Source of the DNA: Burkholderia metallica
GTDB lineage: Bacteria; Pseudomonadota; Gammaproteobacteria; Burkholderiales; Burkholderiaceae
Direction of reading: 5' to 3'
DNA length: 64,000 nucleotides
NCBI RefSeq assembly: GCF_902832845.1
Contig: NZ_CADFDB010000006.1
Span: 62,001-126,000, forward strand
A model generated the notes under the pieces. The model did no database searches. It was given only the letters and a program-made list of their open reading frames with translations, and was not told the origin of the DNA. Numbering within the stretch: the first letter of the stretch is position 1; every line of letters begins with the position of its first letter. The translations under genes were made by a program, and so were the position numbers. Of the stretch, positions 1 to 64,000 are shown one piece after another.

Positions 1-599
1 GTTGGCGTCTGAACGCGGCCAACCGTCGTCAGGAAGAAGCCGCCGCCCTTGCTGTTGAACGCGGTCATCGCGCGGGTGCCGTTGATCCCGACGAGCCAGT
101 CGGCCTCCGAGCGGCAGCGGGCGGCGTCGGCAAGCGGCTGCATGTCGGTGTCGCTGCGCAGGTTCGCGAAACCGTCGCGGATCGCCTGCGGAGTCATCGA
201 CTGCAGCCACAGGCGCTGGACCGGCTGCTTCGCTTTCGCGTGCTGCGCGATCAGGCGGAAAATCAGTTCGCCCTCGCGCCCCGCGTCACATGCGTTGATC
301 AGGCGGTCGACGTCCTTGCGCTTCATCAGCTTCGTGAGCACTTTCAGGCGCGACTCGCTTTTTGCGATCGGGTTCAGGTCGAAATGCGGGGGGATGACGG
401 GCAGATGCGCGAAGCTCCATTTCCCGCGCTTGACCTCGTATTCTTCCGGGGCGGCGATTTCCAGCAGGTGGCCGACAGCGGACGAAAGGACGAAATCGTC
501 GCTCTCGTAATACTCGTCATGCTTGGTAAAGCCGCCCAAAGCGCGTGCGATGTCGTTCGCGACAGAAGGCTTTTCCGCAATGATCAGTGCTTTGGACAT
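1..599 (-). CDS. topB: DNA topoisomerase III, N-terminal part (runs off window start)
   Basis: Type IA topoisomerase that passes single strands and decatenates DNA. The visible 199 residues begin MSKALIIAEKPSVANDIA, the Toprim-domain start of TopB/TopA enzymes. They include the acidic patch NACDAGREGELIFR at about residues 100-113, which coordinates Mg2+ in this family, and end in FFLTTVGRVQTP, a stretch typical of TopB. The ATG at 597-599 is the first in frame. The gene is incomplete because the window cuts it; nothing suggests a broken gene. It lies downstream of dprA and a thioredoxin-like gene on the same strand, with a 192-base gap before it that could hold its own promoter. Confidence 0.93.
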   Translation of the reverse strand, partial: MSKALIIAEKPSVANDIARALGGFTKHDEYYESDDFVLSSAVGHLLEIAAPEEYEVKRGKWSFAHLPVIPPHFDLNPIAKSESRLKVLTKLMKRKDVDRLINACDAGREGELIFRLIAQHAKAKQPVQRLWLQSMTPQAIRDGFANLRSDTDMQPLADAARCRSEADWLVGINGTRAMTAFNSKGGGFFLTTVGRVQTP

Positions 600-791
600 G
601 ACAGGTGTGTGTTGGTAGACCGGGTTCGCCGGTGTGGGTCCCTTTTACGACCGCTTTATAGCACACGCCGAAGCGACGGCGGCCCAGCGTGTAAAAAGCG
701 GCTCATCATAGAGGGGGGGCGCAACGGCGGCAAGCGCCCGGCGCGGCGGCGCGTGCAAACGCACGCCAAATCACCGGGCCGGCCCGCGAAT

Positions 792-1172
792 TCAGGCTTC
801 GACGGCCAGGACGTTGCGCAATTTCGGGGCGTGCGGCGCGCCGGGTACCGCGCTCAGGTCGGACAGCATCCGCTCGACGATCGCCGCATGCGGCAGCACC
901 GTGCCGAAGAAGCGCGCGGTATGGGAATCTTCGATCAGGATCGTCGGGAAGTTCTCGACGTCGAGGTCGTCGAGCTGGTCGGCATGCGTTTCGATGTCGA
1001 TCCAGGCGAAGCAGGCGTCCGGATGCGCGTCGGCGAGCTGGTCGAAGGCCGTCCGGTAGTCGCGGCACGTGCCGCACCACTCGGCGCACAGGCAGGCGAC
1101 GAGCAACGTGCCGGGATCGGCGAGGCGCTCGGCGATCCGATCCGCATCGGTGTCGAGATTCAGCGCGGGCAT
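792..1172 (-). CDS. thioredoxin family protein
   Basis: A 126-residue thioredoxin-fold protein. The redox motif is at about residues 31-36, in ECWCGTC-like context (read: AEWCGTCRDY), so the active site is CGTC rather than the CGPC of housekeeping thioredoxins. A cis-Pro-like segment, NFPTILIED, follows at about residue 78. There is no signal peptide, so the protein should be cytoplasmic. Its start lies 36 bases after the dprA stop on the same strand, so the two are probably cotranscribed, with topB further downstream. The partner proteins are unknown. It may act as a general disulfide reductase or as a thioredoxin specialised for a few clients; the sequence does not decide. Confidence 0.85.
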   Translation of the reverse strand: MPALNLDTDADRIAERLADPGTLLVACLCAEWCGTCRDYRTAFDQLADAHPDACFAWIDIETHADQLDDLDVENFPTILIEDSHTARFFGTVLPHAAIVERMLSDLSAVPGAPHAPKLRNVLAVEA

Positions 1173-1208
1173 GGGTTTCCTTGGATTGCGTCGGCGGCGT
1201 GGCCGCTC

Positions 1209-2552
1209 CTATGCGGGGAAATGTAGCACGCCATGCACGGGCGGGGTGCGCGCCGCGTCAAGCCGCGCGAAGCGTCCGCCGGGAAGGCTGGCGACGCGGC
1301 CGGCCAGTTCCAGGGTAAGCAGCGCGCGGTGCAGCACGTCGTCGGACAGGCCGCTGTGCTCGGCGAGCCATTCATAGGTGACGGGGCCGTATCCCAATGC
1401 GGCAAGCAGGGCCTGTTCGGACGGGCTGTCGGGCAGCGGGTGGGCGGGCGACGGCGACGAGGCATCGTCGCGAGCGGGCGCGGTGCCCGCAGCGGTGCTG
1501 TCAGCCCGCACGACGCCGGCAGCGGCACCGGCACCGGCAGCGGCACGCGGGGCGGCGGCTTCGGATTCGCGGAGGTCGCCGGCGCTCGTGCCCGCCGCGC
1601 CGCCTTTCGGTTCGCCCAGCCCGTATTCGTCGAGCACGTCGAGCGGCGTGGCCGTGAGCTTCGCGCCGTCGCGGATCAGCGCGTGGCAGCCCTGCGCAAG
1701 CGGCGCGTGGATCGAGCCCGGCATCGCGAACACGTCGCGCCCGAGCTCGTTCGCGAGCCGCGCGGTGATCAGCGAGCCGGAGCGCGGCGCGGCCTCGACG
1801 ACGAGCACGCCGATCGCGAGCGCGGCGATCAGCCGGTTGCGCTGCGGGAAGTACGCGGCGCGGGCCGGCGTGCCGAGCGGCCATTCCGACACGATGGCGC
1901 CATGGGCGGCGATTTCGTGGGCGAGCGCGCGGTGCCGCGCCGGATAGACGAGATCGGCGCCGGTCGCGATGACCGCGATCGTGCCCGAGCGGCCGTCGAG
2001 CCCGCCGCGGTGCGCGGCGCCGTCGATTCCGAGCGCGAGGCCCGATATGATCGGAAGCCCGGCGTCGGACAGCTCGCGTGCGAAGCGCGTTGCGTCGGCG
2101 AGCCCCTGCGGCGTCGCATGACGGCTGCCGACCACGGCGAGACCGCGCGCGTGCAGCAGGTCGAGCCGGCCCTTTACATATAGCAGCGGCGGTGGATCGT
2201 GCAGGTCGCGCAGCCGCGGCGGATAGGCCGGATCGTCGAGCGTGACGAGCGCGTTGCCCGGCGCGTCGAGCCACGCGAGGGCGGCATCGGTACGTGCGCC
2301 GAGATCGCCGCGCTCGCTCGCGCGTACGGCCAGCGCGGCGGCGGGGCTGGTGACGGCGGCGATGGCCGGGGCGGACGCGCGCAGCAGCGCGTCCGGCGAG
2401 CCGAACGCATCGAGCAGCGCCTGCAGCACGGCGGGGGGCAGACCGGGCGCATGCGCGAGCTGCAGCCACGCGCGCACGGCGGAGGCGGTCAGCGCTTGCG
2501 GCGACACGAGGCGGCCCTCGAATGCGGCGGCCAGCGGAGCGCGTGGCGCCAT
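1209..2552 (-). CDS. dprA: DNA-processing protein DprA (Smf)
   Basis: DprA loads RecA onto incoming single-stranded DNA in natural transformation. The 447-residue protein has an N-terminal helical (SAM-like) region, then the Rossmann DprA core with VVGSRHATPQG and ISGLALGIDGAAHRG, and the later motif AMPGSIHAPLAQGCHALI. A C-terminal winged-helix (DML1-like) domain begins near SPSEQALLAALGYGP. An Ala/Gly-rich linker of about 60 residues separates core and tail, which makes the protein longer than the usual 360-390 residues. I chose the ATG at 2550-2552 (MAPRAPLAAAF); a start at 2666 would extend into the def promoter region. The gene is divergent from def, the usual order in Burkholderiales. 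Confidence 0.92.
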   Translation of the reverse strand: MAPRAPLAAAFEGRLVSPQALTASAVRAWLQLAHAPGLPPAVLQALLDAFGSPDALLRASAPAIAAVTSPAAALAVRASERGDLGARTDAALAWLDAPGNALVTLDDPAYPPRLRDLHDPPPLLYVKGRLDLLHARGLAVVGSRHATPQGLADATRFARELSDAGLPIISGLALGIDGAAHRGGLDGRSGTIAVIATGADLVYPARHRALAHEIAAHGAIVSEWPLGTPARAAYFPQRNRLIAALAIGVLVVEAAPRSGSLITARLANELGRDVFAMPGSIHAPLAQGCHALIRDGAKLTATPLDVLDEYGLGEPKGGAAGTSAGDLRESEAAAPRAAAGAGAAAGVVRADSTAAGTAPARDDASSPSPAHPLPDSPSEQALLAALGYGPVTYEWLAEHSGLSDDVLHRALLTLELAGRVASLPGGRFARLDAARTPPVHGVLHFPA

Positions 2553-2737
2553 GATAAAATTTTCATCATCCGAAATACTCGACAGGGCCGTGCGCGCAGG
2601 CGCCCGGCCAATTGCAGGAGGCGTGATCCGCGGCATTGATTCGCCGCGCGTCCGCCTCATCTTCATTGCATCCCGGCGGCACCGCCAGCTGGCCGGATGG
2701 CCGATGCGGCACGCCGCTACACCGAATACCGAACACC

Positions 2738-3241
2738 ATGGCTTTACTCAATATTCTTCATTACCCCGACAAGCGGCTGCACAAGGTCGCGAAGCCCGTC
2801 GACAAGGTCGACGACCGCATCCGCAAGCTCGTCGCCGACATGGCCGAGACCATGTACGCGGCGCCCGGCATCGGCCTGGCGGCCACGCAGGTCGACGTGC
2901 ACGAGCGCGTGATCGTGATCGACGTCTCCGAGGAAAAGAACGAGCTGCGCGCGTTCATCAACCCCGAGATCGTGTGGTCGAGCGATGCGAAGCAGGTCTA
3001 TGAAGAGGGCTGCCTGTCGGTGCCCGGCATCTACGACGAAGTCGAGCGTCCCGACCACGTGCGCGTGCGCGCGCTCAACGAGCAGGGCGAAACCTTCGAG
3101 CTCGACTGCGACGGGCTGCTGGCCGTGTGCGTGCAGCACGAGATGGATCATCTGATGGGGCGCGTGTTCGTCGAATACCTGTCGCCGCTCAAGCAGACGC
3201 GCATCAAGACGAAGATGAAGAAACTCGAACGCGCGATGTGA
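2738..3241 (+). CDS. def: peptide deformylase
   Basis: Removes the formyl group from the N-terminal methionine of nascent proteins. The 167-residue protein shows all three deformylase motifs: GIGLA at 44-48, EGCLS at 90-94 and HEMDH at 134-138. The cysteine and two histidines bind the metal and the HEMDH glutamate is catalytic. The start [14 protein letters not shown] matches the family; the reading frame stays open upstream, but the family alignment begins here. It is followed after 34 bases by fmt, which makes the formyl-Met-tRNA whose product Def later processes, so the two form an operon. Confidence 0.97.
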
Positions 3242-3275
3242 CGCGCGTTCGCCCAGCCCGACCCCGAACGCTGTC

Positions 3276-4259
3276 ATGACCCATACGTTGCGCGTAGTTT
3301 TTGCCGGCACGCCGGAATTCGCCGCGGCCGCCCTCGCCGCGATCCACGAGGCCGGTTTTCCGGTGCCGCTCGTGCTCACCCAGCCCGACCGCCCAGCCGG
3401 GCGCGGGATGAAACTGCAGGCGAGCGCGGTGAAGCGCTACGCGGTCGAGCACGGGATGCCCGTCGCGCAGCCGCCGTCGCTGCGCCGCGCGGGCAAGTAC
3501 CCGGCGGAAGCGGCCGACGCGATCGAGCTGCTGCGCACGACGCCGCACGACGTGATGGTGGTCGCCGCATACGGGCTGCTGCTGCCGCAGGAAGTGCTCG
3601 ACATTCCGCGCGCCGGCTGCATCAACATTCATGCGTCGCTGCTGCCGCGCTGGCGCGGCGCCGCGCCGATCCACCGCGCGATCGAGGCCGGTGACGCCGA
3701 GACGGGCGTCACGCTGATGCAGATGGACATCGGCCTCGACACCGGTGCGATGATCGAGGAAGCGCGCGTCGCGATCGCCCCCGACGACACGACCGCGACG
3801 CTGCACGACCGGCTCGCTGCCGAAGGCGCGCGCCTGATCGTCGATGCGCTCGTGCGGCTCGAGCGCGACGGCGCACTGCCGGCGACGCCGCAGCCGGCCG
3901 ACGGCGTGACCTATGCGGAAAAGATCGGCAAGCACGAAGCGGCGCTCGACTGGCGCAAGCCGGCCGACGTGCTCGCGCGCCAGGTGCGGGCGTTCGATCC
4001 GTTCCCGGGCGGCGTCGCGACGCTCGACGGCGCGGCGATCAAGCTGTGGGCGGCCGAGCCCGTGGCGGCGCGCGGCGACGCGGCGCCCGGCACGATCGTC
4101 GAAGCCGCGCCGGAAGGCGTGGTCGTCGCCTGCGGCAGCGGCGCGCTGCGCGTCACGCAGCTGCAGAAACCGGGCGGCAAGCGGCTGCCCGCCCGCGAAT
4201 TCCTGGCCGGTTCGCCGCTGGCCGCGGGCCAGCGTTTCGCGCTGCCCGACCTTGACTGA
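3276..4259 (+). CDS. fmt: methionyl-tRNA formyltransferase
   Basis: Transfers the formyl group from 10-formyl-tetrahydrofolate to Met-tRNAfMet for translation initiation. The 327-residue length is normal. The N-terminal formyltransferase domain has the family signature [20 protein letters not shown] around residues 110-129, with the catalytic Asn and His, and [10 protein letters not shown] with the catalytic Asp. A C-terminal tRNA-binding OB-like domain follows from about residue 210. It is the second gene of the def-fmt operon. The next gene begins 120 bases on and probably has its own promoter. Confidence 0.97.
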
Positions 4260-4379
4260 CACGGCCTGACTGCCATTCCACACGGTCTGCCGGCCGGGCA
4301 CAACTGGCCGGACGGCCGAGTCGCACGGCGCGGCAGGCGCGCGTAGAATTTCCTGGCGCTCTCCGATTTCGAGGTTTTC

Positions 4380-5015
4380 ATGTTCGGCATCACCCATTTC
4401 GGCTTCTTCGTGTTCGCGGTTTTTCTGCTGAACATCACGCCCGGCCCCGATACGGCGTACATCGTCGGCCGCAGCGTCGCGCAGGGCCGCGGCGCGGGGC
4501 TGATGTCGGCGTTCGGCATTTCGACCGGCTGCTGCGTCCATGCGCTCGCGTGCGCGTTCGGCCTGACCGCGCTGCTGGCGGCGTCCGCCACCGCGTTTAC
4601 GGTGATCAAGCTGGTCGGCGCCGCCTACCTGATCTACCTCGGCGTGCGGATGATCGTCGCGAAGCAGGCGGCCGAGCCGTCGGGCACGGCGGCCGCGCAG
4701 GCCGCGAAGCCGCTGCGCCAGCTGTTCATGCAGGGTTTCTGGACCAACGTGCTGAACCCGAAGGTCGTGCTGTTCTTCGTGTCGTTCTTCCCGCAGTTCG
4801 TGTCGGCCGACAGCCCGCACAAGGCATGGGCGTTCCTGGCCCTCGGCGGCGTGTTCGTCGCGATGAGCACGGTATGGACGAGCCTCGTCGCGTGGGTCGC
4901 GGGCAGCGTCACGGAGCGCTTTTCCGGCAAGCCGGGTGTCAAGAAGTGGCTCGACCGCACGGTCGGCAGTGCGTTCGTCGGCCTCGGCCTGCGTCTTGCC
5001 GCATCGCAACGCTGA
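4380..5015 (+). CDS. LysE/RhtB family amino-acid exporter
   Basis: A 211-residue inner-membrane protein with five to six hydrophobic segments. It carries the LysE/RhtB N-terminal signature LNITPGPDTAYIVGR at about residues 17-31 and the later motif GFWTNVLNPKVVLFFVSFFPQF. The family exports amino acids such as lysine, homoserine, threonine and leucine; the substrate here cannot be read from the sequence. It sits between fmt and htpX and is probably transcribed alone, since 120 bases upstream and 100 bases downstream are free of genes. A TAGAAT box at about 4344 could be its -10 element. Confidence 0.9.
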   Translation: MFGITHFGFFVFAVFLLNITPGPDTAYIVGRSVAQGRGAGLMSAFGISTGCCVHALACAFGLTALLAASATAFTVIKLVGAAYLIYLGVRMIVAKQAAEPSGTAAAQAAKPLRQLFMQGFWTNVLNPKVVLFFVSFFPQFVSADSPHKAWAFLALGGVFVAMSTVWTSLVAWVAGSVTERFSGKPGVKKWLDRTVGSAFVGLGLRLAASQR

Positions 5016-5115
5016 GATTGAATTTTTCCGGCAAGACCTTATCTAACAAATCGCTTACAATTTTCCGTCGCGTGCTGTGATGCGCGGCGGGTCCCCTGAC
5101 GGATAAGGAGTGGGT

Positions 5116-5973
5116 ATGTTCAATTGGGTCAAAACGGCGATGCTGATGGCCGCGATCACGGCCCTGTTCATCGTGATCGGCGGGATGATCGGCGGCTCGC
5201 GCGGCATGACGATCGCGCTGCTGTTCGCGCTCGGCATGAATTTCTTCTCGTACTGGTTCTCGGACAAGATGGTGCTGCGCATGTACAACGCGCAGGAAGT
5301 CGACGAGAACACGGCGCCGCAGTTCTACCGGATGGTGCGCGAGCTGGCGACGCGCGCGAACCTGCCGATGCCGCGCGTGTACCTGATCAACGAGGATGCG
5401 CCGAACGCGTTCGCCACGGGCCGCAACCCCGAGCACGCGGCGGTCGCCGCGACCACGGGCATCCTGCGCGTGCTGTCCGAGCGCGAGATGCGCGGCGTGA
5501 TGGCGCACGAACTCGCGCACGTGAAGCACCGCGACATCCTGATCTCGACGATCACCGCGACGATGGCGGGTGCGATCTCGGCACTCGCGAACTTCGCGAT
5601 GTTCTTCGGCGGGCGCGACGAGAACGGCCGGCCGGCCAACCCGATCGCGGGTATCGCGGTCGCGCTGCTCGCGCCGATCGCCGGCGCGTTGATTCAGATG
5701 GCGATTTCGCGGGCACGCGAATTCGAGGCCGACCGCGGCGGCGCGCAGATTTCCGGCGATCCGCAGTCGCTCGCGACCGCGCTCGACAAGATCCATCGCT
5801 ATGCGGCGGGCATCCCGTTCCAGGCAGCCGAAGCGCATCCGGCCACCGCGCAGATGATGATCATGAACCCGCTGCACGGCGGCGGCCTGCAGAACCTGTT
5901 CTCGACGCACCCGGCCACCGAGGAGCGCATCGCGCGCCTGATGGAGATGGCGCGAACGGGCCGTTTCGATTAA
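5116..5973 (+). CDS. htpX: membrane zinc metalloprotease HtpX
   Basis: M48B-family protease of the inner membrane that degrades misfolded membrane proteins alongside FtsH. The 285-residue protein starts [18 protein letters not shown], the first of two N-terminal membrane helices. It has the catalytic HELAH with a further zinc-ligand region [13 protein letters not shown], and two more helices between them. I chose the ATG at 5116 over the in-frame GTG six bases upstream because AAGGAG at 5105-5110 is well spaced for it. A strong terminator follows at 6019. The gene is usually stress-induced; I could not identify a heat-shock promoter. Confidence 0.96.
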
Positions 5974-6018
5974 GCCGCGGCATACCGTGCGGCAGTTGGC
6001 CGCCGGGCGCCGCCACGC

Positions 6019-6055
6019 CACCCCGCACGCTTCGCGCTGCGGGGTGTTTCATTTG
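6019..6055 (+). terminator. intrinsic terminator of htpX
   Basis: CACCCCGCA at 6019-6027 pairs perfectly with TGCGGGGTG at 6038-6046, and a short T-rich stretch (TTTCATTT) follows. It lies 46 bases after the htpX stop codon. Confidence 0.75.
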
Positions 6056-6207
6056 TGCGCGCCGTAAAGGGGCCAAAGGGGCTGCGGCGTCGCACGCTAC
6101 AATGCCCGGTTTGGGATCGCCGGGCCCGTGGTCGCCGCGATTCCGCCGTCTGCCGCGCTGGTTTGCCGTACCCGTTTGCCGCGCGCTTGTTTGCCCAATT
6201 TGCTCCG

Positions 6208-7599
6208 ATGACACGAACCCGTTCTACCGCTCCGTCTACTTCCGGCCGCACGGCGCGTCTGTCCGCGCTGCATCTCGCGCCCGAATCGCTCGGCTTCGCA
6301 CTCGATGCGGCCGCGCAGGCGGTCGACGCGGTGCGGCGCGGCACCGCGCTGCCGGCGGCGCTTTCGGCGGTATTCGCGCACATGGTGCCCGGTGCGCAGG
6401 CACTCGCGCGCGGGGCGACGCAGGACGTCGCCTACCGGACGATGCGCCGCCTCGGCAGCGCGGACTGGCTGATCGGCAAACTTGCCAGCAAGGCGCCGCC
6501 CGCCCACGTGCACGCCGTTCTGGCCGGCGCGCTCGCGCTGCTGCTCGACCCGGCGGACGTCGCCGCCTATCCGGCGTTCACGGTGGTCGACCAGGCCGTG
6601 ACCGTGATCGGCGCACGCCGCGAATACGCGTTCGCGAAGGGGATGGTCAACGCGGTGCTGCGCCGTTTCCTGCGCGAGCGCGACGCGCTCGTCGCGGCGA
6701 TGCAGGACGATCCGGTCGCGCGCTGGAACTACCGCGCGTGGTGGGTCGATTCGGTGCGGCGCACCTGGCCCGACGCATGGCAGGCGATCCTCGCGGCCGG
6801 TGAGCGCCAGGGGCCGCTGACGTTGCGTGTGAACGCGCGTCGCGCGAGCGTCGACGCGTATCTCGAAACGTTGCGCGCAAGCGGGATCGATGCAGCCGCG
6901 ATCGGCCGGCATGCGGTGCGGCTCGCGTCGGCGCTGCCGGTCGATCGCATCCCGGGATTCGCCGAGGGCGTCGTGTCGGTGCAGGACGCCGGCGCGCAGC
7001 TCGCGGCCGAATGGCTCGGCGCGCGCGACGGCATGCGCGTGCTGGACGCCTGCGCGGCGCCCGGCGGCAAGACCGGCCATATTCTCGAACTGGCCGACGT
7101 GGAAGTCGTTGCGCTCGAAAGCGACGCCGCACGCGCGGCGCGCATCGGCGAGAATCTCGTGCGGCTGTCGCTGGAGGCGGACGTGCGTGTCGGCGATGCG
7201 GGTGCGCCCGACGCGTGGTACGACGGGCGCCCGTTCGACCGCATCCTCGCGGACGTGCCGTGCTCGGCGTCCGGCATCGTGCGCCGGCATCCCGACATCC
7301 GCTGGCTGCGCCGCGAGGCCGACATCCCGGCGCTCGTCGCGGAGCAGCGTCGCATCCTGTCGGCGTTGTGGCCGCTCGTGAAGCCGGGCGGCGAACTGCT
7401 TTACGTGACCTGTTCGGTCTTCCCCGAAGAAGGCGAATTGCAGGCCCGCTGGTTTGAAGCGGCCTGTGAAGATGCGGTACGATTGGACGCCCCCGGCCAG
7501 CTGCTGCCGGGCGGAGTGCAGGGAGGAGCGGCCGCCGGCGCGCTCGACCAGAACACCGATCACGACGGATTTTTCTACGCGCGGTTTCAGAAACGGTGA
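6208..7599 (+). CDS. rsmB: 16S rRNA m5C967 methyltransferase RsmB
   Basis: Methylates C967 of 16S rRNA with SAM as donor. Of its 463 residues the N-terminal third is a NusB-like RNA-binding domain. The C-terminal part is a class I methyltransferase with CAAPGGKTGHILEL (SAM binding), DVPCSASGIVRRHPD (first cysteine) and LYVTCSVFPEEGE (catalytic cysteine). The ATG at 6208 (MTRTRSTAPS) is the most plausible start; the frame extends upstream without a stop but with no family similarity. The stop codon overlaps the GTG start of the next gene, so rsmB leads a translationally coupled operon ending with the ntrYX-like pair. Confidence 0.94.
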   Translation: MTRTRSTAPSTSGRTARLSALHLAPESLGFALDAAAQAVDAVRRGTALPAALSAVFAHMVPGAQALARGATQDVAYRTMRRLGSADWLIGKLASKAPPAHVHAVLAGALALLLDPADVAAYPAFTVVDQAVTVIGARREYAFAKGMVNAVLRRFLRERDALVAAMQDDPVARWNYRAWWVDSVRRTWPDAWQAILAAGERQGPLTLRVNARRASVDAYLETLRASGIDAAAIGRHAVRLASALPVDRIPGFAEGVVSVQDAGAQLAAEWLGARDGMRVLDACAAPGGKTGHILELADVEVVALESDAARAARIGENLVRLSLEADVRVGDAGAPDAWYDGRPFDRILADVPCSASGIVRRHPDIRWLRREADIPALVAEQRRILSALWPLVKPGGELLYVTCSVFPEEGELQARWFEAACEDAVRLDAPGQLLPGGVQGGAAAGALDQNTDHDGFFYARFQKR

Positions 7600-8186
7600 C
7601 GATCAAACACCTTTTTCCACTTCGGCTCGCGGCCGTCCTGATGGTCGCGCTGGCGCTGTGCCTGGCTGTCGTCCGGCCGGCGCATGCCGAGTCGATCGCC
7701 GTACAGCGCGCGTCGCTCCAGGCCGACGGAAGCGGCTGGAGTCTCGACGCCCGCTTCGATTTCGAACTGAACCCGAGCCTCGAGGATGCCGTCAACAAGG
7801 GCATCCCGCTTTATTTCACGACAGATTTCGAACTGAGCCGCGCGCGCTGGTACTGGTTCGACGAGCAGCCGGTGGCGGTGACGCAGACGATCCGCCTGTC
7901 GTTCCAGCCGCTCACGCGCGAGTACCGCGTATCGACCGGCGGCCTGCAGCTCGGCTTCCCGTCGCTGAAGGATGCGCTCGCGGTCATCCGGCACATCACG
8001 TCGTGGCACGTGATCGACCGCAACCAGGTACGCGCCGGTGAAACCTACACGGCGTCGGTGCGGATGCAGCTCGATACCGCGCTGATGCCGAAACCGTTCC
8101 AGGTCGACGCGGTGAACAACCGCGACTGGACGCTCGGGTCGGACTGGAAGCGCTTCAACTTCACGGTGACCGAACGTGCTAAATAA
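7596..8186 (+). CDS. DUF4390 domain-containing exported protein
   Basis: A 196-residue protein of unknown function that matches, from memory, the DUF4390 family found in betaproteobacteria between rsmB and an ntrY-like kinase. An N-terminal hydrophobic stretch (LAAVLMVALALCLAVVRPAHA) looks like a signal peptide ending in an AHA cleavage site. The remainder is rich in beta-strand-forming residues and has no catalytic motif. The GTG start overlaps the rsmB stop (GTGA), and its 3' end overlaps the kinase start by 11 bases, so translation is coupled on both sides. A periplasmic role linked to the downstream sensor kinase is an inference from this fixed order. Confidence 0.85.
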   Translation: MTIKHLFPLRLAAVLMVALALCLAVVRPAHAESIAVQRASLQADGSGWSLDARFDFELNPSLEDAVNKGIPLYFTTDFELSRARWYWFDEQPVAVTQTIRLSFQPLTREYRVSTGGLQLGFPSLKDALAVIRHITSWHVIDRNQVRAGETYTASVRMQLDTALMPKPFQVDAVNNRDWTLGSDWKRFNFTVTERAK

Positions 8187-10590
8187 AGTGCGCCGCGCGG
8201 CCAGCGGGAAGAGCCTCCTCGTTCGCGTGATCGTCTCGACCGTCGCGCTCACCGCGCTGCTGCTGCTCGTGCTGCTCGCGGCCGCGAGCGCGAATACCGA
8301 ATTCTTCGATCGCTACTACTCGTGGCTGTACGCGACGAACATCGTCGTCGCGCTCGTGTTCCTGCTCGTGGTGCTCGGGCTGATCGGGATGATCGTCGTG
8401 CGCTTGCGCAAGGGCAAGTTCGGCACGCGGCTGCTCGCGAAGCTCGCGGTGTTCTTCGCGCTCGTCGGCGTGGTGCCGGGCGGGATCATTTACATCGTGT
8501 CGTACCAGTTCGTGTCGCGCAGTATCGAGTCGTGGTTCGACGTGAACGTCGAGACGGCGCTGACGGCCGGCCTGAATCTCGGCCGCGGGATGCTCGATGC
8601 GTCGCTGTCCGATCTGCAGACGAAGGCGCGGCTAATGTCCGACCAGCTCGCGAGCGTCGACGCGAACACGAACGGCACGACGCTCACGCTGCTGCGGCTG
8701 CGCGACCAGTTCGGCGTGCAGGACGCGACGATCGTCGAGCCGAGCCGCGGCGGCTCGGGCGCGGCGCCCGACCTGCACATCGTCGCGCAGGCGTCGGGCA
8801 ATTTCGCGGCGCTGATTCCGGACGACCTGCCGACGCCGCTGATGCTGAACCAGGCGCGCGAACACGGCGCGTATGCGGCGATCGAGGGCGAAGTCGACGG
8901 CGACCCGCGCGCGCACGGCGCGAAAGGGGCGCTGCGGCTGCGCGTCGTGCGGCCGATTCCCGATGCGACGACGTCACTGCTGCAGCCGGCCGAACGCTTC
9001 CTGCAGCTCACGCAGCCGGTGCCGCCCACGCTTGCCCACAACGCGGACGCGGTGCAGCGCGCGTATCGCGAGTACCAGGAAAAGGCGCTCGGCCGCACGG
9101 GGCTGCGCAAGATGTACATCGGCACGCTGACGCTCGCGCTGTTCCTCGCGACCTTCATCGCGATGATGCTCGCGCTCGCGCTCGGCCAGCAGCTCGCGCG
9201 GCCGCTGTTCCTGCTCGCGCAGGGGACGAAGGAGATCACGGAAGGCGACTACACGCCGAAGCGCGAAATCAAGACGCGCGACGAGCTCGGCTTCCTCACG
9301 CAGTCGTTCAACGCGATGACGCGCCAGTTGTCCGAGGCGCGGCTCGCGGTCGAGAAGAACCGCATCGCGCTCGAGCACTCGAAGACGTACCTCGAGAGCA
9401 TCCTCGCGAACCTGACGGCCGGCGTGTTCGTGCTCGATCGCCAGTTCCGGCTGACCACGGCCAATCGCGGCGCCGAGCGGATCTTCCGGCAGCCGTTCAA
9501 TACGCTGATCGGCACGACGCTCGACCAGATCGGCGTGGCCGCCGGGTTCGGTGCGATGGTGCGCAAGGCGTTCGCCGATCGCGAGGCCGCGTCCGACGGC
9601 GGCAGCGGCGATCGCGGGCACTGGCAGCAGCAGTTCGCGATCGAAATGCCGGGCGAAACCGAGCCGCTGACCTTGCTCGTGCGCGGCACGCGTCTCGTGT
9701 CGACGGTCGAAGGGCAGGCCGACGATCCGCAGACGTCCGGTTACGTCGTCGTGTTCGACGACATCTCCGACGTGATTTCAGCGCAGCGTTCGGTCGCGTG
9801 GGGCGAGGTCGCGCGCCGGCTCGCGCACGAGATCAAGAATCCGCTGACGCCGATTCAGTTGTCGGCGGAGCGGCTGCAGATGAAGCTCTCCGACAAGCTC
9901 GCGCCGCCCGACGCCGATGTGCTCAAGCGCGGCGCGACGATGATCGTCAACCAGGTGGCCGCGATGAAGCGGATGGTCGACGACTTCCGCGAATACGCGC
10001 GCACGCCGCCGGCCGTGCTCGCGAACCTGCAGTTGAACGACCTGGCGAGCGAGGTGCTCGGGCTGTACGGTGTCGGCGAAGGCAAGAGCGCGATCGTCGC
10101 CGAGCTCGCGCCGGCGCTGCCGGTGATACGCGGCGACGCGACGCAACTGCGCCAGGTGATTCACAACCTGCTGCAGAATGCGCAGGATTCGGTTGCGGAG
10201 TCCGCGCATCCGCGTGTGTTGATCGAAACCAAGACAGTAGAATATGGCGATCCCGACGCCGAGGGCAGAACGCGCGTCGCGGTACGTCTTACCGTGTCCG
10301 ACAACGGGCCAGGCTTTCCGGCGCGCATCCTGACCCGCGCGTTCGAGCCTTATGTGACGACGAAGGCGAAGGGCACAGGGCTGGGGTTGGCCACGGTCAA
10401 GAAAATCGTCGATGAGCACGGTGCGCGGATCGATCTGCGCAATCGCATGCACGGTGAGACCGTCGAGGGGGCGCAGGTGTCGATCCTGTTCCTGCAGATG
10501 GCGAGCGATGCGCCAGGCGCCGAACCGGGCGCGCAGGACGGGACGGCCCCCGCCAAGACAAAAGCAAGTGAGCAGACAAAGGCAGCGTAA
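8176..10590 (+). CDS. NtrY-like membrane sensor histidine kinase
   Basis: An 804-residue sensor kinase. Residues 15-110 hold three hydrophobic helices, followed by a periplasmic stretch of about 190 residues, another membrane helix near residue 320, a HAMP segment and a PAS domain (from about 405). The HisKA segment has the H-box RLAHEIKNPLTPIQLS, with the phosphorylated His at about residue 553. The ATPase domain ends with NLLQNAQDS, DNGPGFP and TKAKGTGLGLATVKK. NtrY proteins sense nitrogen or redox status in relatives; the signal here is unknown. It starts with GTG overlapping the upstream gene, and its stop codon abuts the ATG of the response regulator. Confidence 0.92.
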   Translation: MLNKVRRAASGKSLLVRVIVSTVALTALLLLVLLAAASANTEFFDRYYSWLYATNIVVALVFLLVVLGLIGMIVVRLRKGKFGTRLLAKLAVFFALVGVVPGGIIYIVSYQFVSRSIESWFDVNVETALTAGLNLGRGMLDASLSDLQTKARLMSDQLASVDANTNGTTLTLLRLRDQFGVQDATIVEPSRGGSGAAPDLHIVAQASGNFAALIPDDLPTPLMLNQAREHGAYAAIEGEVDGDPRAHGAKGALRLRVVRPIPDATTSLLQPAERFLQLTQPVPPTLAHNADAVQRAYREYQEKALGRTGLRKMYIGTLTLALFLATFIAMMLALALGQQLARPLFLLAQGTKEITEGDYTPKREIKTRDELGFLTQSFNAMTRQLSEARLAVEKNRIALEHSKTYLESILANLTAGVFVLDRQFRLTTANRGAERIFRQPFNTLIGTTLDQIGVAAGFGAMVRKAFADREAASDGGSGDRGHWQQQFAIEMPGETEPLTLLVRGTRLVSTVEGQADDPQTSGYVVVFDDISDVISAQRSVAWGEVARRLAHEIKNPLTPIQLSAERLQMKLSDKLAPPDADVLKRGATMIVNQVAAMKRMVDDFREYARTPPAVLANLQLNDLASEVLGLYGVGEGKSAIVAELAPALPVIRGDATQLRQVIHNLLQNAQDSVAESAHPRVLIETKTVEYGDPDAEGRTRVAVRLTVSDNGPGFPARILTRAFEPYVTTKAKGTGLGLATVKKIVDEHGARIDLRNRMHGETVEGAQVSILFLQMASDAPGAEPGAQDGTAPAKTKASEQTKAA

Positions 10591-11292
10591 ATGGCAACCA
10601 TCCTGGTGGTAGATGATGAAATGGGCATCCGGGAATTGCTCTCGGAGATCCTCAGCGACGAAGGACATGTCGTCGAGGCGGCGGAAAATGCGCAGGCCGC
10701 GCGGGAGTACCGGTTGAATCAGGCGCCCGACCTCGTGCTGCTCGATATCTGGATGCCCGATACCGACGGCGTGACGTTGCTCAAGGAATGGGCGGCGCAG
10801 GGGCTGCTGACGATGCCCGTGATCATGATGTCCGGGCACGCGACGATCGACACGGCCGTCGAGGCCACGAAGATCGGTGCGCTCGATTTCCTCGAGAAGC
10901 CGATCGCGCTGCAGAAGCTGTTGAAGTCCGTCGAGCACGGGCTCGCGCGGGGCGCCGCGCCCGTGTCCGCGAACGCGGCGGCCAAGGCCGGCGCAGGGCA
11001 GGCGGCGGGGCCGTCGGCGGTGGCGTCCGCGGCCGCGCTGCCGACGCTCGGCGACGACATGGCTGCGGCACTCGGCCTCGCGGGCCAGACGGCGGCGATC
11101 CCGTTCGACATCCCGTTGCGCGAAGCGCGCGATGCATTCGAGCGCGCGTACTTCGAATATCACCTCGCACGCGAAAACGGCAGCATGACGCGCGTCGCGG
11201 AGAAGACGGGCCTCGAGCGCACGCACCTGTATCGCAAGCTCAAACAGCTCGGCGTCGAGCTCGGCAAGAAACCGCCCGAAGGCGCCGTATAA
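10591..11292 (+). CDS. NtrX-like response regulator without AAA+ domain
   Basis: A 233-residue regulator paired with the upstream kinase; its ATG directly follows the kinase stop. The receiver domain has the acidic pocket DDE at residues 8-10, the phospho-acceptor D52 in LLDIWMPD, and K102 in EKPIALQ. A Fis-type helix-turn-helix ends the protein (MTRVAEKTGLERTHLYRKLKQLG). Canonical NtrX is about 450 residues with a sigma-54 AAA+ ATPase domain between these parts. Here an Ala-rich linker of about 55 residues replaces it, so it should bind DNA but not activate sigma-54 polymerase directly. The organisation is closer to RegA/ActR-type regulators. Confidence 0.9.
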   Translation: MATILVVDDEMGIRELLSEILSDEGHVVEAAENAQAAREYRLNQAPDLVLLDIWMPDTDGVTLLKEWAAQGLLTMPVIMMSGHATIDTAVEATKIGALDFLEKPIALQKLLKSVEHGLARGAAPVSANAAAKAGAGQAAGPSAVASAAALPTLGDDMAAALGLAGQTAAIPFDIPLREARDAFERAYFEYHLARENGSMTRVAEKTGLERTHLYRKLKQLGVELGKKPPEGAV

Positions 11293-11310
11293 AATTTTTT
11301 GCGAAAGTGC

Positions 11311-11339
11311 TTGCGCAAGTGAAGAGGGGCCGATATACT
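11311..11339 (+). promoter_or_regulatory. probable promoter of tRNA-Phe
   Basis: TTGCGC at 11311-11316 and TATACT at 11334-11339 are separated by 17 bases. Transcription would start about 8 bases before the tRNA. The -35 box is a poor match, the -10 box a good one. Confidence 0.55.
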
Positions 11340-11353
11340 TTCTCTTCTTCGTT

Positions 11354-11429
11354 GGCCCGGTAGCTCAGTTGGTAGAGCAGCGGATTGAAAATCCGCGTGT
11401 CGATGGTTCGATTCCGTCCCAGGCCACCA
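11354..11429 (+). tRNA. tRNA-Phe (anticodon GAA)
   Basis: A 76-base cloverleaf with encoded CCA. The D arm is GCTC/GAGC. The anticodon stem GCGGA/TCCGC encloses loop TTGAAAA, giving anticodon GAA. The T arm is GATGG/CCGTC with loop TTCGATT. The acceptor stem GGCCCGG/CCAGGCC has a C-A mismatch at the fifth pair. It has its own promoter and a strong terminator just downstream, so it is a single-gene transcript. Confidence 0.97.
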
Positions 11430-11434
11430 GAATT

Positions 11435-11469
11435 AAAACCCCAAGAATCGGAAGGTTCTTGGGGTTTTT
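11435..11469 (+). terminator. intrinsic terminator of tRNA-Phe
   Basis: AAAACCCCAAGAA at 11435-11447 pairs with TTCTTGGGG at 11457-11464 and its following T-run, around a short loop. The run TTTTT after the stem completes a classic rho-independent terminator six bases after the tRNA end. Confidence 0.9.
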
Positions 11470-11776
11470 CGTTTGTGGTGGGGTTTGCGTGATCGGCGGC
11501 ATGCCCGGCAGCGTTCGAGAGGGCATGCTAAAATCCGTGTCCGCTCAATAACTTAGCGCATCGCTTCATGCGCACGGCAGGCTGCCAGCGTGGCGCCGCC
11601 GTGGCGCGCGGCAACGATGCCGCGCGATGGGCGGTATAAGCGCGCCGCCGCGTTCGCGGCCAGCCGCGCTGCCTATACTGGTCGAGCCGGCGCAGGCCGG
11701 CCGCGTCGGGCCGCCCGGCGGCAGCCGGCCTTGGGGCGCAGCGCGACGCGAGCCTACACATTCACGGAGTATCACG
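11470..11776. other. gene-free stretch between tRNA-Phe and queC
   Basis: About 300 very GC-rich bases (several runs of GCCGGC and GCCGCC) with no coding frame that resembles a protein. The queC promoter must lie here; TGCTAAAAT at about 11526 is the most AT-rich spot and a possible -10 region. I see no preQ1 riboswitch core upstream of queC. Confidence 0.5.
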
Positions 11777-12511
11777 GTGATTCGGACAGACGCTAAAGAC
11801 GGCGCGCTCGTGTTGTTTTCCGGCGGCCAGGATTCGGCCACGTGCGTGGCATGGGCCCTCGAGCGCTACCAGACGGTCGAGACGCTCGGCTTCGATTACG
11901 GCCAGCGCCATCGCGTCGAACTCGAGTGTCGCGAAGGCGTGCGCGAAGCGCTGAAGCGCAAGTTTCCCGCGTGGTCGGACCGGCTCGGCGACGATCACAT
12001 GATCGACCTGTCGGTGCTCGGCGCGATCAGCGATACCGCGATGACGCGCACGATCGAGATCGAGACGGCGGCGAACGGTCTGCCGAACACGTTCGTGCCG
12101 GGCCGCAACTTGATGTTCATGACGATCGCCGCGGCGATCGCCTATCGCCGCGGGCTGCGCGTGCTGGTCGGCGGGATGTGCGAGACCGATTTCTCGGGCT
12201 ACCCCGATTGTCGCGACGACACGATGAAGGCGCTGCAGGTCGCGCTGAACCTCGGGATGGACACGCGCATCGTGCTCGAGACGCCGCTGATGTGGCTCGA
12301 CAAGGCACAAACCTGGCAGCTCGCCGAACAGCTCGGCGGCGAAGCGCTCGTCGAACTGATTCGCGTCGAGACGCACACGTGCTACGTGGGCGAGCGTGCG
12401 GAGCTGCACGACTGGGGCTTCGGCTGCGGCGAATGCCCAGCCTGCAAGCTGCGCAAGCGCGGCTACGAGGCCTACCTGAAGGGCGAGCGGGTGACCGAAG
12501 CGCCGCTGTGA
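11777..12511 (+). CDS. queC: 7-cyano-7-deazaguanine synthase QueC
   Basis: Converts 7-carboxy-7-deazaguanine to preQ0 with ATP and ammonia, in the route to queuosine. The 244-residue enzyme has the PP-loop [12 protein letters not shown] near residue 12 and the C-terminal zinc site [14 protein letters not shown]. The GTG at 11777 ([12 protein letters not shown]) is preferred: GGAG at 11765-11768 lies eight bases upstream and the family starts here. It is followed after 76 bases by queE and then queD, an operon covering the steps from GTP-derived precursor to preQ0. Confidence 0.96.
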
Positions 12512-12587
12512 TGCACGGCGCGCCGGCAGCGCTTGATGAATAACGGATTCTGATCGACAACGAGCGGCGCGAGCCGGACGAAGGACG

Positions 12588-13220
12588 ATGACTTACGCGG
12601 TCAAGGAAATTTTCTACACGTTGCAGGGCGAGGGCGCGAACGCGGGCCGGCCGGCCGTGTTCTGCCGGTTCGCCGGCTGCAATCTGTGGTCGGGCCGCGA
12701 AGAGGATCGGGCGGAGGCCGTGTGCCGCTTCTGCGATACGGACTTCGTCGGCACCGACGGCGAGAACGGCGGCAAGTTCAAAGATGCCGCCGCGCTCGTC
12801 GCGACGATCGCCGGCCTGTGGCCGGACGGCGAGGCGCACCGTTTCGTCGTCTGCACGGGCGGCGAGCCGATGCTGCAGCTCGACCAGCCGCTCGTCGACG
12901 CGCTGCACGCGGCCGGCTTCGAGATCGCGATCGAGACCAACGGCTCGCTGCCGGTGCTCGAATCGATCGACTGGATCTGCGTGAGCCCGAAGGCCGATGC
13001 GCCGCTCGTCGTCACGAAGGGCAACGAACTGAAGGTCGTGATCCCGCAGGACAACCAGCGGTTGGCCGACTACGCGAAGCTCGACTTCGAGTATTTCCTC
13101 GTCCAGCCGATGGACGGCCCGTCGCGCGACCTCAATACGAAGCTCGCGATCGACTGGTGCAAGCGTCATCCGCAGTGGCGGCTGTCGATGCAGACCCACA
13201 AATATCTGAACATTCCCTGA
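12588..13220 (+). CDS. queE: 7-carboxy-7-deazaguanine synthase QueE
   Basis: Radical-SAM enzyme that contracts 6-carboxytetrahydropterin to 7-carboxy-7-deazaguanine. The 210-residue protein starts MTYAVKEIFYTLQGEG. Its 4Fe-4S cysteines are spaced C-x14-C-x2-C (residues about 31, 46, 49), the variant spacing of QueE rather than the C-x3-C-x2-C of most radical-SAM proteins. VVCTGGEPMLQ is the GGE motif that binds the SAM amino group. It sits between queC and queD, 18 bases before the latter. Confidence 0.95.
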   Translation: MTYAVKEIFYTLQGEGANAGRPAVFCRFAGCNLWSGREEDRAEAVCRFCDTDFVGTDGENGGKFKDAAALVATIAGLWPDGEAHRFVVCTGGEPMLQLDQPLVDALHAAGFEIAIETNGSLPVLESIDWICVSPKADAPLVVTKGNELKVVIPQDNQRLADYAKLDFEYFLVQPMDGPSRDLNTKLAIDWCKRHPQWRLSMQTHKYLNIP

Positions 13221-13238
13221 GCCCCGGCTTTTGACATC

Positions 13239-13691
13239 GTGCTGATTACCCGAAAACTCGAATTCGACGCGGGCCACCGCATTCCCGATCACCGCAGCCA
13301 GTGCCGCAACCTGCACGGCCATCGCTACGTGCTCGAAGTCACGCTGCGCGGCGATCTCGTCGATACCGAGGGGGCGCCCGACCGCGGCATGGTGATGGAT
13401 TTCGCCGACGTGAAGGCGCTCGCGATGGAGCATCTGGTCGGCAAGTGGGACCACGCGTTCCTCGTCTACGCGCGCGACGACGTCGTGCGCTCGTTCCTCG
13501 AGCAGATGGCCGACCACAAGACGGTCGTGATCGACCGGATTCCGACCGTCGAGAACCTCGCGGCGATCGCGTTCGACATCCTCGCGAACGTGTACGACGC
13601 GCACTACGGCGTGAACCTGCGGCTCGAGCGCGTGCGCCTGTACGAAACGCCGAACTGCTGGGCCGACGTCGAGCGCCAGCCCGGCCGCTGA
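13239..13691 (+). CDS. queD: 6-carboxytetrahydropterin synthase QueD
   Basis: Makes 6-carboxy-5,6,7,8-tetrahydropterin from dihydroneopterin triphosphate, the step before QueE. The 150-residue protein starts with GTG (MLITRKLEFDAGHRI). Zinc ligands are His13, His26 and His28 (in LHGHRY), and Cys22 is the catalytic cysteine. The catalytic Asp-His of the family falls in the segment HLVGKWDHAFLV. QueD is the third gene of the cluster; no queF is seen in this window. Confidence 0.94.
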   Translation: MLITRKLEFDAGHRIPDHRSQCRNLHGHRYVLEVTLRGDLVDTEGAPDRGMVMDFADVKALAMEHLVGKWDHAFLVYARDDVVRSFLEQMADHKTVVIDRIPTVENLAAIAFDILANVYDAHYGVNLRLERVRLYETPNCWADVERQPGR

Positions 13692-14003
13692 TCCCGCCTT
13701 CCCGGCAGCCCCGCCAGCCGGCGCGGGCTGCCTGACGCCGCACCCGCCGCGGCTTCGTCCCGCCTTCGCCCTCCCAGCCGTTTCCACATTCCGCGTAACG
13801 CCGCGCTATGATCGTTGCGTGGCGCCGAAAATCGCGGCCGCCCGCCGTCGCGCGTCACGTGTTGTCAGATCGGCCGCCCACGGCCGACCAAGGTTCCAGG
13901 GCCCGCTCCTGGCGCCGCCGTGCTTCGCCGCGCGGCGTGTCGCGCTCCGCTTCGCCCGTTGCTTGTCCCGTTCGATTGCCGTTCCGTCCCGGAGGCCGTA
14001 TCG
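13692..14003. other. intergenic stretch upstream of the HpcH/HpaI aldolase gene
   Basis: Roughly 310 bases. A TATGAT box at 13807-13812 could be a -10 element, with a poor -35 box upstream; it would give a leader of about 185 bases. A purine-rich GGAGG at 13991-13995 is the ribosome binding site of the next gene. I see no terminator hairpin after queD. Confidence 0.4.
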
Positions 14004-14789
14004 ATGAGCACGCTCACCAATTCCCTCAAGCAACGCCTGCGCGACGGCGACGAGCCGCTGTACGGACTGTGGTTGTCGCTCGGCTGCGACTCGGCCGCGG
14101 AAGCGCTCGCGCATGCCGGCTACGACTGGCTGTGCATCGACATGGAGCACGCACCGAACGACAGCCGCGATGTTGCATCGCAACTGCGCGCGATCGCCGC
14201 CGCCCGTCTGCCGAGCGAACCCGTCGTGCGCGTGCCGGCGCGCGAGCCGTGGCTCGTGAAGCGCGCGCTCGATGCCGGTGCGCGCACGCTGATGTTCCCG
14301 TGTATCGAGACGCCCGACGAGGCCGCGCATGCGGTGCGGCTCACGCGTTTTCCGTCGCCCGACTCGCCGGACGGGCTGCGCGGCGTCGCGGGCATGGTGC
14401 GCGCGGCGGCGTTCGGGATGCGCCGCGACTACCTGCAGACGGCGAATGCGCAGGTAGCGGTGATCGTGCAGATCGAATCGGCGCGCGCCGTCGACGAAGT
14501 CGAGCGGATCGCGGCGTTGCCCGGTGTCGACTGCCTGTTCGTCGGGCCGGCCGACCTCGCGGCGAGCCTCGGGCATCTCGGCGACATCCGTCACCCGGAC
14601 GTCGAAACCGCAATGGCGCGCGTGCTCGCGGCCGGCAGGCAGGCCGGCGTCGCGGTCGGCATCTTCGCGGGCGATACGGCGGCCGCGCGCCAGTATCGCG
14701 AGGCCGGCTACCGGATGATCACGTTGTCGGCCGACGTGAGCTGGCTGTTGCGCGCGACGCGGCAGGCGCTGCAGGAGGTACGGTCATGA
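14004..14789 (+). CDS. HpcH/HpaI aldolase/citrate lyase family protein
   Basis: A 261-residue class II pyruvate aldolase related to 4-hydroxy-2-oxo-heptanedioate aldolase (HpaI) and 2-dehydro-3-deoxyglucarate aldolase (GarL). It shows GYDWLCIDMEHAPND (a metal-ligand and substrate region), QIESARAVDEVERI with the metal-binding Glu, and FVGPADLAASLG. These enzymes cleave 2-keto-3-deoxy acids to pyruvate and an aldehyde. The natural substrate cannot be assigned, because no catabolic partners adjoin. The start at 14004 has GGAGG nine bases upstream. Its last codon overlaps the start of the Sel1-repeat gene (ATGA). Confidence 0.88.
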   Translation: MSTLTNSLKQRLRDGDEPLYGLWLSLGCDSAAEALAHAGYDWLCIDMEHAPNDSRDVASQLRAIAAARLPSEPVVRVPAREPWLVKRALDAGARTLMFPCIETPDEAAHAVRLTRFPSPDSPDGLRGVAGMVRAAAFGMRRDYLQTANAQVAVIVQIESARAVDEVERIAALPGVDCLFVGPADLAASLGHLGDIRHPDVETAMARVLAAGRQAGVAVGIFAGDTAAARQYREAGYRMITLSADVSWLLRATRQALQEVRS

Positions 14790-15562
14790 ACGGTGGCGAC
14801 GGCGTACGCCGCGGGCGGGCGCAGGGTGGGGGCCGGGTGCGCGGGCGGGTGGGCGCGATGCTCGGGTTGTGGTGGGTGTGTCTCGCGGCGGCCGCGCAGG
14901 GCGCGCCGCAGGCGAAGCCCGATCCGTCGCGCGAGACGCAAGCGGCGGTCGCCGATTACAACGCCGGCGACTATCGCGCGGCGCTGGTGCAGTTCCACGA
15001 CGCGGCCGAGCGCGGCGACCGTCTCGCGCAATTCAACTACGCGATGATGCTGCTGACGGGCGAAGGCGTGACGGCGAACGTCGACGAAGGGCTGCGCTGG
15101 CTGAGGCGCGCGGCCGACGCGAACATGTCGCATGCGCAGTACGTGTATGGCCGGATGCTCGACGACGGCGAGTTCGTCGCGCGCAATCCGGCCGAAGCCC
15201 ATCGCTGGTTTCTGCGGGCGGCCAGGCAGGGGCACGTGCAGGCCGAGCTGTCGCTCGCGAACCAGTTCCTCGACGGGCGCGGCACGCCGCGCGACAACCG
15301 GCAGGCGTTCACGTGGTACAAGCAGGCCGCCGACGCGGGCGAGCCGACCGCGCAGTACGTGACCGCGTCGTTCTACGAGCGCGGTGGCGACGGCGTCACG
15401 CAGAACCTGAACATCGCGCGCGCGTATTACGCGGCGGCCGCCGCCCAGGGCGACGAGACGGCCGGGCTGAAATTCAAGGAACTGAGCGCGCGGCTGAAGG
15501 CGCAGGGGCCGGCGTCGGGCGCCGGCGCGGCGCCGGGCGGGTCGCACGCACCGCCACAGTGA
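14786..15562 (+). CDS. exported Sel1-repeat (TPR-like) protein
   Basis: A 258-residue protein. After an Arg/Gly-rich start, a hydrophobic stretch LGLWWVCLAAAAQGA suggests a signal peptide, so it is probably periplasmic. It then has about five Sel1-like repeats, recognisable by A-x-x-G-[DH]-x-x-A-Q followed by G-x-G or G-[DE]-x-V (for example GDRLAQFNYAMMLLTGEGV). The C-terminal 20 residues are Gly/Ala/Pro-rich. Sel1 repeats mediate protein-protein contacts; the partner is unknown. It is translationally coupled to the aldolase gene, though a functional link is not obvious. A bidirectional terminator follows. Confidence 0.8.
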   Translation: MNGGDGVRRGRAQGGGRVRGRVGAMLGLWWVCLAAAAQGAPQAKPDPSRETQAAVADYNAGDYRAALVQFHDAAERGDRLAQFNYAMMLLTGEGVTANVDEGLRWLRRAADANMSHAQYVYGRMLDDGEFVARNPAEAHRWFLRAARQGHVQAELSLANQFLDGRGTPRDNRQAFTWYKQAADAGEPTAQYVTASFYERGGDGVTQNLNIARAYYAAAAAQGDETAGLKFKELSARLKAQGPASGAGAAPGGSHAPPQ

Positions 15563-15611
15563 GCGACGCCCGTCGCGCCGCGCGGCCGCGTCCGGCATGC
15601 GCGGGCGCAAA

Positions 15612-15633
15612 AAACGGCGCCGGGGCGCCGTTT
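15612..15633. terminator. bidirectional terminator between Sel1 gene and rodA
   Basis: AAACGGCGCC pairs perfectly with GGCGCCGTTT around a two-base spacer. It carries A-rich and T-rich flanks, so it can serve both convergent transcripts. Confidence 0.75.
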
Positions 15634-15657
15634 CTCGTGGTGCGGTGCATGCCGCGG

Positions 15658-16806
15658 TCAGCTCTTCATCAGCCGCCGCTGCCGCCCGACGCTCATGATC
15701 ATCCCGATCGCGATGCCGAGCGTCGTGAGCGCGGTGCCGCCGTAACTCATGAACGGCAGCGGCACGCCGACGACCGGCAGCACGCCGCTCACCATCCCGA
15801 TGTTGACGAACGCATAGACGAAGAACGCGAGCGTGAGCGAGCCCGCGAGCAGGCGGCCGAACAGCGTCGCGCCCTGTGCGGCGATATAGAGCCCGCGCGC
15901 GATCAGCGCCATGTACAGCGTCAGCAGCACGAGCCCGCCGACGAGCCCCCATTCCTCGGAGAACACCGCGAAGATGAAGTCGGTGTGCTTCTCCGGAATG
16001 AATTCGAGGTGCGCCTGCGTGCCTTTCAGGTAGCCCTTGCCGAGCACGCCGCCCGAGCCGATCGCGATCACGGCCTGGATCGTGTGGAAGCCCTTGCCGA
16101 GCGGGTCGGACGTCGGGTCGAGCAGCGTGCACACGCGGTGCTTCTGGTAATCGTGCATCAGCGGCCACTGCACTTCCGGCTGGCAGATGCGCTCTTCGAA
16201 CACGGCGATCGAGCCGACCGCGATCACGCCCGCGACGAGCACCGGCACGATCAGCTTGAACGACAGGCCGGCGAGGTAGATCACGAAGAAGCCGGCCGCG
16301 AACACGAGCAGGCCCGTGCCGAGGTCGGGCTGCTTCGCGATCAGCCCGACCGGCACCAGCAGGATCCCGAACGCGGCGATGAAGTCGTACCAGCGCAGCC
16401 CGCCTTCGCGGCGCTGGTAGTACCACGCGAGCATCAGCGGTGTCGCGATCTTGAGGATTTCCGACGGCTGGATCACGACGCCGACGTTCAGCCAGCGCTT
16501 CGCGCCCTTCTTGGTCATCCCGAACAGCGCGACCGCGACCAGTAGCGCGACCCCGAACGTATAGAGCGGGACCGCGAAGCGCATCAGCGTCGTCGGCGGG
16601 ATGTTGGCGATCACCCACATCAGCACGAACGTCAGCAGGATGTTGCGCAACTGGTCCTCGACACGGCCCGGCATGTCGATCGCCGCGCTGTACAGCGTGA
16701 CGATGCCGACGCACAGCAGCAGGAACACGATGAGGGCGAGCGGGCGGTCGAAACCCGCGAACATCTGCTTGATCTTGTCGAGCCAGGCGCGCTTGTCGAA
16801 TTGCAT
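15658..16806 (-). CDS. rodA: SEDS peptidoglycan glycosyltransferase RodA
   Basis: Polymerises glycan strands for lateral wall growth together with PBP2. The 382-residue protein starts MQFDKRAWLDKIKQMFAGFD and has about ten membrane helices. The large periplasmic loop contains WPLMHDYQKHRVCTLLDP and GKGFHTIQA. The later motif EKHTDFIFAVFSEEWGL is a hallmark of RodA/FtsW proteins, as is the C-terminal PFMSYGGTAL. It is the last gene of the mreBCD-mrdA-rodA operon, starting 11 bases after the mrdA stop. Confidence 0.96.
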   Translation of the reverse strand: MQFDKRAWLDKIKQMFAGFDRPLALIVFLLLCVGIVTLYSAAIDMPGRVEDQLRNILLTFVLMWVIANIPPTTLMRFAVPLYTFGVALLVAVALFGMTKKGAKRWLNVGVVIQPSEILKIATPLMLAWYYQRREGGLRWYDFIAAFGILLVPVGLIAKQPDLGTGLLVFAAGFFVIYLAGLSFKLIVPVLVAGVIAVGSIAVFEERICQPEVQWPLMHDYQKHRVCTLLDPTSDPLGKGFHTIQAVIAIGSGGVLGKGYLKGTQAHLEFIPEKHTDFIFAVFSEEWGLVGGLVLLTLYMALIARGLYIAAQGATLFGRLLAGSLTLAFFVYAFVNIGMVSGVLPVVGVPLPFMSYGGTALTTLGIAIGMIMSVGRQRRLMKS

Positions 16807-16817
16807 GCCTTTCTCCG

Positions 16818-19085
16818 TTAATGAGCGGTGCCGGCGTCCGCCGCCTTCGCGGGGGCCGTCGCACGGTGGTTGTCGTCGCGCGGCGCGGCGACGAGCGGCT
16901 GCGTGTCGCCGGCGGGGCGGCGCGGCCGGTGCGGGCGCCGGATCGGCGGCAGGCTCGCGGCCATCGGCGCCGCGGCGCTGGCGGGCGGCGCGGCGGCAGC
17001 CGACGCATTGGAGGCCGCCGAGGCCGATGCCGCTTCCGCCGCGCTGGCCGCGGTCGGCACGACCGGCTGCGGCAGCGCGGTGAAGCCGGCCGCAACGGCG
17101 GCGGGCTTGTTCGCGTCGCCGATCACCGGCGCGTTGACGGGTTCGGTCGCCGACGCCGCGGCGGCCACGGCAGCGGCCTCGTTCTGCGGGTTCTGGCGGT
17201 CGACGAGATAGAAGTCGAGCACGCGGCGCGCGATCGGGCCGGCGGCCTGCGCGCCCCAGCCGCCGTTTTCGACGACCAGTGCGACGGCGATCTGCGGATG
17301 GTCGACCGGCGCATACGCGATGAACAGCGCGTGGTCGCGCAGGTGCTCGGCGAGCAGGTGGCCCTTGTAGTTGGAGCCCTGCAGCGAGAACACCTGCGCG
17401 GTACCGGTCTTGCCGGCGGCGAGGTACGGCGCGCCGCGGAACACCTTGTACGCGGTGCCGGACGGGTTCTCGATCACGTTCTCCATCCCGCGTTTCACGA
17501 CGTCGATGTCGGCCTGCTTGAGCGGGATCGTCTCGCTTTCCTTCGGCACGGTCAGGCGGCGCCCACGCGTGATCGGATCCTCGACCTCCTTCACGAGGTG
17601 GGGCTTCATCACGACGCCGTTGTTCGCGAGCGTCGCGGTCGCGTGCGCGAGCTGCAGGATCGTGAACGAGTTGTAGCCCTGGCCGATCCCTAGGCTGATC
17701 GTCTCGCCGTCGAACCACTTCTGCTGCGCGGCCTTCTTGAACGCCTTCTTCTTCCAGTCGGTCGACGGCAGGATCCCGCGCGCCTCGCCCTGGATGTCGA
17801 TCCCGGTGATCTGGCCGAAGCCGAACGGCTTCATGAAGTTCGCGATCGCGTTCACGCCGAGGTCGCGCGCGAGCATGTAGAAGTAGGTGTCGTTCGACAC
17901 CATGATCGCCTTGTTCATGTCGACCCAGCCCTGGCCCGAGCGCACGTCGTTGCGGAACGTGTGGCCGCCGAACGTGAAGTAGCCGGGATCCTGGAAGCCC
18001 CAGCCCGGCGTGCGCTTGCCGAGCGTCAGGCCGGCGAGCGCCATGAACGGCTTGTACGTCGAGCCGGGCGGGTAGGTGCCGTGCAGCGGACGGTTCAGCA
18101 GCGGCTTGTCGGTCGAGTTGTTCAGCTCGTCCCAGGTCTGCTGGTCGATGCCGTCGACGAACGAATTCGGGTCGAAGCTCGGCGACGACACGAACGCGAG
18201 CACGTCGCCCGTCTTCGGCTCGATCGCGACGAGCGCGCCGCGCTTGCCGGCGAACGCCTGCTCGGCGACCTGCTGCAGCCCGATGTCGAGCGACAGCACG
18301 AGGTTGTTGCCGGGCGTCGCCTGCGTGCGCGACAGCGTGCGCACCGGCCGGCCGCCGGCCGTCACCTCGACTTCCTCGAAGCCCGTCAGCCCGTGCAGCT
18401 CGGTCTCGTAGCTCTGCTCGACGCCGATCTTGCCGATGTAGTCGGTGCCCTTGTAGTTGTTCGCGTCGCGGCGCGGATCGTAGTTTTCCGGGTCGCTGTC
18501 GTTGTCGTCGCTCATCGCGTCGATGCGATCCTGGTCGCGCTTCGAGATCCGGCCGATGTAGCCGATCACGTGCGCGGCGGTCGTGCCGAGCGGATATTGC
18601 CGGAACAGCCGCGCGCGCACGTCGACGCCGGGGAAGCGGAAACGCTGCGCGGTGAAGCGCGCGACTTCCGCGTCGGTGAGCCGCGTGCGGATCGGCAGGC
18701 TCTCGAAGTTCTTCGAGTCTTCCTGCAGCTTCTTGAAGCGGCGGCGGTCGCGTGCGTCGATCGGGACGATCTCGGACAGCTTGTCGATCGTGTTGTCGAG
18801 CGTGTCGTCGAGCTTCGACGGCGTGATCTCGAGCGTGTACGCCGAGTAGTTCTTCGCGAGGATCACGCCGTTGCGGTCGGTGATGATCCCGCGGTTCGGC
18901 ACGATCGGCGCGACCGAGATCCGGTTTTCCTCGGCCTGCAGCGCGTATTTGCCGTGCTGCATCAACTGCAGGTAGAAAAAGCGGCTCGCGAGCAGCCCGA
19001 AGCAGACGAACACGAACACGCCCGCCGCCGCGACGCGCAGGCGGAACTTCGAGAGCTGCTGTTGGGTGTCGTTGAATTCGGTCAT
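16818..19085 (-). CDS. mrdA: penicillin-binding protein 2 (MrdA) with long C-terminal tail
   Basis: Transpeptidase of the elongasome. One membrane helix (about residues 18-38) is followed by a pedestal domain and the transpeptidase domain with S342-TYK, S397-N-D and K559-TG. An acidic insert (MSDDNDSDPE and following, about 191-212) lies in the pedestal region. The catalytic domain ends near residue 635. The remaining 120 residues are an Ala/Pro-rich, low-complexity tail, making the protein 755 residues against about 630 in E. coli. The tail is presumably periplasmic and disordered; its role is unknown. The gene lies between mreD and rodA. Confidence 0.95.
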   Translation of the reverse strand: MTEFNDTQQQLSKFRLRVAAAGVFVFVCFGLLASRFFYLQLMQHGKYALQAEENRISVAPIVPNRGIITDRNGVILAKNYSAYTLEITPSKLDDTLDNTIDKLSEIVPIDARDRRRFKKLQEDSKNFESLPIRTRLTDAEVARFTAQRFRFPGVDVRARLFRQYPLGTTAAHVIGYIGRISKRDQDRIDAMSDDNDSDPENYDPRRDANNYKGTDYIGKIGVEQSYETELHGLTGFEEVEVTAGGRPVRTLSRTQATPGNNLVLSLDIGLQQVAEQAFAGKRGALVAIEPKTGDVLAFVSSPSFDPNSFVDGIDQQTWDELNNSTDKPLLNRPLHGTYPPGSTYKPFMALAGLTLGKRTPGWGFQDPGYFTFGGHTFRNDVRSGQGWVDMNKAIMVSNDTYFYMLARDLGVNAIANFMKPFGFGQITGIDIQGEARGILPSTDWKKKAFKKAAQQKWFDGETISLGIGQGYNSFTILQLAHATATLANNGVVMKPHLVKEVEDPITRGRRLTVPKESETIPLKQADIDVVKRGMENVIENPSGTAYKVFRGAPYLAAGKTGTAQVFSLQGSNYKGHLLAEHLRDHALFIAYAPVDHPQIAVALVVENGGWGAQAAGPIARRVLDFYLVDRQNPQNEAAAVAAAASATEPVNAPVIGDANKPAAVAAGFTALPQPVVPTAASAAEAASASAASNASAAAAPPASAAAPMAASLPPIRRPHRPRRPAGDTQPLVAAPRDDNHRATAPAKAADAGTAH

Positions 19086-19199
19086 GCGGTCAGGTGCAGT
19101 CTGGCCCGCGCACGACGTGCGGGTGCGGGCGAGGTGCCGCCCCGGAGCGCGGCGCGCGGCGGGCGGGGAGGCGGCGGGTATTCAAGGCGGGCTCTTCGC

Positions 19200-19712
19200 T
19201 CAGATCGGGCGCGTATCGTCCGGATCGACCGGACGGCGTTGCGGCATCAGCAGCAGATGGCTCGCGATCGGCCACAGTGCGGCTTCGACGAAGCCGTCTA
19301 CCAGGTAGCGCCAGCCGGGGAACGCGGCGCCCATCACGAGGCGGATCACGAACGGCACGAGCTGCGCGACGACCAGCAGCGGCGTGACGTACAGCACCTG
19401 CACGCCGATCGGCATCCACAGCACGCGGCGATGGATCGTGATCGCGCCGTACGACAGCAGCGTGTAGGCGAGTGCGTGCTCGCCGAGCAGCCCCGCGTCA
19501 TGCACGTCCATCAGGATGCCGAGCGCGAACGCGACGCCCATCCCGACCTTGCGCGGCTGGTGGATGTTCCAGAACAGCAGCACGAGCGCGACGAAGTCGG
19601 GCACGCCGGGCAGGCGGCCCCACGGCATCAGGTTCAGCAGGAACGCGGCGGCGAGGCTGAAGACGATGAAGTACGGGTTGACCGGCTGCAGGATGTATTG
19701 CGGGCGATTCAT
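19200..19712 (-). CDS. mreD: rod shape-determining protein MreD
   Basis: A 170-residue inner-membrane protein with five to six hydrophobic segments (for example YFIVFSLAAAFLLNLMPWG). It contains MDVHDAGLLGEHALAYTLL, a region conserved among MreD proteins. MreD bridges MreC and the wall enzymes in the elongasome. Its ATG overlaps the mreC stop by four bases. A gap of 114 bases separates it from mrdA. Confidence 0.94.
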   Translation of the reverse strand: MNRPQYILQPVNPYFIVFSLAAAFLLNLMPWGRLPGVPDFVALVLLFWNIHQPRKVGMGVAFALGILMDVHDAGLLGEHALAYTLLSYGAITIHRRVLWMPIGVQVLYVTPLLVVAQLVPFVIRLVMGAAFPGWRYLVDGFVEAALWPIASHLLLMPQRRPVDPDDTRPI

Positions 19713-20740
19713 CGCTGGGCTCCTGATTGGCCGGCCGCAGGTTTCGCGGGCGTGGCGGCGGGCTTGGCCGGCGCGGCCGGCTTCGCGTTCGCGTCGGCCT
19801 TGTCACCCTTCTCGGCTTTTTCGCCCTTCGCGGCGGCTTTCGCGCCTTTCTTGCCCTTCGCGTTCTTGTCGGCGGCCGGATCGGGCTCGGCCGGGCGCGG
19901 CGGGACGTCGTTCTGGTAGTGCAGCACGAGCATCTGGCGCGCGCCGCGCACGGCGGCGACCGGTGCGCAGGTCACGCGCGCGAACGCCGTATCGGCGAGC
20001 TTGTCGACGCGCACGACCTTCGCGACCGGCAGCCCGGGCGGATAGACGCCGTCGAGGCCGCTCGTGACGAGCTCGTCGCCGACGACGAGATCCGCGCTGG
20101 TCGGCACGAAGCGCAGGTCGAGCGAGTCGCCCTTCGGCGTGCCGTAGATCACGCTGCGCAGGCCGGTGCGCAGCACCTGCACGGGAATCGCGAGATCGCG
20201 GTCGGTGACCAGCGTGACTTCGGACTGCAGCGGGAAGACGCGCGTGACCTGGCCGACCACGCCGTCCTCGCTGACGACGGGCGCGCCGTCCTGGATGCCC
20301 TGCTGCGACCCCTGGCCGATCACGATCTTCTGCGTGAACGGATCGCTGGTGTCGTACTGGATCTCGACCGGCGTCGACTGCGTCGCGATGTGCTGGCGCA
20401 GCTCGAGCACCGCGCGCAGATGCGCGTTCTCCTGCGCGAGCACGGCGGCCTGGTTGGCCTGCGTGGACAGTTGCAGGTTGCGCTTGCGCAGGTCGTCGTT
20501 CTCGTGGCGCAGCGACGCGCCGGTGACCGCGATGTCGGCCGCGCCCATGAACAGGTCGCGCGGCACGAGCGCGGCGCGCTGCAGCGGATAGAGCACGGTG
20601 CCGAGCACGCCGCGCGCGATTTCGAGCGTGTTGAAGCGCGCGTCCGACACGAGGAGCGCGATGGCGAGGGCAACAAAGAAGATGAGCCGCGCGAGCGCGG
20701 GCGGACCTTGCTTGAAGAGGGGCGGCGGACTGTATTCCAT
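19709..20740 (-). CDS. mreC: rod shape-determining protein MreC
   Basis: A 343-residue bitopic protein that activates PBP2. A membrane helix at about 17-35 and a coiled-coil stretch (ASLRHENDDLRKRNLQLS region) are followed by the beta-rich domain with GVVGQVTRVFPLQSEVTLVTD. From about residue 280 the protein turns into a Lys/Ala/Pro-rich tail of about 60 residues (AKGKKGAKAAAKGEKAEK and onwards). The tail is absent from E. coli MreC and of unknown function. It overlaps mreD by four bases and follows mreB after 133 bases. Confidence 0.95.
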   Translation of the reverse strand: MEYSPPPLFKQGPPALARLIFFVALAIALLVSDARFNTLEIARGVLGTVLYPLQRAALVPRDLFMGAADIAVTGASLRHENDDLRKRNLQLSTQANQAAVLAQENAHLRAVLELRQHIATQSTPVEIQYDTSDPFTQKIVIGQGSQQGIQDGAPVVSEDGVVGQVTRVFPLQSEVTLVTDRDLAIPVQVLRTGLRSVIYGTPKGDSLDLRFVPTSADLVVGDELVTSGLDGVYPPGLPVAKVVRVDKLADTAFARVTCAPVAAVRGARQMLVLHYQNDVPPRPAEPDPAADKNAKGKKGAKAAAKGEKAEKGDKADANAKPAAPAKPAATPAKPAAGQSGAQR

Positions 20741-20873
20741 GGTCGGCGCCGGGCGCGTGGCGATCGGTTAAATAATGCTCAGACGCGCAAACGGCGTGGC
20801 GGTTCGTTCTGAACGAGCGATCCGGCCACGCCGCGGGTGCGTCATATCAAACGGGACTGCTTTTCCTAGACGA

Positions 20874-21917
<1,044 letters not shown>

Positions 21918-22284
21918 TCAGAATCCTGTTTCGCTCTGGGCCGGCCCTGCATAGCGAACGCTGAGGGCGGCAGCGGAAAAAATAACAGCCTCGGGAAGCG
22001 TGGCGGAAGCGGCCGCCGCGGCGCACGAAGCTGCGAGTGATGTCTACCGGGGATCGCACGAAGCACGCACGGCTTGCCGAAGCGGGGCGAAACGGTGCGG
22101 GAAAAGGCTGCCGGGTTTGGGTCGAACGCGTAATGATACCTTATAATTTCACGGTATTTGAATCGAAACGGGCGGTATTTTTGCCGCTTCGGCCCCGATT
22201 TTTGAGGGTGGGATCGCACCCTCCAACCCCCCGCCGCAGCGCTGTATCCGATGCGCTGCGCAGCCTTGTTTTTCCGGTGATCGC
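21918..22284. promoter_or_regulatory. divergent mreB / gatC promoter region
   Basis: The AT-rich core at about 22130-22175 stands out in GC-rich surroundings. For gatC, TATAAT at 22142-22147 is a perfect -10 box with a weak TTGGGT 19 bases upstream. For mreB, the minus strand reads TTCAAA, 18 bases, then TATCAT (22132-22137). The two core promoters would overlap face to face, so polymerase binding to one should hinder the other. The rest of the gap holds no coding frame I trust. Confidence 0.45.
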
Positions 22285-22584
22285 ATGGCCCTGACCCTGA
22301 CCGATGTGAAACGCATCGCGCACCTGGCGCGACTCGAAATGGCCGACGCCGACGCCGAGCACATGCTCGGCCAGCTCAATGATCTCTTCGGCCTCGTCGA
22401 GCAGATGCAGGCGGTCGACACCGCCGGCATCGCGCCGCTCGCCCACCCGATCGAACAGATCCAGGAAGTCGCGCAGCGCCTGCGCGACGACGCCGTGACG
22501 GAAGTCGTCCATCGCGACGACAACCAGCGCCCGGCGCCGGCCGTCCAGGACGGCCTCTATCTCGTGCCGAAGGTGATCGAGTAA
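22285..22584 (+). CDS. gatC: aspartyl/glutamyl-tRNA amidotransferase subunit C
   Basis: A 99-residue subunit that stabilises GatA-GatB, which converts Glu-tRNAGln and Asp-tRNAAsn to the amide forms. It begins [19 protein letters not shown], the canonical GatC start, and ends with [22 protein letters not shown] and a short tail typical of the family. It is the first gene of gatCAB. Its presence suggests that asparagine or glutamine charging is at least partly indirect in this organism. Confidence 0.96.
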
Positions 22585-22653
22585 GCATTCGATGACAAGC
22601 GCGCCGCCGCCTTCGCGCCGCGCGCCACCCAGAATTCCCAGGAAAACCACTCA

Positions 22654-24144
22654 ATGCACGCAAAAAGCCTGACCGAACTGCGCGCCGCGCTCGCCGCCAA
22701 GGAATGCTCGGCCGTCGAGCTCGCGCAGCTCTATTTGAAACGGATCGAAGCGGCCAGCGACCTGAACGCGTTCGTCCACGTCGATGCCGACCTGACGCTC
22801 GCGCAGGCGAAAGCGGCCGACGCGGCGCTCGCGCGCGGCGCGGGCGGGGCGCTCACCGGCCTGCCGATCGCGCACAAGGACGTGTTCGTCACGCGCGGCT
22901 GGCGCTCGACCGCCGGCTCGAAGATGCTCGCGAACTACGAGAGCCCGTTCGACGCGACCGTCGTCGCCCGCCTGCAGGCGGCCGGCATGGTCACGCTCGG
23001 CAAGACCAACATGGACGAGTTCGCGATGGGCTCGTCGAACGAGAATTCGGCGTTCGGCGCGGTGAAGAACCCGTGGGACACGAACGCGGTGCCGGGCGGC
23101 AGCTCGGGCGGCAGCTCGGCCGCCGTCGCCGCGCGCCTCGCACCGGCCGCGACCGGCACCGACACCGGCGGGTCGATCCGCCAGCCCGCGTCGTTCGCGG
23201 GCGTGACGGGCATCAAGCCGACCTACGGCCGCGTGTCGCGCTACGGGATGATCGCGTTCGCGTCGTCGCTCGACCAGGGCGGCCCGATGGCGCAGAGCGC
23301 GTCCGACTGCGCGCTGCTGCTGAACGCGATGGCCGGCTTCGACGAGCGCGACTCGACGAGCCTCGAGCGCGACGACGAGGATTTCACGCGTCATATCGGC
23401 CAGCCGTGGGCGGCCGGCAACGATGCGGGCAAGCCGCTCGCCGGCCTGCGCATCGGCCTGCCGAACGAGTATTTCGGCGACGGTCTCGCCGACGACGTGC
23501 GCGCGGCCATCGACGCGGCGCTCAAGCAATACGAAGCGCTCGGTGCGACGCTCGTGCCGGTGTCGCTGCCGAAGACGGAACTGTCGATCCCCGTGTACTA
23601 CGTGATCGCGCCGGCCGAAGCGTCGTCGAACCTGTCGCGTTTCGACGGCGTGCGCTTCGGCCACCGTGCCGCGCAGTACGGCGATCTGCTCGACATGTAC
23701 AAGAAGTCGCGCGCGGAAGGCTTCGGCCCCGAGGTGAAGCGCCGCATTCTGGTCGGCACGTACGTGCTGTCGCACGGCTACTACGACGCGTACTACCTGC
23801 AGGCGCAGAAGATCCGCCGCATCATCGCCAACGATTTCCAGGAAGCGTTCAAGTCGTGCGACGTGATCATGGGCCCGGCGTCGCCGACGGTCGCATGGGA
23901 TCTCGGCTCGAAGGGCGACGATCCCGTGCAGATGTATCTCGCGGACATCTACACGCTGTCGGTGAGCCTTGCCGGCCTGCCCGGCATGAGCGTGCCGTGC
24001 GGCTTCGGCGCGGGCGCGAACGCGAAGCGCCCGGTCGGCCTGCAGATCATCGGCAACTATTTCAACGAAGCCCGGATGCTGCAGGTCGCCGACGCGTTCC
24101 AGCGCGCGACCGGCTGGCACAAGCAAGTTCCGGCGGGGGTGTAA
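22654..24144 (+). CDS. gatA: aspartyl/glutamyl-tRNA amidotransferase subunit A
   Basis: A 496-residue amidase-signature enzyme that releases ammonia from glutamine for GatB. The Ser-cisSer-Lys triad is visible as K in [12 protein letters not shown] (about residue 74), the cis-Ser in [14 protein letters not shown] and the nucleophilic Ser in [11 protein letters not shown]. It starts 69 bases after gatC, and gatB begins only four bases after its stop codon. Confidence 0.97.
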
Positions 24145-24148
24145 GCAC

Positions 24149-25624
24149 ATGACTACGCAATGGGAAGTCGTTATCGGTCTGGAGACGCACGCGCAGCTGT
24201 CGACCGTCTCGAAGATTTTCTCGGGCGCATCGACGCAGTTCGGCGCCGAGCCGAACACGCAGGCGTGCCCGGTCGACCTGGCGCTGCCGGGCGTGCTGCC
24301 GGTGCTGAACCGCGGCGCGGTCGAGCGCGCGATCCGTTTCGGCCTCGCGATCGGCTCGACCATCGCGCCGCGCAGCATCTTCGCGCGCAAGAATTATTTC
24401 TACCCCGATCTGCCGAAGGGCTATCAGATCAGCCAGTACGAGATTCCGGTCGTGCAGGGCGGCCAGATCACGATCCAGGTGCCCGCCAACGAAAAGGCCG
24501 GCAAGCCCGCGTACGAGAAGACGGTCAACCTGACCCGCGCGCACCTCGAGGAAGATGCGGGCAAGTCGCTGCATGAAGACTTCGCCGGGATGACGGGGAT
24601 CGACCTGAACCGCGCGGGCACACCGCTGCTCGAAATCGTCACCGAGCCGGAAATGCGCAGCGCGGCCGAGGCCGTGGCCTACGCGAAGGCGCTGCACGGG
24701 CTCGTCGTGTGGCTCGGCATCTGCGACGGCAACATGCAGGAAGGCTCGTTCCGCTGCGACGCGAACGTGTCGGTGCGCCCGGTCGGCCAGGAGAAGTTCG
24801 GCACGCGCGCGGAAATCAAGAACCTGAACTCGTTCCGGTTCCTGGAGGAAGCGATCAACTACGAAGTGCGCCGCCAGATCGAGCTGATCGAGGACGGCGG
24901 CGAAGTCGTGCAGGAAACGCGCCTCTACGATCCGGACAAGCGCGAGACGCGTTCGATGCGCAGCAAGGAAGACGCGCACGACTACCGCTACTTCCCCGAC
25001 CCCGACCTGATGCCGCTCGTGATCGGCCAGGACTGGATCGAGCGCGTGCAGTCCGGGATGCCCGAGCTGCCGGCCGCGATGCAGCAGCGCTTCGTCGACG
25101 AATACGGCGTGTCCGCGTACGACGCGGGCGTGCTGACGTCGAGCAAGGCGATGGCCGCGTACTTCGAGGCCGTGGTCGCGAAGGCGGGCGCCGCGAACGC
25201 GAAGATCGCCGCGAACTGGCTGATGGGCGACGTCTCGTCGCAGCTGAACCGCGACGGCATCGAGATCGACGCGATTCCCGTGTCGGCCGCGCAGCTCGCG
25301 CTCGTGCTGCAGCGCATCGCCGACGGCACGATCTCGAACAAGATCGCGAAGGAAATCTTCACGACGATCTGGGACGAGAAGGCGGACGACGAACGGGCGG
25401 CCGACCGCATCATCGACGCGAAGGGGCTGAAGCAGATCTCCGACACCGGCGCGCTGGAAGCGATCATCGACGAGGTGCTCGCGGCGAACGCGAAGTCGGT
25501 CGAGGAATTCCGCGCGGGCAAGGAGAAAGCGTTCAACGCGCTGATCGGCCAGGCGATGAAGGCGACCAAGGGCAAGGCCAATCCGCAGCAGGTCAACGAA
25601 CTGCTGAAGAAGAAGCTCGGCTGA
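24149..25624 (+). CDS. gatB: aspartyl/glutamyl-tRNA amidotransferase subunit B
   Basis: A 491-residue subunit that binds the mischarged tRNA and performs kinase and transamidase steps. It starts [18 protein letters not shown] and has the signatures [36 protein letters not shown]-like text (here [16 protein letters not shown]), and a YqeY-type helical tail ending [10 protein letters not shown]. It is the last gene of the operon; a long hairpin follows 31 bases after the stop. Confidence 0.97.
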
Positions 25625-25655
25625 GCATGACCGCGCGCCTGAACCGCGCTTGACG

Positions 25656-25689
25656 ACGGGCCGCTCCGAACTAGTTCGGGGCGGCCCGT
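25656..25689 (+). terminator. hairpin after gatB
   Basis: ACGGGCCGC (25656-25664) pairs with GCGGCCCGT (25681-25689). After a T-G step, CCGAAC pairs with GTTCGG around a TA tip. The 16-step stem is strong, but only TTGCGTTT follows, so the T-tract is imperfect. Confidence 0.6.
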
Positions 25690-25742
25690 TGCGTTTGGTG
25701 GATGCGTTATCGTATGCACCACAGCGTCCAACGGAGGAACGA

Positions 25743-26582
25743 ATGGCGAAACAACCGTCGCTCGACGATTTCCGCGTGCCGTACAGCACGCGCGAGAAGG
25801 AAGCCGCCGCATTCACGCTCGATGCGTTCGACCCGGCCGCGAAGCCGTTTTCGTCCGGTTCGAAGGAGGCCGACCGCGAACGGCTGTCGGCCGTGTCGAC
25901 CGAACTCGACGTGCAGCAGGAACGCCTGCACACGCAGCAGAAGAAGCGCGTGCTGCTCGTGCTGCAGGGGATGGATACCAGCGGCAAGGACGGTACCGTG
26001 CGCGCGGTGTTCCGCGAGGTCGATCCGCTCGGCCTGCGCGTCGTGTCGTTCAAGGCGCCGACGCCGATCGAGGCCGCGCACGACTTCCTGTGGCGCGTGC
26101 ATGCGCAGGTGCCGGCCGCGGGCGAGCTCGCGATCTTCAACCGCAGCCACTATGAAGACGTGCTCGTGCCGCGCGTGCTCGACCTGATCGACGCGAAGGA
26201 GTGCGAGCGCCGCTACCGGCAGATCCGCGATTTCGAGACGATGCTGGTCGAGAACGGCACGACGATCGTCAAGTGCTTCCTGCACATCTCGAAGGACGAG
26301 CAGCGCGAGCGGCTGCAGGCGCGCATCGACGATCCGACCAAGCACTGGAAGTTCGACATCTCCGACCTCGACGCGCGCAAGCACTGGGATGCATACCAGT
26401 CGGCCTACCGCGACGCGCTCGCCGCGACGTCGGCCGAGCATGCGCCGTGGTACGTGATCCCGGCGAACTCGAAGACGCACCGCAACGTGATGATCGCCGA
26501 GCTGCTGCTGCGCACGATGACCGACATGAAGCTGGAATTCCCGCCGCCGAAGCCCGAGCTCGAAGGCGTGAAGATCCGTTAA
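25743..26582 (+). CDS. polyphosphate kinase 2 family protein
   Basis: A 279-residue PPK2-type kinase that uses polyphosphate to phosphorylate nucleotides, or the reverse. Walker A is VLLVLQGMDTSGKDGTVRA at about 79-97. FNRSHYEDVLVPRVL is the Walker B-like segment, and a lid region follows with RQIRDFETMLVENGTTIVKCFLHIS. The single-domain length fits the class I/III groups; whether the substrate is ADP, GDP or AMP cannot be read off. The ATG at 25743 has GGAGG just upstream. The gene stands between gatB and exodeoxyribonuclease III and is probably transcribed from its own promoter. Confidence 0.9.
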   Translation: MAKQPSLDDFRVPYSTREKEAAAFTLDAFDPAAKPFSSGSKEADRERLSAVSTELDVQQERLHTQQKKRVLLVLQGMDTSGKDGTVRAVFREVDPLGLRVVSFKAPTPIEAAHDFLWRVHAQVPAAGELAIFNRSHYEDVLVPRVLDLIDAKECERRYRQIRDFETMLVENGTTIVKCFLHISKDEQRERLQARIDDPTKHWKFDISDLDARKHWDAYQSAYRDALAATSAEHAPWYVIPANSKTHRNVMIAELLLRTMTDMKLEFPPPKPELEGVKIR

Positions 26583-26623
26583 GCTGCCACCCTGTAAAAA
26601 CATCGAACTGAACGGAATCCGAC

Positions 26624-27397
26624 ATGATGCGAGTGATTACCGCCAACCTGAACGGCATCCGCTCCGCCGCGAAGAAGGGCTTCTTCGACTGGCTCGGCGA
26701 GCAGAACGCCGATTGCGTGTGCGTGCAGGAAATCAAGGTCTCGGCCGACGACCTGCCGGCCGAATTCGTCGAGCCGCACGGCTACAAGAGCTATTTTCAC
26801 CACGCCGCGAAGAAGGGCTACAGCGGCGCGGGCGTGTACAGCCGTCACGAGCCCGACGACGTGATCATCGGCTTCGGCAGCAGCGAGTTCGATGCCGAAG
26901 GGCGCTACGTCGAGGCGCGCTACGGGAAGCTGTCGGTCGTGTCGGTGTACGTGCCGTCCGGCTCGAGCGGCGAGGAGCGCCAGCAGGCGAAGTACCGCTT
27001 CATGGACGAATTCATGCCGCACCTCGCCGCGCTGAAGAAGAAGCGCGAGGTGATCCTGTGCGGCGACGTGAACATCGTCCACAAGGAAATCGACATCAAG
27101 AACTGGAAGAGCAACCAGAAGAACTCGGGCTGCCTGCCGGAAGAGCGCGCATGGCTCACGCAGCTGTTCGACGATGTCGGCTACGTCGACGTGTTCCGCA
27201 CGCTCGACCCGCGCCCCGAGCAGTACACGTGGTGGAGCAACCGCGGCCAGGCGTATGCGAAGAACGTCGGGTGGCGGATCGATTACCAGATCGCGACGCC
27301 GGGCGTGGCCGGCACCGCGAAAAGCACGTCGATCTTCAAGGACATCAAGTTCAGCGATCACGCGCCGCTGACGGTGGACTACGACTACAAGAAGTGA
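26624..27397 (+). CDS. xthA: exodeoxyribonuclease III
   Basis: A 257-residue AP endonuclease and 3'-5' exonuclease of base excision repair. It has the ExoIII-family motifs ITANLNGIRSAAKKGFFDWL, CVQEIKVSAD (catalytic Glu), CGDVNIVHKEIDIKNW and the C-terminal FSDHAPLTVDY with the catalytic Asp-His. Two ATG codons lie in tandem at 26624 and 26627; either may be the start. It begins 41 bases after the PPK2 gene, so cotranscription is possible. Confidence 0.95.
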   Translation: MMRVITANLNGIRSAAKKGFFDWLGEQNADCVCVQEIKVSADDLPAEFVEPHGYKSYFHHAAKKGYSGAGVYSRHEPDDVIIGFGSSEFDAEGRYVEARYGKLSVVSVYVPSGSSGEERQQAKYRFMDEFMPHLAALKKKREVILCGDVNIVHKEIDIKNWKSNQKNSGCLPEERAWLTQLFDDVGYVDVFRTLDPRPEQYTWWSNRGQAYAKNVGWRIDYQIATPGVAGTAKSTSIFKDIKFSDHAPLTVDYDYKK

Positions 27398-27458
27398 GAT
27401 CCGGCGCTGCGCCGCGCGCGCAGCTGCCGAACCGCCCATCCGGTCGCGGGATGCAGAA

Positions 27459-27484
27459 CGGGCCGCATGTCGACATGCGGCCCG
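27459..27484. terminator. 26-base perfect palindrome between convergent genes
   Basis: CGGGCCGCATGTC is followed directly by its exact reverse complement. It lies between xthA (plus) and the alcohol dehydrogenase gene (minus) and is followed by GTGTTTTCGG, so it most likely terminates both transcripts. Confidence 0.65.
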
Positions 27485-27526
27485 CCGTGTTTTCGGGGCG
27501 GCGATCCTGCATGCCGCCGTCGACGC

Positions 27527-28579
27527 TTACTGCTTGATCGACGCCATGTCGATCACGAACCGGTACTTCACGTCGCTCTTGAGCATCCGCTCGTAGGCCG
27601 CGTTGATCTGCTGCATCGGAATCGTTTCGATGTCCGACGTGATCCCGTGCGCCGCGCAGAAGTCGAGCATTTCCTGCGTTTCCGCGATCCCGCCGATCAG
27701 CGAGCCCGCGAGGCGGCGGCGCTTGAAGATCAGGTTGAACACCTGCGGCGACGGGTGGTCGTGCTCCGGCGCGCCGACCAGCGTCATCGTGCCGTCGCGC
27801 TTCAGCAGGTTCAGGAACGGATTCAGGTCGTGCTGCGCGGCGACCGTGTTCAGGATGAAGTCGAAGCTGTTCAGGTGCGCGTTCATCTGCGCTTCGTCCT
27901 TCGAGATCACCACTTCATGCGCGCCGAGCCGCTTGCCGTCCTCGATCTTCGACGGCGACGTGGTGAACAGCACGACGTGCGCCCCCATCGCGCGCGCCAG
28001 CTTCACGCCCATGTGGCCGAGGCCGCCGAGCCCGACGATGCCGACCTTCTTGCCGGGGCCGACGTTCCACTGCCGCAGCGGCGAGTAGGTCGTGATCCCC
28101 GCGCACAGCAGCGGCGCGGCGCCGGCCGCGTCGAGCGACTCGGGCACCCGCAGCACGAACGCCTCGTCGACCACGAGCTGCGTCGAATAGCCGCCGAACG
28201 TGATGTCGCCCGTCACGCGATCCTGGCCGTTGTAGGTGCCGACGAAACCGTTCTCGCAATACTGTTCGAGACCTTCCTCGCAGCTCGCGCAGGTGCGGCA
28301 CGAATCGACGAGGCAGCCGACGCCGACCAGCTCGCCGACCTTGAAGCGCGAGACCTGCGGGCCGGTCGCGGTCACGCGGCCGACGATTTCATGGCCCGGC
28401 ACGACCGGATAGATCGTGTTGCGCCATTCGTTGCGCGCCTGGTGCAGGTCCGAGTGGCAGACGCCGCAGTAGAGGACGTCGATCTGGACATCGAGGTCGC
28501 GCAACGCGCGACGCTGGAATTCGAACGGGGCGAGCGGCGACTGCGAATCGGTCGCCGCGTAGGCATAGGTTGTGCTCAT
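27527..28579 (-). CDS. zinc-dependent NAD(P) alcohol dehydrogenase (YahK/CAD type)
   Basis: A 350-residue medium-chain dehydrogenase that reduces aldehydes to alcohols. The catalytic zinc ligands are in YCGVCHSDLHQA and GHEIVGRV. The structural zinc cysteines are in DSCRTCASCEEGLEQYC, and the Rossmann motif is GIVGLGGLGHMGVKLA. The pattern resembles YahK and cinnamyl-alcohol dehydrogenases, which favour NADPH. The ATG at 28577-28579 follows a clear AAGGAG. It is divergent from an AraC-type regulator gene, which is the likely controller. Confidence 0.9.
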   Translation of the reverse strand: MSTTYAYAATDSQSPLAPFEFQRRALRDLDVQIDVLYCGVCHSDLHQARNEWRNTIYPVVPGHEIVGRVTATGPQVSRFKVGELVGVGCLVDSCRTCASCEEGLEQYCENGFVGTYNGQDRVTGDITFGGYSTQLVVDEAFVLRVPESLDAAGAAPLLCAGITTYSPLRQWNVGPGKKVGIVGLGGLGHMGVKLARAMGAHVVLFTTSPSKIEDGKRLGAHEVVISKDEAQMNAHLNSFDFILNTVAAQHDLNPFLNLLKRDGTMTLVGAPEHDHPSPQVFNLIFKRRRLAGSLIGGIAETQEMLDFCAAHGITSDIETIPMQQINAAYERMLKSDVKYRFVIDMASIKQ

Positions 28580-28806
28580 GCGATGGGCTCCTTGTCCGGA
28601 AAACATCCGGCGAAACAGACTGCCGTCGCACCATGTGGCGATGCGGCGAGGCAGGACGTCATCGTAAGGAGCGCGGCGCCGCAGCGAAATACACGAAGGT
28701 CTCGAAGATTTGCCTATTCCTCTCGAACTGCATGCGAACAGCCGTCAAAACACGCTCAAGGTGCTACATTGCGAGCCAGATTCTCTTGCCGGACAGGACG
28801 ACGCAG

Positions 28807-29751
28807 ATGAGCTTCCAGCCCCTTTTCGCCGACACGGGCGACCGGATGCAGCGCCGCATGATCGAGCTGCACACGCGCCTCGCGCCGAACGAGGGCGACA
28901 CGCTTGCGGCGCTCGACGGCGTGCGCTTCATCCGCGTGAGCCGTCCGGCGCCGCGCATGCCCGTGTTGTACGAACCGAGCATCGTCGTCGTATGCCAGGG
29001 GCGCAAGCTCGGCTATCTCGGCGAGCGCTCGTTCGTGTACGACGCGCAGCAGTATCTCGTGCTGTCGGTGCCGCTGCCGTTCGAGTGCGAGACCTTCGCG
29101 AGCCAGGACGAGCCGTTTCTCGCGATCTCGATCCGCATCGATCTCGCGGTGATCGCCGAGCTCGCGATCCTGCTCGACGAGACGCTCGGCGCGGCCGCCA
29201 GCGAGCCGGCCGGCGTGTATTCGACGCCGCTCGACGCGCCGCTCGCCGACGCGGTCGTGCGGCTGCTCGAAGCGCTCGCGTCGCCGCACGACACGCGCGT
29301 GCTGGGCCCCGCGATCATGCGCGAGATCGCCTATCGGGTGCTGACGGGCGAACAGGGCGACGCGATCCGCGCGGCGCTCGTCCAGCAGCATCACTTCGGC
29401 CGCATCGCGAAGGCGCTGCGGCGCATCCATGCGGACCTGAAGGCCGACCTCGACGTCGAGACGCTCGCGCGCGAGGCCGGGATGAGCCTCGCGGTGTTCC
29501 ATGCGCAGTTCAAGCACGTGACGGCGACGTCGCCGATGCAGTACGTGAAGGCCGCGCGGCTGCACCAGGCGCGGCTGATGATGGTGCAGGACGGAGTCGG
29601 TGCCGGCGCGGCAGCCGCGCGCGTCGGCTATGCGAGCGCGTCGCAGTTCAGCCGCGAGTTCAAGCGGCTGTTCGGCCGCAGCCCGGGTGACGACGTGCGC
29701 TGGATGCGCGAGAGCGGCGCGCGGCCGGTCGCGGCGGATGCGGATGCGTAG
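28807..29751 (+). CDS. AraC family transcriptional regulator
   Basis: A 314-residue regulator. The N-terminal part (residues 20-180) matches the AraC_N-type cupin domain (LYEPSIVVVCQGRKLGYLG, QYLVLSVPLPFECET). The C-terminal 100 residues form the double helix-turn-helix of the family, with LAREAGMSLAVFHAQFK and VGYASASQFSREFKRLFGRSP. The start MSFQPLFADTGDRM at 28807 fits the family; the frame is open upstream but runs into the neighbouring promoter. It is divergent from the alcohol dehydrogenase gene across 227 bases, so it probably regulates that gene. The effector is unknown. Confidence 0.88.
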   Translation: MSFQPLFADTGDRMQRRMIELHTRLAPNEGDTLAALDGVRFIRVSRPAPRMPVLYEPSIVVVCQGRKLGYLGERSFVYDAQQYLVLSVPLPFECETFASQDEPFLAISIRIDLAVIAELAILLDETLGAAASEPAGVYSTPLDAPLADAVVRLLEALASPHDTRVLGPAIMREIAYRVLTGEQGDAIRAALVQQHHFGRIAKALRRIHADLKADLDVETLAREAGMSLAVFHAQFKHVTATSPMQYVKAARLHQARLMMVQDGVGAGAAAARVGYASASQFSREFKRLFGRSPGDDVRWMRESGARPVAADADA

Positions 29752-29792
29752 CGCGGCGGCGTGGCTGCTTGGCGATCGGCCGTGCGCGGCGC

Positions 29793-30881
29793 TCAGCGCC
29801 GCACGACCTTGCGACGCTGTGCGCTGATGCCCGCGTAGTCGGGGAGCGCGTCGACGCGCTTGCCCACCGCCTTTGCGTACAGCGGCATGAGATCCGGCAG
29901 GCGGTTCAGCAGATCCTGGCGGCGGGCGGTGCTGTACGGGTGCGTATAGATGAAGCCCGTCGCCTTGTTCCCGCGTGTCGCGGCCGCGAGCTTGTCCCAC
30001 AGCGTGATCGCCGCGCGCGGATCGAAGCCCGCGCGTGCGGCGATGTCGCCGCCGATCACGTCGGCTTCGGTTTCGTCGGTCGCGTTGTAGTGGAGCGACT
30101 GCAGGCGTTCGCCGAGGTTCAGCACCTGCGGCAGCGGGTCGCCGACGCCGAACAGCGGCGGCAGCGCGGCCGCGCGCAGCGACGTCTGCGACGTCGCGCT
30201 GAAGTTGCTGCGCGCGTGTTCGCGCAGCGCATGCGCGATGCCGTGCGCGAGCAGCACGCCGAGCTCGTCGTCGTTCAGGCGGACGCGATCGAGCAGGCCG
30301 CCGTACACGAGCACCTTGCCGCCCGGCAGGCAGGTCAGGCGAATGTCGCGCGAGCGGATCACGTTGACGTCCCACGCCCAGCTCTTGACGCGATCGTTCC
30401 ATTTCACCGAATACGGCGCGAGCTTCGCGACGATCGCGCGCAAGCGCTTCACGCGCGGCTGGCTCGCGGGCAGCAGGCGGTTACTGTCGGCGGCCGTCTG
30501 CACGATCTGTGCGTATTCGCTCGCGGTGAGTTGCTCGAGCAGCGGCGACGGGATCAGCGTGCGAAAGGCGATGGCGTCGCCGAAGCGGACCTGCTGCGGC
30601 GTCTGCGCATAAGCCTTCGTCGATACGGCGGCGCCGGTCGGCTGCGCGGGTTCCGCGGCGGCCGGCTGGGCGGCAGCGGCGGGCGTCGACGTCGCGGGCG
30701 GTGACGCCGGGGCCGCGGCCGGTGCGGCGCCCGTGGCCGTCGCAGCGGATGCGCCGGCGTCGGTTGCATGCGCGAACCCCGCGGCGAGCGCGGCGGCGCC
30801 GACGCTCAACGAAGCCGCAACGTGCGCGAAGCGGCGCAGGCGGTTACTGCGCACGACTGGCCTCGCCGTTGCGCGCGGCAC
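29793..30881 (-). CDS. M48-family metallopeptidase-like exported protein with altered active site
   Basis: A 362-residue protein with an N-terminal hydrophobic signal (HVAASLSVGAAALAAGFAHA), an Ala/Pro-rich linker to about residue 90, and a domain resembling BepA/LoiP-type M48 peptidases. At 213-217 the zinc motif reads HGIAH, not HExxH; the codons are CAC GGC ATC GCG CAT. The third-ligand segment DETEADVIG (269-277) and the histidines are intact, so zinc binding is possible but the catalytic Glu is missing. It overlaps the ampG stop by 38 bases. A GTG at 30854 would cut the overlap to 11 bases. A periplasmic chaperone-like role is conceivable but unproven. Confidence 0.82.
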   Translation of the reverse strand: MPRATARPVVRSNRLRRFAHVAASLSVGAAALAAGFAHATDAGASAATATGAAPAAAPASPPATSTPAAAAQPAAAEPAQPTGAAVSTKAYAQTPQQVRFGDAIAFRTLIPSPLLEQLTASEYAQIVQTAADSNRLLPASQPRVKRLRAIVAKLAPYSVKWNDRVKSWAWDVNVIRSRDIRLTCLPGGKVLVYGGLLDRVRLNDDELGVLLAHGIAHALREHARSNFSATSQTSLRAAALPPLFGVGDPLPQVLNLGERLQSLHYNATDETEADVIGGDIAARAGFDPRAAITLWDKLAAATRGNKATGFIYTHPYSTARRQDLLNRLPDLMPLYAKAVGKRVDALPDYAGISAQRRKVVRR

Positions 30882-32265
30882 CGTTCCACGGCGCGATCTT
30901 GAACAGCAGCAGCATGCCGGGAATCGCGAGCGCGGTGCACACGAGGAAGTAGTCGAACCAGCCGATCTTCGCGACGACGAAGCCGCTCGCGGCCGACGCG
31001 AGCGTGCGCGGCACCGACGCGAGGCTCGTGAACAGCGCGAACTGCGTGGCCGTATAGCGCGGGTCGGTCGTGCTTGCGATGTACGCGACGAACGCGGCCA
31101 TCGTCAGGCCGGTCGTGAAGGTCTCGGCGCCGTAGACGATCGCGAGCGCAACGGTCATCGGGCTGAATTGCGGCATGACGGCGATGCCGAACACCGACAG
31201 CGCCGACGCGATCGCGTGGCTCGTCGATACGGTGAAGTCGTAGAGCATCGCGAGCACGGGCGAACCGGGGCCGAGCTGCGCGAGCCATGCGAAGCCGAGC
31301 GTCGACACCATCTGCAGCGCGCCGAAGATCCACAGCCCGCGGCCGATGCCGATCTTCACGAGCCAGACGCCGCCGATGATGCCGCCGGCGACGCTCGCGA
31401 CGAGCGCGGTGGTCTTCGCGACGATGCCGATCTCGGTGCGCGTGAAGCCGATGTCGAGGAAGAACGACGTCGACAGCGTGGTAGCCATCGTGTCGCCGAT
31501 CTTGAACAGGAAGATGAACGCGATGACGAGCAGCGCGCCGGCCCAGCCGTCGCGCTGGATGAATTCGCGGAACGGCAGCACGATCGCGTCGCGCAGGTTG
31601 CGCGGCGGCGCGCCGACCACTTCGGGCTCGCGCACGACGAGCGTCATCAGGATGCCGGGCAGCATGAATGCGCCGGTGACCGCGAACACGACGTCCCACG
31701 GCAGGTGGTCGGACAGGATCAGCGCGAGCGAGCCGGGGATCAGCGCGGCGAGCTTGTAGGCATTCACGTGCACCGCGTTGCCGAGGCCCTGCTCGGTATC
31801 GCGCAGCAGCTCGCGGCGATACGCGTCGATCACGATGTCGGCGCTTGCGCCGAAGAACGCGACGAGCGTGGTGAGCGCGGCCACCGTCCAGATCGAGTCG
31901 CGCGGCGACACGAACCCGAGCGCGGCGATCGCGCCCGCGACCAGCACCTGCGTGAGCAGCAGCCAGCCGCGCCGGCGGCCCGGCCGCCAGCCGGGCAGGC
32001 GCGGGATGTAGCGGTCCATCAGCGGCGCCCACAGGAACTTCCACGTATACGGGAACTGGATCAGCGCGAACAGGCCGATTTCCTTCAGGTTCACGCCCTC
32101 GGAGCGCAGCCATGCCTGCACCAGATAGACGAGCGTGAAGAGGGGCAGACCTGACGTGAAGCCCAGGAACACGCAGATCAGCATGTGCGTGTTCAGATAG
32201 GCTCGCCAGCCGGGGTGATCCTCGTGAGCGGTGAGTGCGGGCGCCTCGTGTGGCGTTTTCGACAT
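30844..32265 (-). CDS. ampG: AmpG-like muropeptide MFS permease
   Basis: A 473-residue inner-membrane transporter with about 12 to 14 hydrophobic helices. AmpG imports GlcNAc-anhydroMurNAc peptides for cell-wall recycling, and these control AmpR-type beta-lactamase induction. Family marks are FLGFTSGLPLFTLVYLVQAWL near residue 33, FPYTWKFLWAPLMDRY and DIVIDAYRRELL. It overlaps the M48-like gene downstream, suggesting one transcript of wall-related functions. No promoter was identified in the 119 bases separating it from metW. Confidence 0.9.
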   Translation of the reverse strand: MSKTPHEAPALTAHEDHPGWRAYLNTHMLICVFLGFTSGLPLFTLVYLVQAWLRSEGVNLKEIGLFALIQFPYTWKFLWAPLMDRYIPRLPGWRPGRRRGWLLLTQVLVAGAIAALGFVSPRDSIWTVAALTTLVAFFGASADIVIDAYRRELLRDTEQGLGNAVHVNAYKLAALIPGSLALILSDHLPWDVVFAVTGAFMLPGILMTLVVREPEVVGAPPRNLRDAIVLPFREFIQRDGWAGALLVIAFIFLFKIGDTMATTLSTSFFLDIGFTRTEIGIVAKTTALVASVAGGIIGGVWLVKIGIGRGLWIFGALQMVSTLGFAWLAQLGPGSPVLAMLYDFTVSTSHAIASALSVFGIAVMPQFSPMTVALAIVYGAETFTTGLTMAAFVAYIASTTDPRYTATQFALFTSLASVPRTLASAASGFVVAKIGWFDYFLVCTALAIPGMLLLFKIAPWNGAARNGEASRAQ

Positions 32266-32384
32266 GGACTGGAACTGGGTAGCGTTGACTGATTGCGGCG
32301 GCAGCGCGGGCGGCGGCGCGGGGCGCGCAGCGGCTTGGCCGCACGTGCGTGCGGGCCGTCTGCGTCCGTCAACGGCTCCCCGGC

Positions 32385-32993
32385 TCAGCTGCGCTTGACG
32401 CGGTAGACAGCAAGACTACCACGCCAGTTCGCTCCCCATCGAATCGGCTGGCCTTCGTGCAGCACGACGCGGTCGAGGATCGTCACGCCGACTTCGGGCG
32501 CGAGCGCCTCGAAATCCTCGATCGTCAGCACCCGGACGTTCGGCGTGTTGTGCCACTGGTAAGGCAGCGCCTTCGACACCGGCATCCGGCCGTTCAGCAC
32601 CGACAGCCGGTGCGGCCAGTAGCCGAAGTTCGGGAACGACACGATGCATTCGCGGCCGACGCGGGCCGTCTCGCGCAGGATCGCGGCCGTCTGGTGGATC
32701 GTCTGCAGCGTCTGCGACAGGATCGCGATGTCGAAGCTGTGATCCTCGAACAGGCGCAGGCCGTCCTCGAGGTTCTGCTGGATCACGTTGATGCCGTTCT
32801 TCGCGCTCGCGAGCACGCCCGCGTCGTTCAGTTCGATCCCGTAGCCGGTCACGTCGAGCTCCTCCATCAGCAGCGCGAGCAGCGAGCCGTCGCCGCAGCC
32901 GAGGTCGAGCACGGTCGAGCGCGGCTCGACCCAGCGCGCGATCGTGCGGAAGTCCGCGCGCGCGGACAGGGAATTCAGCGCTTGCTGGTTCAT
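32385..32993 (-). CDS. metW: methionine biosynthesis protein MetW
   Basis: A 202-residue SAM-methyltransferase-fold protein required with MetX for homoserine acylation in several proteobacteria. It begins [15 protein letters not shown] and has [14 protein letters not shown] (SAM-binding motif I at about 28-41). Further MetW-type text is [26 protein letters not shown] and [15 protein letters not shown]. Its ATG overlaps the metX stop (ATGA), so the two are translationally coupled and both lie under the metX leader RNA. Confidence 0.95.
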
Positions 32994-34135
32994 GCACCCA
33001 CCTCGTTGGCGATTCGTTCGTAATACGCGCGGATCAGGTTGTGATAGCGCGCGTCGTCGAGCAGGAACGCGTCGTGGCCGTGTGGCGCGTCGATCTCCGC
33101 GTAGCTGACCGTGCGCTTGTTGTCGAGCAGCGCCTTCACGATTTCGCGCGAACGCGCGGGCGCGAAGCGCCAGTCGGTCGAGAAGCTCGCGATCAGGTAT
33201 TTCGCCTGCGTTTGCGCAAGCGCGGCGGTCAGGTTGCCGTCGAACGCCTTCGCCGGATCGAAGTAGTCGAGCGCGCGCGTGATCAGCAGGTAGGTGTTCG
33301 CGTCGAAGTAGTCGGCGAACTTGTCGCCCTGGTAGCGCAGGTACGACTCGACCTCGAACTCGACGTCGAAGCTGAAGTTGTACGCGTCGAGCGCGCCGTC
33401 CGCGCGGCGCAGCGCGCGACCGAATTTCTCGGCCATGTCGTCGTCCGAAAGATACGTGATGTGGCCGATCATCCGCGCGACGCGCAAGCCGCGCTTCGGC
33501 TTCACGCCGTGCGCGTAGTAGTCGCCGCCGTGGAAGTCGGGATCGGACAGGATCGCCGAGCGCGCGACCTCGTTGAACGCGATGTTCTGCGCGGACAGCT
33601 TCGGCGTCGACGCGATGTCGATGCAGTGCGCGACGCGCTCCGGATACATCAGGCTCCATGCGAGCGCCTGCATCCCGCCGAGGCTGCCGCCCATCACCGC
33701 GGCGAAGCGCTCGATGCCGAATGCGTCGGCGACGCGCGCCTGCGCGTGCACCCAGTCCTCGACGGTGACGACCGGGAAGCTCGCGCCGTACGGCTTGCCG
33801 GTCAACGGGTCGATGCTCATCGGGCCCGTCGAGCCGAAGCATGAGCCGAGGTTGTTCACGCCGATCACGAAGAAGCGGTTGGTGTCGAGCGGCTTGCCCG
33901 GCCCGACCATGTTGTCCCACCAGCCGGTGCTGCGCGGATCGTCCGCGTAGACGCCGGCGACGTGGTGCGACGCGTTGAGCGCGTGGCAGACGAGCACCGC
34001 GTTCGAGCGCGCGGCGTTGAGTTCGCCGTACGTCTCGACGACGAGCTGATAGTTGCCGAGCACGCTGCCGCTTTGCAAGCGCAGCGGTTCGGCGAAGTGC
34101 ATGGTCTGTGGAGCGACGATGCCGATCGATTCCAT
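32990..34135 (-). CDS. metX: homoserine O-acyltransferase MetX (probably succinyl-specific)
   Basis: First committed step of methionine synthesis, acylating homoserine. The 381-residue alpha/beta-hydrolase has [12 protein letters not shown] (oxyanion region), nucleophilic S151 in [14 protein letters not shown], and the Asp-His of the triad near the C-terminus (HGHDAFLLD). MetX of gamma- and betaproteobacteria has been shown in several cases to use succinyl-CoA; the choice cannot be read with certainty here. The 5' leader of about 210 bases holds a SAM-II-type riboswitch, so expression should fall when SAM is abundant. metW follows, overlapping by four bases. Confidence 0.95.
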
Positions 34136-34203
34136 TCATTCCGCCTTATGACTGGGCAGCTAAATGGTGTCGGCGAGGCGCGGAGTCGGAGATGCGCGGC
34201 TGA

Positions 34204-34306
34204 CGACCTCTTTAGCCGCATTTGTAGTGAACCGCCGGGACAAGGACACAACATCCACACCCCGGCCGGTTCGCGCGCCCGCAATCGAGTCAGCAAATCG
34301 GCGCGC
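34204..34306 (-). ncRNA. SAM-II-type riboswitch in the metX leader (long third loop)
   Basis: Read as RNA on the minus strand. P1 is GCGCGCC (34306-34300) with GGCGCGC (34279-34273). The 20-nt loop contains GAUUU, then UGAC (34292-34289), then AUUGC (34285-34281). After P1 an extra hairpin (GAACC...GGUUC, 34272-34229) is inserted, then ACAAAUGCGGCUAAA with GCUAAA at 34216-34211, then GAGGUCG. UGAC pairs with GUCG (34207-34204) to give the P2b pseudoknot, and UUGC faces GCUAA as in SAM-II, where two of these uridines contact the SAM sulfonium. Known SAM-II aptamers share GAUUU, UUGC and AAAUG-nn-GCUAAA. The inserted hairpin is the unusual part. Confidence 0.8.
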
Positions 34307-34308
34307 TT

Positions 34309-34349
34309 CCGACCTGCCGCCAACGAGGCGGCAAGTCGGCAAAGTATAG
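34309..34349 (-). promoter_or_regulatory. metX -10 box and first leader hairpin
   Basis: The minus strand has TATACT at 34349-34344 as a good -10 box; no clear -35 box precedes it. Immediately after comes a 13-step stem, CCGACUUGCCGCC with GGCGGCAGGUCGG (34339-34309), with one G-U pair that is a C-A mismatch on the opposite strand. The asymmetry shows the structure belongs to the metX transcript. It abuts the riboswitch P1 stem. Confidence 0.55.
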
Positions 34350-34398
34350 CGGAATTCGGCGGGCGCGGATTTCGCGCACCGCCGTCGGCTTGCTTGGC

Positions 34399-37356
34399 TT
34401 ACCAGCGGTATTTTGCCGAGAGCTGCCCTCGGACTACCGAGTAGTCGGACAGATTGCCTTCCACGCCGACGCTAGCCGATACCGAGAAGCGACGGTTCAA
34501 CTGGCCGGTTGCGCCGATCCGGACGGCAGCCCGGTCGCGCGGCAGGCTGAACGAGAACGCATTGCCGTCGAGCGTTAGCGCGCGCGAACCCGGGCCATGC
34601 CACCAGTTCGCTTCGATGAACGGTCGAAGTTCGCGTCCATGCGGCATCGCGGTGACCCCGTGCACACGCACGCCGACGCGGGTCAGCACGTCGGTCGCGC
34701 CTTGACCGTCGATTCGGCCGCCCGGCGCGGCGTGCGCGTTTGCGCGGTAGTCCGATACGACGAGTTGCACTTCGGGTTCGACGAAGAAGCGCGAGTCGCC
34801 TCGCTCGTAGAACGGCAATGAATAGCCCGTTTCGATCGAGCCCGTGAGGGTGCGCGACCGGTACGAGTCAGCAGCCAGACTGCCGCCGACGCTGTTCGCA
34901 TAAGCGCCATACATGAACCATGCATCGACGTACGGGCCGGACAGGATGTCGCGACTGCCGTACCACGTGCCGTAAACCCCGACGTTGTAGCCCGACACGC
35001 TGCCGCGCGCGGTGGCGTTCGCGATGCGCTGTTCGGTCGCGTTCCACAGCGGTCGGGTCGACCAGTTCGTCTGGCTGCCGTACAGGCCCATCGCGCCGAC
35101 CCGTACGCTGCCGCCGCGACCGTCGTCGAAGCGGAGCACGTCGGCGCCCGCGTGAATCAGACGGCCGTTGCCCGATACGCTGCGGCTGCCGCCCGACATC
35201 GACGTCATCTGGCCCTCGGCGCGCAGCCAAACCGCACTGTCGAGCGGACCGCTTGCTTCGGTGCGAAGCGAGCGATCATCGCGCTGATGCAGCGTGTGGA
35301 TCGCCATCGTCGACGCTGCATCGGCGTTCGCCAGATATGCGTCGGGCTCCGGGGCAGCCGTGCGCGCAGGCGGCCTGGTTTCGGGTTCGATCGGCGGATC
35401 CGGGTCCACCGGGCCGGGCGGTTGCGGCGGTACGGGTTTGGCCGCGGAAACGAGATACCAGTCGTCCTCCTGGCCGGCTTGGCCGCCGCGCTTGAGCATG
35501 TAGTCGTAGCCGCCCGCGGACAGCGTGCCGAAGCCTTGCCGGTAGCCGTCCGATGCTGCGTCGAGCGCGAAGGCCGCGGCATCCGTGGTGCCGCCGTTGC
35601 GGGTTTCGACGATCGGGATGCCGACCGTCGTTTGCGCGCCTTCGCCGCTCGTGCGTTTCACGACGATCCCGGTATGGCCGGATGCGTGGCCGCTGTCGAT
35701 CACGAGCCGGTCGGTGGGCGACGCGTCGTCGCGCAGCGCGGTATGGACGACCAGCCTGCCGTTGCGGGCCGCGTAGTCGCCGTTGACGACCAGCGTGCGT
35801 GGCGTGGGCGGCGCGCCGGCCTCCGGCGCGGCGAATGCGATCGTCGAGTCGTTCAGCGCGACGGATCCGACCGACGAATCGGCGGTGACGATCCAGCGGC
35901 TGTCGGTATCGAGCGACAGCGTGCGGACAGCGTCAGTTGCTCCGCGCCATGTCGACGCGTTGGACAGGGCGACGTCGGTCACGGCGGAAGTCGGGCTGCC
36001 GTCGTCGGCCGGCTGGTTCACGATATCGCCTGCCGCTTGAGCGCCGGTGTCGAGCGTCAGGCGCACGGGCGCGCCCGACTGGGCGAGGACCGACAGCAGC
36101 GTGCCGGTGCCGCTGGCGGCGCGGGCGCCGTTCCGCAGCGTGATGTCGGCGTCGGACGCGTCGATGGCCGCATGCCGTTCGCTGAAGAGCGAGCCGCCGT
36201 CGGCTGTCAGCTTGCCGCCGTGGACGCTCGCCGCAGACGCGGCGTCACCGGTCGCGCGGGCATCGGTGCGCAGCAGGTCGATGCTGCCGCCGGCGCTTGC
36301 ATACAGCGCTGCGGCCTCGTTGCCGCGCGTCTCGACGGTTGCGTCGACGAGCGACGCAACCGACCCCGCACCGGCGGACATCGCACCGCGCGCGCGCTCG
36401 CCGGTCGTCACGATGCCGCCGCGTGTCATCGTGACCCGGCCGCCGAGCCGGGCCAGTACGCCGATCGAACGGGCGCCGGTGGTGGTCACTTCAGTATCGA
36501 TCGCGTCGATGGTCGGTGTGTCGGCGTATTCCTTCGACGCATACAGCCCGTGTGCGCTGCGGCCGTGCGTGACGACTTGCGTGCGCGCGAGCTCGACGCG
36601 CCCTTCGCGGGTGTCCACGCCGAGCGCGTAATCGCCGCTGGTTTCGAGGCGGCTGTCGGCGAACGAGACAGCCGATGCGCCGGGCAGGTACAGCGCCGAT
36701 GCGTAGCCGCCGTCCGTCCGGATATCCGAGCGGTTCAACGTCGCACGGACGCCCTCGTAGCTGACGGCCATGCCATAGGCAAACAGGCCGCTGGTGCGAA
36801 TCAGCGTGTCGGTGACGTCGATGACGCCGCCCGGCACGTAGTTCACCGAAATGCCATACGCTTCCTTGCCGCGCGTGACGATGACGCTGTCGGCGATGCG
36901 GAGCCGGCCGCCGGCGCTGTCGACGGCCGCGCCGTGCGCGTAGTCGCCGTCGGTATCGATCGAGATGCGTTCCGCGGTCGCACTGCCGCCGTATCGGAGG
37001 TCGATGCCGGCACTGGAGCCGCCGCGGGTGCGGATTTCCGTATCGCTCAGCCTGACGCTCGAGCCCGCGCCTAGCGCAGTCGCGCCCGCCGCGAGAGGGG
37101 CGGTGGTGAACACGCGTGTCTTGCCGGTCGTCACCAGCGTGCCGCCATTGACGGCGGAAAGCACGGCCTCGCCCAATCGCGTCGTCGAATATTCGCCCGG
37201 TGCGATTTCAAGCACGACACCGTCCGCCTGTTGCGGCTCGCCGTTGGTCACCTGCGCGGCCGACGGCCATGGCACTGCCGCCCCCGCCAGCAATGCCGAA
37301 TGGGCGAGGCGTCGGGCTGCCCTCATCCGGGAAGGTCGGAATCTGCGTTTCACCAT
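34399..37356 (-). CDS. autotransporter with repeat-rich beta-helical passenger (type Va)
   Basis: A 985-residue surface protein. A basic, extended signal region ends near PWPSAAQ. The passenger (about 40-640) carries about 11 repeats with the core T-x-G-x-x-A-x-G (for example TDGDYAHGAAV, TSGLFAYGMAV, TTGERARGAMS), spaced about 25-35 residues, as expected for a pertactin-like beta-helix. A Pro-rich linker (PPQPPGPVDPDPPIEPE) leads to a beta-barrel domain of about 280 residues that ends in the required aromatic residue (SAKYRW). There is no protease triad, so an adhesin-like role is likely. AGGTGAG precedes the ATG, and a symmetric DNA site lies just upstream. Confidence 0.9.
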   Translation of the reverse strand: MVKRRFRPSRMRAARRLAHSALLAGAAVPWPSAAQVTNGEPQQADGVVLEIAPGEYSTTRLGEAVLSAVNGGTLVTTGKTRVFTTAPLAAGATALGAGSSVRLSDTEIRTRGGSSAGIDLRYGGSATAERISIDTDGDYAHGAAVDSAGGRLRIADSVIVTRGKEAYGISVNYVPGGVIDVTDTLIRTSGLFAYGMAVSYEGVRATLNRSDIRTDGGYASALYLPGASAVSFADSRLETSGDYALGVDTREGRVELARTQVVTHGRSAHGLYASKEYADTPTIDAIDTEVTTTGARSIGVLARLGGRVTMTRGGIVTTGERARGAMSAGAGSVASLVDATVETRGNEAAALYASAGGSIDLLRTDARATGDAASAASVHGGKLTADGGSLFSERHAAIDASDADITLRNGARAASGTGTLLSVLAQSGAPVRLTLDTGAQAAGDIVNQPADDGSPTSAVTDVALSNASTWRGATDAVRTLSLDTDSRWIVTADSSVGSVALNDSTIAFAAPEAGAPPTPRTLVVNGDYAARNGRLVVHTALRDDASPTDRLVIDSGHASGHTGIVVKRTSGEGAQTTVGIPIVETRNGGTTDAAAFALDAASDGYRQGFGTLSAGGYDYMLKRGGQAGQEDDWYLVSAAKPVPPQPPGPVDPDPPIEPETRPPARTAAPEPDAYLANADAASTMAIHTLHQRDDRSLRTEASGPLDSAVWLRAEGQMTSMSGGSRSVSGNGRLIHAGADVLRFDDGRGGSVRVGAMGLYGSQTNWSTRPLWNATEQRIANATARGSVSGYNVGVYGTWYGSRDILSGPYVDAWFMYGAYANSVGGSLAADSYRSRTLTGSIETGYSLPFYERGDSRFFVEPEVQLVVSDYRANAHAAPGGRIDGQGATDVLTRVGVRVHGVTAMPHGRELRPFIEANWWHGPGSRALTLDGNAFSFSLPRDRAAVRIGATGQLNRRFSVSASVGVEGNLSDYSVVRGQLSAKYRW

Positions 37357-37364
37357 CTCACCTG

Positions 37365-37388
37365 AATTTGTCTATAACGAGACAAATT
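37365..37388. promoter_or_regulatory. inverted repeat upstream of the autotransporter gene
   Basis: AATTTGTC and GACAAATT flank an 8-base spacer (TATAACGA), beginning nine bases before the autotransporter start. The arms are perfect. The site is the most AT-rich spot nearby and could be an operator overlapping the promoter, or an mRNA hairpin near the ribosome binding site. Confidence 0.5.
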
Positions 37389-38194
37389 TAACGCGTGAGG
37401 CGGCGGCATGAAATTGGACGAGTTCGAATTGGCGCGAGGTATTGAGCGCTGGCAGAAGGGGGGCAAGGTGCGAATCGACGCCGCCCCTTGACGGGGCGAC
37501 CGCACCATCCGTCGTCGAATGCGCGCGACCGGCAGGCGTGGCCGGATGCGGCCGGCGCGGCGCTACTGCAGGATCAGCCGCAAATGCGCGTCGGCCTGCT
37601 CGCCGGGCGATTTCTGGAAGCCGCCCTTTGCGAAGCGGTGCCACCGGCCGATCACGTAGCTGACGAGCAGGCTCGCGCGGGCGGCCGGATCGTAGTCGGC
37701 AGGCAGCACGAGCGGTGTCGCGCCGTCCCGCGGCGCGTTCGCCTCCGTGCGCGCGACCCGCAGGCATTGCTTGACCGTTGCCTCGATGCGATCGAGCAAC
37801 TGGTTCACGCGCTCGGTGAGCCGTTCGTCCTCGCCGACCAGCGCTTCGCCGGTCAGCACGCGCGTCATTCCCGGGTTCTTCGCGGCGAAATTGAGCATCG
37901 TGAGTGCGATCGTGCGGGCCTGCAGCACGCCGTTCGGCTCCTTCTCGACGATCTGGTTGACGAGCCCGAACAGCGACTGCTCGATGAACTCGATCAGCCC
38001 TTCGTACATCTTCGCCTTGCTCGGGAAATGGCGGTACAGCGCCGCTTCCGACACGTCGAGCCGGGCCGCGAGCGCGGCCGTCGTGATCTTCTCGCGTTTC
38101 GGCGCCTCGAGCATCGTCGCGAGCGTCTGCAGGATCATCACGCGGCGCTCGCCCGGCTTCGGGCGCGGGCGGGACGGCGTGGCCTGGTCTTCCG

Positions 38195-40200
<2,006 letters not shown>

Positions 40201-40425
40201 ATGACCGATTCCGCCGCCGACGCCCGTTCCACCCCGCGCCGCGCGCGTTGCCCGCACTGCGGGCGCAGCTTTGACTGCGGCGCGCTCACGCAGCCGTTCG
40301 AATGCTGGTGCGCGTCGATGCCGGTCGTGCCCGGCGGTACGCCGCCCGCGGCTGGCGCGCGCTGCCGGTGCCCCGAGTGTCTGGCCGACGAAATCGCGCA
40401 GCGGATGGCCGGCGCGGCCGGCTGA
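40201..40425 (+). CDS. cysteine-rich CWC family protein
   Basis: A 74-residue protein with CPHCGRSFDCGA, then FECWCASMP, then CRCPEC. The CWC triplet in the middle and paired CxxC motifs at both ends match the small cysteine-rich CWC family of proteobacteria. Eight cysteines suggest a zinc-binding fold. The function is unknown. The ATG at 40201 was chosen because the similarity starts there; the ribosome binding site is weak. The histidine kinase gene follows after 91 bases. Confidence 0.75.
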   Translation: MTDSAADARSTPRRARCPHCGRSFDCGALTQPFECWCASMPVVPGGTPPAAGARCRCPECLADEIAQRMAGAAG

Positions 40426-40516
40426 CGGCACCAGCCGCGTACGCGGGCGTTCCGTTCGACGCGCACCGATCCGGCCCCACTAGAGGCGCTCCACGCTAAA
40501 CGGGTAAACTGCTCGG

Positions 40517-41935
40517 ATGCAACGAATCACCACCACCGGGCGCGTCAACCTCAGTCACCTGTTCTGGCTTCGCAATCTCGCGATCATCGGCCAGCTCGTG
40601 ACGATCGGGGTCGTACAGACCTATTTCGGCGTGCATCTGCCGTTGCCGGCGATGCTGATGGTCATCGCACTCGAAATCGTTTTCAACGCGCTGACCTGGG
40701 TGCGCGTGCTGCGTGCGCGGCCCGAGACCAATTTCGAGCTGCTCGGCCAGCTGTGGGTCGACCTCGGTGCGCTGTCCGCGCTGCTGTTCCTGTCGGGCGG
40801 CACGACCAATCCGTTCGTGTCGCTGTACCTGCCTTCGCTTGCGATCGCGGCGGCCGTGCTGCCGTGGCACCTGATGATCTGGCTCGCGGCGTTCGCGGTC
40901 GCGTGCTACGCGGCGCTCGGTTTCGATTCGGTGCCGCTCAACATGGACAACCCCGCGAACCTGTTCGACTACTACCGTACCGGGATGTGGGCGAACTTCA
41001 TGGTCAGCGTCGGGCTGATCGCATGGTTCGTCGCGCGCATGTCGAATGCGCTGCGCCAGCGCGATTCGGCGCTCGGCGAAGCGCAGCAGCGCCTGCTGCG
41101 CGATGAGCGGGCGGTCGCGCTCGGTGTGCAGGCCGCCACCGTTGCGCACGAGATGGGCACGCCGCTGTCGACGATCGCGATGCTCGCCGAAGAGCTGCGC
41201 GACGCGGCGCGCGCCGATCCGGGGCTGGCCCGCTATGAAGCCGACCTGAAGGTGCTCGAGGAACAGATGACGCTCTGCACATCGGCGCTCGCGCGCCTGC
41301 GCATCCGTGCGAGCGCGCCCGCAAGCCGCCAGCCGGTGGACGACTGGCTCGACACGTTCGTCGAGCACTGGCGCCTGCGGCATCCGCACGTGCAGTTCGA
41401 ACTGCTCGGTGCGCGTCCGGCGGGCGTCGCGCTCGACGATACGGTCGCGGCCGGCCAGATCCTGACGATCCTGCTCGACAACGCCGCGCGCGCGAGCCCG
41501 CAGCGCGTGACGCTGGCCGCGAAGGTCGCGCACGCCGGCACGGCCGACGAGATCGAATTCGAGGTATGCGACGACGGGCCCGGCATTCCGGCCGCGCTGC
41601 GCGAATCGCTCGGTGCGATGCCGGTCGACAGCACGCAGGGCGGGCACGGCGTCGGCCTGTATCTCGCGTTCAGTGCGGCCGCGCGGCTCGGCGGCGCGAT
41701 CGAACTGTCCGATGTCGTGCCGCGTGCGGCGGCCGGCAACGGGCGGGCGAGCGGTGCGGCGAATGGTCACGCCGCGGCAGGCTCGGCTCAGCGCGCGGGC
41801 CAGCGCGTGACCGAACGGACCCACGGCGCGCCGGACAGCCGCCCGGCCGGCACGAGCGCCGCGCGCGGCACGCGGGCCGTGCTGCGACTGCCGGCGGTGC
41901 GCGTCGCGGCGCCGGCCGCCTCAACCAACACGTAG
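40517..41935 (+). CDS. RegB/PrrB-type redox sensor histidine kinase
   Basis: A 472-residue membrane kinase. Six hydrophobic helices occupy residues 12-175. Between helices 3 and 4 the heptapeptide GGTTNPF (94-100) matches the GGxxNPF motif that senses ubiquinone redox state in RegB. H211 in VAHEMGTPLSTIA is the phosphorylated His. C254 (MTLCTSALARL) aligns with the redox-active Cys of RegB. The ATPase domain has DNAARASP, CDDGPGIP and GGHGVGLYLAF; an Ala/Gly-rich tail of about 60 residues ends it. The regA-like gene follows after 13 bases. Confidence 0.92.
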   Translation: MQRITTTGRVNLSHLFWLRNLAIIGQLVTIGVVQTYFGVHLPLPAMLMVIALEIVFNALTWVRVLRARPETNFELLGQLWVDLGALSALLFLSGGTTNPFVSLYLPSLAIAAAVLPWHLMIWLAAFAVACYAALGFDSVPLNMDNPANLFDYYRTGMWANFMVSVGLIAWFVARMSNALRQRDSALGEAQQRLLRDERAVALGVQAATVAHEMGTPLSTIAMLAEELRDAARADPGLARYEADLKVLEEQMTLCTSALARLRIRASAPASRQPVDDWLDTFVEHWRLRHPHVQFELLGARPAGVALDDTVAAGQILTILLDNAARASPQRVTLAAKVAHAGTADEIEFEVCDDGPGIPAALRESLGAMPVDSTQGGHGVGLYLAFSAAARLGGAIELSDVVPRAAAGNGRASGAANGHAAAGSAQRAGQRVTERTHGAPDSRPAGTSAARGTRAVLRLPAVRVAAPAASTNT

Positions 41936-41948
41936 ACGGAGAAACCCC

Positions 41949-42491
41949 ATGAGCGAGAACAATTTCCTGGTGATCGACGACAACGAGGTGTTCGCGGGCA
42001 CGCTCGCGCGCGGCCTCGAGCGCCGCGGTTACGCGGTCCAGCAGGCGCACGACAAGGAGGCGGCGCTCCGGCTCGCCGCGGGCGGCAAGTTCCAGTTCAT
42101 CACCGTCGACCTGCATCTCGGCGAGGATTCGGGCCTGAGCCTGATCGCGCCGCTGTGCGACCTGCAGCCCGATGCGCGGATTCTGGTGCTGACCGGCTAC
42201 GCGAGCATCGCGACCGCCGTGCAGGCGGTGAAGGAAGGTGCCGACAACTATCTCGCGAAGCCCGCGAACGTCGAGTCGATCCTGGCCGCGCTGCAGACCA
42301 ACGCGACCGAAGTGCAGGCCGACGAAGCGCTCGAGAATCCGGTCGTGCTGTCGGTCGACCGGCTCGAGTGGGAGCATATCCAGCGCGTGCTGGCCGAGAA
42401 CAACAACAACATCTCGGCGACGGCGCGCGCGCTGAACATGCACCGCCGCACGCTGCAGCGCAAGCTCGCGAAGAAGCCGGTGCGGCAGTAA
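41949..42491 (+). CDS. RegA/ActR-type response regulator
   Basis: A 180-residue regulator. The receiver has DDNE at residues 10-13, phospho-acceptor D54 in ITVDLHLGED and the conserved Lys in NYLAKPANVES. A four-proline linker, typical of RegA, is absent; the connecting stretch is EALENPVVLSVDRLEWEH. The Fis-type helix-turn-helix at the C-terminus (NISATARALNMHRRTLQRKL) is nearly identical to that of RegA/PrrA. With the RegB-like kinase upstream it should govern respiratory and redox genes. A bidirectional terminator follows. Confidence 0.92.
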   Translation: MSENNFLVIDDNEVFAGTLARGLERRGYAVQQAHDKEAALRLAAGGKFQFITVDLHLGEDSGLSLIAPLCDLQPDARILVLTGYASIATAVQAVKEGADNYLAKPANVESILAALQTNATEVQADEALENPVVLSVDRLEWEHIQRVLAENNNNISATARALNMHRRTLQRKLAKKPVRQ

Positions 42492-42557
42492 GCGCGGTTT
42501 GCGCCCGGCGCGTCATCCGCCGGGCGGCCTCGCGCGTCGCATCGCACGACCATGAAA

Positions 42558-42590
42558 AAACGGGCGGCCCCGGAAGGGGGCCGCCCGTTT
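42558..42590. terminator. bidirectional terminator between regA-like gene and hslU
   Basis: AAACGGGCGGCCCC pairs with GGGGCCGCCCGTTT around a five-base loop. It is flanked by an A-run on the left and TTT on the right. Confidence 0.85.
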
Positions 42591-42610
42591 GTCGTCCGGC
42601 GCCGCGCGCG

Positions 42611-43954
42611 TTACAGCACGTAGCGCGACAGGTCTTCGTCCTGCGACACTTCGCCGAGTGCGCGGTCGACATACGTCGCGTCGATCGTCACGCGCTCGCC
42701 GGCGTGGTTGCCGGCCGAGAACGACACTTCCTCGAGCAGCTTTTCGATCACCGTGTACAGCCGGCGCGCGCCGATGTTCTCGGTCTTCTCGTTGACCGCG
42801 AACGCGATCTCCGCCAGCCGGCGGATGCCGTCGTCGGCGAATTCGAGTTGCACGTCTTCGGTCGCGAGCAGCGCCTGGTACTGCTTGACGAGGCTCGCGT
42901 CGGTTGCGTCGAGGATCGCTTCGAAGTCTTCCACCGACAGCGAATCGAGCTCGACGCGGATCGGGAAGCGGCCCTGCAGTTCGGGAATGAGGTCGCTCGG
43001 CTTCGCGAGATGGAACGCGCCGCTCGCGATGAACAGGATGTGATCGGTCTTCACCATCCCGTACTTCGTGTTGACCGTCGTGCCTTCGACGAGCGGCAGC
43101 AGGTCGCGCTGCACGCCCTGGCGCGACACTTCGCCGCCGCTGCCTTCGTTGTTGCGCGACGTGATCTTGTCGATCTCGTCGAGGAACACGATGCCGTTCT
43201 GCTCGACGTTCTGCACGGCCTTCGTCTTCACTTCCTCGTCGTTGAGCATCTTCGCCGCTTCCTCGTCGGTCAGCAGCTTCAGCGCTTCCTTGATCTTCAC
43301 CTTGCGGCGCTGCTTCTTGCCGCTGCCGAGGTTCGAGAACATCGAGCGGATCTGCTCGGTCATCTCTTCCATCCCCGGCGGCGCCATGATGTCCATGCCG
43401 GCCGACGGCTGCTCGAGATCGAGCTCGACTTCCTTGTCGTCGAGCTGGCCTTCGCGCAGGCGCTTGCGGAACGTCTGGCGCGTCGCGTTGTTGTCGTCGT
43501 TCGCGTGATCGGCATTGCCGCCGAAGCCCACCGCGCGCGGCTGCGGCAGCAGGATGTCGAGGATGCGGTCTTCCGCCTGGTCGGTCGCCTTGCTGCGCAC
43601 CTTGCGCATCTCGCTCTCGCGCGTCTGCTTGACCGAGATTTCGATCAGGTCGCGCACGATGCTGTCGACGTCGCGGCCGACGTAGCCGACTTCGGTGAAT
43701 TTGGTCGCTTCGATCTTGATGAACGGCGCGTCGGCGAGCTTCGCGAGGCGGCGCGCGATTTCGGTCTTGCCGACACCCGTCGGCCCGATCATCAGGATGT
43801 TCTTCGGCGTGATTTCCTGGCGCAGCGGCTCGGCGACCTGCTGGCGGCGCCAGCGGTTGCGCAGCGCGACCGCGACGGCCTTCTTCGCCTTTGCCTGGCC
43901 GATGATGTGCTTGTCGAGTTCCGAGACGATCTCGGCAGGGGTCATGGTGCTCAT
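42611..43954 (-). CDS. hslU: HslU ATPase, unfoldase subunit of HslUV protease
   Basis: A 447-residue AAA+ unfoldase that feeds proteins to HslV. It begins [20 protein letters not shown] and has Walker [18 protein letters not shown] (about residues 53-69). The I domain contains the pore loop GYVGRD and a charged insert; Walker B is [11 protein letters not shown], and sensor 2 lies in the C-terminal domain. The last residues (SRYVL) dock into HslV in homologues. It follows hslV by ten bases in the same operon. Confidence 0.97.
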
Positions 43955-43964
43955 GGGGCGGTCC

Positions 43965-44501
43965 TTACTCGATCGTTTCGATGATGCGGTTGTGGTTCGT
44001 GTAGATGCACATGTCGCCGGCGATGCCGAGCGACTTCTCGACGATCTCGCGCGGCGACAGCTCGGTGTTCTCGACGAGCGCGCGGGCCGCGGCCTGCGCG
44101 TAGGCGCCGCCCGAGCCGATCGCGCAGATCCCGCCCTCGGGGTCGAGCACGTCGCCGTTGCCGGTGATCACGAGCGTGGTGGTGGCGTCGGCCGTGATCA
44201 GCATCGCCTCGAGGCGGCGCAGCATCCGGTCGGTGCGCCAGTCCTTCGCGAGCTCGACGGCCGCACGGGTGAGGTTGCCCTGGTGCTTCTCGAGCTTCGC
44301 CTCGAAGCGGTCGAGCAGCGAGAACGCATCGGCCGTGCCGCCCGCGAATCCGACCAGCACCTGGTTGTTGTAGATCCGCCGCACTTTCCGCGCGCCACCC
44401 TTCATGACGATGTTGCCGAGGGTTACCTGGCCGTCGCCGCCGAGCGCGACCTTGTCGCCGCGCCGGACCGAAACGATGGTCGTGCCGTGAAATTGCTCCA
44501 T
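43965..44501 (-). CDS. hslV: HslV peptidase, proteolytic subunit
   Basis: A 178-residue threonine peptidase. The mature chain starts at [16 protein letters not shown]. Here a short leader MEQFHG precedes it, so the catalytic Thr7 must be exposed by removing six residues rather than just Met. [16 protein letters not shown] and the C-terminal FTNHN-like motif ([10 protein letters not shown]) fit HslV. It lies upstream of hslU. No heat-shock promoter was recognised in the 230 bases before it. Confidence 0.96.
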
Positions 44502-44662
44502 CTGCGTTCCTTGAGAAAAACGGGGAAGAGTCGGACGGCGCGTGGCGCCGCCGCGTGACTCGCAGTGCGCCGGAAAGCGGCCCGGCGCGCGTCCGTTCCA
44601 TTTTAGGGCGGGCGGCGGGATATCAAGAGGGGGGAGCCGAAACGGCGGACCGGGAACCGGTG

Positions 44663-44701
44663 CCGGAAAAACAGAAAGCGCGCGGCAGGCCGCGCGCTTT
44701 C
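44663..44701 (-). terminator. intrinsic terminator of dksA
   Basis: On the minus strand a perfect 12-bp stem (GAAAGCGCGCGG with CCGCGCGCTTTC, 44701-44674) with a four-base loop is followed by TGTTTTTCC. It lies 35 bases after the dksA stop. Confidence 0.85.
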
Positions 44702-44735
44702 GGGAAGCAGCGTGTCTGAGCGGAACGCCGCTCGA

Positions 44736-45152
44736 TCAGTCGCCGAACAGCTTCTGGCGCAGTTCGCGGCGCTCCTGCGCCTCGAGCGACAGCGTGGCGG
44801 TCGGACGCGCGAGCAGGCGCGGAATGCCGATCGGCTCGCCGGTTTCCTCGCACCAGCCGTAATCGCCGGAATCGATGCGGGCGAGCGACTGCTGAACCTT
44901 CTTGAGGAGCTTGCGTTCGCGATCGCGCGTACGCAGTTCGAGCGCGTGCTCTTCCTCGATCGTCGCGCGATCGGCGGGATCGGGCACGATCACCGTTTCG
45001 CGCAGGTTCTCGGTCGTCTGGCCTGCATTCTTGAGGATGTCCGCCTGCAACTGTTCGAGCCGATTTTTGAAGAAGGCGAGCTGATCCTCATTCATGTAAT
45101 CCTTGTCGCTCATCTTCAGGATTTCGGCTTCGGTCAAGAGTTTCTTCGTCAT
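44736..45152 (-). CDS. dksA: RNA polymerase-binding protein DksA, single-cysteine form
   Basis: A 138-residue secondary-channel factor that acts with ppGpp on rRNA and amino-acid promoters. A long coiled coil (residues 20-95) carries the tip motif PDPADRA at 57-63, matching the Asp residues needed for activity. The C-terminal globular part keeps C101 but has T104, S122 and A125 where E. coli DksA has the other three zinc cysteines (C117, C135, C138). It therefore probably folds without zinc, like DksA2 of Pseudomonas. The ATG (MTKKLLTEAEIL) is well supported. The COG0523 gene lies about 500 bases upstream on the same strand. Confidence 0.93.
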   Translation of the reverse strand: MTKKLLTEAEILKMSDKDYMNEDQLAFFKNRLEQLQADILKNAGQTTENLRETVIVPDPADRATIEEEHALELRTRDRERKLLKKVQQSLARIDSGDYGWCEETGEPIGIPRLLARPTATLSLEAQERRELRQKLFGD

Positions 45153-45647
45153 CTGCTTGCTTCTTCAATGTGCGGCAAATCGACAGATATTGCCTGCACT
45201 TTGGGATTACCCGCAACTGCGCTTGCAATCATTTGCGATTTGCCGCCGCGGGGCCGAAAGCCTCTGGAAAACCGGTTCTCAAATACCAGGATTGGCCTGG
45301 CGCGGAGTGGCGCGCGCTGCGAACCGGTGTGCTGCGCGGCACATTGCATCGGCCGCGGCCGGGAGGCGGATGGGCGATCCGGCGCGGTTGCGATGCCCGG
45401 AAAACTGGTTCAGCAAGAACCGGGCCTGTTTGTTACCGTACTCCAGCGGGCACGTATTGTAACTGAATCGCAAGCGGGCGCCGTATCGGGTCGATCCCCG
45501 TCGGCTGCGCCAATATCTAGAAAATATAACGCGCAAATCGCGAAAAAGCGATGACGGCGAAACCCTGCCTGCAAAAGGCGCCCCGCGACCGCCGCAGCCG
45601 CCCGCGAGGCGGCCGTGCGGCGGGGGCGCGGCGATGGCCCGCGCGCG
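45153..45647. other. long gene-free region upstream of dksA
   Basis: Nearly 500 bases between the COG0523 gene and dksA, both on the minus strand. It is less GC-rich than its surroundings in parts, notably AATATCTAGAAAATATAACG at about 45514. A short GCCGCC/GGCGGC hairpin at 45597-45613 could end the COG0523 transcript. On the minus strand TACAAT (45461-45456) is a possible -10 box for dksA, without a good -35. No open frame looks like a real protein, and no palindrome of the Zur type was seen. Confidence 0.45.
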
Positions 45648-46721
<1,074 letters not shown>

Positions 46722-46770
46722 GTCAATCGCCTGTGGTTCGTGAATCGGGGTCAAAACCAGGATGTGCATC

Positions 46771-46828
46771 GCGCCCCGGGGCTTGACCAGCCGGGGCGCA
46801 CAACCATCCATTGAAACATATCTGTCAA
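46771..46828 (-). promoter_or_regulatory. hairpin and possible promoter upstream of the COG0523 gene
   Basis: On the minus strand a perfect TTGACA (46828-46823) could be a -35 box, although no good -10 box follows at 16-18 bases. Further downstream GCGCCCCGG pairs with CCGGGGCGC (46799-46771) around an 11-base loop, 50 bases before the start codon. It may be a leader structure or a terminator for rlmI lacking a T-run. Confidence 0.3.
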
Positions 46829-46923
46829 GCCCTCGCCCGTCGTCCGAACGACAGGCGGGAGCGCGGATGCGCCGGGCGCGGGGCCGCGGGCCGGCTGACG
46901 GTTACGCGCGTAGATCGGGGCGA

Positions 46924-48138
46924 TCAGACGATTTGCAACAGCAGGCCCTTCAGATACTCGCCCTCCGGGAACGCGGCGAGCAGCGGGTGATCGACGCCCG
47001 CGCCGAGCCGCTTCAGGATGCGCGCGTCGACCTTCGCGTCGGCGGCCGCGCCCGCGACGATCTTCTGGAACAGGTCCATGTCGATCGCGCCCGAGCACGA
47101 GTACGTGAACAGCAGGCCGCCCGGACGCAGCAGCTTGAAGCCGCTCAGGTTGATGTCCTTGTATGCGCGCGCCGCGCGATCGACGCTGTCGCGGGTCGGC
47201 GCGAACTTCGGCGGATCGAGCACGATCAGGTCGAAACGCTCGCCTTCGTCGACGAGGCGGCGCAGCGTCTTGAATGCATCGGCATCGAGCCAGGTCGCGC
47301 GTTCGGCGTCGAAGCCGTTGGCGACGACGTTCTGCTGTGCGAGCGCGAGCGCATCGCCCGACGAGTCGATCGACACGACACGCTTCGCGCCGCCCTTGAG
47401 CGCCGCGAGCGAGAAGCCGCCCGTGTAGCAGAAGCAGTTCAGCACGTCGCGGTCGGCCGCGTACTGCGCAACCAGCGCGCGGTTGTCGCGCTGATCGACG
47501 TAGAAGCCCGTCTTGTGGCCGTTCGGCACGTCGACGTGATAGCGCACGCCGTTTTCGTTCGCGATCAGCGTCGCGGGCGGCGCGTCGCCGGCGAGCACGC
47601 CGGTCGTCTGTTCGAGCCCTTCCTTGTCGCGGATCGACACGTCCGAGCGCTCGTAGACGTTCGGGCAGTCCGTCGCGCCGACGAGCGCCTTCACGATCGC
47701 ATCCTTCCAGGCCTCGACGCCCGCGGCCATGAACTGGCACACGAGCTGGCCGCGCGGCGTGGCGCCCGCTTCGGCGGTGTCGGCCACGTAGTAGTCGACG
47801 ATCAGCCCCGGCAGCCCGTCGGCTTCGCCGAACACGAGCCGGACCGCGCCGGTGCCCGACACCATCGTCGTGCGGTGCGCGACCGCGCGCTGCACGCGGC
47901 GCTTGAAGAACGCATGGTCGATCGGCTCGTTCTCGTCGAAGCTCCACACGCGCACGCGGATCTGCGACTGCGGGCTGTACGCGCCGCGCGCGAGGAAGCG
48001 GCCGTCGTGCGCACGCACGACGACGGTCGCGCCGGGCGCGGGCTTGCCGTCGACGCGGTCGATCGCATTGGCGTAGATCCACGGATGGCGGCGCAGCAGC
48101 GATTTTTCCTTGGACGGCTTGAGGGTGACGGTTTGCAT
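46924..48138 (-). CDS. rlmI: 23S rRNA m5C1962 methyltransferase RlmI
   Basis: A 404-residue class I methyltransferase. An N-terminal PUA-like domain (LKPSKEKSLLRRHPWIYANAI) precedes the EEHUD-type middle and the Rossmann domain, with VLNCFCYTGGFSLAALKGG (motif I), LDPPKFAP (motif IV) and LLFTYSCSGAID (catalytic Cys region). RlmI methylates C1962 of 23S rRNA in E. coli. The start is uncertain: ATG at 48138 (MQTVTLKPSK) or 48159; neither has a strong ribosome binding site. It is 76 bases downstream of xerC on the same strand. Confidence 0.92.
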   Translation of the reverse strand: MQTVTLKPSKEKSLLRRHPWIYANAIDRVDGKPAPGATVVVRAHDGRFLARGAYSPQSQIRVRVWSFDENEPIDHAFFKRRVQRAVAHRTTMVSGTGAVRLVFGEADGLPGLIVDYYVADTAEAGATPRGQLVCQFMAAGVEAWKDAIVKALVGATDCPNVYERSDVSIRDKEGLEQTTGVLAGDAPPATLIANENGVRYHVDVPNGHKTGFYVDQRDNRALVAQYAADRDVLNCFCYTGGFSLAALKGGAKRVVSIDSSGDALALAQQNVVANGFDAERATWLDADAFKTLRRLVDEGERFDLIVLDPPKFAPTRDSVDRAARAYKDINLSGFKLLRPGGLLFTYSCSGAIDMDLFQKIVAGAAADAKVDARILKRLGAGVDHPLLAAFPEGEYLKGLLLQIV

Positions 48139-48214
48139 GATGAAATCGAAAGGGGCCATGCGCGACGCCGGCCGTGGCCGGCCGCCGCGCGCGGCGGGTC
48201 GTACGGGACGCGCG

Positions 48215-49135
48215 TCAGTCGCGCTTCTTCGCGCGCGGATGCGCGCTGTCGTAAATCTTTGCGAGATGCTGGAAGTCGAGCGACGTATAGATTTGCGTCG
48301 CGGCAACGCTCGCGTGGCCGAGCAGTTCCTGCACCGCGCGCAGGTCGCCGCTCGACTGCAGCACGTGGGTGGCGAACGAGTGGCGCAGCACGTGCGGATG
48401 GACGTTGGCGGGGATGCCCGCGGTGAGCGCCGCGCGCTTCACGCGCTCGCGTACGACGCCCGGCGACATCCGGTTGCCGCGCACCGACAGGAACAGCGGA
48501 TGCGGATCGTGCTTCACGAATTCGCCGCGCACCGCGAGCCATGCGTTCAGCGCGTCGATCGCCTTGCGGCCGACCGGCACCTTGCGCTCCTTGTTGCCCT
48601 TGCCGCGCACGGTGACTTCGGCTTCGGCGAGATCGAGCCAGCCGGCCGACCGGTAGCCGTCGGCCTGCGTGTACATCACGTCGAGCCCGATCAGCTCGGC
48701 GAGGCGCAGCCCCGACGAATAGAACAGCTCGAGGATCGCGTGATCGCGGATGCCTTCGGTCGTGCCGGCAAGCGGAGCGTCCATCAACGCCGATGCGTCG
48801 TCGACCGACAGCGCCTTCGGCAAGGTCTTCGCGCGTTTCGGCGCGCGCACCGCGGCGACCGGGTTCGCGGGCATCTCGATGCGCTGCGCGAGCCAGCGGT
48901 AGAACGCGCGCCACGCGGACAGCCGGTGCGCGATCGAGCGTGCGGACAGCCCGCCCGCATGCGCGCGCGCGACCGCGCCGCGCATGTCGGCGGCCGTCAG
49001 CGTTTCGAGCGGCCGGCCGTTCGCGAGCTTCTTCAGCTCGTCGAGTTCGTGCGTGTAGCCGCGCAGCGTGTGGTCCGACAGCTGCCTGACGTGCTTCAGG
49101 TTCGACAGGTAGGCGGCGACCGGATCGTCTGTCAT
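48215..49135 (-). CDS. xerC: site-specific tyrosine recombinase XerC
   Basis: A 306-residue recombinase that resolves chromosome dimers at dif with XerD. An N-terminal SAM-like core-binding domain (AYLSNLKHVRQLSDHTLRGY) precedes the catalytic domain. The active-site residues are Arg in SSGLRLAELIGL, Lys in VRGKGNKERKVPVG, His-x-x-Arg in HPHVLRHSFATHVL, His in LLGHASVAATQIY and the nucleophilic Tyr in that last motif. The dapF-DUF484-xerC order is conserved widely in proteobacteria. It starts 14 bases after the DUF484 gene. Confidence 0.96.
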   Translation of the reverse strand: MTDDPVAAYLSNLKHVRQLSDHTLRGYTHELDELKKLANGRPLETLTAADMRGAVARAHAGGLSARSIAHRLSAWRAFYRWLAQRIEMPANPVAAVRAPKRAKTLPKALSVDDASALMDAPLAGTTEGIRDHAILELFYSSGLRLAELIGLDVMYTQADGYRSAGWLDLAEAEVTVRGKGNKERKVPVGRKAIDALNAWLAVRGEFVKHDPHPLFLSVRGNRMSPGVVRERVKRAALTAGIPANVHPHVLRHSFATHVLQSSGDLRAVQELLGHASVAATQIYTSLDFQHLAKIYDSAHPRAKKRD

Positions 49136-49149
49136 CGCGTGCGGACGGA

Positions 49150-49878
49150 TCAGTGCGGCAGCAGGCGCGTGAGCGCGGCGCTCGCGAGCGTCGCGATCTG
49201 CGCGAGGAAGTCGGTGGCCATGCCGTCGTGGAAGCGGCGCGGGTCGGGCGAACCGAGCACGAGCAGGCCGAACGCGGGCGCATCGGCGCCGGCGAGCGGC
49301 GCACGCAGTGCGAGCAGCGCGACCGATGCGGCCGAGCCGTCGCCGGCCGGCGGCGCGGCTTCCGCACCTTCCGCCGCATTCGCGGCCGACGCGGCGAGCG
49401 CGGGCACGAGCCACTGCGCGGCCTCGAAGCCCGTGTTGGCGCCGCAGTACGGCGTCGACAGCCCGTTCGTGAACAGCCGGACTTCCTCGCCGACCTGGCG
49501 CGCGAAGTCGGCCTGCGAGTAGGTGTCGGCGACGTCCCAGACGCGCAGCGCGGTTTGCGGCACGTCGAACACGTCGGCGATGCCGTCGGCGATCGTGCGC
49601 GGCAGCGCGTACGGATCGCGTTCCGCGATCACGCGTGCGGTCCAGCGGCTGAACTTCGCCGACAGGCTGTCGTTCTCGTGGCCGTACCGCACGAGTTCGG
49701 CGAGGCGGCGCTCGAGATGCTTGTTCTTGTCGCGCAGCATTTCCATTTGCCGCTCCTGCAGCGAGATCGCGGCCTTGCCGTGCGGGTTCGCGAGACGGAT
49801 CGTCGCGAGCAGCTCGGCGTGCCGCGCGAAGAATTCGGGATTGGCGAGCAGGTAGTCGGCGACTTCGCGATCGTTCAT
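49150..49878 (-). CDS. DUF484 family protein
   Basis: A 242-residue protein of the DUF484 family, whose fold resembles GAF domains. It begins MNDREVADYLLANPEFFARH, the signature start, followed by SLQERQMEMLRDKNKHLERR, a short coiled coil. The GAF-like part ends with LLVLGSPDPRRFHDGMATDFL. Residues around 185-205 form an Ala/Gly-rich insert. The function is unknown; a role linked to XerC has been suggested only by gene order. An in-frame TTG at 49902 could extend it by eight residues. Confidence 0.9.
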   Translation of the reverse strand: MNDREVADYLLANPEFFARHAELLATIRLANPHGKAAISLQERQMEMLRDKNKHLERRLAELVRYGHENDSLSAKFSRWTARVIAERDPYALPRTIADGIADVFDVPQTALRVWDVADTYSQADFARQVGEEVRLFTNGLSTPYCGANTGFEAAQWLVPALAASAANAAEGAEAAPPAGDGSAASVALLALRAPLAGADAPAFGLLVLGSPDPRRFHDGMATDFLAQIATLASAALTRLLPH

Positions 49879-49915
49879 GTGGCGGGAGCGTTCAGTTATC
49901 AAGGACGTTGCAGGG

Positions 49916-50785
49916 TCAGGCGTGCAGGTCGATCTCGCCTTCGAACACGGTGGTGGCGGGGCCGGCCATCATCAGCGCGGCGCGTTCGTCGCGCGCGCCG
50001 TCCCAGTCGATCGTCAGCGTGCCGCCGTGCGTGTGCACGGTCACGGGCGAATCGAGCAGGCCGCGCCGGATGCCGGCCGCGACCGCCGCGCATGCACCGG
50101 TGCCGCACGCGAGCGTCTCGCCCGCGCCGCGTTCGTACACGCGCAGTTTCACTTCGCTGCGCGACACGATCTGCATGAAGCCGGCGTTCACGCGCTGCGG
50201 GAAGCGGGCGTGGCGTTCGATCAGCGGGCCTTCTTCCAGCACCGGATACGCTTCGGTGTCGTCGACGACCTGCACCGCGTGCGGATTGCCCATCGTCACC
50301 GTCGAAATCCAGCGCGTCGCGCCGCCGACGTCGAGCGGCCACAGCGTGTCGCGGCCCTCGGTGCGGCCGTCGAGGCCCGCCGCGTCGAACGGCACCTGCG
50401 CCGGCGCGAACCCGGGCGCACCCATGTCGACGACGACTTCGCCGTTGTCCTGCATCGTCAGCGTGATCAGGCCCTTCATTACCTGCACGCGCACGCTGCG
50501 CTTGTCGGTCAGGCCGCGGTCGCTGACGAATTTCACGAAGCAGCGCGCGCCGTTGCCGCAGTGTTCGACCTCGCCGCCGTCGCAATTGAAGATCCGGTAC
50601 TTGAAATCCGCGCCGTCGACGGTCGGTTTCTCGACGAGCAGCAACTGGTCGGCGCCGATACCGAAGTGGCGGTTGGCAAGCGCACGCACCTGCGCTTCGG
50701 TGAGCGGCGGCAACGCGCGCGAATAGCCGTCGAGCACGACGAAGTCGTTGCCCGCGCCGTGCATCTTGGTGAACGAGAGTTTCAC
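49916..50785 (-). CDS. dapF: diaminopimelate epimerase
   Basis: Converts L,L- to meso-diaminopimelate for lysine and peptidoglycan. The 289-residue enzyme starts with GTG ([19 protein letters not shown]). Its two catalytic cysteines lie in [18 protein letters not shown] and [13 protein letters not shown]. Substrate contacts are in GNPHAV. The GTG at 50785 is supported by the family start; the ribosome binding site is weak. The stop codon is 37 bases before the DUF484 start. Confidence 0.95.
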
Positions 50786-51129
50786 TGGGTCCGGATTTCC
50801 ATGGCGAACAAGGCGGTCGGCACGACGCGAACGGCCGGCGGCCATGCGGTGCGGCCTCGTCGTTCGTCGTGCTGATCTCAACCGCAAATGATACATGCAG
50901 CGGACAGGGGCGTCCCGCGCGGGCGGCCGTTTCGCGTCGCCGGCGGGGAAGGAACGGGCGGTATCTGTCGATCGGTCGACTGGTCGCGTCAGCGGCGAGC
51001 GGACAAATTGACGCGGTGTGGCGGGCGTTGTCGCAGCCCAGGCGAGGCGTGGCGATGCGTGCCCGATGTACGGCAAAAGCACAGGGCGACCCGGACGCAC
51101 GTTTCGTACGGGTCACATTGACAAGGTGA
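50786..51129. other. gene-free stretch between dapF and the higB remnant
   Basis: A 344-base region where an intact higB (about 280 bases) would be expected upstream of higA. All forward frames lack HigB-like text until 51130, so the toxin body appears to have been lost or replaced. GTATCTGTCGATCGGTCGACTGG at about 50961 contains a small palindrome. No terminator or clear promoter was seen. Confidence 0.45.
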
Positions 51130-51192
51130 TGTCTGACGTTCAGGTTCGACGGCTCCGATGTCGTCCTGGTCAATTACCAGGATGACCACTGA
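51130..51192 (+). pseudogene. C-terminal remnant of a HigB-type toxin gene
   Basis: Codons 51133-51189 read [19 protein letters not shown] and end in TGA at 51190. This closely resembles the C-terminus of HigB/RelE-type toxins (usually GNWRLTFRF...VDYxDYH). A stop codon at 51127-51129 lies in the same frame, and no HigB N-terminal or catalytic region is found upstream. The antitoxin gene follows with the spacing normal for higBA. It looks like a toxin destroyed by deletion. Confidence 0.7.
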
Positions 51193-51205
51193 GGTGATTC
51201 AAGCG

Positions 51206-51589
51206 ATGACACGCATCTTCAATCCGCCCCATCCAGGCGAAGCGCTGCGCGACGACGTGCTGCCGGCGCTGGGCCTGTCCGTCACCGAGGCCGCCGCGCA
51301 GCTCGGCGTGACGCGTGCGGCGCTGTCGCGGATCCTGCACGGCCATGCCAGCATCTCGCCGGAAATGGCATTGCGTCTCGAGGCATGGCTGGGCGAAGAC
51401 AATGGCGGGCGTGCCGACCTTTGGCTCGCGCAGCAGGTTGCGTTCGATCTCTGGCAGGCGCGCCGAAGGTGGCGAGAGCGCAGGCGCGCGCATGACGGCG
51501 CGCCCGCGGGATTCGCCCGACGGGCGTCAGGTCAGTACAGGCTCGGTTCGCCGGCCGGGCGGGTCTTGAAGCGCTTGTGGACCCAATAG
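51206..51589 (+). CDS. higA: HigA family addiction-module antitoxin (orphan)
   Basis: A 127-residue helix-turn-helix protein. It begins [23 protein letters not shown], the canonical HigA start, and has [40 protein letters not shown] as the XRE-type DNA-binding domain. Similarity ends near residue 88 (DLWQARRR). The last 40 residues are Arg-rich and read through the 3' end of the convergent lpxL gene, overlapping it by 58 bases, which suggests the original stop was lost. GAGG at 51191-51194 supports the ATG at 51206, though a start at 51182 is open. Its toxin partner is only a fragment. Confidence 0.85.
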
Positions 51590-52416
51590 TATTGCTCGGG
51601 CATCAGCGGGATCTGTTCTTCCAGGAATGCGTTCATCCGCCGTGCGTCGAGATCGTCGTCGCCGGTCGGGTAGTGATCCCACGGCTTGAATACCTTCAGA
51701 CGATAGCCCTTGTAATTCGGCAGCACCTCGCCGATGAACGGCACGACCTGCGCGCGGCCCGTCTTCGCGAGCCGGCCGACGGCCGTCAGCGTGCAGGCAG
51801 GCACGCCGAAGAACGGGACGAACGTCGAATTGCGCAACCCGTAGTCCATGTCGGCGCCGAGCATCACCGGCTTGCGGTCGCGCAGCCAGCGCAGCACGAC
51901 GCGCGCGCTGTCCGCGCGGCCGACCATCTCCGCGTCGAATCGCCCGCGCGCCTGCTTCGCCGCTTCCTCGAGCACCGCGTTCGAGAACGGCTGGTAGAGC
52001 GACCCGCAGCGGCGGTGCAGCGAACGATTCAGCCAGATCGAGCCGGCCTCGATGCCGACGAAATGCAGGCCGAGGAACAGCGTCGGCGGCAGGTCCGGAT
52101 CGTCGAGATCGACCGCGCTGTCGACCTGGATCAGCTTCGCGAGCTTTTTCTCCGAACCGAACCACTGCACGCTGCGCTCGACGTAGCTGCGGATCGCATG
52201 GCGGAAATGCTGCCCGGCGACTTCCTCGCGCCGCGCGTCGCTCCAGTCCGGGAAGCAGAGTTTCAGATTGGTGTGTACGATGCGTTTTCGCCGGCTGGGG
52301 ATCTTGTAGAGCAGCCAGCCGAGACCATCGCCGAACCGTGCGGTCAGGCCGTACGGCAACAGGGCGAGCAGTTTCAGCAAGCCAATGGCGAGGTGCGTGC
52401 CGAGACGACCTAGCAT
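51532..52416 (-). CDS. lipid A biosynthesis lauroyl/myristoyl acyltransferase (LpxL/HtrB type)
   Basis: A 294-residue late acyltransferase that adds a secondary acyl chain to lipid A. The N-terminal helix ([20 protein letters not shown]) anchors it in the inner membrane. [14 protein letters not shown] contains the catalytic HX4E motif, and [15 protein letters not shown] and a later YRLKVFKPW segment are family marks. The ATG at 52414-52416 follows GGAGG. It is divergent from metK. The acyl-chain preference cannot be told from sequence. Confidence 0.92.
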
Positions 52417-52499
52417 GCGAAACCTCCGTGGAACCGGCTGGCCGGCGCGTTGCGAACAGGTGGGTGAGACAGCGGAAGATGCAGCACGGGCGGCACTCT

Positions 52500-52526
52500 G
52501 TGACAATTCAGGAAAGCCGCTATAAT
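52500..52526 (+). promoter_or_regulatory. metK promoter
   Basis: GTGACA at 52500-52505 (five of six matches to the -35 consensus) and a perfect TATAAT at 52521-52526. The 15-base spacer is short. Transcription would begin at about 52530-52533, right at the riboswitch P1 stem. Confidence 0.6.
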
Positions 52527-52529
52527 ACG

Positions 52530-52617
52530 GGCTTCGCCGAGTTAACTGACAACTTGCGGGGCGAAGCCGGTTGGCGTCACACACGCTGCCCGGTCCTGGT
52601 AATCCGCTAAAGCGTCG
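52530..52617 (+). ncRNA. SAM-II-type riboswitch in the metK leader (long third loop)
   Basis: P1 is GGCUUCGCC (52530-52538) with GGCGAAGCC (52560-52568), perfect over nine pairs. The 21-nt loop contains GAGUU, UGAC (52547-52550) and CUUGC (52553-52557). After a 37-nt stretch, GGUAAUCC leads to GCUAAA (52606-52611), then GC and GUCG (52614-52617). UGAC pairs with GUCG to form the pseudoknot, with three bases between UGAC and UUGC as in the published SAM-II aptamer. The metX leader has the same order and near-identical spacing. The long stretch between P1 and GCUAAA is unlike the compact classical form. Confidence 0.75.
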
Positions 52618-52682
52618 CCGCTTCAGGCCCAACGAAGCTGGCTACGTGAAACCAACCGTAACCACACAGGAGCCTGAAAAAA

Positions 52683-53870
52683 GTGGCAAACGATTATCTC
52701 TTCACGTCCGAATCCGTCTCCGAAGGCCATCCGGACAAAGTCGCGGACCAGATCTCGGACGCGATCCTCGACGCCATCCTCGAGCAAGACAAGTATTCCC
52801 GTGTCGCGGCGGAAACGCTGTGCAACACGGGTCTCGTCGTGCTGGCCGGTGAAATCACCACGACGGCCAACATCGACTACATCCAGATCGCACGCGACAC
52901 GATCAAGCGCATCGGCTACGACAACACCGACTACGGCATCGACTACAAGGGTTGCGCGGTGCTCGTCGCGTACGACAAGCAGTCGCCGGACATCGCGCAG
53001 GGCGTCGATCGTGCGCACGACGACAACCTCGATCAAGGCGCGGGCGACCAGGGCCTGATGTTCGGTTACGCGTGCGACGAAACGCCGGAACTGATGCCGC
53101 TGCCGATCTACCTGTCGCACCGTCTCGTCGAGCGCCAGGCCAGCCTGCGCCGCGACGGCCGCCTGCAATGGCTGCGCCCGGACGCGAAGTCGCAGGTGAC
53201 GGTCCGCTACGTCGACGGCAAGCCCGATTCGATCGACACCGTCGTGCTGTCGACGCAGCACGCACCGGACATCGAACTGCCGGCGCTGCGCGAAGCCGTG
53301 ATCGAGGAAATCATCAAGCCGACGCTGCCGGCCGACCTGATCAAGGGCGACATCAAGTTCCTGGTGAACCCGACCGGCCGGTTCGTGATCGGCGGCCCGC
53401 AGGGCGACTGCGGCCTGACCGGCCGCAAGATCATCGTCGACACGTACGGCGGTGCCGCACCGCACGGCGGCGGCGCGTTCTCGGGCAAGGATCCGTCGAA
53501 GGTCGACCGTTCGGCTGCGTACGCAGGCCGCTACGTCGCGAAGAACATCGTCGCCGCCGGCCTCGCGTCGCGCGCGCTGATCCAGGTGTCGTACGCGATC
53601 GGCGTGGCCGAGCCGACCTCGGTGATGGTCAACACGTTCGGCACGGGCCGCGTGTCGGATGCAGTGATCACGAAGCTCGTGCGCGAGCATTTCGACCTGC
53701 GTCCGAAGGGCATCATCAAGATGCTCGACCTGCTGCGCCCGATCTACGAAAAGACCGCCGCTTACGGCCACTTCGGCCGCGAAGAGCCGGAATTCTCGTG
53801 GGAAGCGACCGACAAGGCGCTCGCACTGGCCGAAGCGGCCGGCGTCGAGCCGACGGCACGCGTCGCGTAA
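52683..53870 (+). CDS. metK: methionine adenosyltransferase (SAM synthetase)
   Basis: Makes S-adenosylmethionine from methionine and ATP. The 395-residue enzyme starts with GTG ([21 protein letters not shown]), with AGGAG at 52668-52672. [11 protein letters not shown] binds ATP and Mg2+, [12 protein letters not shown] is the second signature, and [19 protein letters not shown] is the third. The 150-base leader carries a SAM-II-type riboswitch, so the product should repress its own synthesis. A strong terminator follows, so metK is monocistronic here. Confidence 0.98.
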
Positions 53871-53889
53871 GCGTCGCTCGCCCGACATG

Positions 53890-53918
53890 AAAAACCCCGG
53901 CCTGGCCGGGGTTTTTTT
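53890..53918 (+). terminator. intrinsic terminator of metK
   Basis: AAAAACCCCGGCC pairs with GGCCGGGG and the seven-T run that follows (53904-53918). It lies 19 bases after the metK stop. The A-rich left flank may also stop transcription from the opposite side. Confidence 0.9.
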
Positions 53919-53993
53919 ATGGGTGTCGATCGCCGGTGGGTACGGGCACGGCAGCGCGACGGCGATCGTCGCGCGGTGCCCGCCGGCGTGCGC

Positions 53994-54332
53994 TCAGCGC
54001 GCGCCGAACCCGAACCAGCCGTTGCTGGCCGCGAGGCGGCGCGGGCGGTTGATGCGGCGCTGCGGGCCGAGCGTGCGGCGCAGCGCGAGCGCGCGCAGCG
54101 ACGACGGCTTCTGCAGCAGCGAGCGCAGGCCCGCGCGGCGCGAGAACGCCTGCGCGCTCATCATCAGAAATGCGTGGAACCACGCACGGATGCCGTCCAG
54201 CCGGCTGTGTGCGGGCGTACGCTCGGCCAGCGCCTGCGTGCGGGCGCGGTGATGGCGCAGCGAGCGGGCAGGAGCGGGCGGCATGACGCGCTTCGCAGCG
54301 CGGCTGAGACGGGAAGTCAGACGGAATGGCAT
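53994..54332 (-). CDS. hypothetical basic protein
   Basis: A possible 112-residue protein (start MPFRLTSRLSRAAKRV), strongly basic, with about 25 Arg/Lys residues. The segment GIRAWFHAFLMMSAQAFSR is hydrophobic and could be an amphipathic or membrane helix. I recognise no family. The ribosome binding site is poor, and part of the bias toward Arg may come from GC-rich non-coding DNA. It may be a real small gene because the frame is long and the Arg codons are not accompanied by the usual shadow pattern of a gene on the other strand. Confidence 0.4.
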   Translation of the reverse strand: MPFRLTSRLSRAAKRVMPPAPARSLRHHRARTQALAERTPAHSRLDGIRAWFHAFLMMSAQAFSRRAGLRSLLQKPSSLRALALRRTLGPQRRINRPRRLAASNGWFGFGAR

Positions 54333-54685
54333 GTGAACGATGCTTCGCTTGTATGGATGGCGCCCTTGGGAGCGCACTGGTATGAACGGCCTCGGATGGC
54401 GCAACGGATCTTACCGAAACTCGCTGCGCGCCGCGCCCGCCAGAATTGACAGGGCCGCGACAGGCTACAGGGGAAACATGACCGGCAAAAGTCGCGATAA
54501 ACCCTTGTGCCGCAACGCGTGTGCCGCATACCGCCTGTCGGTGAGGCCGGCGCCGCGCCGCACAGTTCCCTTGACCCGGATCAAATCCGCGATTGGCATG
54601 CCCCTGCGCACGACAATGGCGCTGTTCGCCGAATCCGGCGCCGATTTACAATCGTCACATTCACACAATAAGCATCTGGCATCCC
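54333..54685. other. intergenic stretch upstream of the PhyH-type dioxygenase
   Basis: About 350 bases with mixed composition. Closest to the dioxygenase start, ACAATCGTCACATTCACACAATAAGC (54649-54674) is AT-rich and may hold its promoter. No hairpin with a T-run and no known RNA motif was seen. Confidence 0.4.
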
Positions 54686-55459
54686 ATGTCGTCTCCATTG
54701 CAGTCGGAATCGATCCGCGCGCAAGTCGCGGAATTGCGCGAGCGCGGCTTCGTCGTCGCGCGTGGCCTCGTCAGTGACGAGCAGTGCGCGGCGCTCAGGC
54801 AGATCGCCGAGCGCCAGTTGCGGGAGGCGGCCGAGCCGATCGAGTTCGAGGCGGATTTGCGCTATCCGGGCGCGCCCGAGTCCAAACATGCGCCGGGCGG
54901 GCATACGGTGCGACGGCTGCTCGATGCGTATTCGCGCGATCCGGCCTTCGCCGAGCGCGCGGTCGCCCCTGAAATCGGTGCGTGGATGCGCGCGTATTTC
55001 GGCGAAGAGCCCGTGCTGTCGCGCGCCCATCACAACTGCATGATGACGAAGCATCCCGCGTACGGCAGCCTGACCGGCTGGCATCGCGATTTTCGCTACT
55101 GGTCGTTCGAGCGCCCGGACATGGTGTCGGTATGGCTCGCGCTCGGGCCGGAGACGAACGAGAACGGCGCATTGTGGCTCGTGCCGGGGTCGCATACGGC
55201 CGAATTCGGGCCCGAAGCGTTCGACGATGCGAAGTTCTTCCGCAGCGACCTGCCGGAGAATCGCAGGATGATCGACGCGGCCACGTGCCCGTCGCTGCAG
55301 ACGGGCGACGTCGTGTTCTTCCACAGCAACACGCTGCATTCGGCCGGGCAGAATCGTTCCGACCAGGTGAAATTCTCGCTCGTGTACACCTACCACGGCG
55401 CGAGCAACCGGCCGGTGCCGGGCACGCGCTCGGCGTCGAAGTCGGAAGTGCCGTTCTAG
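54686..55459 (+). CDS. phytanoyl-CoA dioxygenase (PhyH) family protein
   Basis: A 257-residue Fe(II)/2-oxoglutarate dioxygenase. The metal ligands are His and Asp in LTGWHRDFRYWS (H-x-D), with the distal His in FFHSNTLHSAGQN. The 2-oxoglutarate-binding residue follows in VKFSLVYTYHGAS. VSVWLALGPETNENGALWLVPGSH is the conserved jelly-roll strand. PhyH-type enzymes hydroxylate small molecules or lipids; the substrate is unknown. The ATG at 54686 was chosen because the similarity begins there (MSSPLQSES). It is a single gene ended by a bidirectional terminator. Confidence 0.87.
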   Translation: MSSPLQSESIRAQVAELRERGFVVARGLVSDEQCAALRQIAERQLREAAEPIEFEADLRYPGAPESKHAPGGHTVRRLLDAYSRDPAFAERAVAPEIGAWMRAYFGEEPVLSRAHHNCMMTKHPAYGSLTGWHRDFRYWSFERPDMVSVWLALGPETNENGALWLVPGSHTAEFGPEAFDDAKFFRSDLPENRRMIDAATCPSLQTGDVVFFHSNTLHSAGQNRSDQVKFSLVYTYHGASNRPVPGTRSASKSEVPF

Positions 55460-55526
55460 GCACGGCGCGGGCGGCCGGCAACGCCGCGGCGATGCCGTGG
55501 TGCCGGGCATCGCGGGAGAATGAAGC

Positions 55527-55549
55527 AACGGGCGGCCTGGCCGCCCGTT
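55527..55549. terminator. bidirectional terminator between phyH-like gene and DUF3185 gene
   Basis: AACGGGCGGCC and GGCCGCCCGTT flank a single T, with TTCG following. It sits between convergent genes. Confidence 0.7.
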
Positions 55550-55607
55550 TCGTCTGGCGCGGCCCGGCGTGCGACGCGGGCCGTTCGCGTGTCGCGCGGC
55601 GACGCGC

Positions 55608-55814
55608 TCAGCGCTTGCCGCCCGGCATCGCGAGACCGATCAGGCCGATGAACGATGCGACGGCGCCGCCCACGATCAGCAGGATCGTCTTCGTCGCGGG
55701 CGAGCCCGTGAAGAAGCGCGACATGTTGTCGTTGAGCGAATGGAACGACTGGCCGCCGAAATACAGCAGCACGACGCCGCCGACGAGCAGCGCAACCGAG
55801 ATGACCCGGGACAT
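55608..55814 (-). CDS. DUF3185 family small membrane protein
   Basis: A 68-residue protein with two membrane helices, VISVALLVGGVVLLYFGGQS and TILLIVGGAVASFIGLIGLA, linked by HSLNDNMSRFFTGSPATK. This pattern matches the DUF3185 family, small inner-membrane proteins of unknown role in gamma- and betaproteobacteria. It starts MSR at 55812-55814, and a GAGGTT lies a short distance upstream. It is monocistronic and divergent from the aldo/keto reductase gene. Confidence 0.85.
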   Translation of the reverse strand: MSRVISVALLVGGVVLLYFGGQSFHSLNDNMSRFFTGSPATKTILLIVGGAVASFIGLIGLAMPGGKR

Positions 55815-56007
55815 ACCAACCTCGCAGAAACGGTGATTCGAGACGCCGCAGTGTAGGCGACGGGCACGGCCGCGTCCATCGGCGCGTCGTCGTGCGCACG
55901 CCGGCCGCTTTCGTTACCATAGTCGTCGTATGACTCCTTCGCCATCGCCGCGCCGTGGGTGCGGCGCGTGCGCGTCCCTTTCCCCGATGTCCTGACGGAA
56001 CCGACTC

Positions 56008-57051
56008 ATGGCCTACGAAGCAGCTTCCGAACGTTACGCCGACATGCAGTACCGCACCTGCGGCAAATCCGGGCTCAAACTGCCCGCGCTGTCGCTCGGC
56101 CTGTGGCACAACTTCGGCGACACGACGCCGATCTCGACGCAGCGCGAGATCCTGCGCACCGCGTTCGACCTCGGCATCAACCACTTCGATCTCGCGAACA
56201 ACTACGGGCCGCCGTACGGCAGCGCCGAAACCAATTTCGGCCGGCTGCTGAAGGAGGATTTCCGGCCGTATCGCGACGAGCTGCTGATTTCGACGAAGGC
56301 CGGCTGGGACATGTGGCCGGGGCCGTACGGCAGCGGCGGCGGGTCGCGCAAGTACGTGCTCGCGAGCCTCGACCAGAGCCTGCAGCGCATGGGGCTCGAC
56401 TACGTCGACATCTTCTATTCGCACCGCTTCGACGCCCACACGCCGCTCGAGGAAACGGCGGGCGCGCTCGCATCGGCCGTGCAGCAGGGCAAGGCGCTCT
56501 ACATCGGCATTTCGTCGTATTCGGCGGCGAAGACGCGCGAGATGGCCGAACTGCTCGCGCAGTACAAGGTGCCGCTGCTGATCCACCAGCCGTCGTACAA
56601 CCTGCTGAACCGCTGGGTCGAAACCGAACTGCTCGGCACGCTCGACGAGATCGGGACGGGCAGCATCGCGTTCACGCCGCTCGCGCAGGGGCTGCTCACG
56701 TCGAAGTACCTGAACGGCGTGCCGGCCGACGCGCGCGTGAACAAGCCCGGCGGCGGCTCGCTGAAAGAGGATCACCTGAGTGCGGACAACCTCGAGCACG
56801 TGCGCAAGCTCAACGCGATCGCCGAGCGGCGCGGGCAGAGCCTCGCGCAGATGGCGCTCGCATGGGTGCTGCGCAACGGCCGCGTGACGTCCGCGCTGAT
56901 CGGCGCGAGCCGGGCGGAGCAGGTGCGCGAAAACGTCGGCGCGCTGAAGAACCTCGACTTCTCGGCGGAGGAACTCGCGGAGATCGATCGTTACGCGACG
57001 GAAGGCGGCATCAATCTGTGGGAAAAGCCGTCCACCGATCAGGCGATCTGA
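56008..57051 (+). CDS. aldo/keto reductase, L-glyceraldehyde 3-phosphate reductase type
   Basis: A 347-residue NADPH-dependent reductase resembling YghZ/GpR, which detoxifies L-glyceraldehyde 3-phosphate and methylglyoxal. The catalytic tetrad is Asp and Tyr in NHFDLANNYGPPYG, Lys in LISTKAGWDMWPGPYG and His in DIFYSHRFD. AALIGASR-like text near the end (VTSALIGASRAEQVREN) binds the cofactor phosphate. It starts MAYEAASERYADMQYR. A hairpin follows directly after the stop codon. Confidence 0.92.
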   Translation: MAYEAASERYADMQYRTCGKSGLKLPALSLGLWHNFGDTTPISTQREILRTAFDLGINHFDLANNYGPPYGSAETNFGRLLKEDFRPYRDELLISTKAGWDMWPGPYGSGGGSRKYVLASLDQSLQRMGLDYVDIFYSHRFDAHTPLEETAGALASAVQQGKALYIGISSYSAAKTREMAELLAQYKVPLLIHQPSYNLLNRWVETELLGTLDEIGTGSIAFTPLAQGLLTSKYLNGVPADARVNKPGGGSLKEDHLSADNLEHVRKLNAIAERRGQSLAQMALAWVLRNGRVTSALIGASRAEQVRENVGALKNLDFSAEELAEIDRYATEGGINLWEKPSTDQAI

Positions 57052-57058
57052 CCGGGAC

Positions 57059-57093
57059 TCGATACGGGATGCGAAACATCGCATGCCGTATCG
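57059..57093 (+). terminator. hairpin after the aldo/keto reductase gene
   Basis: TCGATACGG (57059-57067) pairs with CCGTATCGA (57085-57093), with ATGCG and CGCAT forming an inner stem. There is no clear T-run, so it may slow or end transcription only in part. Confidence 0.5.
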
Positions 57094-57160
57094 ACGGCTT
57101 GCACGCAGACCCGCGCATCGCTTCGATGCAAGCGATGCGCGTCGCGCACGGGTTGCGCGG

Positions 57161-57346
57161 CTAGATTAGCGCAGGCAGGCCTTCGACGAGCAAGACCGCG
57201 ACGCCGACGCCGAGGATCACGCCCAGTACGCGCAGCAGGTTGTGACGGAATTCGGTTGCGCACGGCACCGCGCCGAGAAATAGCGCTCCGGCCAGCGCCA
57301 TCGGAATCAACAGGATGAAGTCGCCGATCGTGAAGTAGGTCGTCAT
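57161..57346 (-). CDS. small hydrophobic membrane protein, unknown function
   Basis: A 61-residue protein with two hydrophobic segments (IGDFILLIPMALAGALFLGA and LLRVLGVILGVGVAVLLVEG) separated by VPCATEFRHN. It starts MTTYF and ends at a TAG at 57161. The amino-acid composition is that of a real inner-membrane protein rather than a chance frame. I recognise no family. A perfect 9-bp inverted repeat lies 17 bases upstream of its start. Confidence 0.65.
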   Translation of the reverse strand: MTTYFTIGDFILLIPMALAGALFLGAVPCATEFRHNLLRVLGVILGVGVAVLLVEGLPALI

Positions 57347-57649
57347 GCGTGTCTCCAGTGTCGGCCGGAGTGGGCGCTTCAGCGCTTACTCCGGCCCCAT
57401 GCCGGGTATTTCTAGTGTGGGTCCGACCCGATCGCGAGCGGGCCGGTCAATTCGAGTATAGGCAACCGGCAGCGCTTTTCGCTATCCGAACCATTAAAAA
57501 TCAGCGGAAAGCCCCGCGAAATCCCGCATTTTCCCCGCCAGGTCGACGAATGCCTTGCGCGTATCTTTCCCGTGCCTTTCGACTGGTGCGAATTCGTCGT
57601 ATATGTCCGATGCGTGCCGCCGCACGCGCAGGCGCGGCGGCACGCCCGC
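57347..57649. other. intergenic region with a long hairpin
   Basis: GGCCGGAGT (57363-57371) and ACTCCGGCC (57388-57396) are perfect arms; GCGC/GCGC can close an inner stem. It may be the terminator of the EamA gene upstream, or a leader structure of the small membrane protein gene, both on the minus strand. An AT-rich patch (CATTAAAAATCAG, 57492-57504) may be a promoter. No gene is apparent. Confidence 0.45.
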
Positions 57650-58531
57650 TCATGCGCGGTCGGGTTGCGCGCGGGCGGCCGGCGCGCGGAACACCAGCGC
57701 GAGTCCCGCGATGATCGCCCCCATGCCGGCGAGCGCGAGCGGCTCGGGCCGGTTGCCGAGCCACACGGCATCCATCAGCGTGGTGACGACGGGCACGAGA
57801 TAGAACAGGCTCGTCACGTTGACGAGATCGCCGCGCTGCATCAACCGGTAGAACAGCAGTTGCGCGATCACCGAAATCACGATGCCGAGCCACAGCAGCG
57901 GGATCGCGAACGCCCAGCTCAGGTCGAACGACAGCGGCCGGAACGGCGCGATCGCCACGCACAGCGCGAGACCGATCGCATTCTGCAGCGGCAGCACGTC
58001 GGCGGGCGCCGCGCGTACGCGCTTTTGCAGCAGCGAGCCGGCGGTCAGCGCGACGAGCGCAGTGAGCGCGCACGCGATGCCCGCCGGCGTCAGGCCGCCG
58101 TCCCCTGCGCCGCGGAACACGACGAGCGCGAGGCCGGCCAGCGACAGCGCGAGCCCCGCGATGCGCACCGGCTGCCAGCGCCGCTCGACGAGCGCGAGCG
58201 TGAGGATCGGCTGCACGCCGAGGATCGTCGCGAGCACGCCCGGCGCGATCCCGCGTTCGAGCGCGAGCAGGTAGAAGATCGAATAGCCGCCCATCATCAG
58301 CAGGCCGGTGAGCGCGGCCATGCGCCGCTCGCCACGCGGCGGCAGCCAGCGTTTGCGCACCAGGGCCAGCCCGAGCAGCACGAGCGAGGCAACGGCGAAG
58401 CGTGCGGTAAGAAAGGCGAACGCGGACGCGTGACGCAGACCGAGTTCAGCGAAGATCGCGCCGCTGCTCCACAGCAGCACGAAGAGCGACGTAGCGCCAT
58501 GCGCGGCGAGCGCGCGTTTGAACGAAACCAT
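57650..58531 (-). CDS. EamA/DMT family transporter
   Basis: A 293-residue inner-membrane permease with ten hydrophobic helices in two EamA repeats (for example TSLFVLLWSSGAIFAELGL and the second half starting GIACALTALVALTAGSLLQ). Family members export amino acids or other metabolites; the substrate is unknown. The ATG at 58529-58531 (MVSFKRALAAHG) follows AGGTGG and is favoured over an upstream start at 58597. It is monocistronic. Confidence 0.88.
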   Translation of the reverse strand: MVSFKRALAAHGATSLFVLLWSSGAIFAELGLRHASAFAFLTARFAVASLVLLGLALVRKRWLPPRGERRMAALTGLLMMGGYSIFYLLALERGIAPGVLATILGVQPILTLALVERRWQPVRIAGLALSLAGLALVVFRGAGDGGLTPAGIACALTALVALTAGSLLQKRVRAAPADVLPLQNAIGLALCVAIAPFRPLSFDLSWAFAIPLLWLGIVISVIAQLLFYRLMQRGDLVNVTSLFYLVPVVTTLMDAVWLGNRPEPLALAGMGAIIAGLALVFRAPAARAQPDRA

Positions 58532-59320
58532 GTGAATCCACCTGTCGAACGGATCGGAACGTTCCATCCGCACGCGCAGCGGCACGCGGTGCGTCACGAC
58601 GCACGCATGCAGGCCGACGGGCGAATGGAAGACGGAACGAAAAGCCGGCCGGTCAGCCGGCGCGTGCCGCCGGAGGGGGCGGCGCGGCGCCGACGAGCGG
58701 CGGTGCGACAGGAGGAGGCAGGACCGACGGATGCACGCACGCCTGCGGCCGCGAGTCGAACTGCGGCCGGGATCTTGCGAGGGCGGACGTGAGCGGATGC
58801 ATCGTGGCGGAATGCGCTTGAACGCGAATGAGCATCAAAGGTACCGCAAGGCCGGCATCGGGCGCAACATTCGTCGGCGGCATCGTATGACGAACGAAGG
58901 GCGGGGTGCGCGCGACCGCGCGTTGTGCCGGCCGCGTTCAACGCACGCGAAGGCGATGAGGATGCCGCGTCGAGCGGGTGCCCCCATCACGCGTCATGTT
59001 GCCGCGAACCGCGTGCCCACCCGCGACGCGTGAGCGGCGCCCGCCACATGCGCGCCGCAGTGATGCCGCGGATTCGGCGGACGGACACATTCGACAGGGT
59101 ATGATGGGGGTAACCGGGCGGGCAAGCGCCGGCCCGGCGCAGTGGTTGATTGGAGACATTCGACGAATTCGCGGCACTTCGCCCGCTTCTTCTTCTTTTC
59201 GCGCTTCGATAAACCGTGAACAATGGGATCACGCGCAACGCTCCGACGAGAGCGCGCGGATCGTGCATTTGCCGGCTCGCCAGCGAGCCGGGTTTCAAGA
59301 TTCAAGAGTGGGGAACCATC
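58532..59320. other. long non-coding stretch between EamA gene and a small conserved gene
   Basis: Nearly 800 bases without a coding frame I can support; the open frames present are Arg/Pro/Ala-rich and show no family features. CGAATTCGCGGCACTTCGCCC and TTCTTCTTCTTTTCGCGCTTCG near 59163-59207 form a pyrimidine-rich patch that may hold the promoter of the gene at 59321. No tRNA, riboswitch or repeat array was found. Confidence 0.4.
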
Positions 59321-59533
59321 ATGCATGTCGGGTCGATTGTCTGCACTACCCATATCGCGGTGCCGAAGGGCGCGCGCGGCATCGTCCAGCGCATCCTGGG
59401 CGACATGGCCATGGTGACCTGGTACGCGGGCGTACCGGGTGAGTCGAAGGAACTCAACACCGAGCCGTTCTTTCTCGAGGACCTGATCGACACCGGCGAA
59501 TCCGTGCTGCCGGCCGGCGCGGCGCTTCACTGA
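59321..59533 (+). CDS. small hypothetical protein
   Basis: A 70-residue protein, start MHVGSIVCTTHIAVPKGARG, with a balanced composition and alternating hydrophobic pattern that suggests a small beta-barrel of SH3/KOW-like type (GARGIVQRILGDMAMVTWYAG). No family is recognised with certainty. The ATG at 59321 was chosen because the preceding codons are low-quality, though the ribosome binding site (AGAGTGGGGA) lies about ten bases upstream. The SrkA gene follows after 49 bases. Confidence 0.65.
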   Translation: MHVGSIVCTTHIAVPKGARGIVQRILGDMAMVTWYAGVPGESKELNTEPFFLEDLIDTGESVLPAGAALH

Positions 59534-59582
59534 ACGCACACGCCGCAGCCGGCGCTCGTCTTTCGGCCCCGCAGGCGGCACA

Positions 59583-60614
59583 ATGCGGGGCATGAAAGAC
59601 GCCACTTCCGCTCCCGCTTCTCCCGCCGGCCCGCCGTTCGCCGGACTCACGCCCGAGTGCGTGCTCGACGCGCTCGACAGCATGCTGATGCCGGCCGGGC
59701 TGCGCACCGACGGGCGCCTGCTCGCGCTCAACAGCTACGAAAACCGCGTGTACCAGGTGGGCATCGAAGACGGCCCGCCGGTCGTCGCGAAGTTCTACCG
59801 TCCGGCACGCTGGTCGGACGAAGCGATCCTCGAAGAGCACGCGTTCGTCGCCGAACTCGCCGCGCGCGAGATTCCGGCGGTGCCCGCGCGCGCATTCGAC
59901 GGCCGCACGCTGCACACGTTCGACGGTTTCCGCTTCTCGATCTTCGAGCGGCGCGGCGGCCGCGCGCCCGACCTCGATCGCAGCGACACGCTCGAATGGC
60001 TGGGCCGCTTCATCGGCCGGATCCATGCGGTCGGCGCGACCGAGCCGTATGCCGCGCGCCCGGTGCTCGATATCACGACGTTCGGCTACGAGCCGCGCGA
60101 CTACCTGCTCGCGCACGATTTCATTCCGGATGACGTAAGGCCCGCGTACGAGACGGCGGTCACGCTCGCGCTCGAAGGCGTGGAGGCCGCGTTCGAGCGG
60201 GCGGGCGACATCCGCCTGCTGCGCACGCACGGCGACTGTCATCCGAGCAACGTGCTGTGGACCGATGCCGGCCCGCACTTCGTCGATTTCGACGACAGCC
60301 GGATGGCGCCCGCGATCCAGGATCTGTGGCTGCTGCTGCCTGGCGATCGCGAAGGCGCGTCGCGTGCGCTGGCCGACCTGCTGGCCGGCTACGAGGATTT
60401 CTGCGAATTCGAGCCGCGCGAGCTGCATCTCGTCGAAGCGCTGCGCACGCTGCGGCTGATCCACTACGCGGCCTGGCTCGCGCGGCGCTGGGACGATCCC
60501 GCATTTCCGGCCGCGTTTCCGTGGTTCAACACGCATCGTTACTGGGAAGCGCGCGTGCTCGAGTTGCGCGAGCAGATCGGCGCGATGCAGGAAGGGCCGC
60601 TCTGGCCCGTGTGA
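59583..60614 (+). CDS. srkA: stress response serine/threonine kinase SrkA (YihE)
   Basis: A 343-residue protein kinase of the choline-kinase-like fold that counters MazF-linked cell death in E. coli. It shows LNSYENRVYQVGIEDG, VVAKFYRPARWSD (ATP-site Lys), RLLRTHGDCHPSNVLW (catalytic Asp, Brenner motif) and HFVDFDDSRMAPAIQDLW (metal-binding DFD). The end, INTHRYWEARVLELREQI-like (here FNTHRYWEARVLEL), is typical of SrkA. Starts at 59583 or 59592 are both possible. It is monocistronic, ended by a hairpin shared with the opposite gene. Confidence 0.92.
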   Translation: MRGMKDATSAPASPAGPPFAGLTPECVLDALDSMLMPAGLRTDGRLLALNSYENRVYQVGIEDGPPVVAKFYRPARWSDEAILEEHAFVAELAAREIPAVPARAFDGRTLHTFDGFRFSIFERRGGRAPDLDRSDTLEWLGRFIGRIHAVGATEPYAARPVLDITTFGYEPRDYLLAHDFIPDDVRPAYETAVTLALEGVEAAFERAGDIRLLRTHGDCHPSNVLWTDAGPHFVDFDDSRMAPAIQDLWLLLPGDREGASRALADLLAGYEDFCEFEPRELHLVEALRTLRLIHYAAWLARRWDDPAFPAAFPWFNTHRYWEARVLELREQIGAMQEGPLWPV

Positions 60615-60653
60615 CGGCGCGCGCGGCAGCTTCGCCGCGCGGCAGGTTCAGCG

Positions 60654-60681
60654 CGGGCCGCTGCGCATCCGCGGCCCGTTT
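60654..60681. terminator. terminator between srkA and the aldehyde dehydrogenase gene
   Basis: CGGGCCGC (60654-60661) pairs with GCGGCCCG (60671-60678), followed by TTT. A second hairpin (GCGCGGC/GCCGCGC) lies just upstream at about 60621-60640. Confidence 0.6.
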
Positions 60682-60684
60682 CGC

Positions 60685-62127
60685 TCAGAACTTCAGCATC
60701 ATCTTGATCACGGCGGCGAAGCGCTTGCCATAAGGCGGCGCGATCAGCCCGCGCGTATTCAGGCGCGCCTGCGTGAGCACCGGCTTCATCTTCGAGAACG
60801 TCACGAAGCCGTCGTAGCCGTGATACGCGCCCATCCCGCTCGCACCGACGCCGCCGAACGGCAAGCTGCCGCACGCGATGTGCAGCAGTGCATCGTTTAC
60901 CGTCACGCCGCCCGAGATCGTTTCGCGCATCACGCGCTCGACCGTGCCGCCGTCCTCGTCGAACAGGTACAGCGCGAGCGGACGCGGGCGCGCATTCACG
61001 TATGCGATCGCCTCGTCGAGCCGTTCGTACGGCACGAGCGGCAGCAGCGGCCCGAAGATCTCCTCCTGCATCAGTTGCGACGCGGCCGGCACCTGCGTGA
61101 CCGCGCACGGCACGAAGCGGCGCGACGCGGGGTCGGATGGCGCGTCGGACAGCGGATGCAGTTGCGCGCCGGCCGTCTGCGCGTCGCTCGCGAGCTGCTG
61201 CAGCCGTGCGTAGTGGCGCGGCGATACGATCGTCGTGTAGTCGCCGTTGGTCGACAGGTCCGGATACATCTTCGCGAAGCGTGCCCGCGCGCGCTCGATG
61301 AACGCGGCTTCCATCCCGCGCGGCAGCAGCACGTAGTCGGGCGCGATGCAGGTCTGGCCCGCGTTCAGCGTCTTGCCGGTGACGATCGCGTCGACGGCCG
61401 CATCGAAGCGCGCGTTCGGGCCGACGATCGCCGGCGACTTGCCGCCGAGTTCGAGCGTGACGGGCGTGAGGTTGTCGGCGGCCGCGCGCATCACGTGGCG
61501 GCCGACGTGCGTCGAGCCGGTAAACAGCAGATGATCGAACGGCAGCGCGCTGAACGCGGCGCCGACTTCCGCATCGCCGTTCACGACCGCGACGTGGTCG
61601 CGCGCGAAGGTCTTGCCGATGAGCTGCTCGAACAGCGCCGACGTGCGCGGCGTCAGTTCGGACATCTTGATGATCGCGCGGTTGCCGGCGGCGAGCGCGC
61701 AGATCAGCGGGCCGGCCGCGAGCAGCACCGGGTAGTTCCACGGCACGACGATGCCGACCACGCCGAGCGGCTGCGGCATCACCTTCGCGCGCGCCGGGCG
61801 CAGCCACTTGTTCATCGGCTTGCGGACCGGTTTCATCCAGCGCTTGCCGTGCCGGAGTGCGTCGTCGATCTCTTCTTTCGCCATCCAGATTTCCGACAGC
61901 AGCACTTCCTGCTTCGAGCGATGACCGAAATCGGCGCTGATCGCTTCGGCGAGTGCGTCCGTGTTGTCGATCAGCATCGTGCGCAGCGCACGCAGGTGCT
62001 GGGCCCGCGTGTCCCAAGCCGGGTACGGCGCCCGCAGGTACGCCGCACGCTGGTCGCGCAGCAGCGCCGTCAGCGCGTCGGCCGACGGCACGGCTTGCGG
62101 GGCCAGTTCGGGCAGGTCGTTCTTCAT
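60685..62127 (-). CDS. calB: coniferyl aldehyde dehydrogenase
   Basis: A 480-residue NAD(P)-dependent aldehyde dehydrogenase resembling CalB, which oxidises coniferyl aldehyde to ferulate, and more broadly class 3 fatty/aromatic aldehyde dehydrogenases. VGIVVPWNYPVLLAAGPL binds the cofactor. FTGSTHVGRHVM, TLELGGKSPAIVG (catalytic Glu) and NAGQTCIAPDYVL (catalytic Cys) are present. The hydrophobic C-terminal anchor of fatty aldehyde dehydrogenases is absent. It is divergent from a GMC oxidoreductase, which may make the aldehyde it consumes. Confidence 0.88.
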   Translation of the reverse strand: MKNDLPELAPQAVPSADALTALLRDQRAAYLRAPYPAWDTRAQHLRALRTMLIDNTDALAEAISADFGHRSKQEVLLSEIWMAKEEIDDALRHGKRWMKPVRKPMNKWLRPARAKVMPQPLGVVGIVVPWNYPVLLAAGPLICALAAGNRAIIKMSELTPRTSALFEQLIGKTFARDHVAVVNGDAEVGAAFSALPFDHLLFTGSTHVGRHVMRAAADNLTPVTLELGGKSPAIVGPNARFDAAVDAIVTGKTLNAGQTCIAPDYVLLPRGMEAAFIERARARFAKMYPDLSTNGDYTTIVSPRHYARLQQLASDAQTAGAQLHPLSDAPSDPASRRFVPCAVTQVPAASQLMQEEIFGPLLPLVPYERLDEAIAYVNARPRPLALYLFDEDGGTVERVMRETISGGVTVNDALLHIACGSLPFGGVGASGMGAYHGYDGFVTFSKMKPVLTQARLNTRGLIAPPYGKRFAAVIKMMLKF

Positions 62128-62856
62128 GTCGTCTCCTCCAGTTGGGCCGGGCTGGTCGGCCGGCCGTCACGCCGCACGCGCACGCTCGGCGAGCGCGGCG
62201 ACGCGGATCGGGGTGGTGCGTGTCGCGCGGCGCGAGGCCGGCTGCGACGGGTGCTCGAAAACCGGTTGAAGCGTGCAACGGGCGTCGCATCCGCGCGACG
62301 GTGTGCGCATCCGCCAACCTGGCCGACACGCGCGGGCATGTCGCGCGAGACGATGGCCGACCGGCACGCGGTGCGGTGTCGCGCGCGCCTGCCGGGGCAC
62401 CGAAGCAGGGCGGCGCGACGAGTCCGCCGAATCGTGCCGCAGCGCACTTCGCCGCTGCAGCGACAAACCGTCCAAACGGTCGGCGACGACGCAGGCCGTT
62501 CGATTTCGATCGACTGCGCGCACGACGTCGAGCCTCTTCGCGCAGGCAGCCGTTTGAAATGAAATGCGGGTTGCGCGCATCGCATCCGGACCACCCGGTC
62601 GGCACGCGGCCTGCAGAACCTGGCGCTGCATCGTCGTCACTCCCGTTTCGCGACGGCTCGGCTTCTCGTGGCCGGCACGTCGCGCAAAGCGAATCGATAC
62701 ATCTTAAATTTAGTTCACGCGGGCGTTTAGAGGAATCGCTCTTGAATCGGCGCGCCGCGCGCGCGACCGCCATTCCTACAATGCCCGAACATTACAAGAG
62801 GGGACGCGGTCGCGCGGCGATGCCGGGCGCCTTCCATGACACGAAGGAGACGTGAC
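62128..62856. other. long divergent region between calB and the GMC oxidoreductase gene
   Basis: About 730 bases, mostly GC-rich and without convincing coding frames. An AT-rich patch (CATCTTAAATTTAGTTCACG, 62701-62720) is the best candidate promoter for the GMC gene and could also hold an operator. The large size suggests regulatory input, but no palindrome of note and no regulator gene were found here. Confidence 0.4.
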
Positions 62857-64000
62857 ATGCAATACGACTACATCATCGTAGGCGGCGGTTCGGGCGGCTC
62901 GAGCCTGGCCGGCCGGCTCGCCGATGCCTGCCCCGATGCGACGATCGCGCTGATCGAAGCCGGCTCGCATACGGAGCGCAACCTGCTCGTCAACATGCCG
63001 GTCGGCATCGCCGCGCTGGTGCCGTTCAAGCTCGGCACGAACTACGGCTACGAGACGGTGCCGCAGGCGGGCCTCGGCGGCCGGCGCGGCTACCAGCCGC
63101 GCGGGCGCGGGATGGGCGGCTCGAGCGCGATCAACGCGATGATCTACACGCGCGGCCATCCGGGCGACTACGACGAATGGGCGCAGCTCGGCGCGACGGG
63201 CTGGAGCTGGCAGGAGGTGCTGCCGTATTTCCGCCGCGCGGAAGGCAACGTGCGCGGCGCCGATGCATGGCATGGTGCGGACGGCCCGCTGTCGGTGTCG
63301 GATCTGCGCTTTCGCAATCCGTTCTCCGAACGATTCATCCAGGCCGCGCATGCGGCCGGCTATCCGCTGAACGACGATTTCAACGGCGCGACGCAGGAAG
63401 GCGTCGGCTTCTATCAGGTCACGCACCGCGACGGCTCGCGCTGCAGTGTTGCCCGCGCATACATCTACGGCCGCAACCGGCCGAACCTGCACGTGATCAC
63501 CGATGCGACGGTGCTGCGGGTGGTGTTCGAAGGCAAGCGCGCAGTCGGCGTCGCGCTTGCACGCAACGGGCGGGTCGAGACGCTCGACGCGCGTGCGGAA
63601 GTGATCCTGTCGGCCGGCGCGTTCAATTCGCCGCAACTGCTGATGTGCTCGGGGATCGGCCCGGCCGAGCAACTGCGTCGGCACGGGATCGCGGTCGTGC
63701 AGGATGCGCCGGACGTCGGCGCGAACCTGATCGACCATATCGATTTCATCATCAATACGCGCGTGAATTCGTCGGAGCTGGTCGGCGTGTGTCTGCGCGG
63801 ACTCGCGAAGATGGCGCCGGCGCTCGCGCGCTATTTCTCGAGCCGCACCGGAATGATGACGAGCAACGTCGCAGAGGCGGGCGGCTTCATCAAGAGCGAT
63901 CCGTCGCTGGAGCGCCCCGACCTGCAACTACATTTCTGCACGGCGCTCGTGGACGACCACAACCGCAAGATGCACTGGGGCTTCGGCTATTCGCTGCACG
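62857..64000 (+). CDS. GMC family FAD oxidoreductase, N-terminal part (runs off window end)
   Basis: A flavoprotein of the glucose-methanol-choline family that oxidises alcohols to aldehydes. The visible 381 residues begin MQYDYIIVGGGSGGSSLAGR, the FAD Rossmann motif. They also show GRGMGGSSAINAMIYTRGHP (GMC signature 1) and SAGAFNSPQLLMCSGIGP (GMC signature 2), as in choline and polyethylene-glycol dehydrogenases. AAGGAG at 62844-62849 supports the ATG at 62857. The catalytic His-His/Asn of the C-terminus is beyond the window. Opposite to calB, it probably takes part in alcohol-to-acid oxidation, with the aldehyde dehydrogenase acting next. Confidence 0.9.
   Translation, partial: MQYDYIIVGGGSGGSSLAGRLADACPDATIALIEAGSHTERNLLVNMPVGIAALVPFKLGTNYGYETVPQAGLGGRRGYQPRGRGMGGSSAINAMIYTRGHPGDYDEWAQLGATGWSWQEVLPYFRRAEGNVRGADAWHGADGPLSVSDLRFRNPFSERFIQAAHAAGYPLNDDFNGATQEGVGFYQVTHRDGSRCSVARAYIYGRNRPNLHVITDATVLRVVFEGKRAVGVALARNGRVETLDARAEVILSAGAFNSPQLLMCSGIGPAEQLRRHGIAVVQDAPDVGANLIDHIDFIINTRVNSSELVGVCLRGLAKMAPALARYFSSRTGMMTSNVAEAGGFIKSDPSLERPDLQLHFCTALVDDHNRKMHWGFGYSLH

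Follow-up and report, generated by a model that had tools for sequence, protein, structure and literature searches.

The window, by which we mean the whole 64-kb stretch of DNA analyzed here, carries metK, the gene for SAM synthetase, whose product matched TIGR01034 with 604 bits (cutoff, 309.4). Upstream of it, a mechanical list of open reading frames holds a minus-strand frame (51532 to 52632) listed as starting inside the metK leader; its true start is likely near 52419. A sequence-only reading of the window had described, in front of metK, a P1 of 9 bp whose 21-nt loop contains UGAC and CUUGC, followed by a GCUAAA motif and a GUCG motif, and every one of these was found in place (Table 1). 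From the position of TATAAT, the metK transcript would start at about 52532 to 52534, within the 5′ strand of P1, and the outer two to three P1 pairs may lie upstream of the transcription start. Boxes resembling −10 elements were seen by eye shortly before P1 in many relatives; a strict promoter scan did not find a full −35/−10 pair at the metK leader. Across 72 metK leaders, the inner five of the nine P1 pairs alone were traceable, and among 71 leaders the span from TTGC through GCTAA had lengths of 27 to 91 nt.

Table 1. Coordinates of the metK leader, its predicted alternative helices, and the related metX element
Feature	Positions	Strand	Evidence
Probable −10 box, TATAAT	52521..52526	+	Sequence
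P1 5′ strand, GGCUUCGCC (9 bp with 52560-52568)	52530..52538	+	Sequence; inner UCGCC (52534-52538) covaries with GGCGA
Loop, 21 nt, GAGUUAACUGACAACUUGCGG	52539..52559	+	
Predicted third strand of triplex, GAGUUA (SAM-II: GAUUU)	52539..52544	+	Row conservation
P2b 5′ strand, UGAC	52547..52550	+	GAC/GUC becomes GAAC/GUUC in Comamonadaceae-type leaders
CUUGC of the loop	52553..52557	+	
P2a 5′ strand, UUGCGG	52554..52559	+	Covaries with CCGCUAA (GC to AU or UA)
P1 3′ strand, GGCGAAGCC	52560..52568	+	Sequence, covariation
Variable-length insertion between P1 and P2 (L3)	52569..52603	+	
P2a 3′ strand, CCGCUAA and the next A	52604..52611	+	GCUAAA conservation
GCUAAA (predicted SAM contacts U52608, A52609, A52610, and A52611)	52606..52611	+	
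Predicted anti-sequestor hairpin (AT), CGUCGCCGCUUC with GAAGCUGGCUACG	52613..52646	+	Folding, pairing comparison
P2b 3′ strand, GUCG (switching strand)	52614..52617	+	Covariation
Predicted sequestering helix (PS), 52617-52628 with 52672-52678 and 52683-52687	52617..52687	+	Pairing comparison
Shine-Dalgarno sequence, AGGAG	52668..52672	+	Sequence
metK, SAM synthetase, 395 amino acids, GTG start at 52683	52683..53870	+	ORF, TIGR01034
Related element before metX, outside the metK switch	34204..34306	−	RF00521, 17.8 bits, below cutoff

A conserved pseudoknot in front of metK

The string GCUAAANNGUCG occurs once in the 64 kb, compared with 0.04 occurrences expected. To take out circularity, a covariance model (R2) was built from 33 other metK leaders with the window excluded; none of its seeds was labeled Burkholderia, Paraburkholderia, or Caballeronia, and the helix modeled was P2, not P1. 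Searched against the 64-kb window, R2 returned the metK leader as its sole good match (64.1 bits, E = 7.6e-14; next best, 7.9 bits). The match is not a product of chance.

We gathered 80 metK loci by protein similarity, without regard to their leaders. A simple pattern detected the motif in 70 of 81 metK leaders, the window included, and one further leader (L031) carries it with an insertion, as seen by eye. A second covariance model, R1, built from metK leaders alone (34 seeds), matched 72 of the 81 sources at E ≤ 0.1, each once, on the plus strand and upstream of metK, and nothing else in 384 kb; 34 of these 72 matches are the model's own seeds. The weakest match (21.1 bits) came from an endosymbiont (L023) whose element is degenerate and keeps the 3′ half alone. 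Nine sources gave no R1 match (L044, L045, L046, L049, L051, L052, L053, L082, and L067), of which L067 offered only 3 nt of upstream sequence, leaving eight metK leaders without the motif. Two motif-positive sources, binned as Mycobacteriaceae (L040) and Akkermansia (L060), are probably misbinned. The sequence-only reading had staked its claim on the core being kept in the metK leaders of related species, and this tally, one degenerate match included, favors it.

Wider searches with R1 used stricter Infernal filters for the order, class, and phylum. In the window's own genome, R1 gave one significant match, at metK (next E, 1.66). Within the order, 160 of 250 genomes had a match at E ≤ 0.001; at E ≤ 0.01, matches came from 79 of 276 genomes of the class and 34 of 249 of the phylum. 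metK lay downstream in all 14 of the best-scoring same-order loci examined (L141, L144, L170 to L174, and L195 to L201), and metK with a slightly divergent sequence was found at L170, L174, L185, L205, and L206. We conclude that the metK leader element is a real, widely conserved regulatory RNA that, by these scans, is not in Rfam 15.

Two further features of the metK loci were recorded. Four of the motif-less leaders (L045, L049, L052, and L053), two of them labeled Methylophilaceae/Methylotenera, share another stretch, GCUU(U/C)AGCCUUUAGU, about 50 to 65 nt before metK. On the other side of the gene, an SAH riboswitch (RF01057, 41.9 to 57 bits) follows metK by roughly 10 to 100 nt in L030, L033, L041, and L043, and by 1.3 kb in L035, which places the metK element and an SAH switch in series at these loci.

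Compensatory changes support folding of the metK leader as an H-type pseudoknot of P1 and P2, in alignments of 34 and 72 sequences. In the 34-sequence alignment, 96.9% of cells were paired, with 40 two-sided changes compared to 11.7 in shuffles. The 72-row alignment, made with a model that knew the P1 pairs only, gave 96.8% of cells paired and 73 cells changed on both sides compared to 20.5 in shuffles, a two-sided count reached by none of 500 shuffles; when partners were slid, pairing fell to 38 to 49%. The informative pairs lie in P2: in P2a, pair 36-141 is GC in 47 rows, AU in 19, and GU in 4, and pair 37-140 is GC in 65, AU in 3, and UA in 1; in P2b, pair 26-152 is GC in 51, AU in 15, and GU in 4. 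P2b is also longer on both sides together in the Comamonadaceae-type leaders (Table 1). The outermost P2b pair is not conserved, being unpaired in 31 of 71 rows.

Predicted ligand-contact bases and relation to known SAM riboswitches

The putative third strand is nearly invariant: positions 1 and 3 to 6 (G, G, U, U, and A) are the same in all 71 rows with letters, its two Us included, and only position 2 varies (A, 69 rows; G, 2 rows). GCUAAA is kept almost as strictly (GC and AAA in 72/72 rows, U in 71/72), as is the UU of UUGC (70/70). According to the structural account of SAM-V in PMC6061858, SAM is bound there virtually as in SAM-II: its adenine pairs with U47, to which U8 also bonds; the triple U20:A48.U9 half-surrounds the sulfonium; and A50 holds the amino acid end. 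We aligned the metK columns to SAM-V ourselves, by motif, using the contact list of the same source. On this alignment, the metK equivalents of U47, A48, A49, A50, U9, U10, U19, and U20 are conserved in the rows with letters, apart from the degenerate L023, which has C for U47. At the position of U8, the third-strand U that contacts only the ligand-pairing U, all 71 metK rows have G.

At gathering thresholds, Rfam models found one tRNA in the window and nothing else, RF01727 being among those not reported. RF00521 (SAM-II) did not report the window's metK leader at E values up to 10, nor was this leader among the genome's five weak matches to that model; likewise, neither RF01826 (SAM-V) nor RF01726 (SAM-II long loops) matched anywhere in the genome at E = 10. 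Among 13 relatives, RF00521 gave full-length matches to the metK leader in 5, at 18.7 to 22.1 bits (cutoff, 36), and none in the remaining 8 at E = 10, with no other match at E ≤ 10 in 50 kb of these relatives' sequence.

In its overall plan, the metK element resembles SAM-II in having P1, a loop of the form GA(U/G)UU...UUGC, GCUAAA, an H-type pseudoknot, and an association with methionine and SAM genes. Three nucleotides separate the 5′ strand of P2b from UUGC, and two separate GCUAAA from its 3′ strand; the order and spacing of the elements follow the RF00521 consensus and the sequence of the published SAM-II structure. However, the metK element differs from SAM-II in carrying GAGUU in place of GAUUU, in its P2a, whose four pairs stack on P1 uninterrupted by the bulged base of the metX element, and in scoring, for the best relative, 13.9 bits under the Rfam cutoff. 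It also sits on metK itself, where it is predicted to mask the Shine-Dalgarno sequence and start codon and to have a separate anti-sequestor. The SAM-II long loops (RF01726) have the SAM-II core with a longer connecting loop. A table of PMC2864571 lists them for Bacteroidetes and marine samples. SAM-V shares with the metK leader the same SAM-contact bases and has a masking helix that adjoins the aptamer (PMC6061858), as is predicted for metK, but the metK leader is without the fixed 3-bp P3 and belongs to another lineage; moreover, its predicted sequestering helix starts at the last P2b base and is much longer than the two pairs of SAM-V. The SAM/SAH riboswitch (RF01727) is likewise a pseudoknot on metK, but of another fold, and is given as confined to Rhodobacterales (PMC4239095 and PMC2864571).

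R1 also picked up SAM-II-like elements elsewhere in the GTDB class, in other families, before metZ-like, metF, and metK genes (identified by eye) and before a MetN-type transporter gene (ABC_tran and NIL domains by Pfam). Scanning 20 such loci with RF00521 gave an element above the cutoff in four. For L153 and L166 that element is the R1 match; for L149 and L151 it is instead the first member of a tandem pair, upstream of the other. Taken with the subthreshold RF00521 matches, this retrieval leads us to class the metK element as a variant of the SAM-II superfamily without filing it in RF00521. As far as sequence comparison reaches, it is of a known architectural kind with a distinct core. That a SAM-II-type pseudoknot precedes the SAM synthetase gene, as the sequence-only reading proposed, is thus strongly supported by covariation, by conservation of the contact bases, by the subthreshold RF00521 matches, and by the cross-matches of R1.

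The arrangement and neighbors of these related elements were varied. SAM-II-like elements stand in tandem, about 90 to 155 nt apart and a few hundred bases upstream of a transporter gene, in loci L175 to L179 (genomes G466, G597, G378, G425, and G500); the transporter is MatE by Pfam in L175, L176, and L178 and by resemblance in L177 and L179. An element of the GAUUUG/GAGUUG type comes first, followed by one of the metK-like GACAAC-UUGC type, in L175, L176, and L179, and the second copy in L177 and L178 is known from model matches only. Further tandem pairs, 100 to 113 nt apart, occur in L143, L145, L149, L151, and L160, followed by metF in L151 and L160 (by eye) and by a MoxR-like AAA gene in L145 (Pfam). 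SAM-II-like elements also lie upstream of a gene for an HD_4-domain protein in L149 (the same place as L193) and in L183, where a divergent metK comes next. In the phylum search, 11 genomes of one family (f144) gave R1 matches with E values of 1.4e-9 to 1.1e-6; in the three loci examined (L202, L203, and L204), the element precedes a gene for a protein of 102 to 106 amino acids, the C-terminal half of which is weakly methyltransferase-like, below all cutoffs. Another locus of this family, L148, carries the Pseudomonas sRNA P11.

The metX element of the window, on the minus strand, was said by the sequence-only reading to belong to the same class as the metK element. The two leaders do have UGAC, UUGC, GCUAAA, and GUCG in common, and this part of the claim, the SAM-II core, stands. 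In the metX element, the P1 5′ strand GCGCGCC (34306-34300) is followed by a 20-nt loop, GAUUUGCUGACUCGAUUGCG, and then by GCUAAA (34216-34211) and GUCG (34207-34204). Its loop begins with GAUUU, in contrast to GAGUU in metK; the gap from GCUAAA to GUCG is 3 nt, compared to 2 nt in metK; and the base beside GCUAA is bulged (CGGCUAA), whereas that of metK is paired (CCGCUAA). The metK model, moreover, was blind to it: when R2 was run on the window at E = 10, the metX element was not among its matches, and with filters off, over 601 bases, its best score was 4.0 bits outside the metX element and 3.0 bits on its 3′ part. With its differing third strand, bulge, and spacing, the metX element is, on these comparisons, a different branch from the metK element. 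The pattern GATTTG...TTGC...GCTAAA was present before metX in 44 of 50 family loci, the window's included. When RF00521 was applied to 14 further metX leaders, 7 scored 19.4 to 20.5 bits, with 6 of the matches confined to the P1 half, and the remaining 7 gave nothing at E ≤ 1. The window's metX element is very probably the metXZ element described in PMC4239095, where these bacteria are shown to have a conserved pseudoknot in the leader of metX/metZ. The section of that paper devoted to it differs from our account of metK in presenting a terminator-antiterminator, with a ligand not named and no link drawn there to SAM-II.

A predicted translational switch and its alternatives

Downstream of the pseudoknot, two mutually exclusive helices are predicted. 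The 5′ strand of the predicted PS helix, GCCGCUUCAGGC, lies directly 3′ of P2b and would pair with GCCUGAA and GUGGC, hiding the Shine-Dalgarno region together with the GUG start codon. Among 19 close leaders, PS cells were 92.9% paired, falling to 28 to 42% when slid; covariation in these leaders was weak, with 38 to 500 of 500 shuffles as high, depending on the measure. Pairing with the leader's own start region was better than with partners from other classes in 67 of 71 leaders (mean, −18.9 versus −12.9 kcal/mol, uncorrected for relatedness). The AT hairpin is the lowest-energy fold of the nascent RNA from 52606 to 52660 (−15.7 kcal/mol). It was 99.5% paired in the 19 close leaders, where it is almost invariant and shows no two-sided change. 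Elsewhere, by eye, its partner tracks the switching strand (GCGUUCGCC/GGCAACGC, GCGUCGCGCC/GGUGCAACGC, and CGCAG/CUGCG). Across lineages, its mean energy was −12.8 compared to −9.6 in shuffles, 24 of 71 leaders reached p ≤ 0.05 against shuffled tails, and own pairing beat other-class pairing in 55 of 71 (uncorrected for relatedness); sequence support for AT across lineages is therefore moderate. AT uses G52614 and U52615 of P2b as well as 52617-52624 of PS, and so excludes both. When the tail of the window's leader was forced into either state, the sequestered form had −25.4 kcal/mol and the anti-sequestor form −21.1 kcal/mol; PS being somewhat more stable than AT, the ON state would need kinetic help. 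This predicted anatomy suggests a translational switch in which the ligand-bound pseudoknot favors masking.

Two other pairings of the tail were considered and set aside. Re-pairing of the tail with P1 (UCGCC/GGCGA), as in the second conformation of the metXZ element, is not maintained: by eye, several leaders have CCGCC or GCCGCC in P1 yet keep UCGC in the tail; a local AAGCG/CGCUU hairpin, also judged by eye, is not conserved outside the close group. In many Comamonadaceae-type leaders, the first codons of metK (A4 columns 93 to 104) contain AUGGCGAAC, which is complementary to the switching-strand GUUCGCC, a match that may constrain the N-terminal codons at the RNA level.

We consider it probable that the metK leader is a translational SAM-OFF riboswitch built on the SAM-II/SAM-V pseudoknot, through which the product would feed back on SAM synthetase. 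Sequence comparison and folding support the pseudoknot, its conservation before metK, the conservation of the contact bases, and, with the anti-sequestor the weaker part, the mutually exclusive helices. We infer that SAM is the ligand, that its binding is the OFF signal, and that the choice between folds is made during transcription, from a start site placed by the −10 box. In this mechanism, the transcript would start at P1, and P2 (UUGCGG/CCGCUAA plus GAC/GUC) would enclose SAM, GAGUUA lying in the major groove as the third strand. Closed P2 would hold the GUC strand in the pseudoknot; pairing of GCCGCUUCAGGC with GCCUGAA and GUGGC would follow and hide both the Shine-Dalgarno region and the start codon, and no SAM synthetase would be made. 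Without SAM, the emerging CGUCGCCGCUUC would fold onto GAAGCUGGCUACG, undoing P2b, taking up the 5′ strand of PS, and leaving the start site open. Counted against this SAM-OFF reading are the failure of RF00521, RF01826, and RF01726 to report the window's metK leader, the invariant G of the third strand, the near invariance of AT and the weak covariation of PS in the close leaders, the moderate support for AT across lineages, the greater stability of PS, the motif-less metK leaders, and R1 matches at MoxR-like genes: strong matches outside the order are not always followed by metK, those in L142 (E = 8.5e-15) and L145 (E = 2.5e-12) preceding MoxR-like AAA genes. A bolder proposal, which we regard as unlikely, is that metK-type RNAs constitute a separate aptamer class within the SAM-II fold, set apart by the G-for-U triple and the unbroken P2, and that in other Proteobacteria, where elements with the metK-like GACAAC-UUGC core come second in tandem to a canonical SAM-II-like element before MATE genes, the two could form a two-input or steepened switch, possibly with other ligands or affinities.

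The pseudoknot could instead be an ON switch, or act through transcription termination rather than masking of the start site. The sequestering helix does belong to the lowest-energy ligand-free fold of the tail, and most SAM-II members are described as transcriptional in PMC6061858. However, no intrinsic terminator-like site was found in 52400 to 52720, positive feedback on SAM synthetase would be unlikely, the switching strand is common to P2b and the anti-sequestor, and data on Sinorhizobium metA supported masking of the Shine-Dalgarno sequence by SAM-II (as related in PMC9373788); we judge such a mode of action quite unlikely. It is very unlikely that the same fold senses another ligand, whether SAH or another SAM-like metabolite. 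Such a change would fit the G at the SAM-V U8 position in 71 of 71 rows, the lack of the P2a bulge present in the metX element, and the related elements found outside the methionine pathway, before MATE, HD-domain, and MoxR-type genes; yet the bases equivalent to the adenine, sulfonium, and amino acid-end contacts (contacts as given in PMC6061858) are kept, the gene downstream encodes SAM synthetase, and the upstream tandem copy in L151 passes RF00521 while itself carrying GAGUU. A sequestering helix alone would suit a protein equally well, but conservation in the metK leader centers on a pseudoknot core whose bases agree with the ligand contacts of a validated SAM aptamer, making it highly improbable that the leader is bound by a protein (for example, autogenous MetK) or targeted by a small RNA rather than being a riboswitch. 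Finally, strong conservation of the primary sequence might suggest a DNA operator for a SahR- or MetR-type methionine regulator, but compensatory base-pair changes, halves lying 27 to 91 nt apart, and a position directly after the −10 box leave that reading with virtually no probability.

The control of SAM synthetase in betaproteobacteria appears as a gap in the literature: the 2014 regulon study placed metY, metK, and metNIQ under no known regulators in these bacteria, and its search for an element failed (PMC4239095). Both PMC2258182 and PMC2704228 make general mention of SAM-II in betaproteobacteria. Among the titles and abstracts listed from the open-licence literature, we found no report of a SAM-II element on metK in these bacteria. 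The main text of a transcription start study of B. cenocepacia does not contain "metK," and the regulatory motifs it gives from comparing 5′ untranslated regions with Rfam are SAH and sucA (PMC4603805). A variant of the SAM-II fold on metK would fill this gap with direct product feedback. The metK element also shows where the Rfam SAM-II model falls short, links the orphan metXZ element of these bacteria with the SAM-II superfamily, and, through its natural U-to-G change in the triplex, offers a ready test of the determinants of SAM affinity and selectivity.
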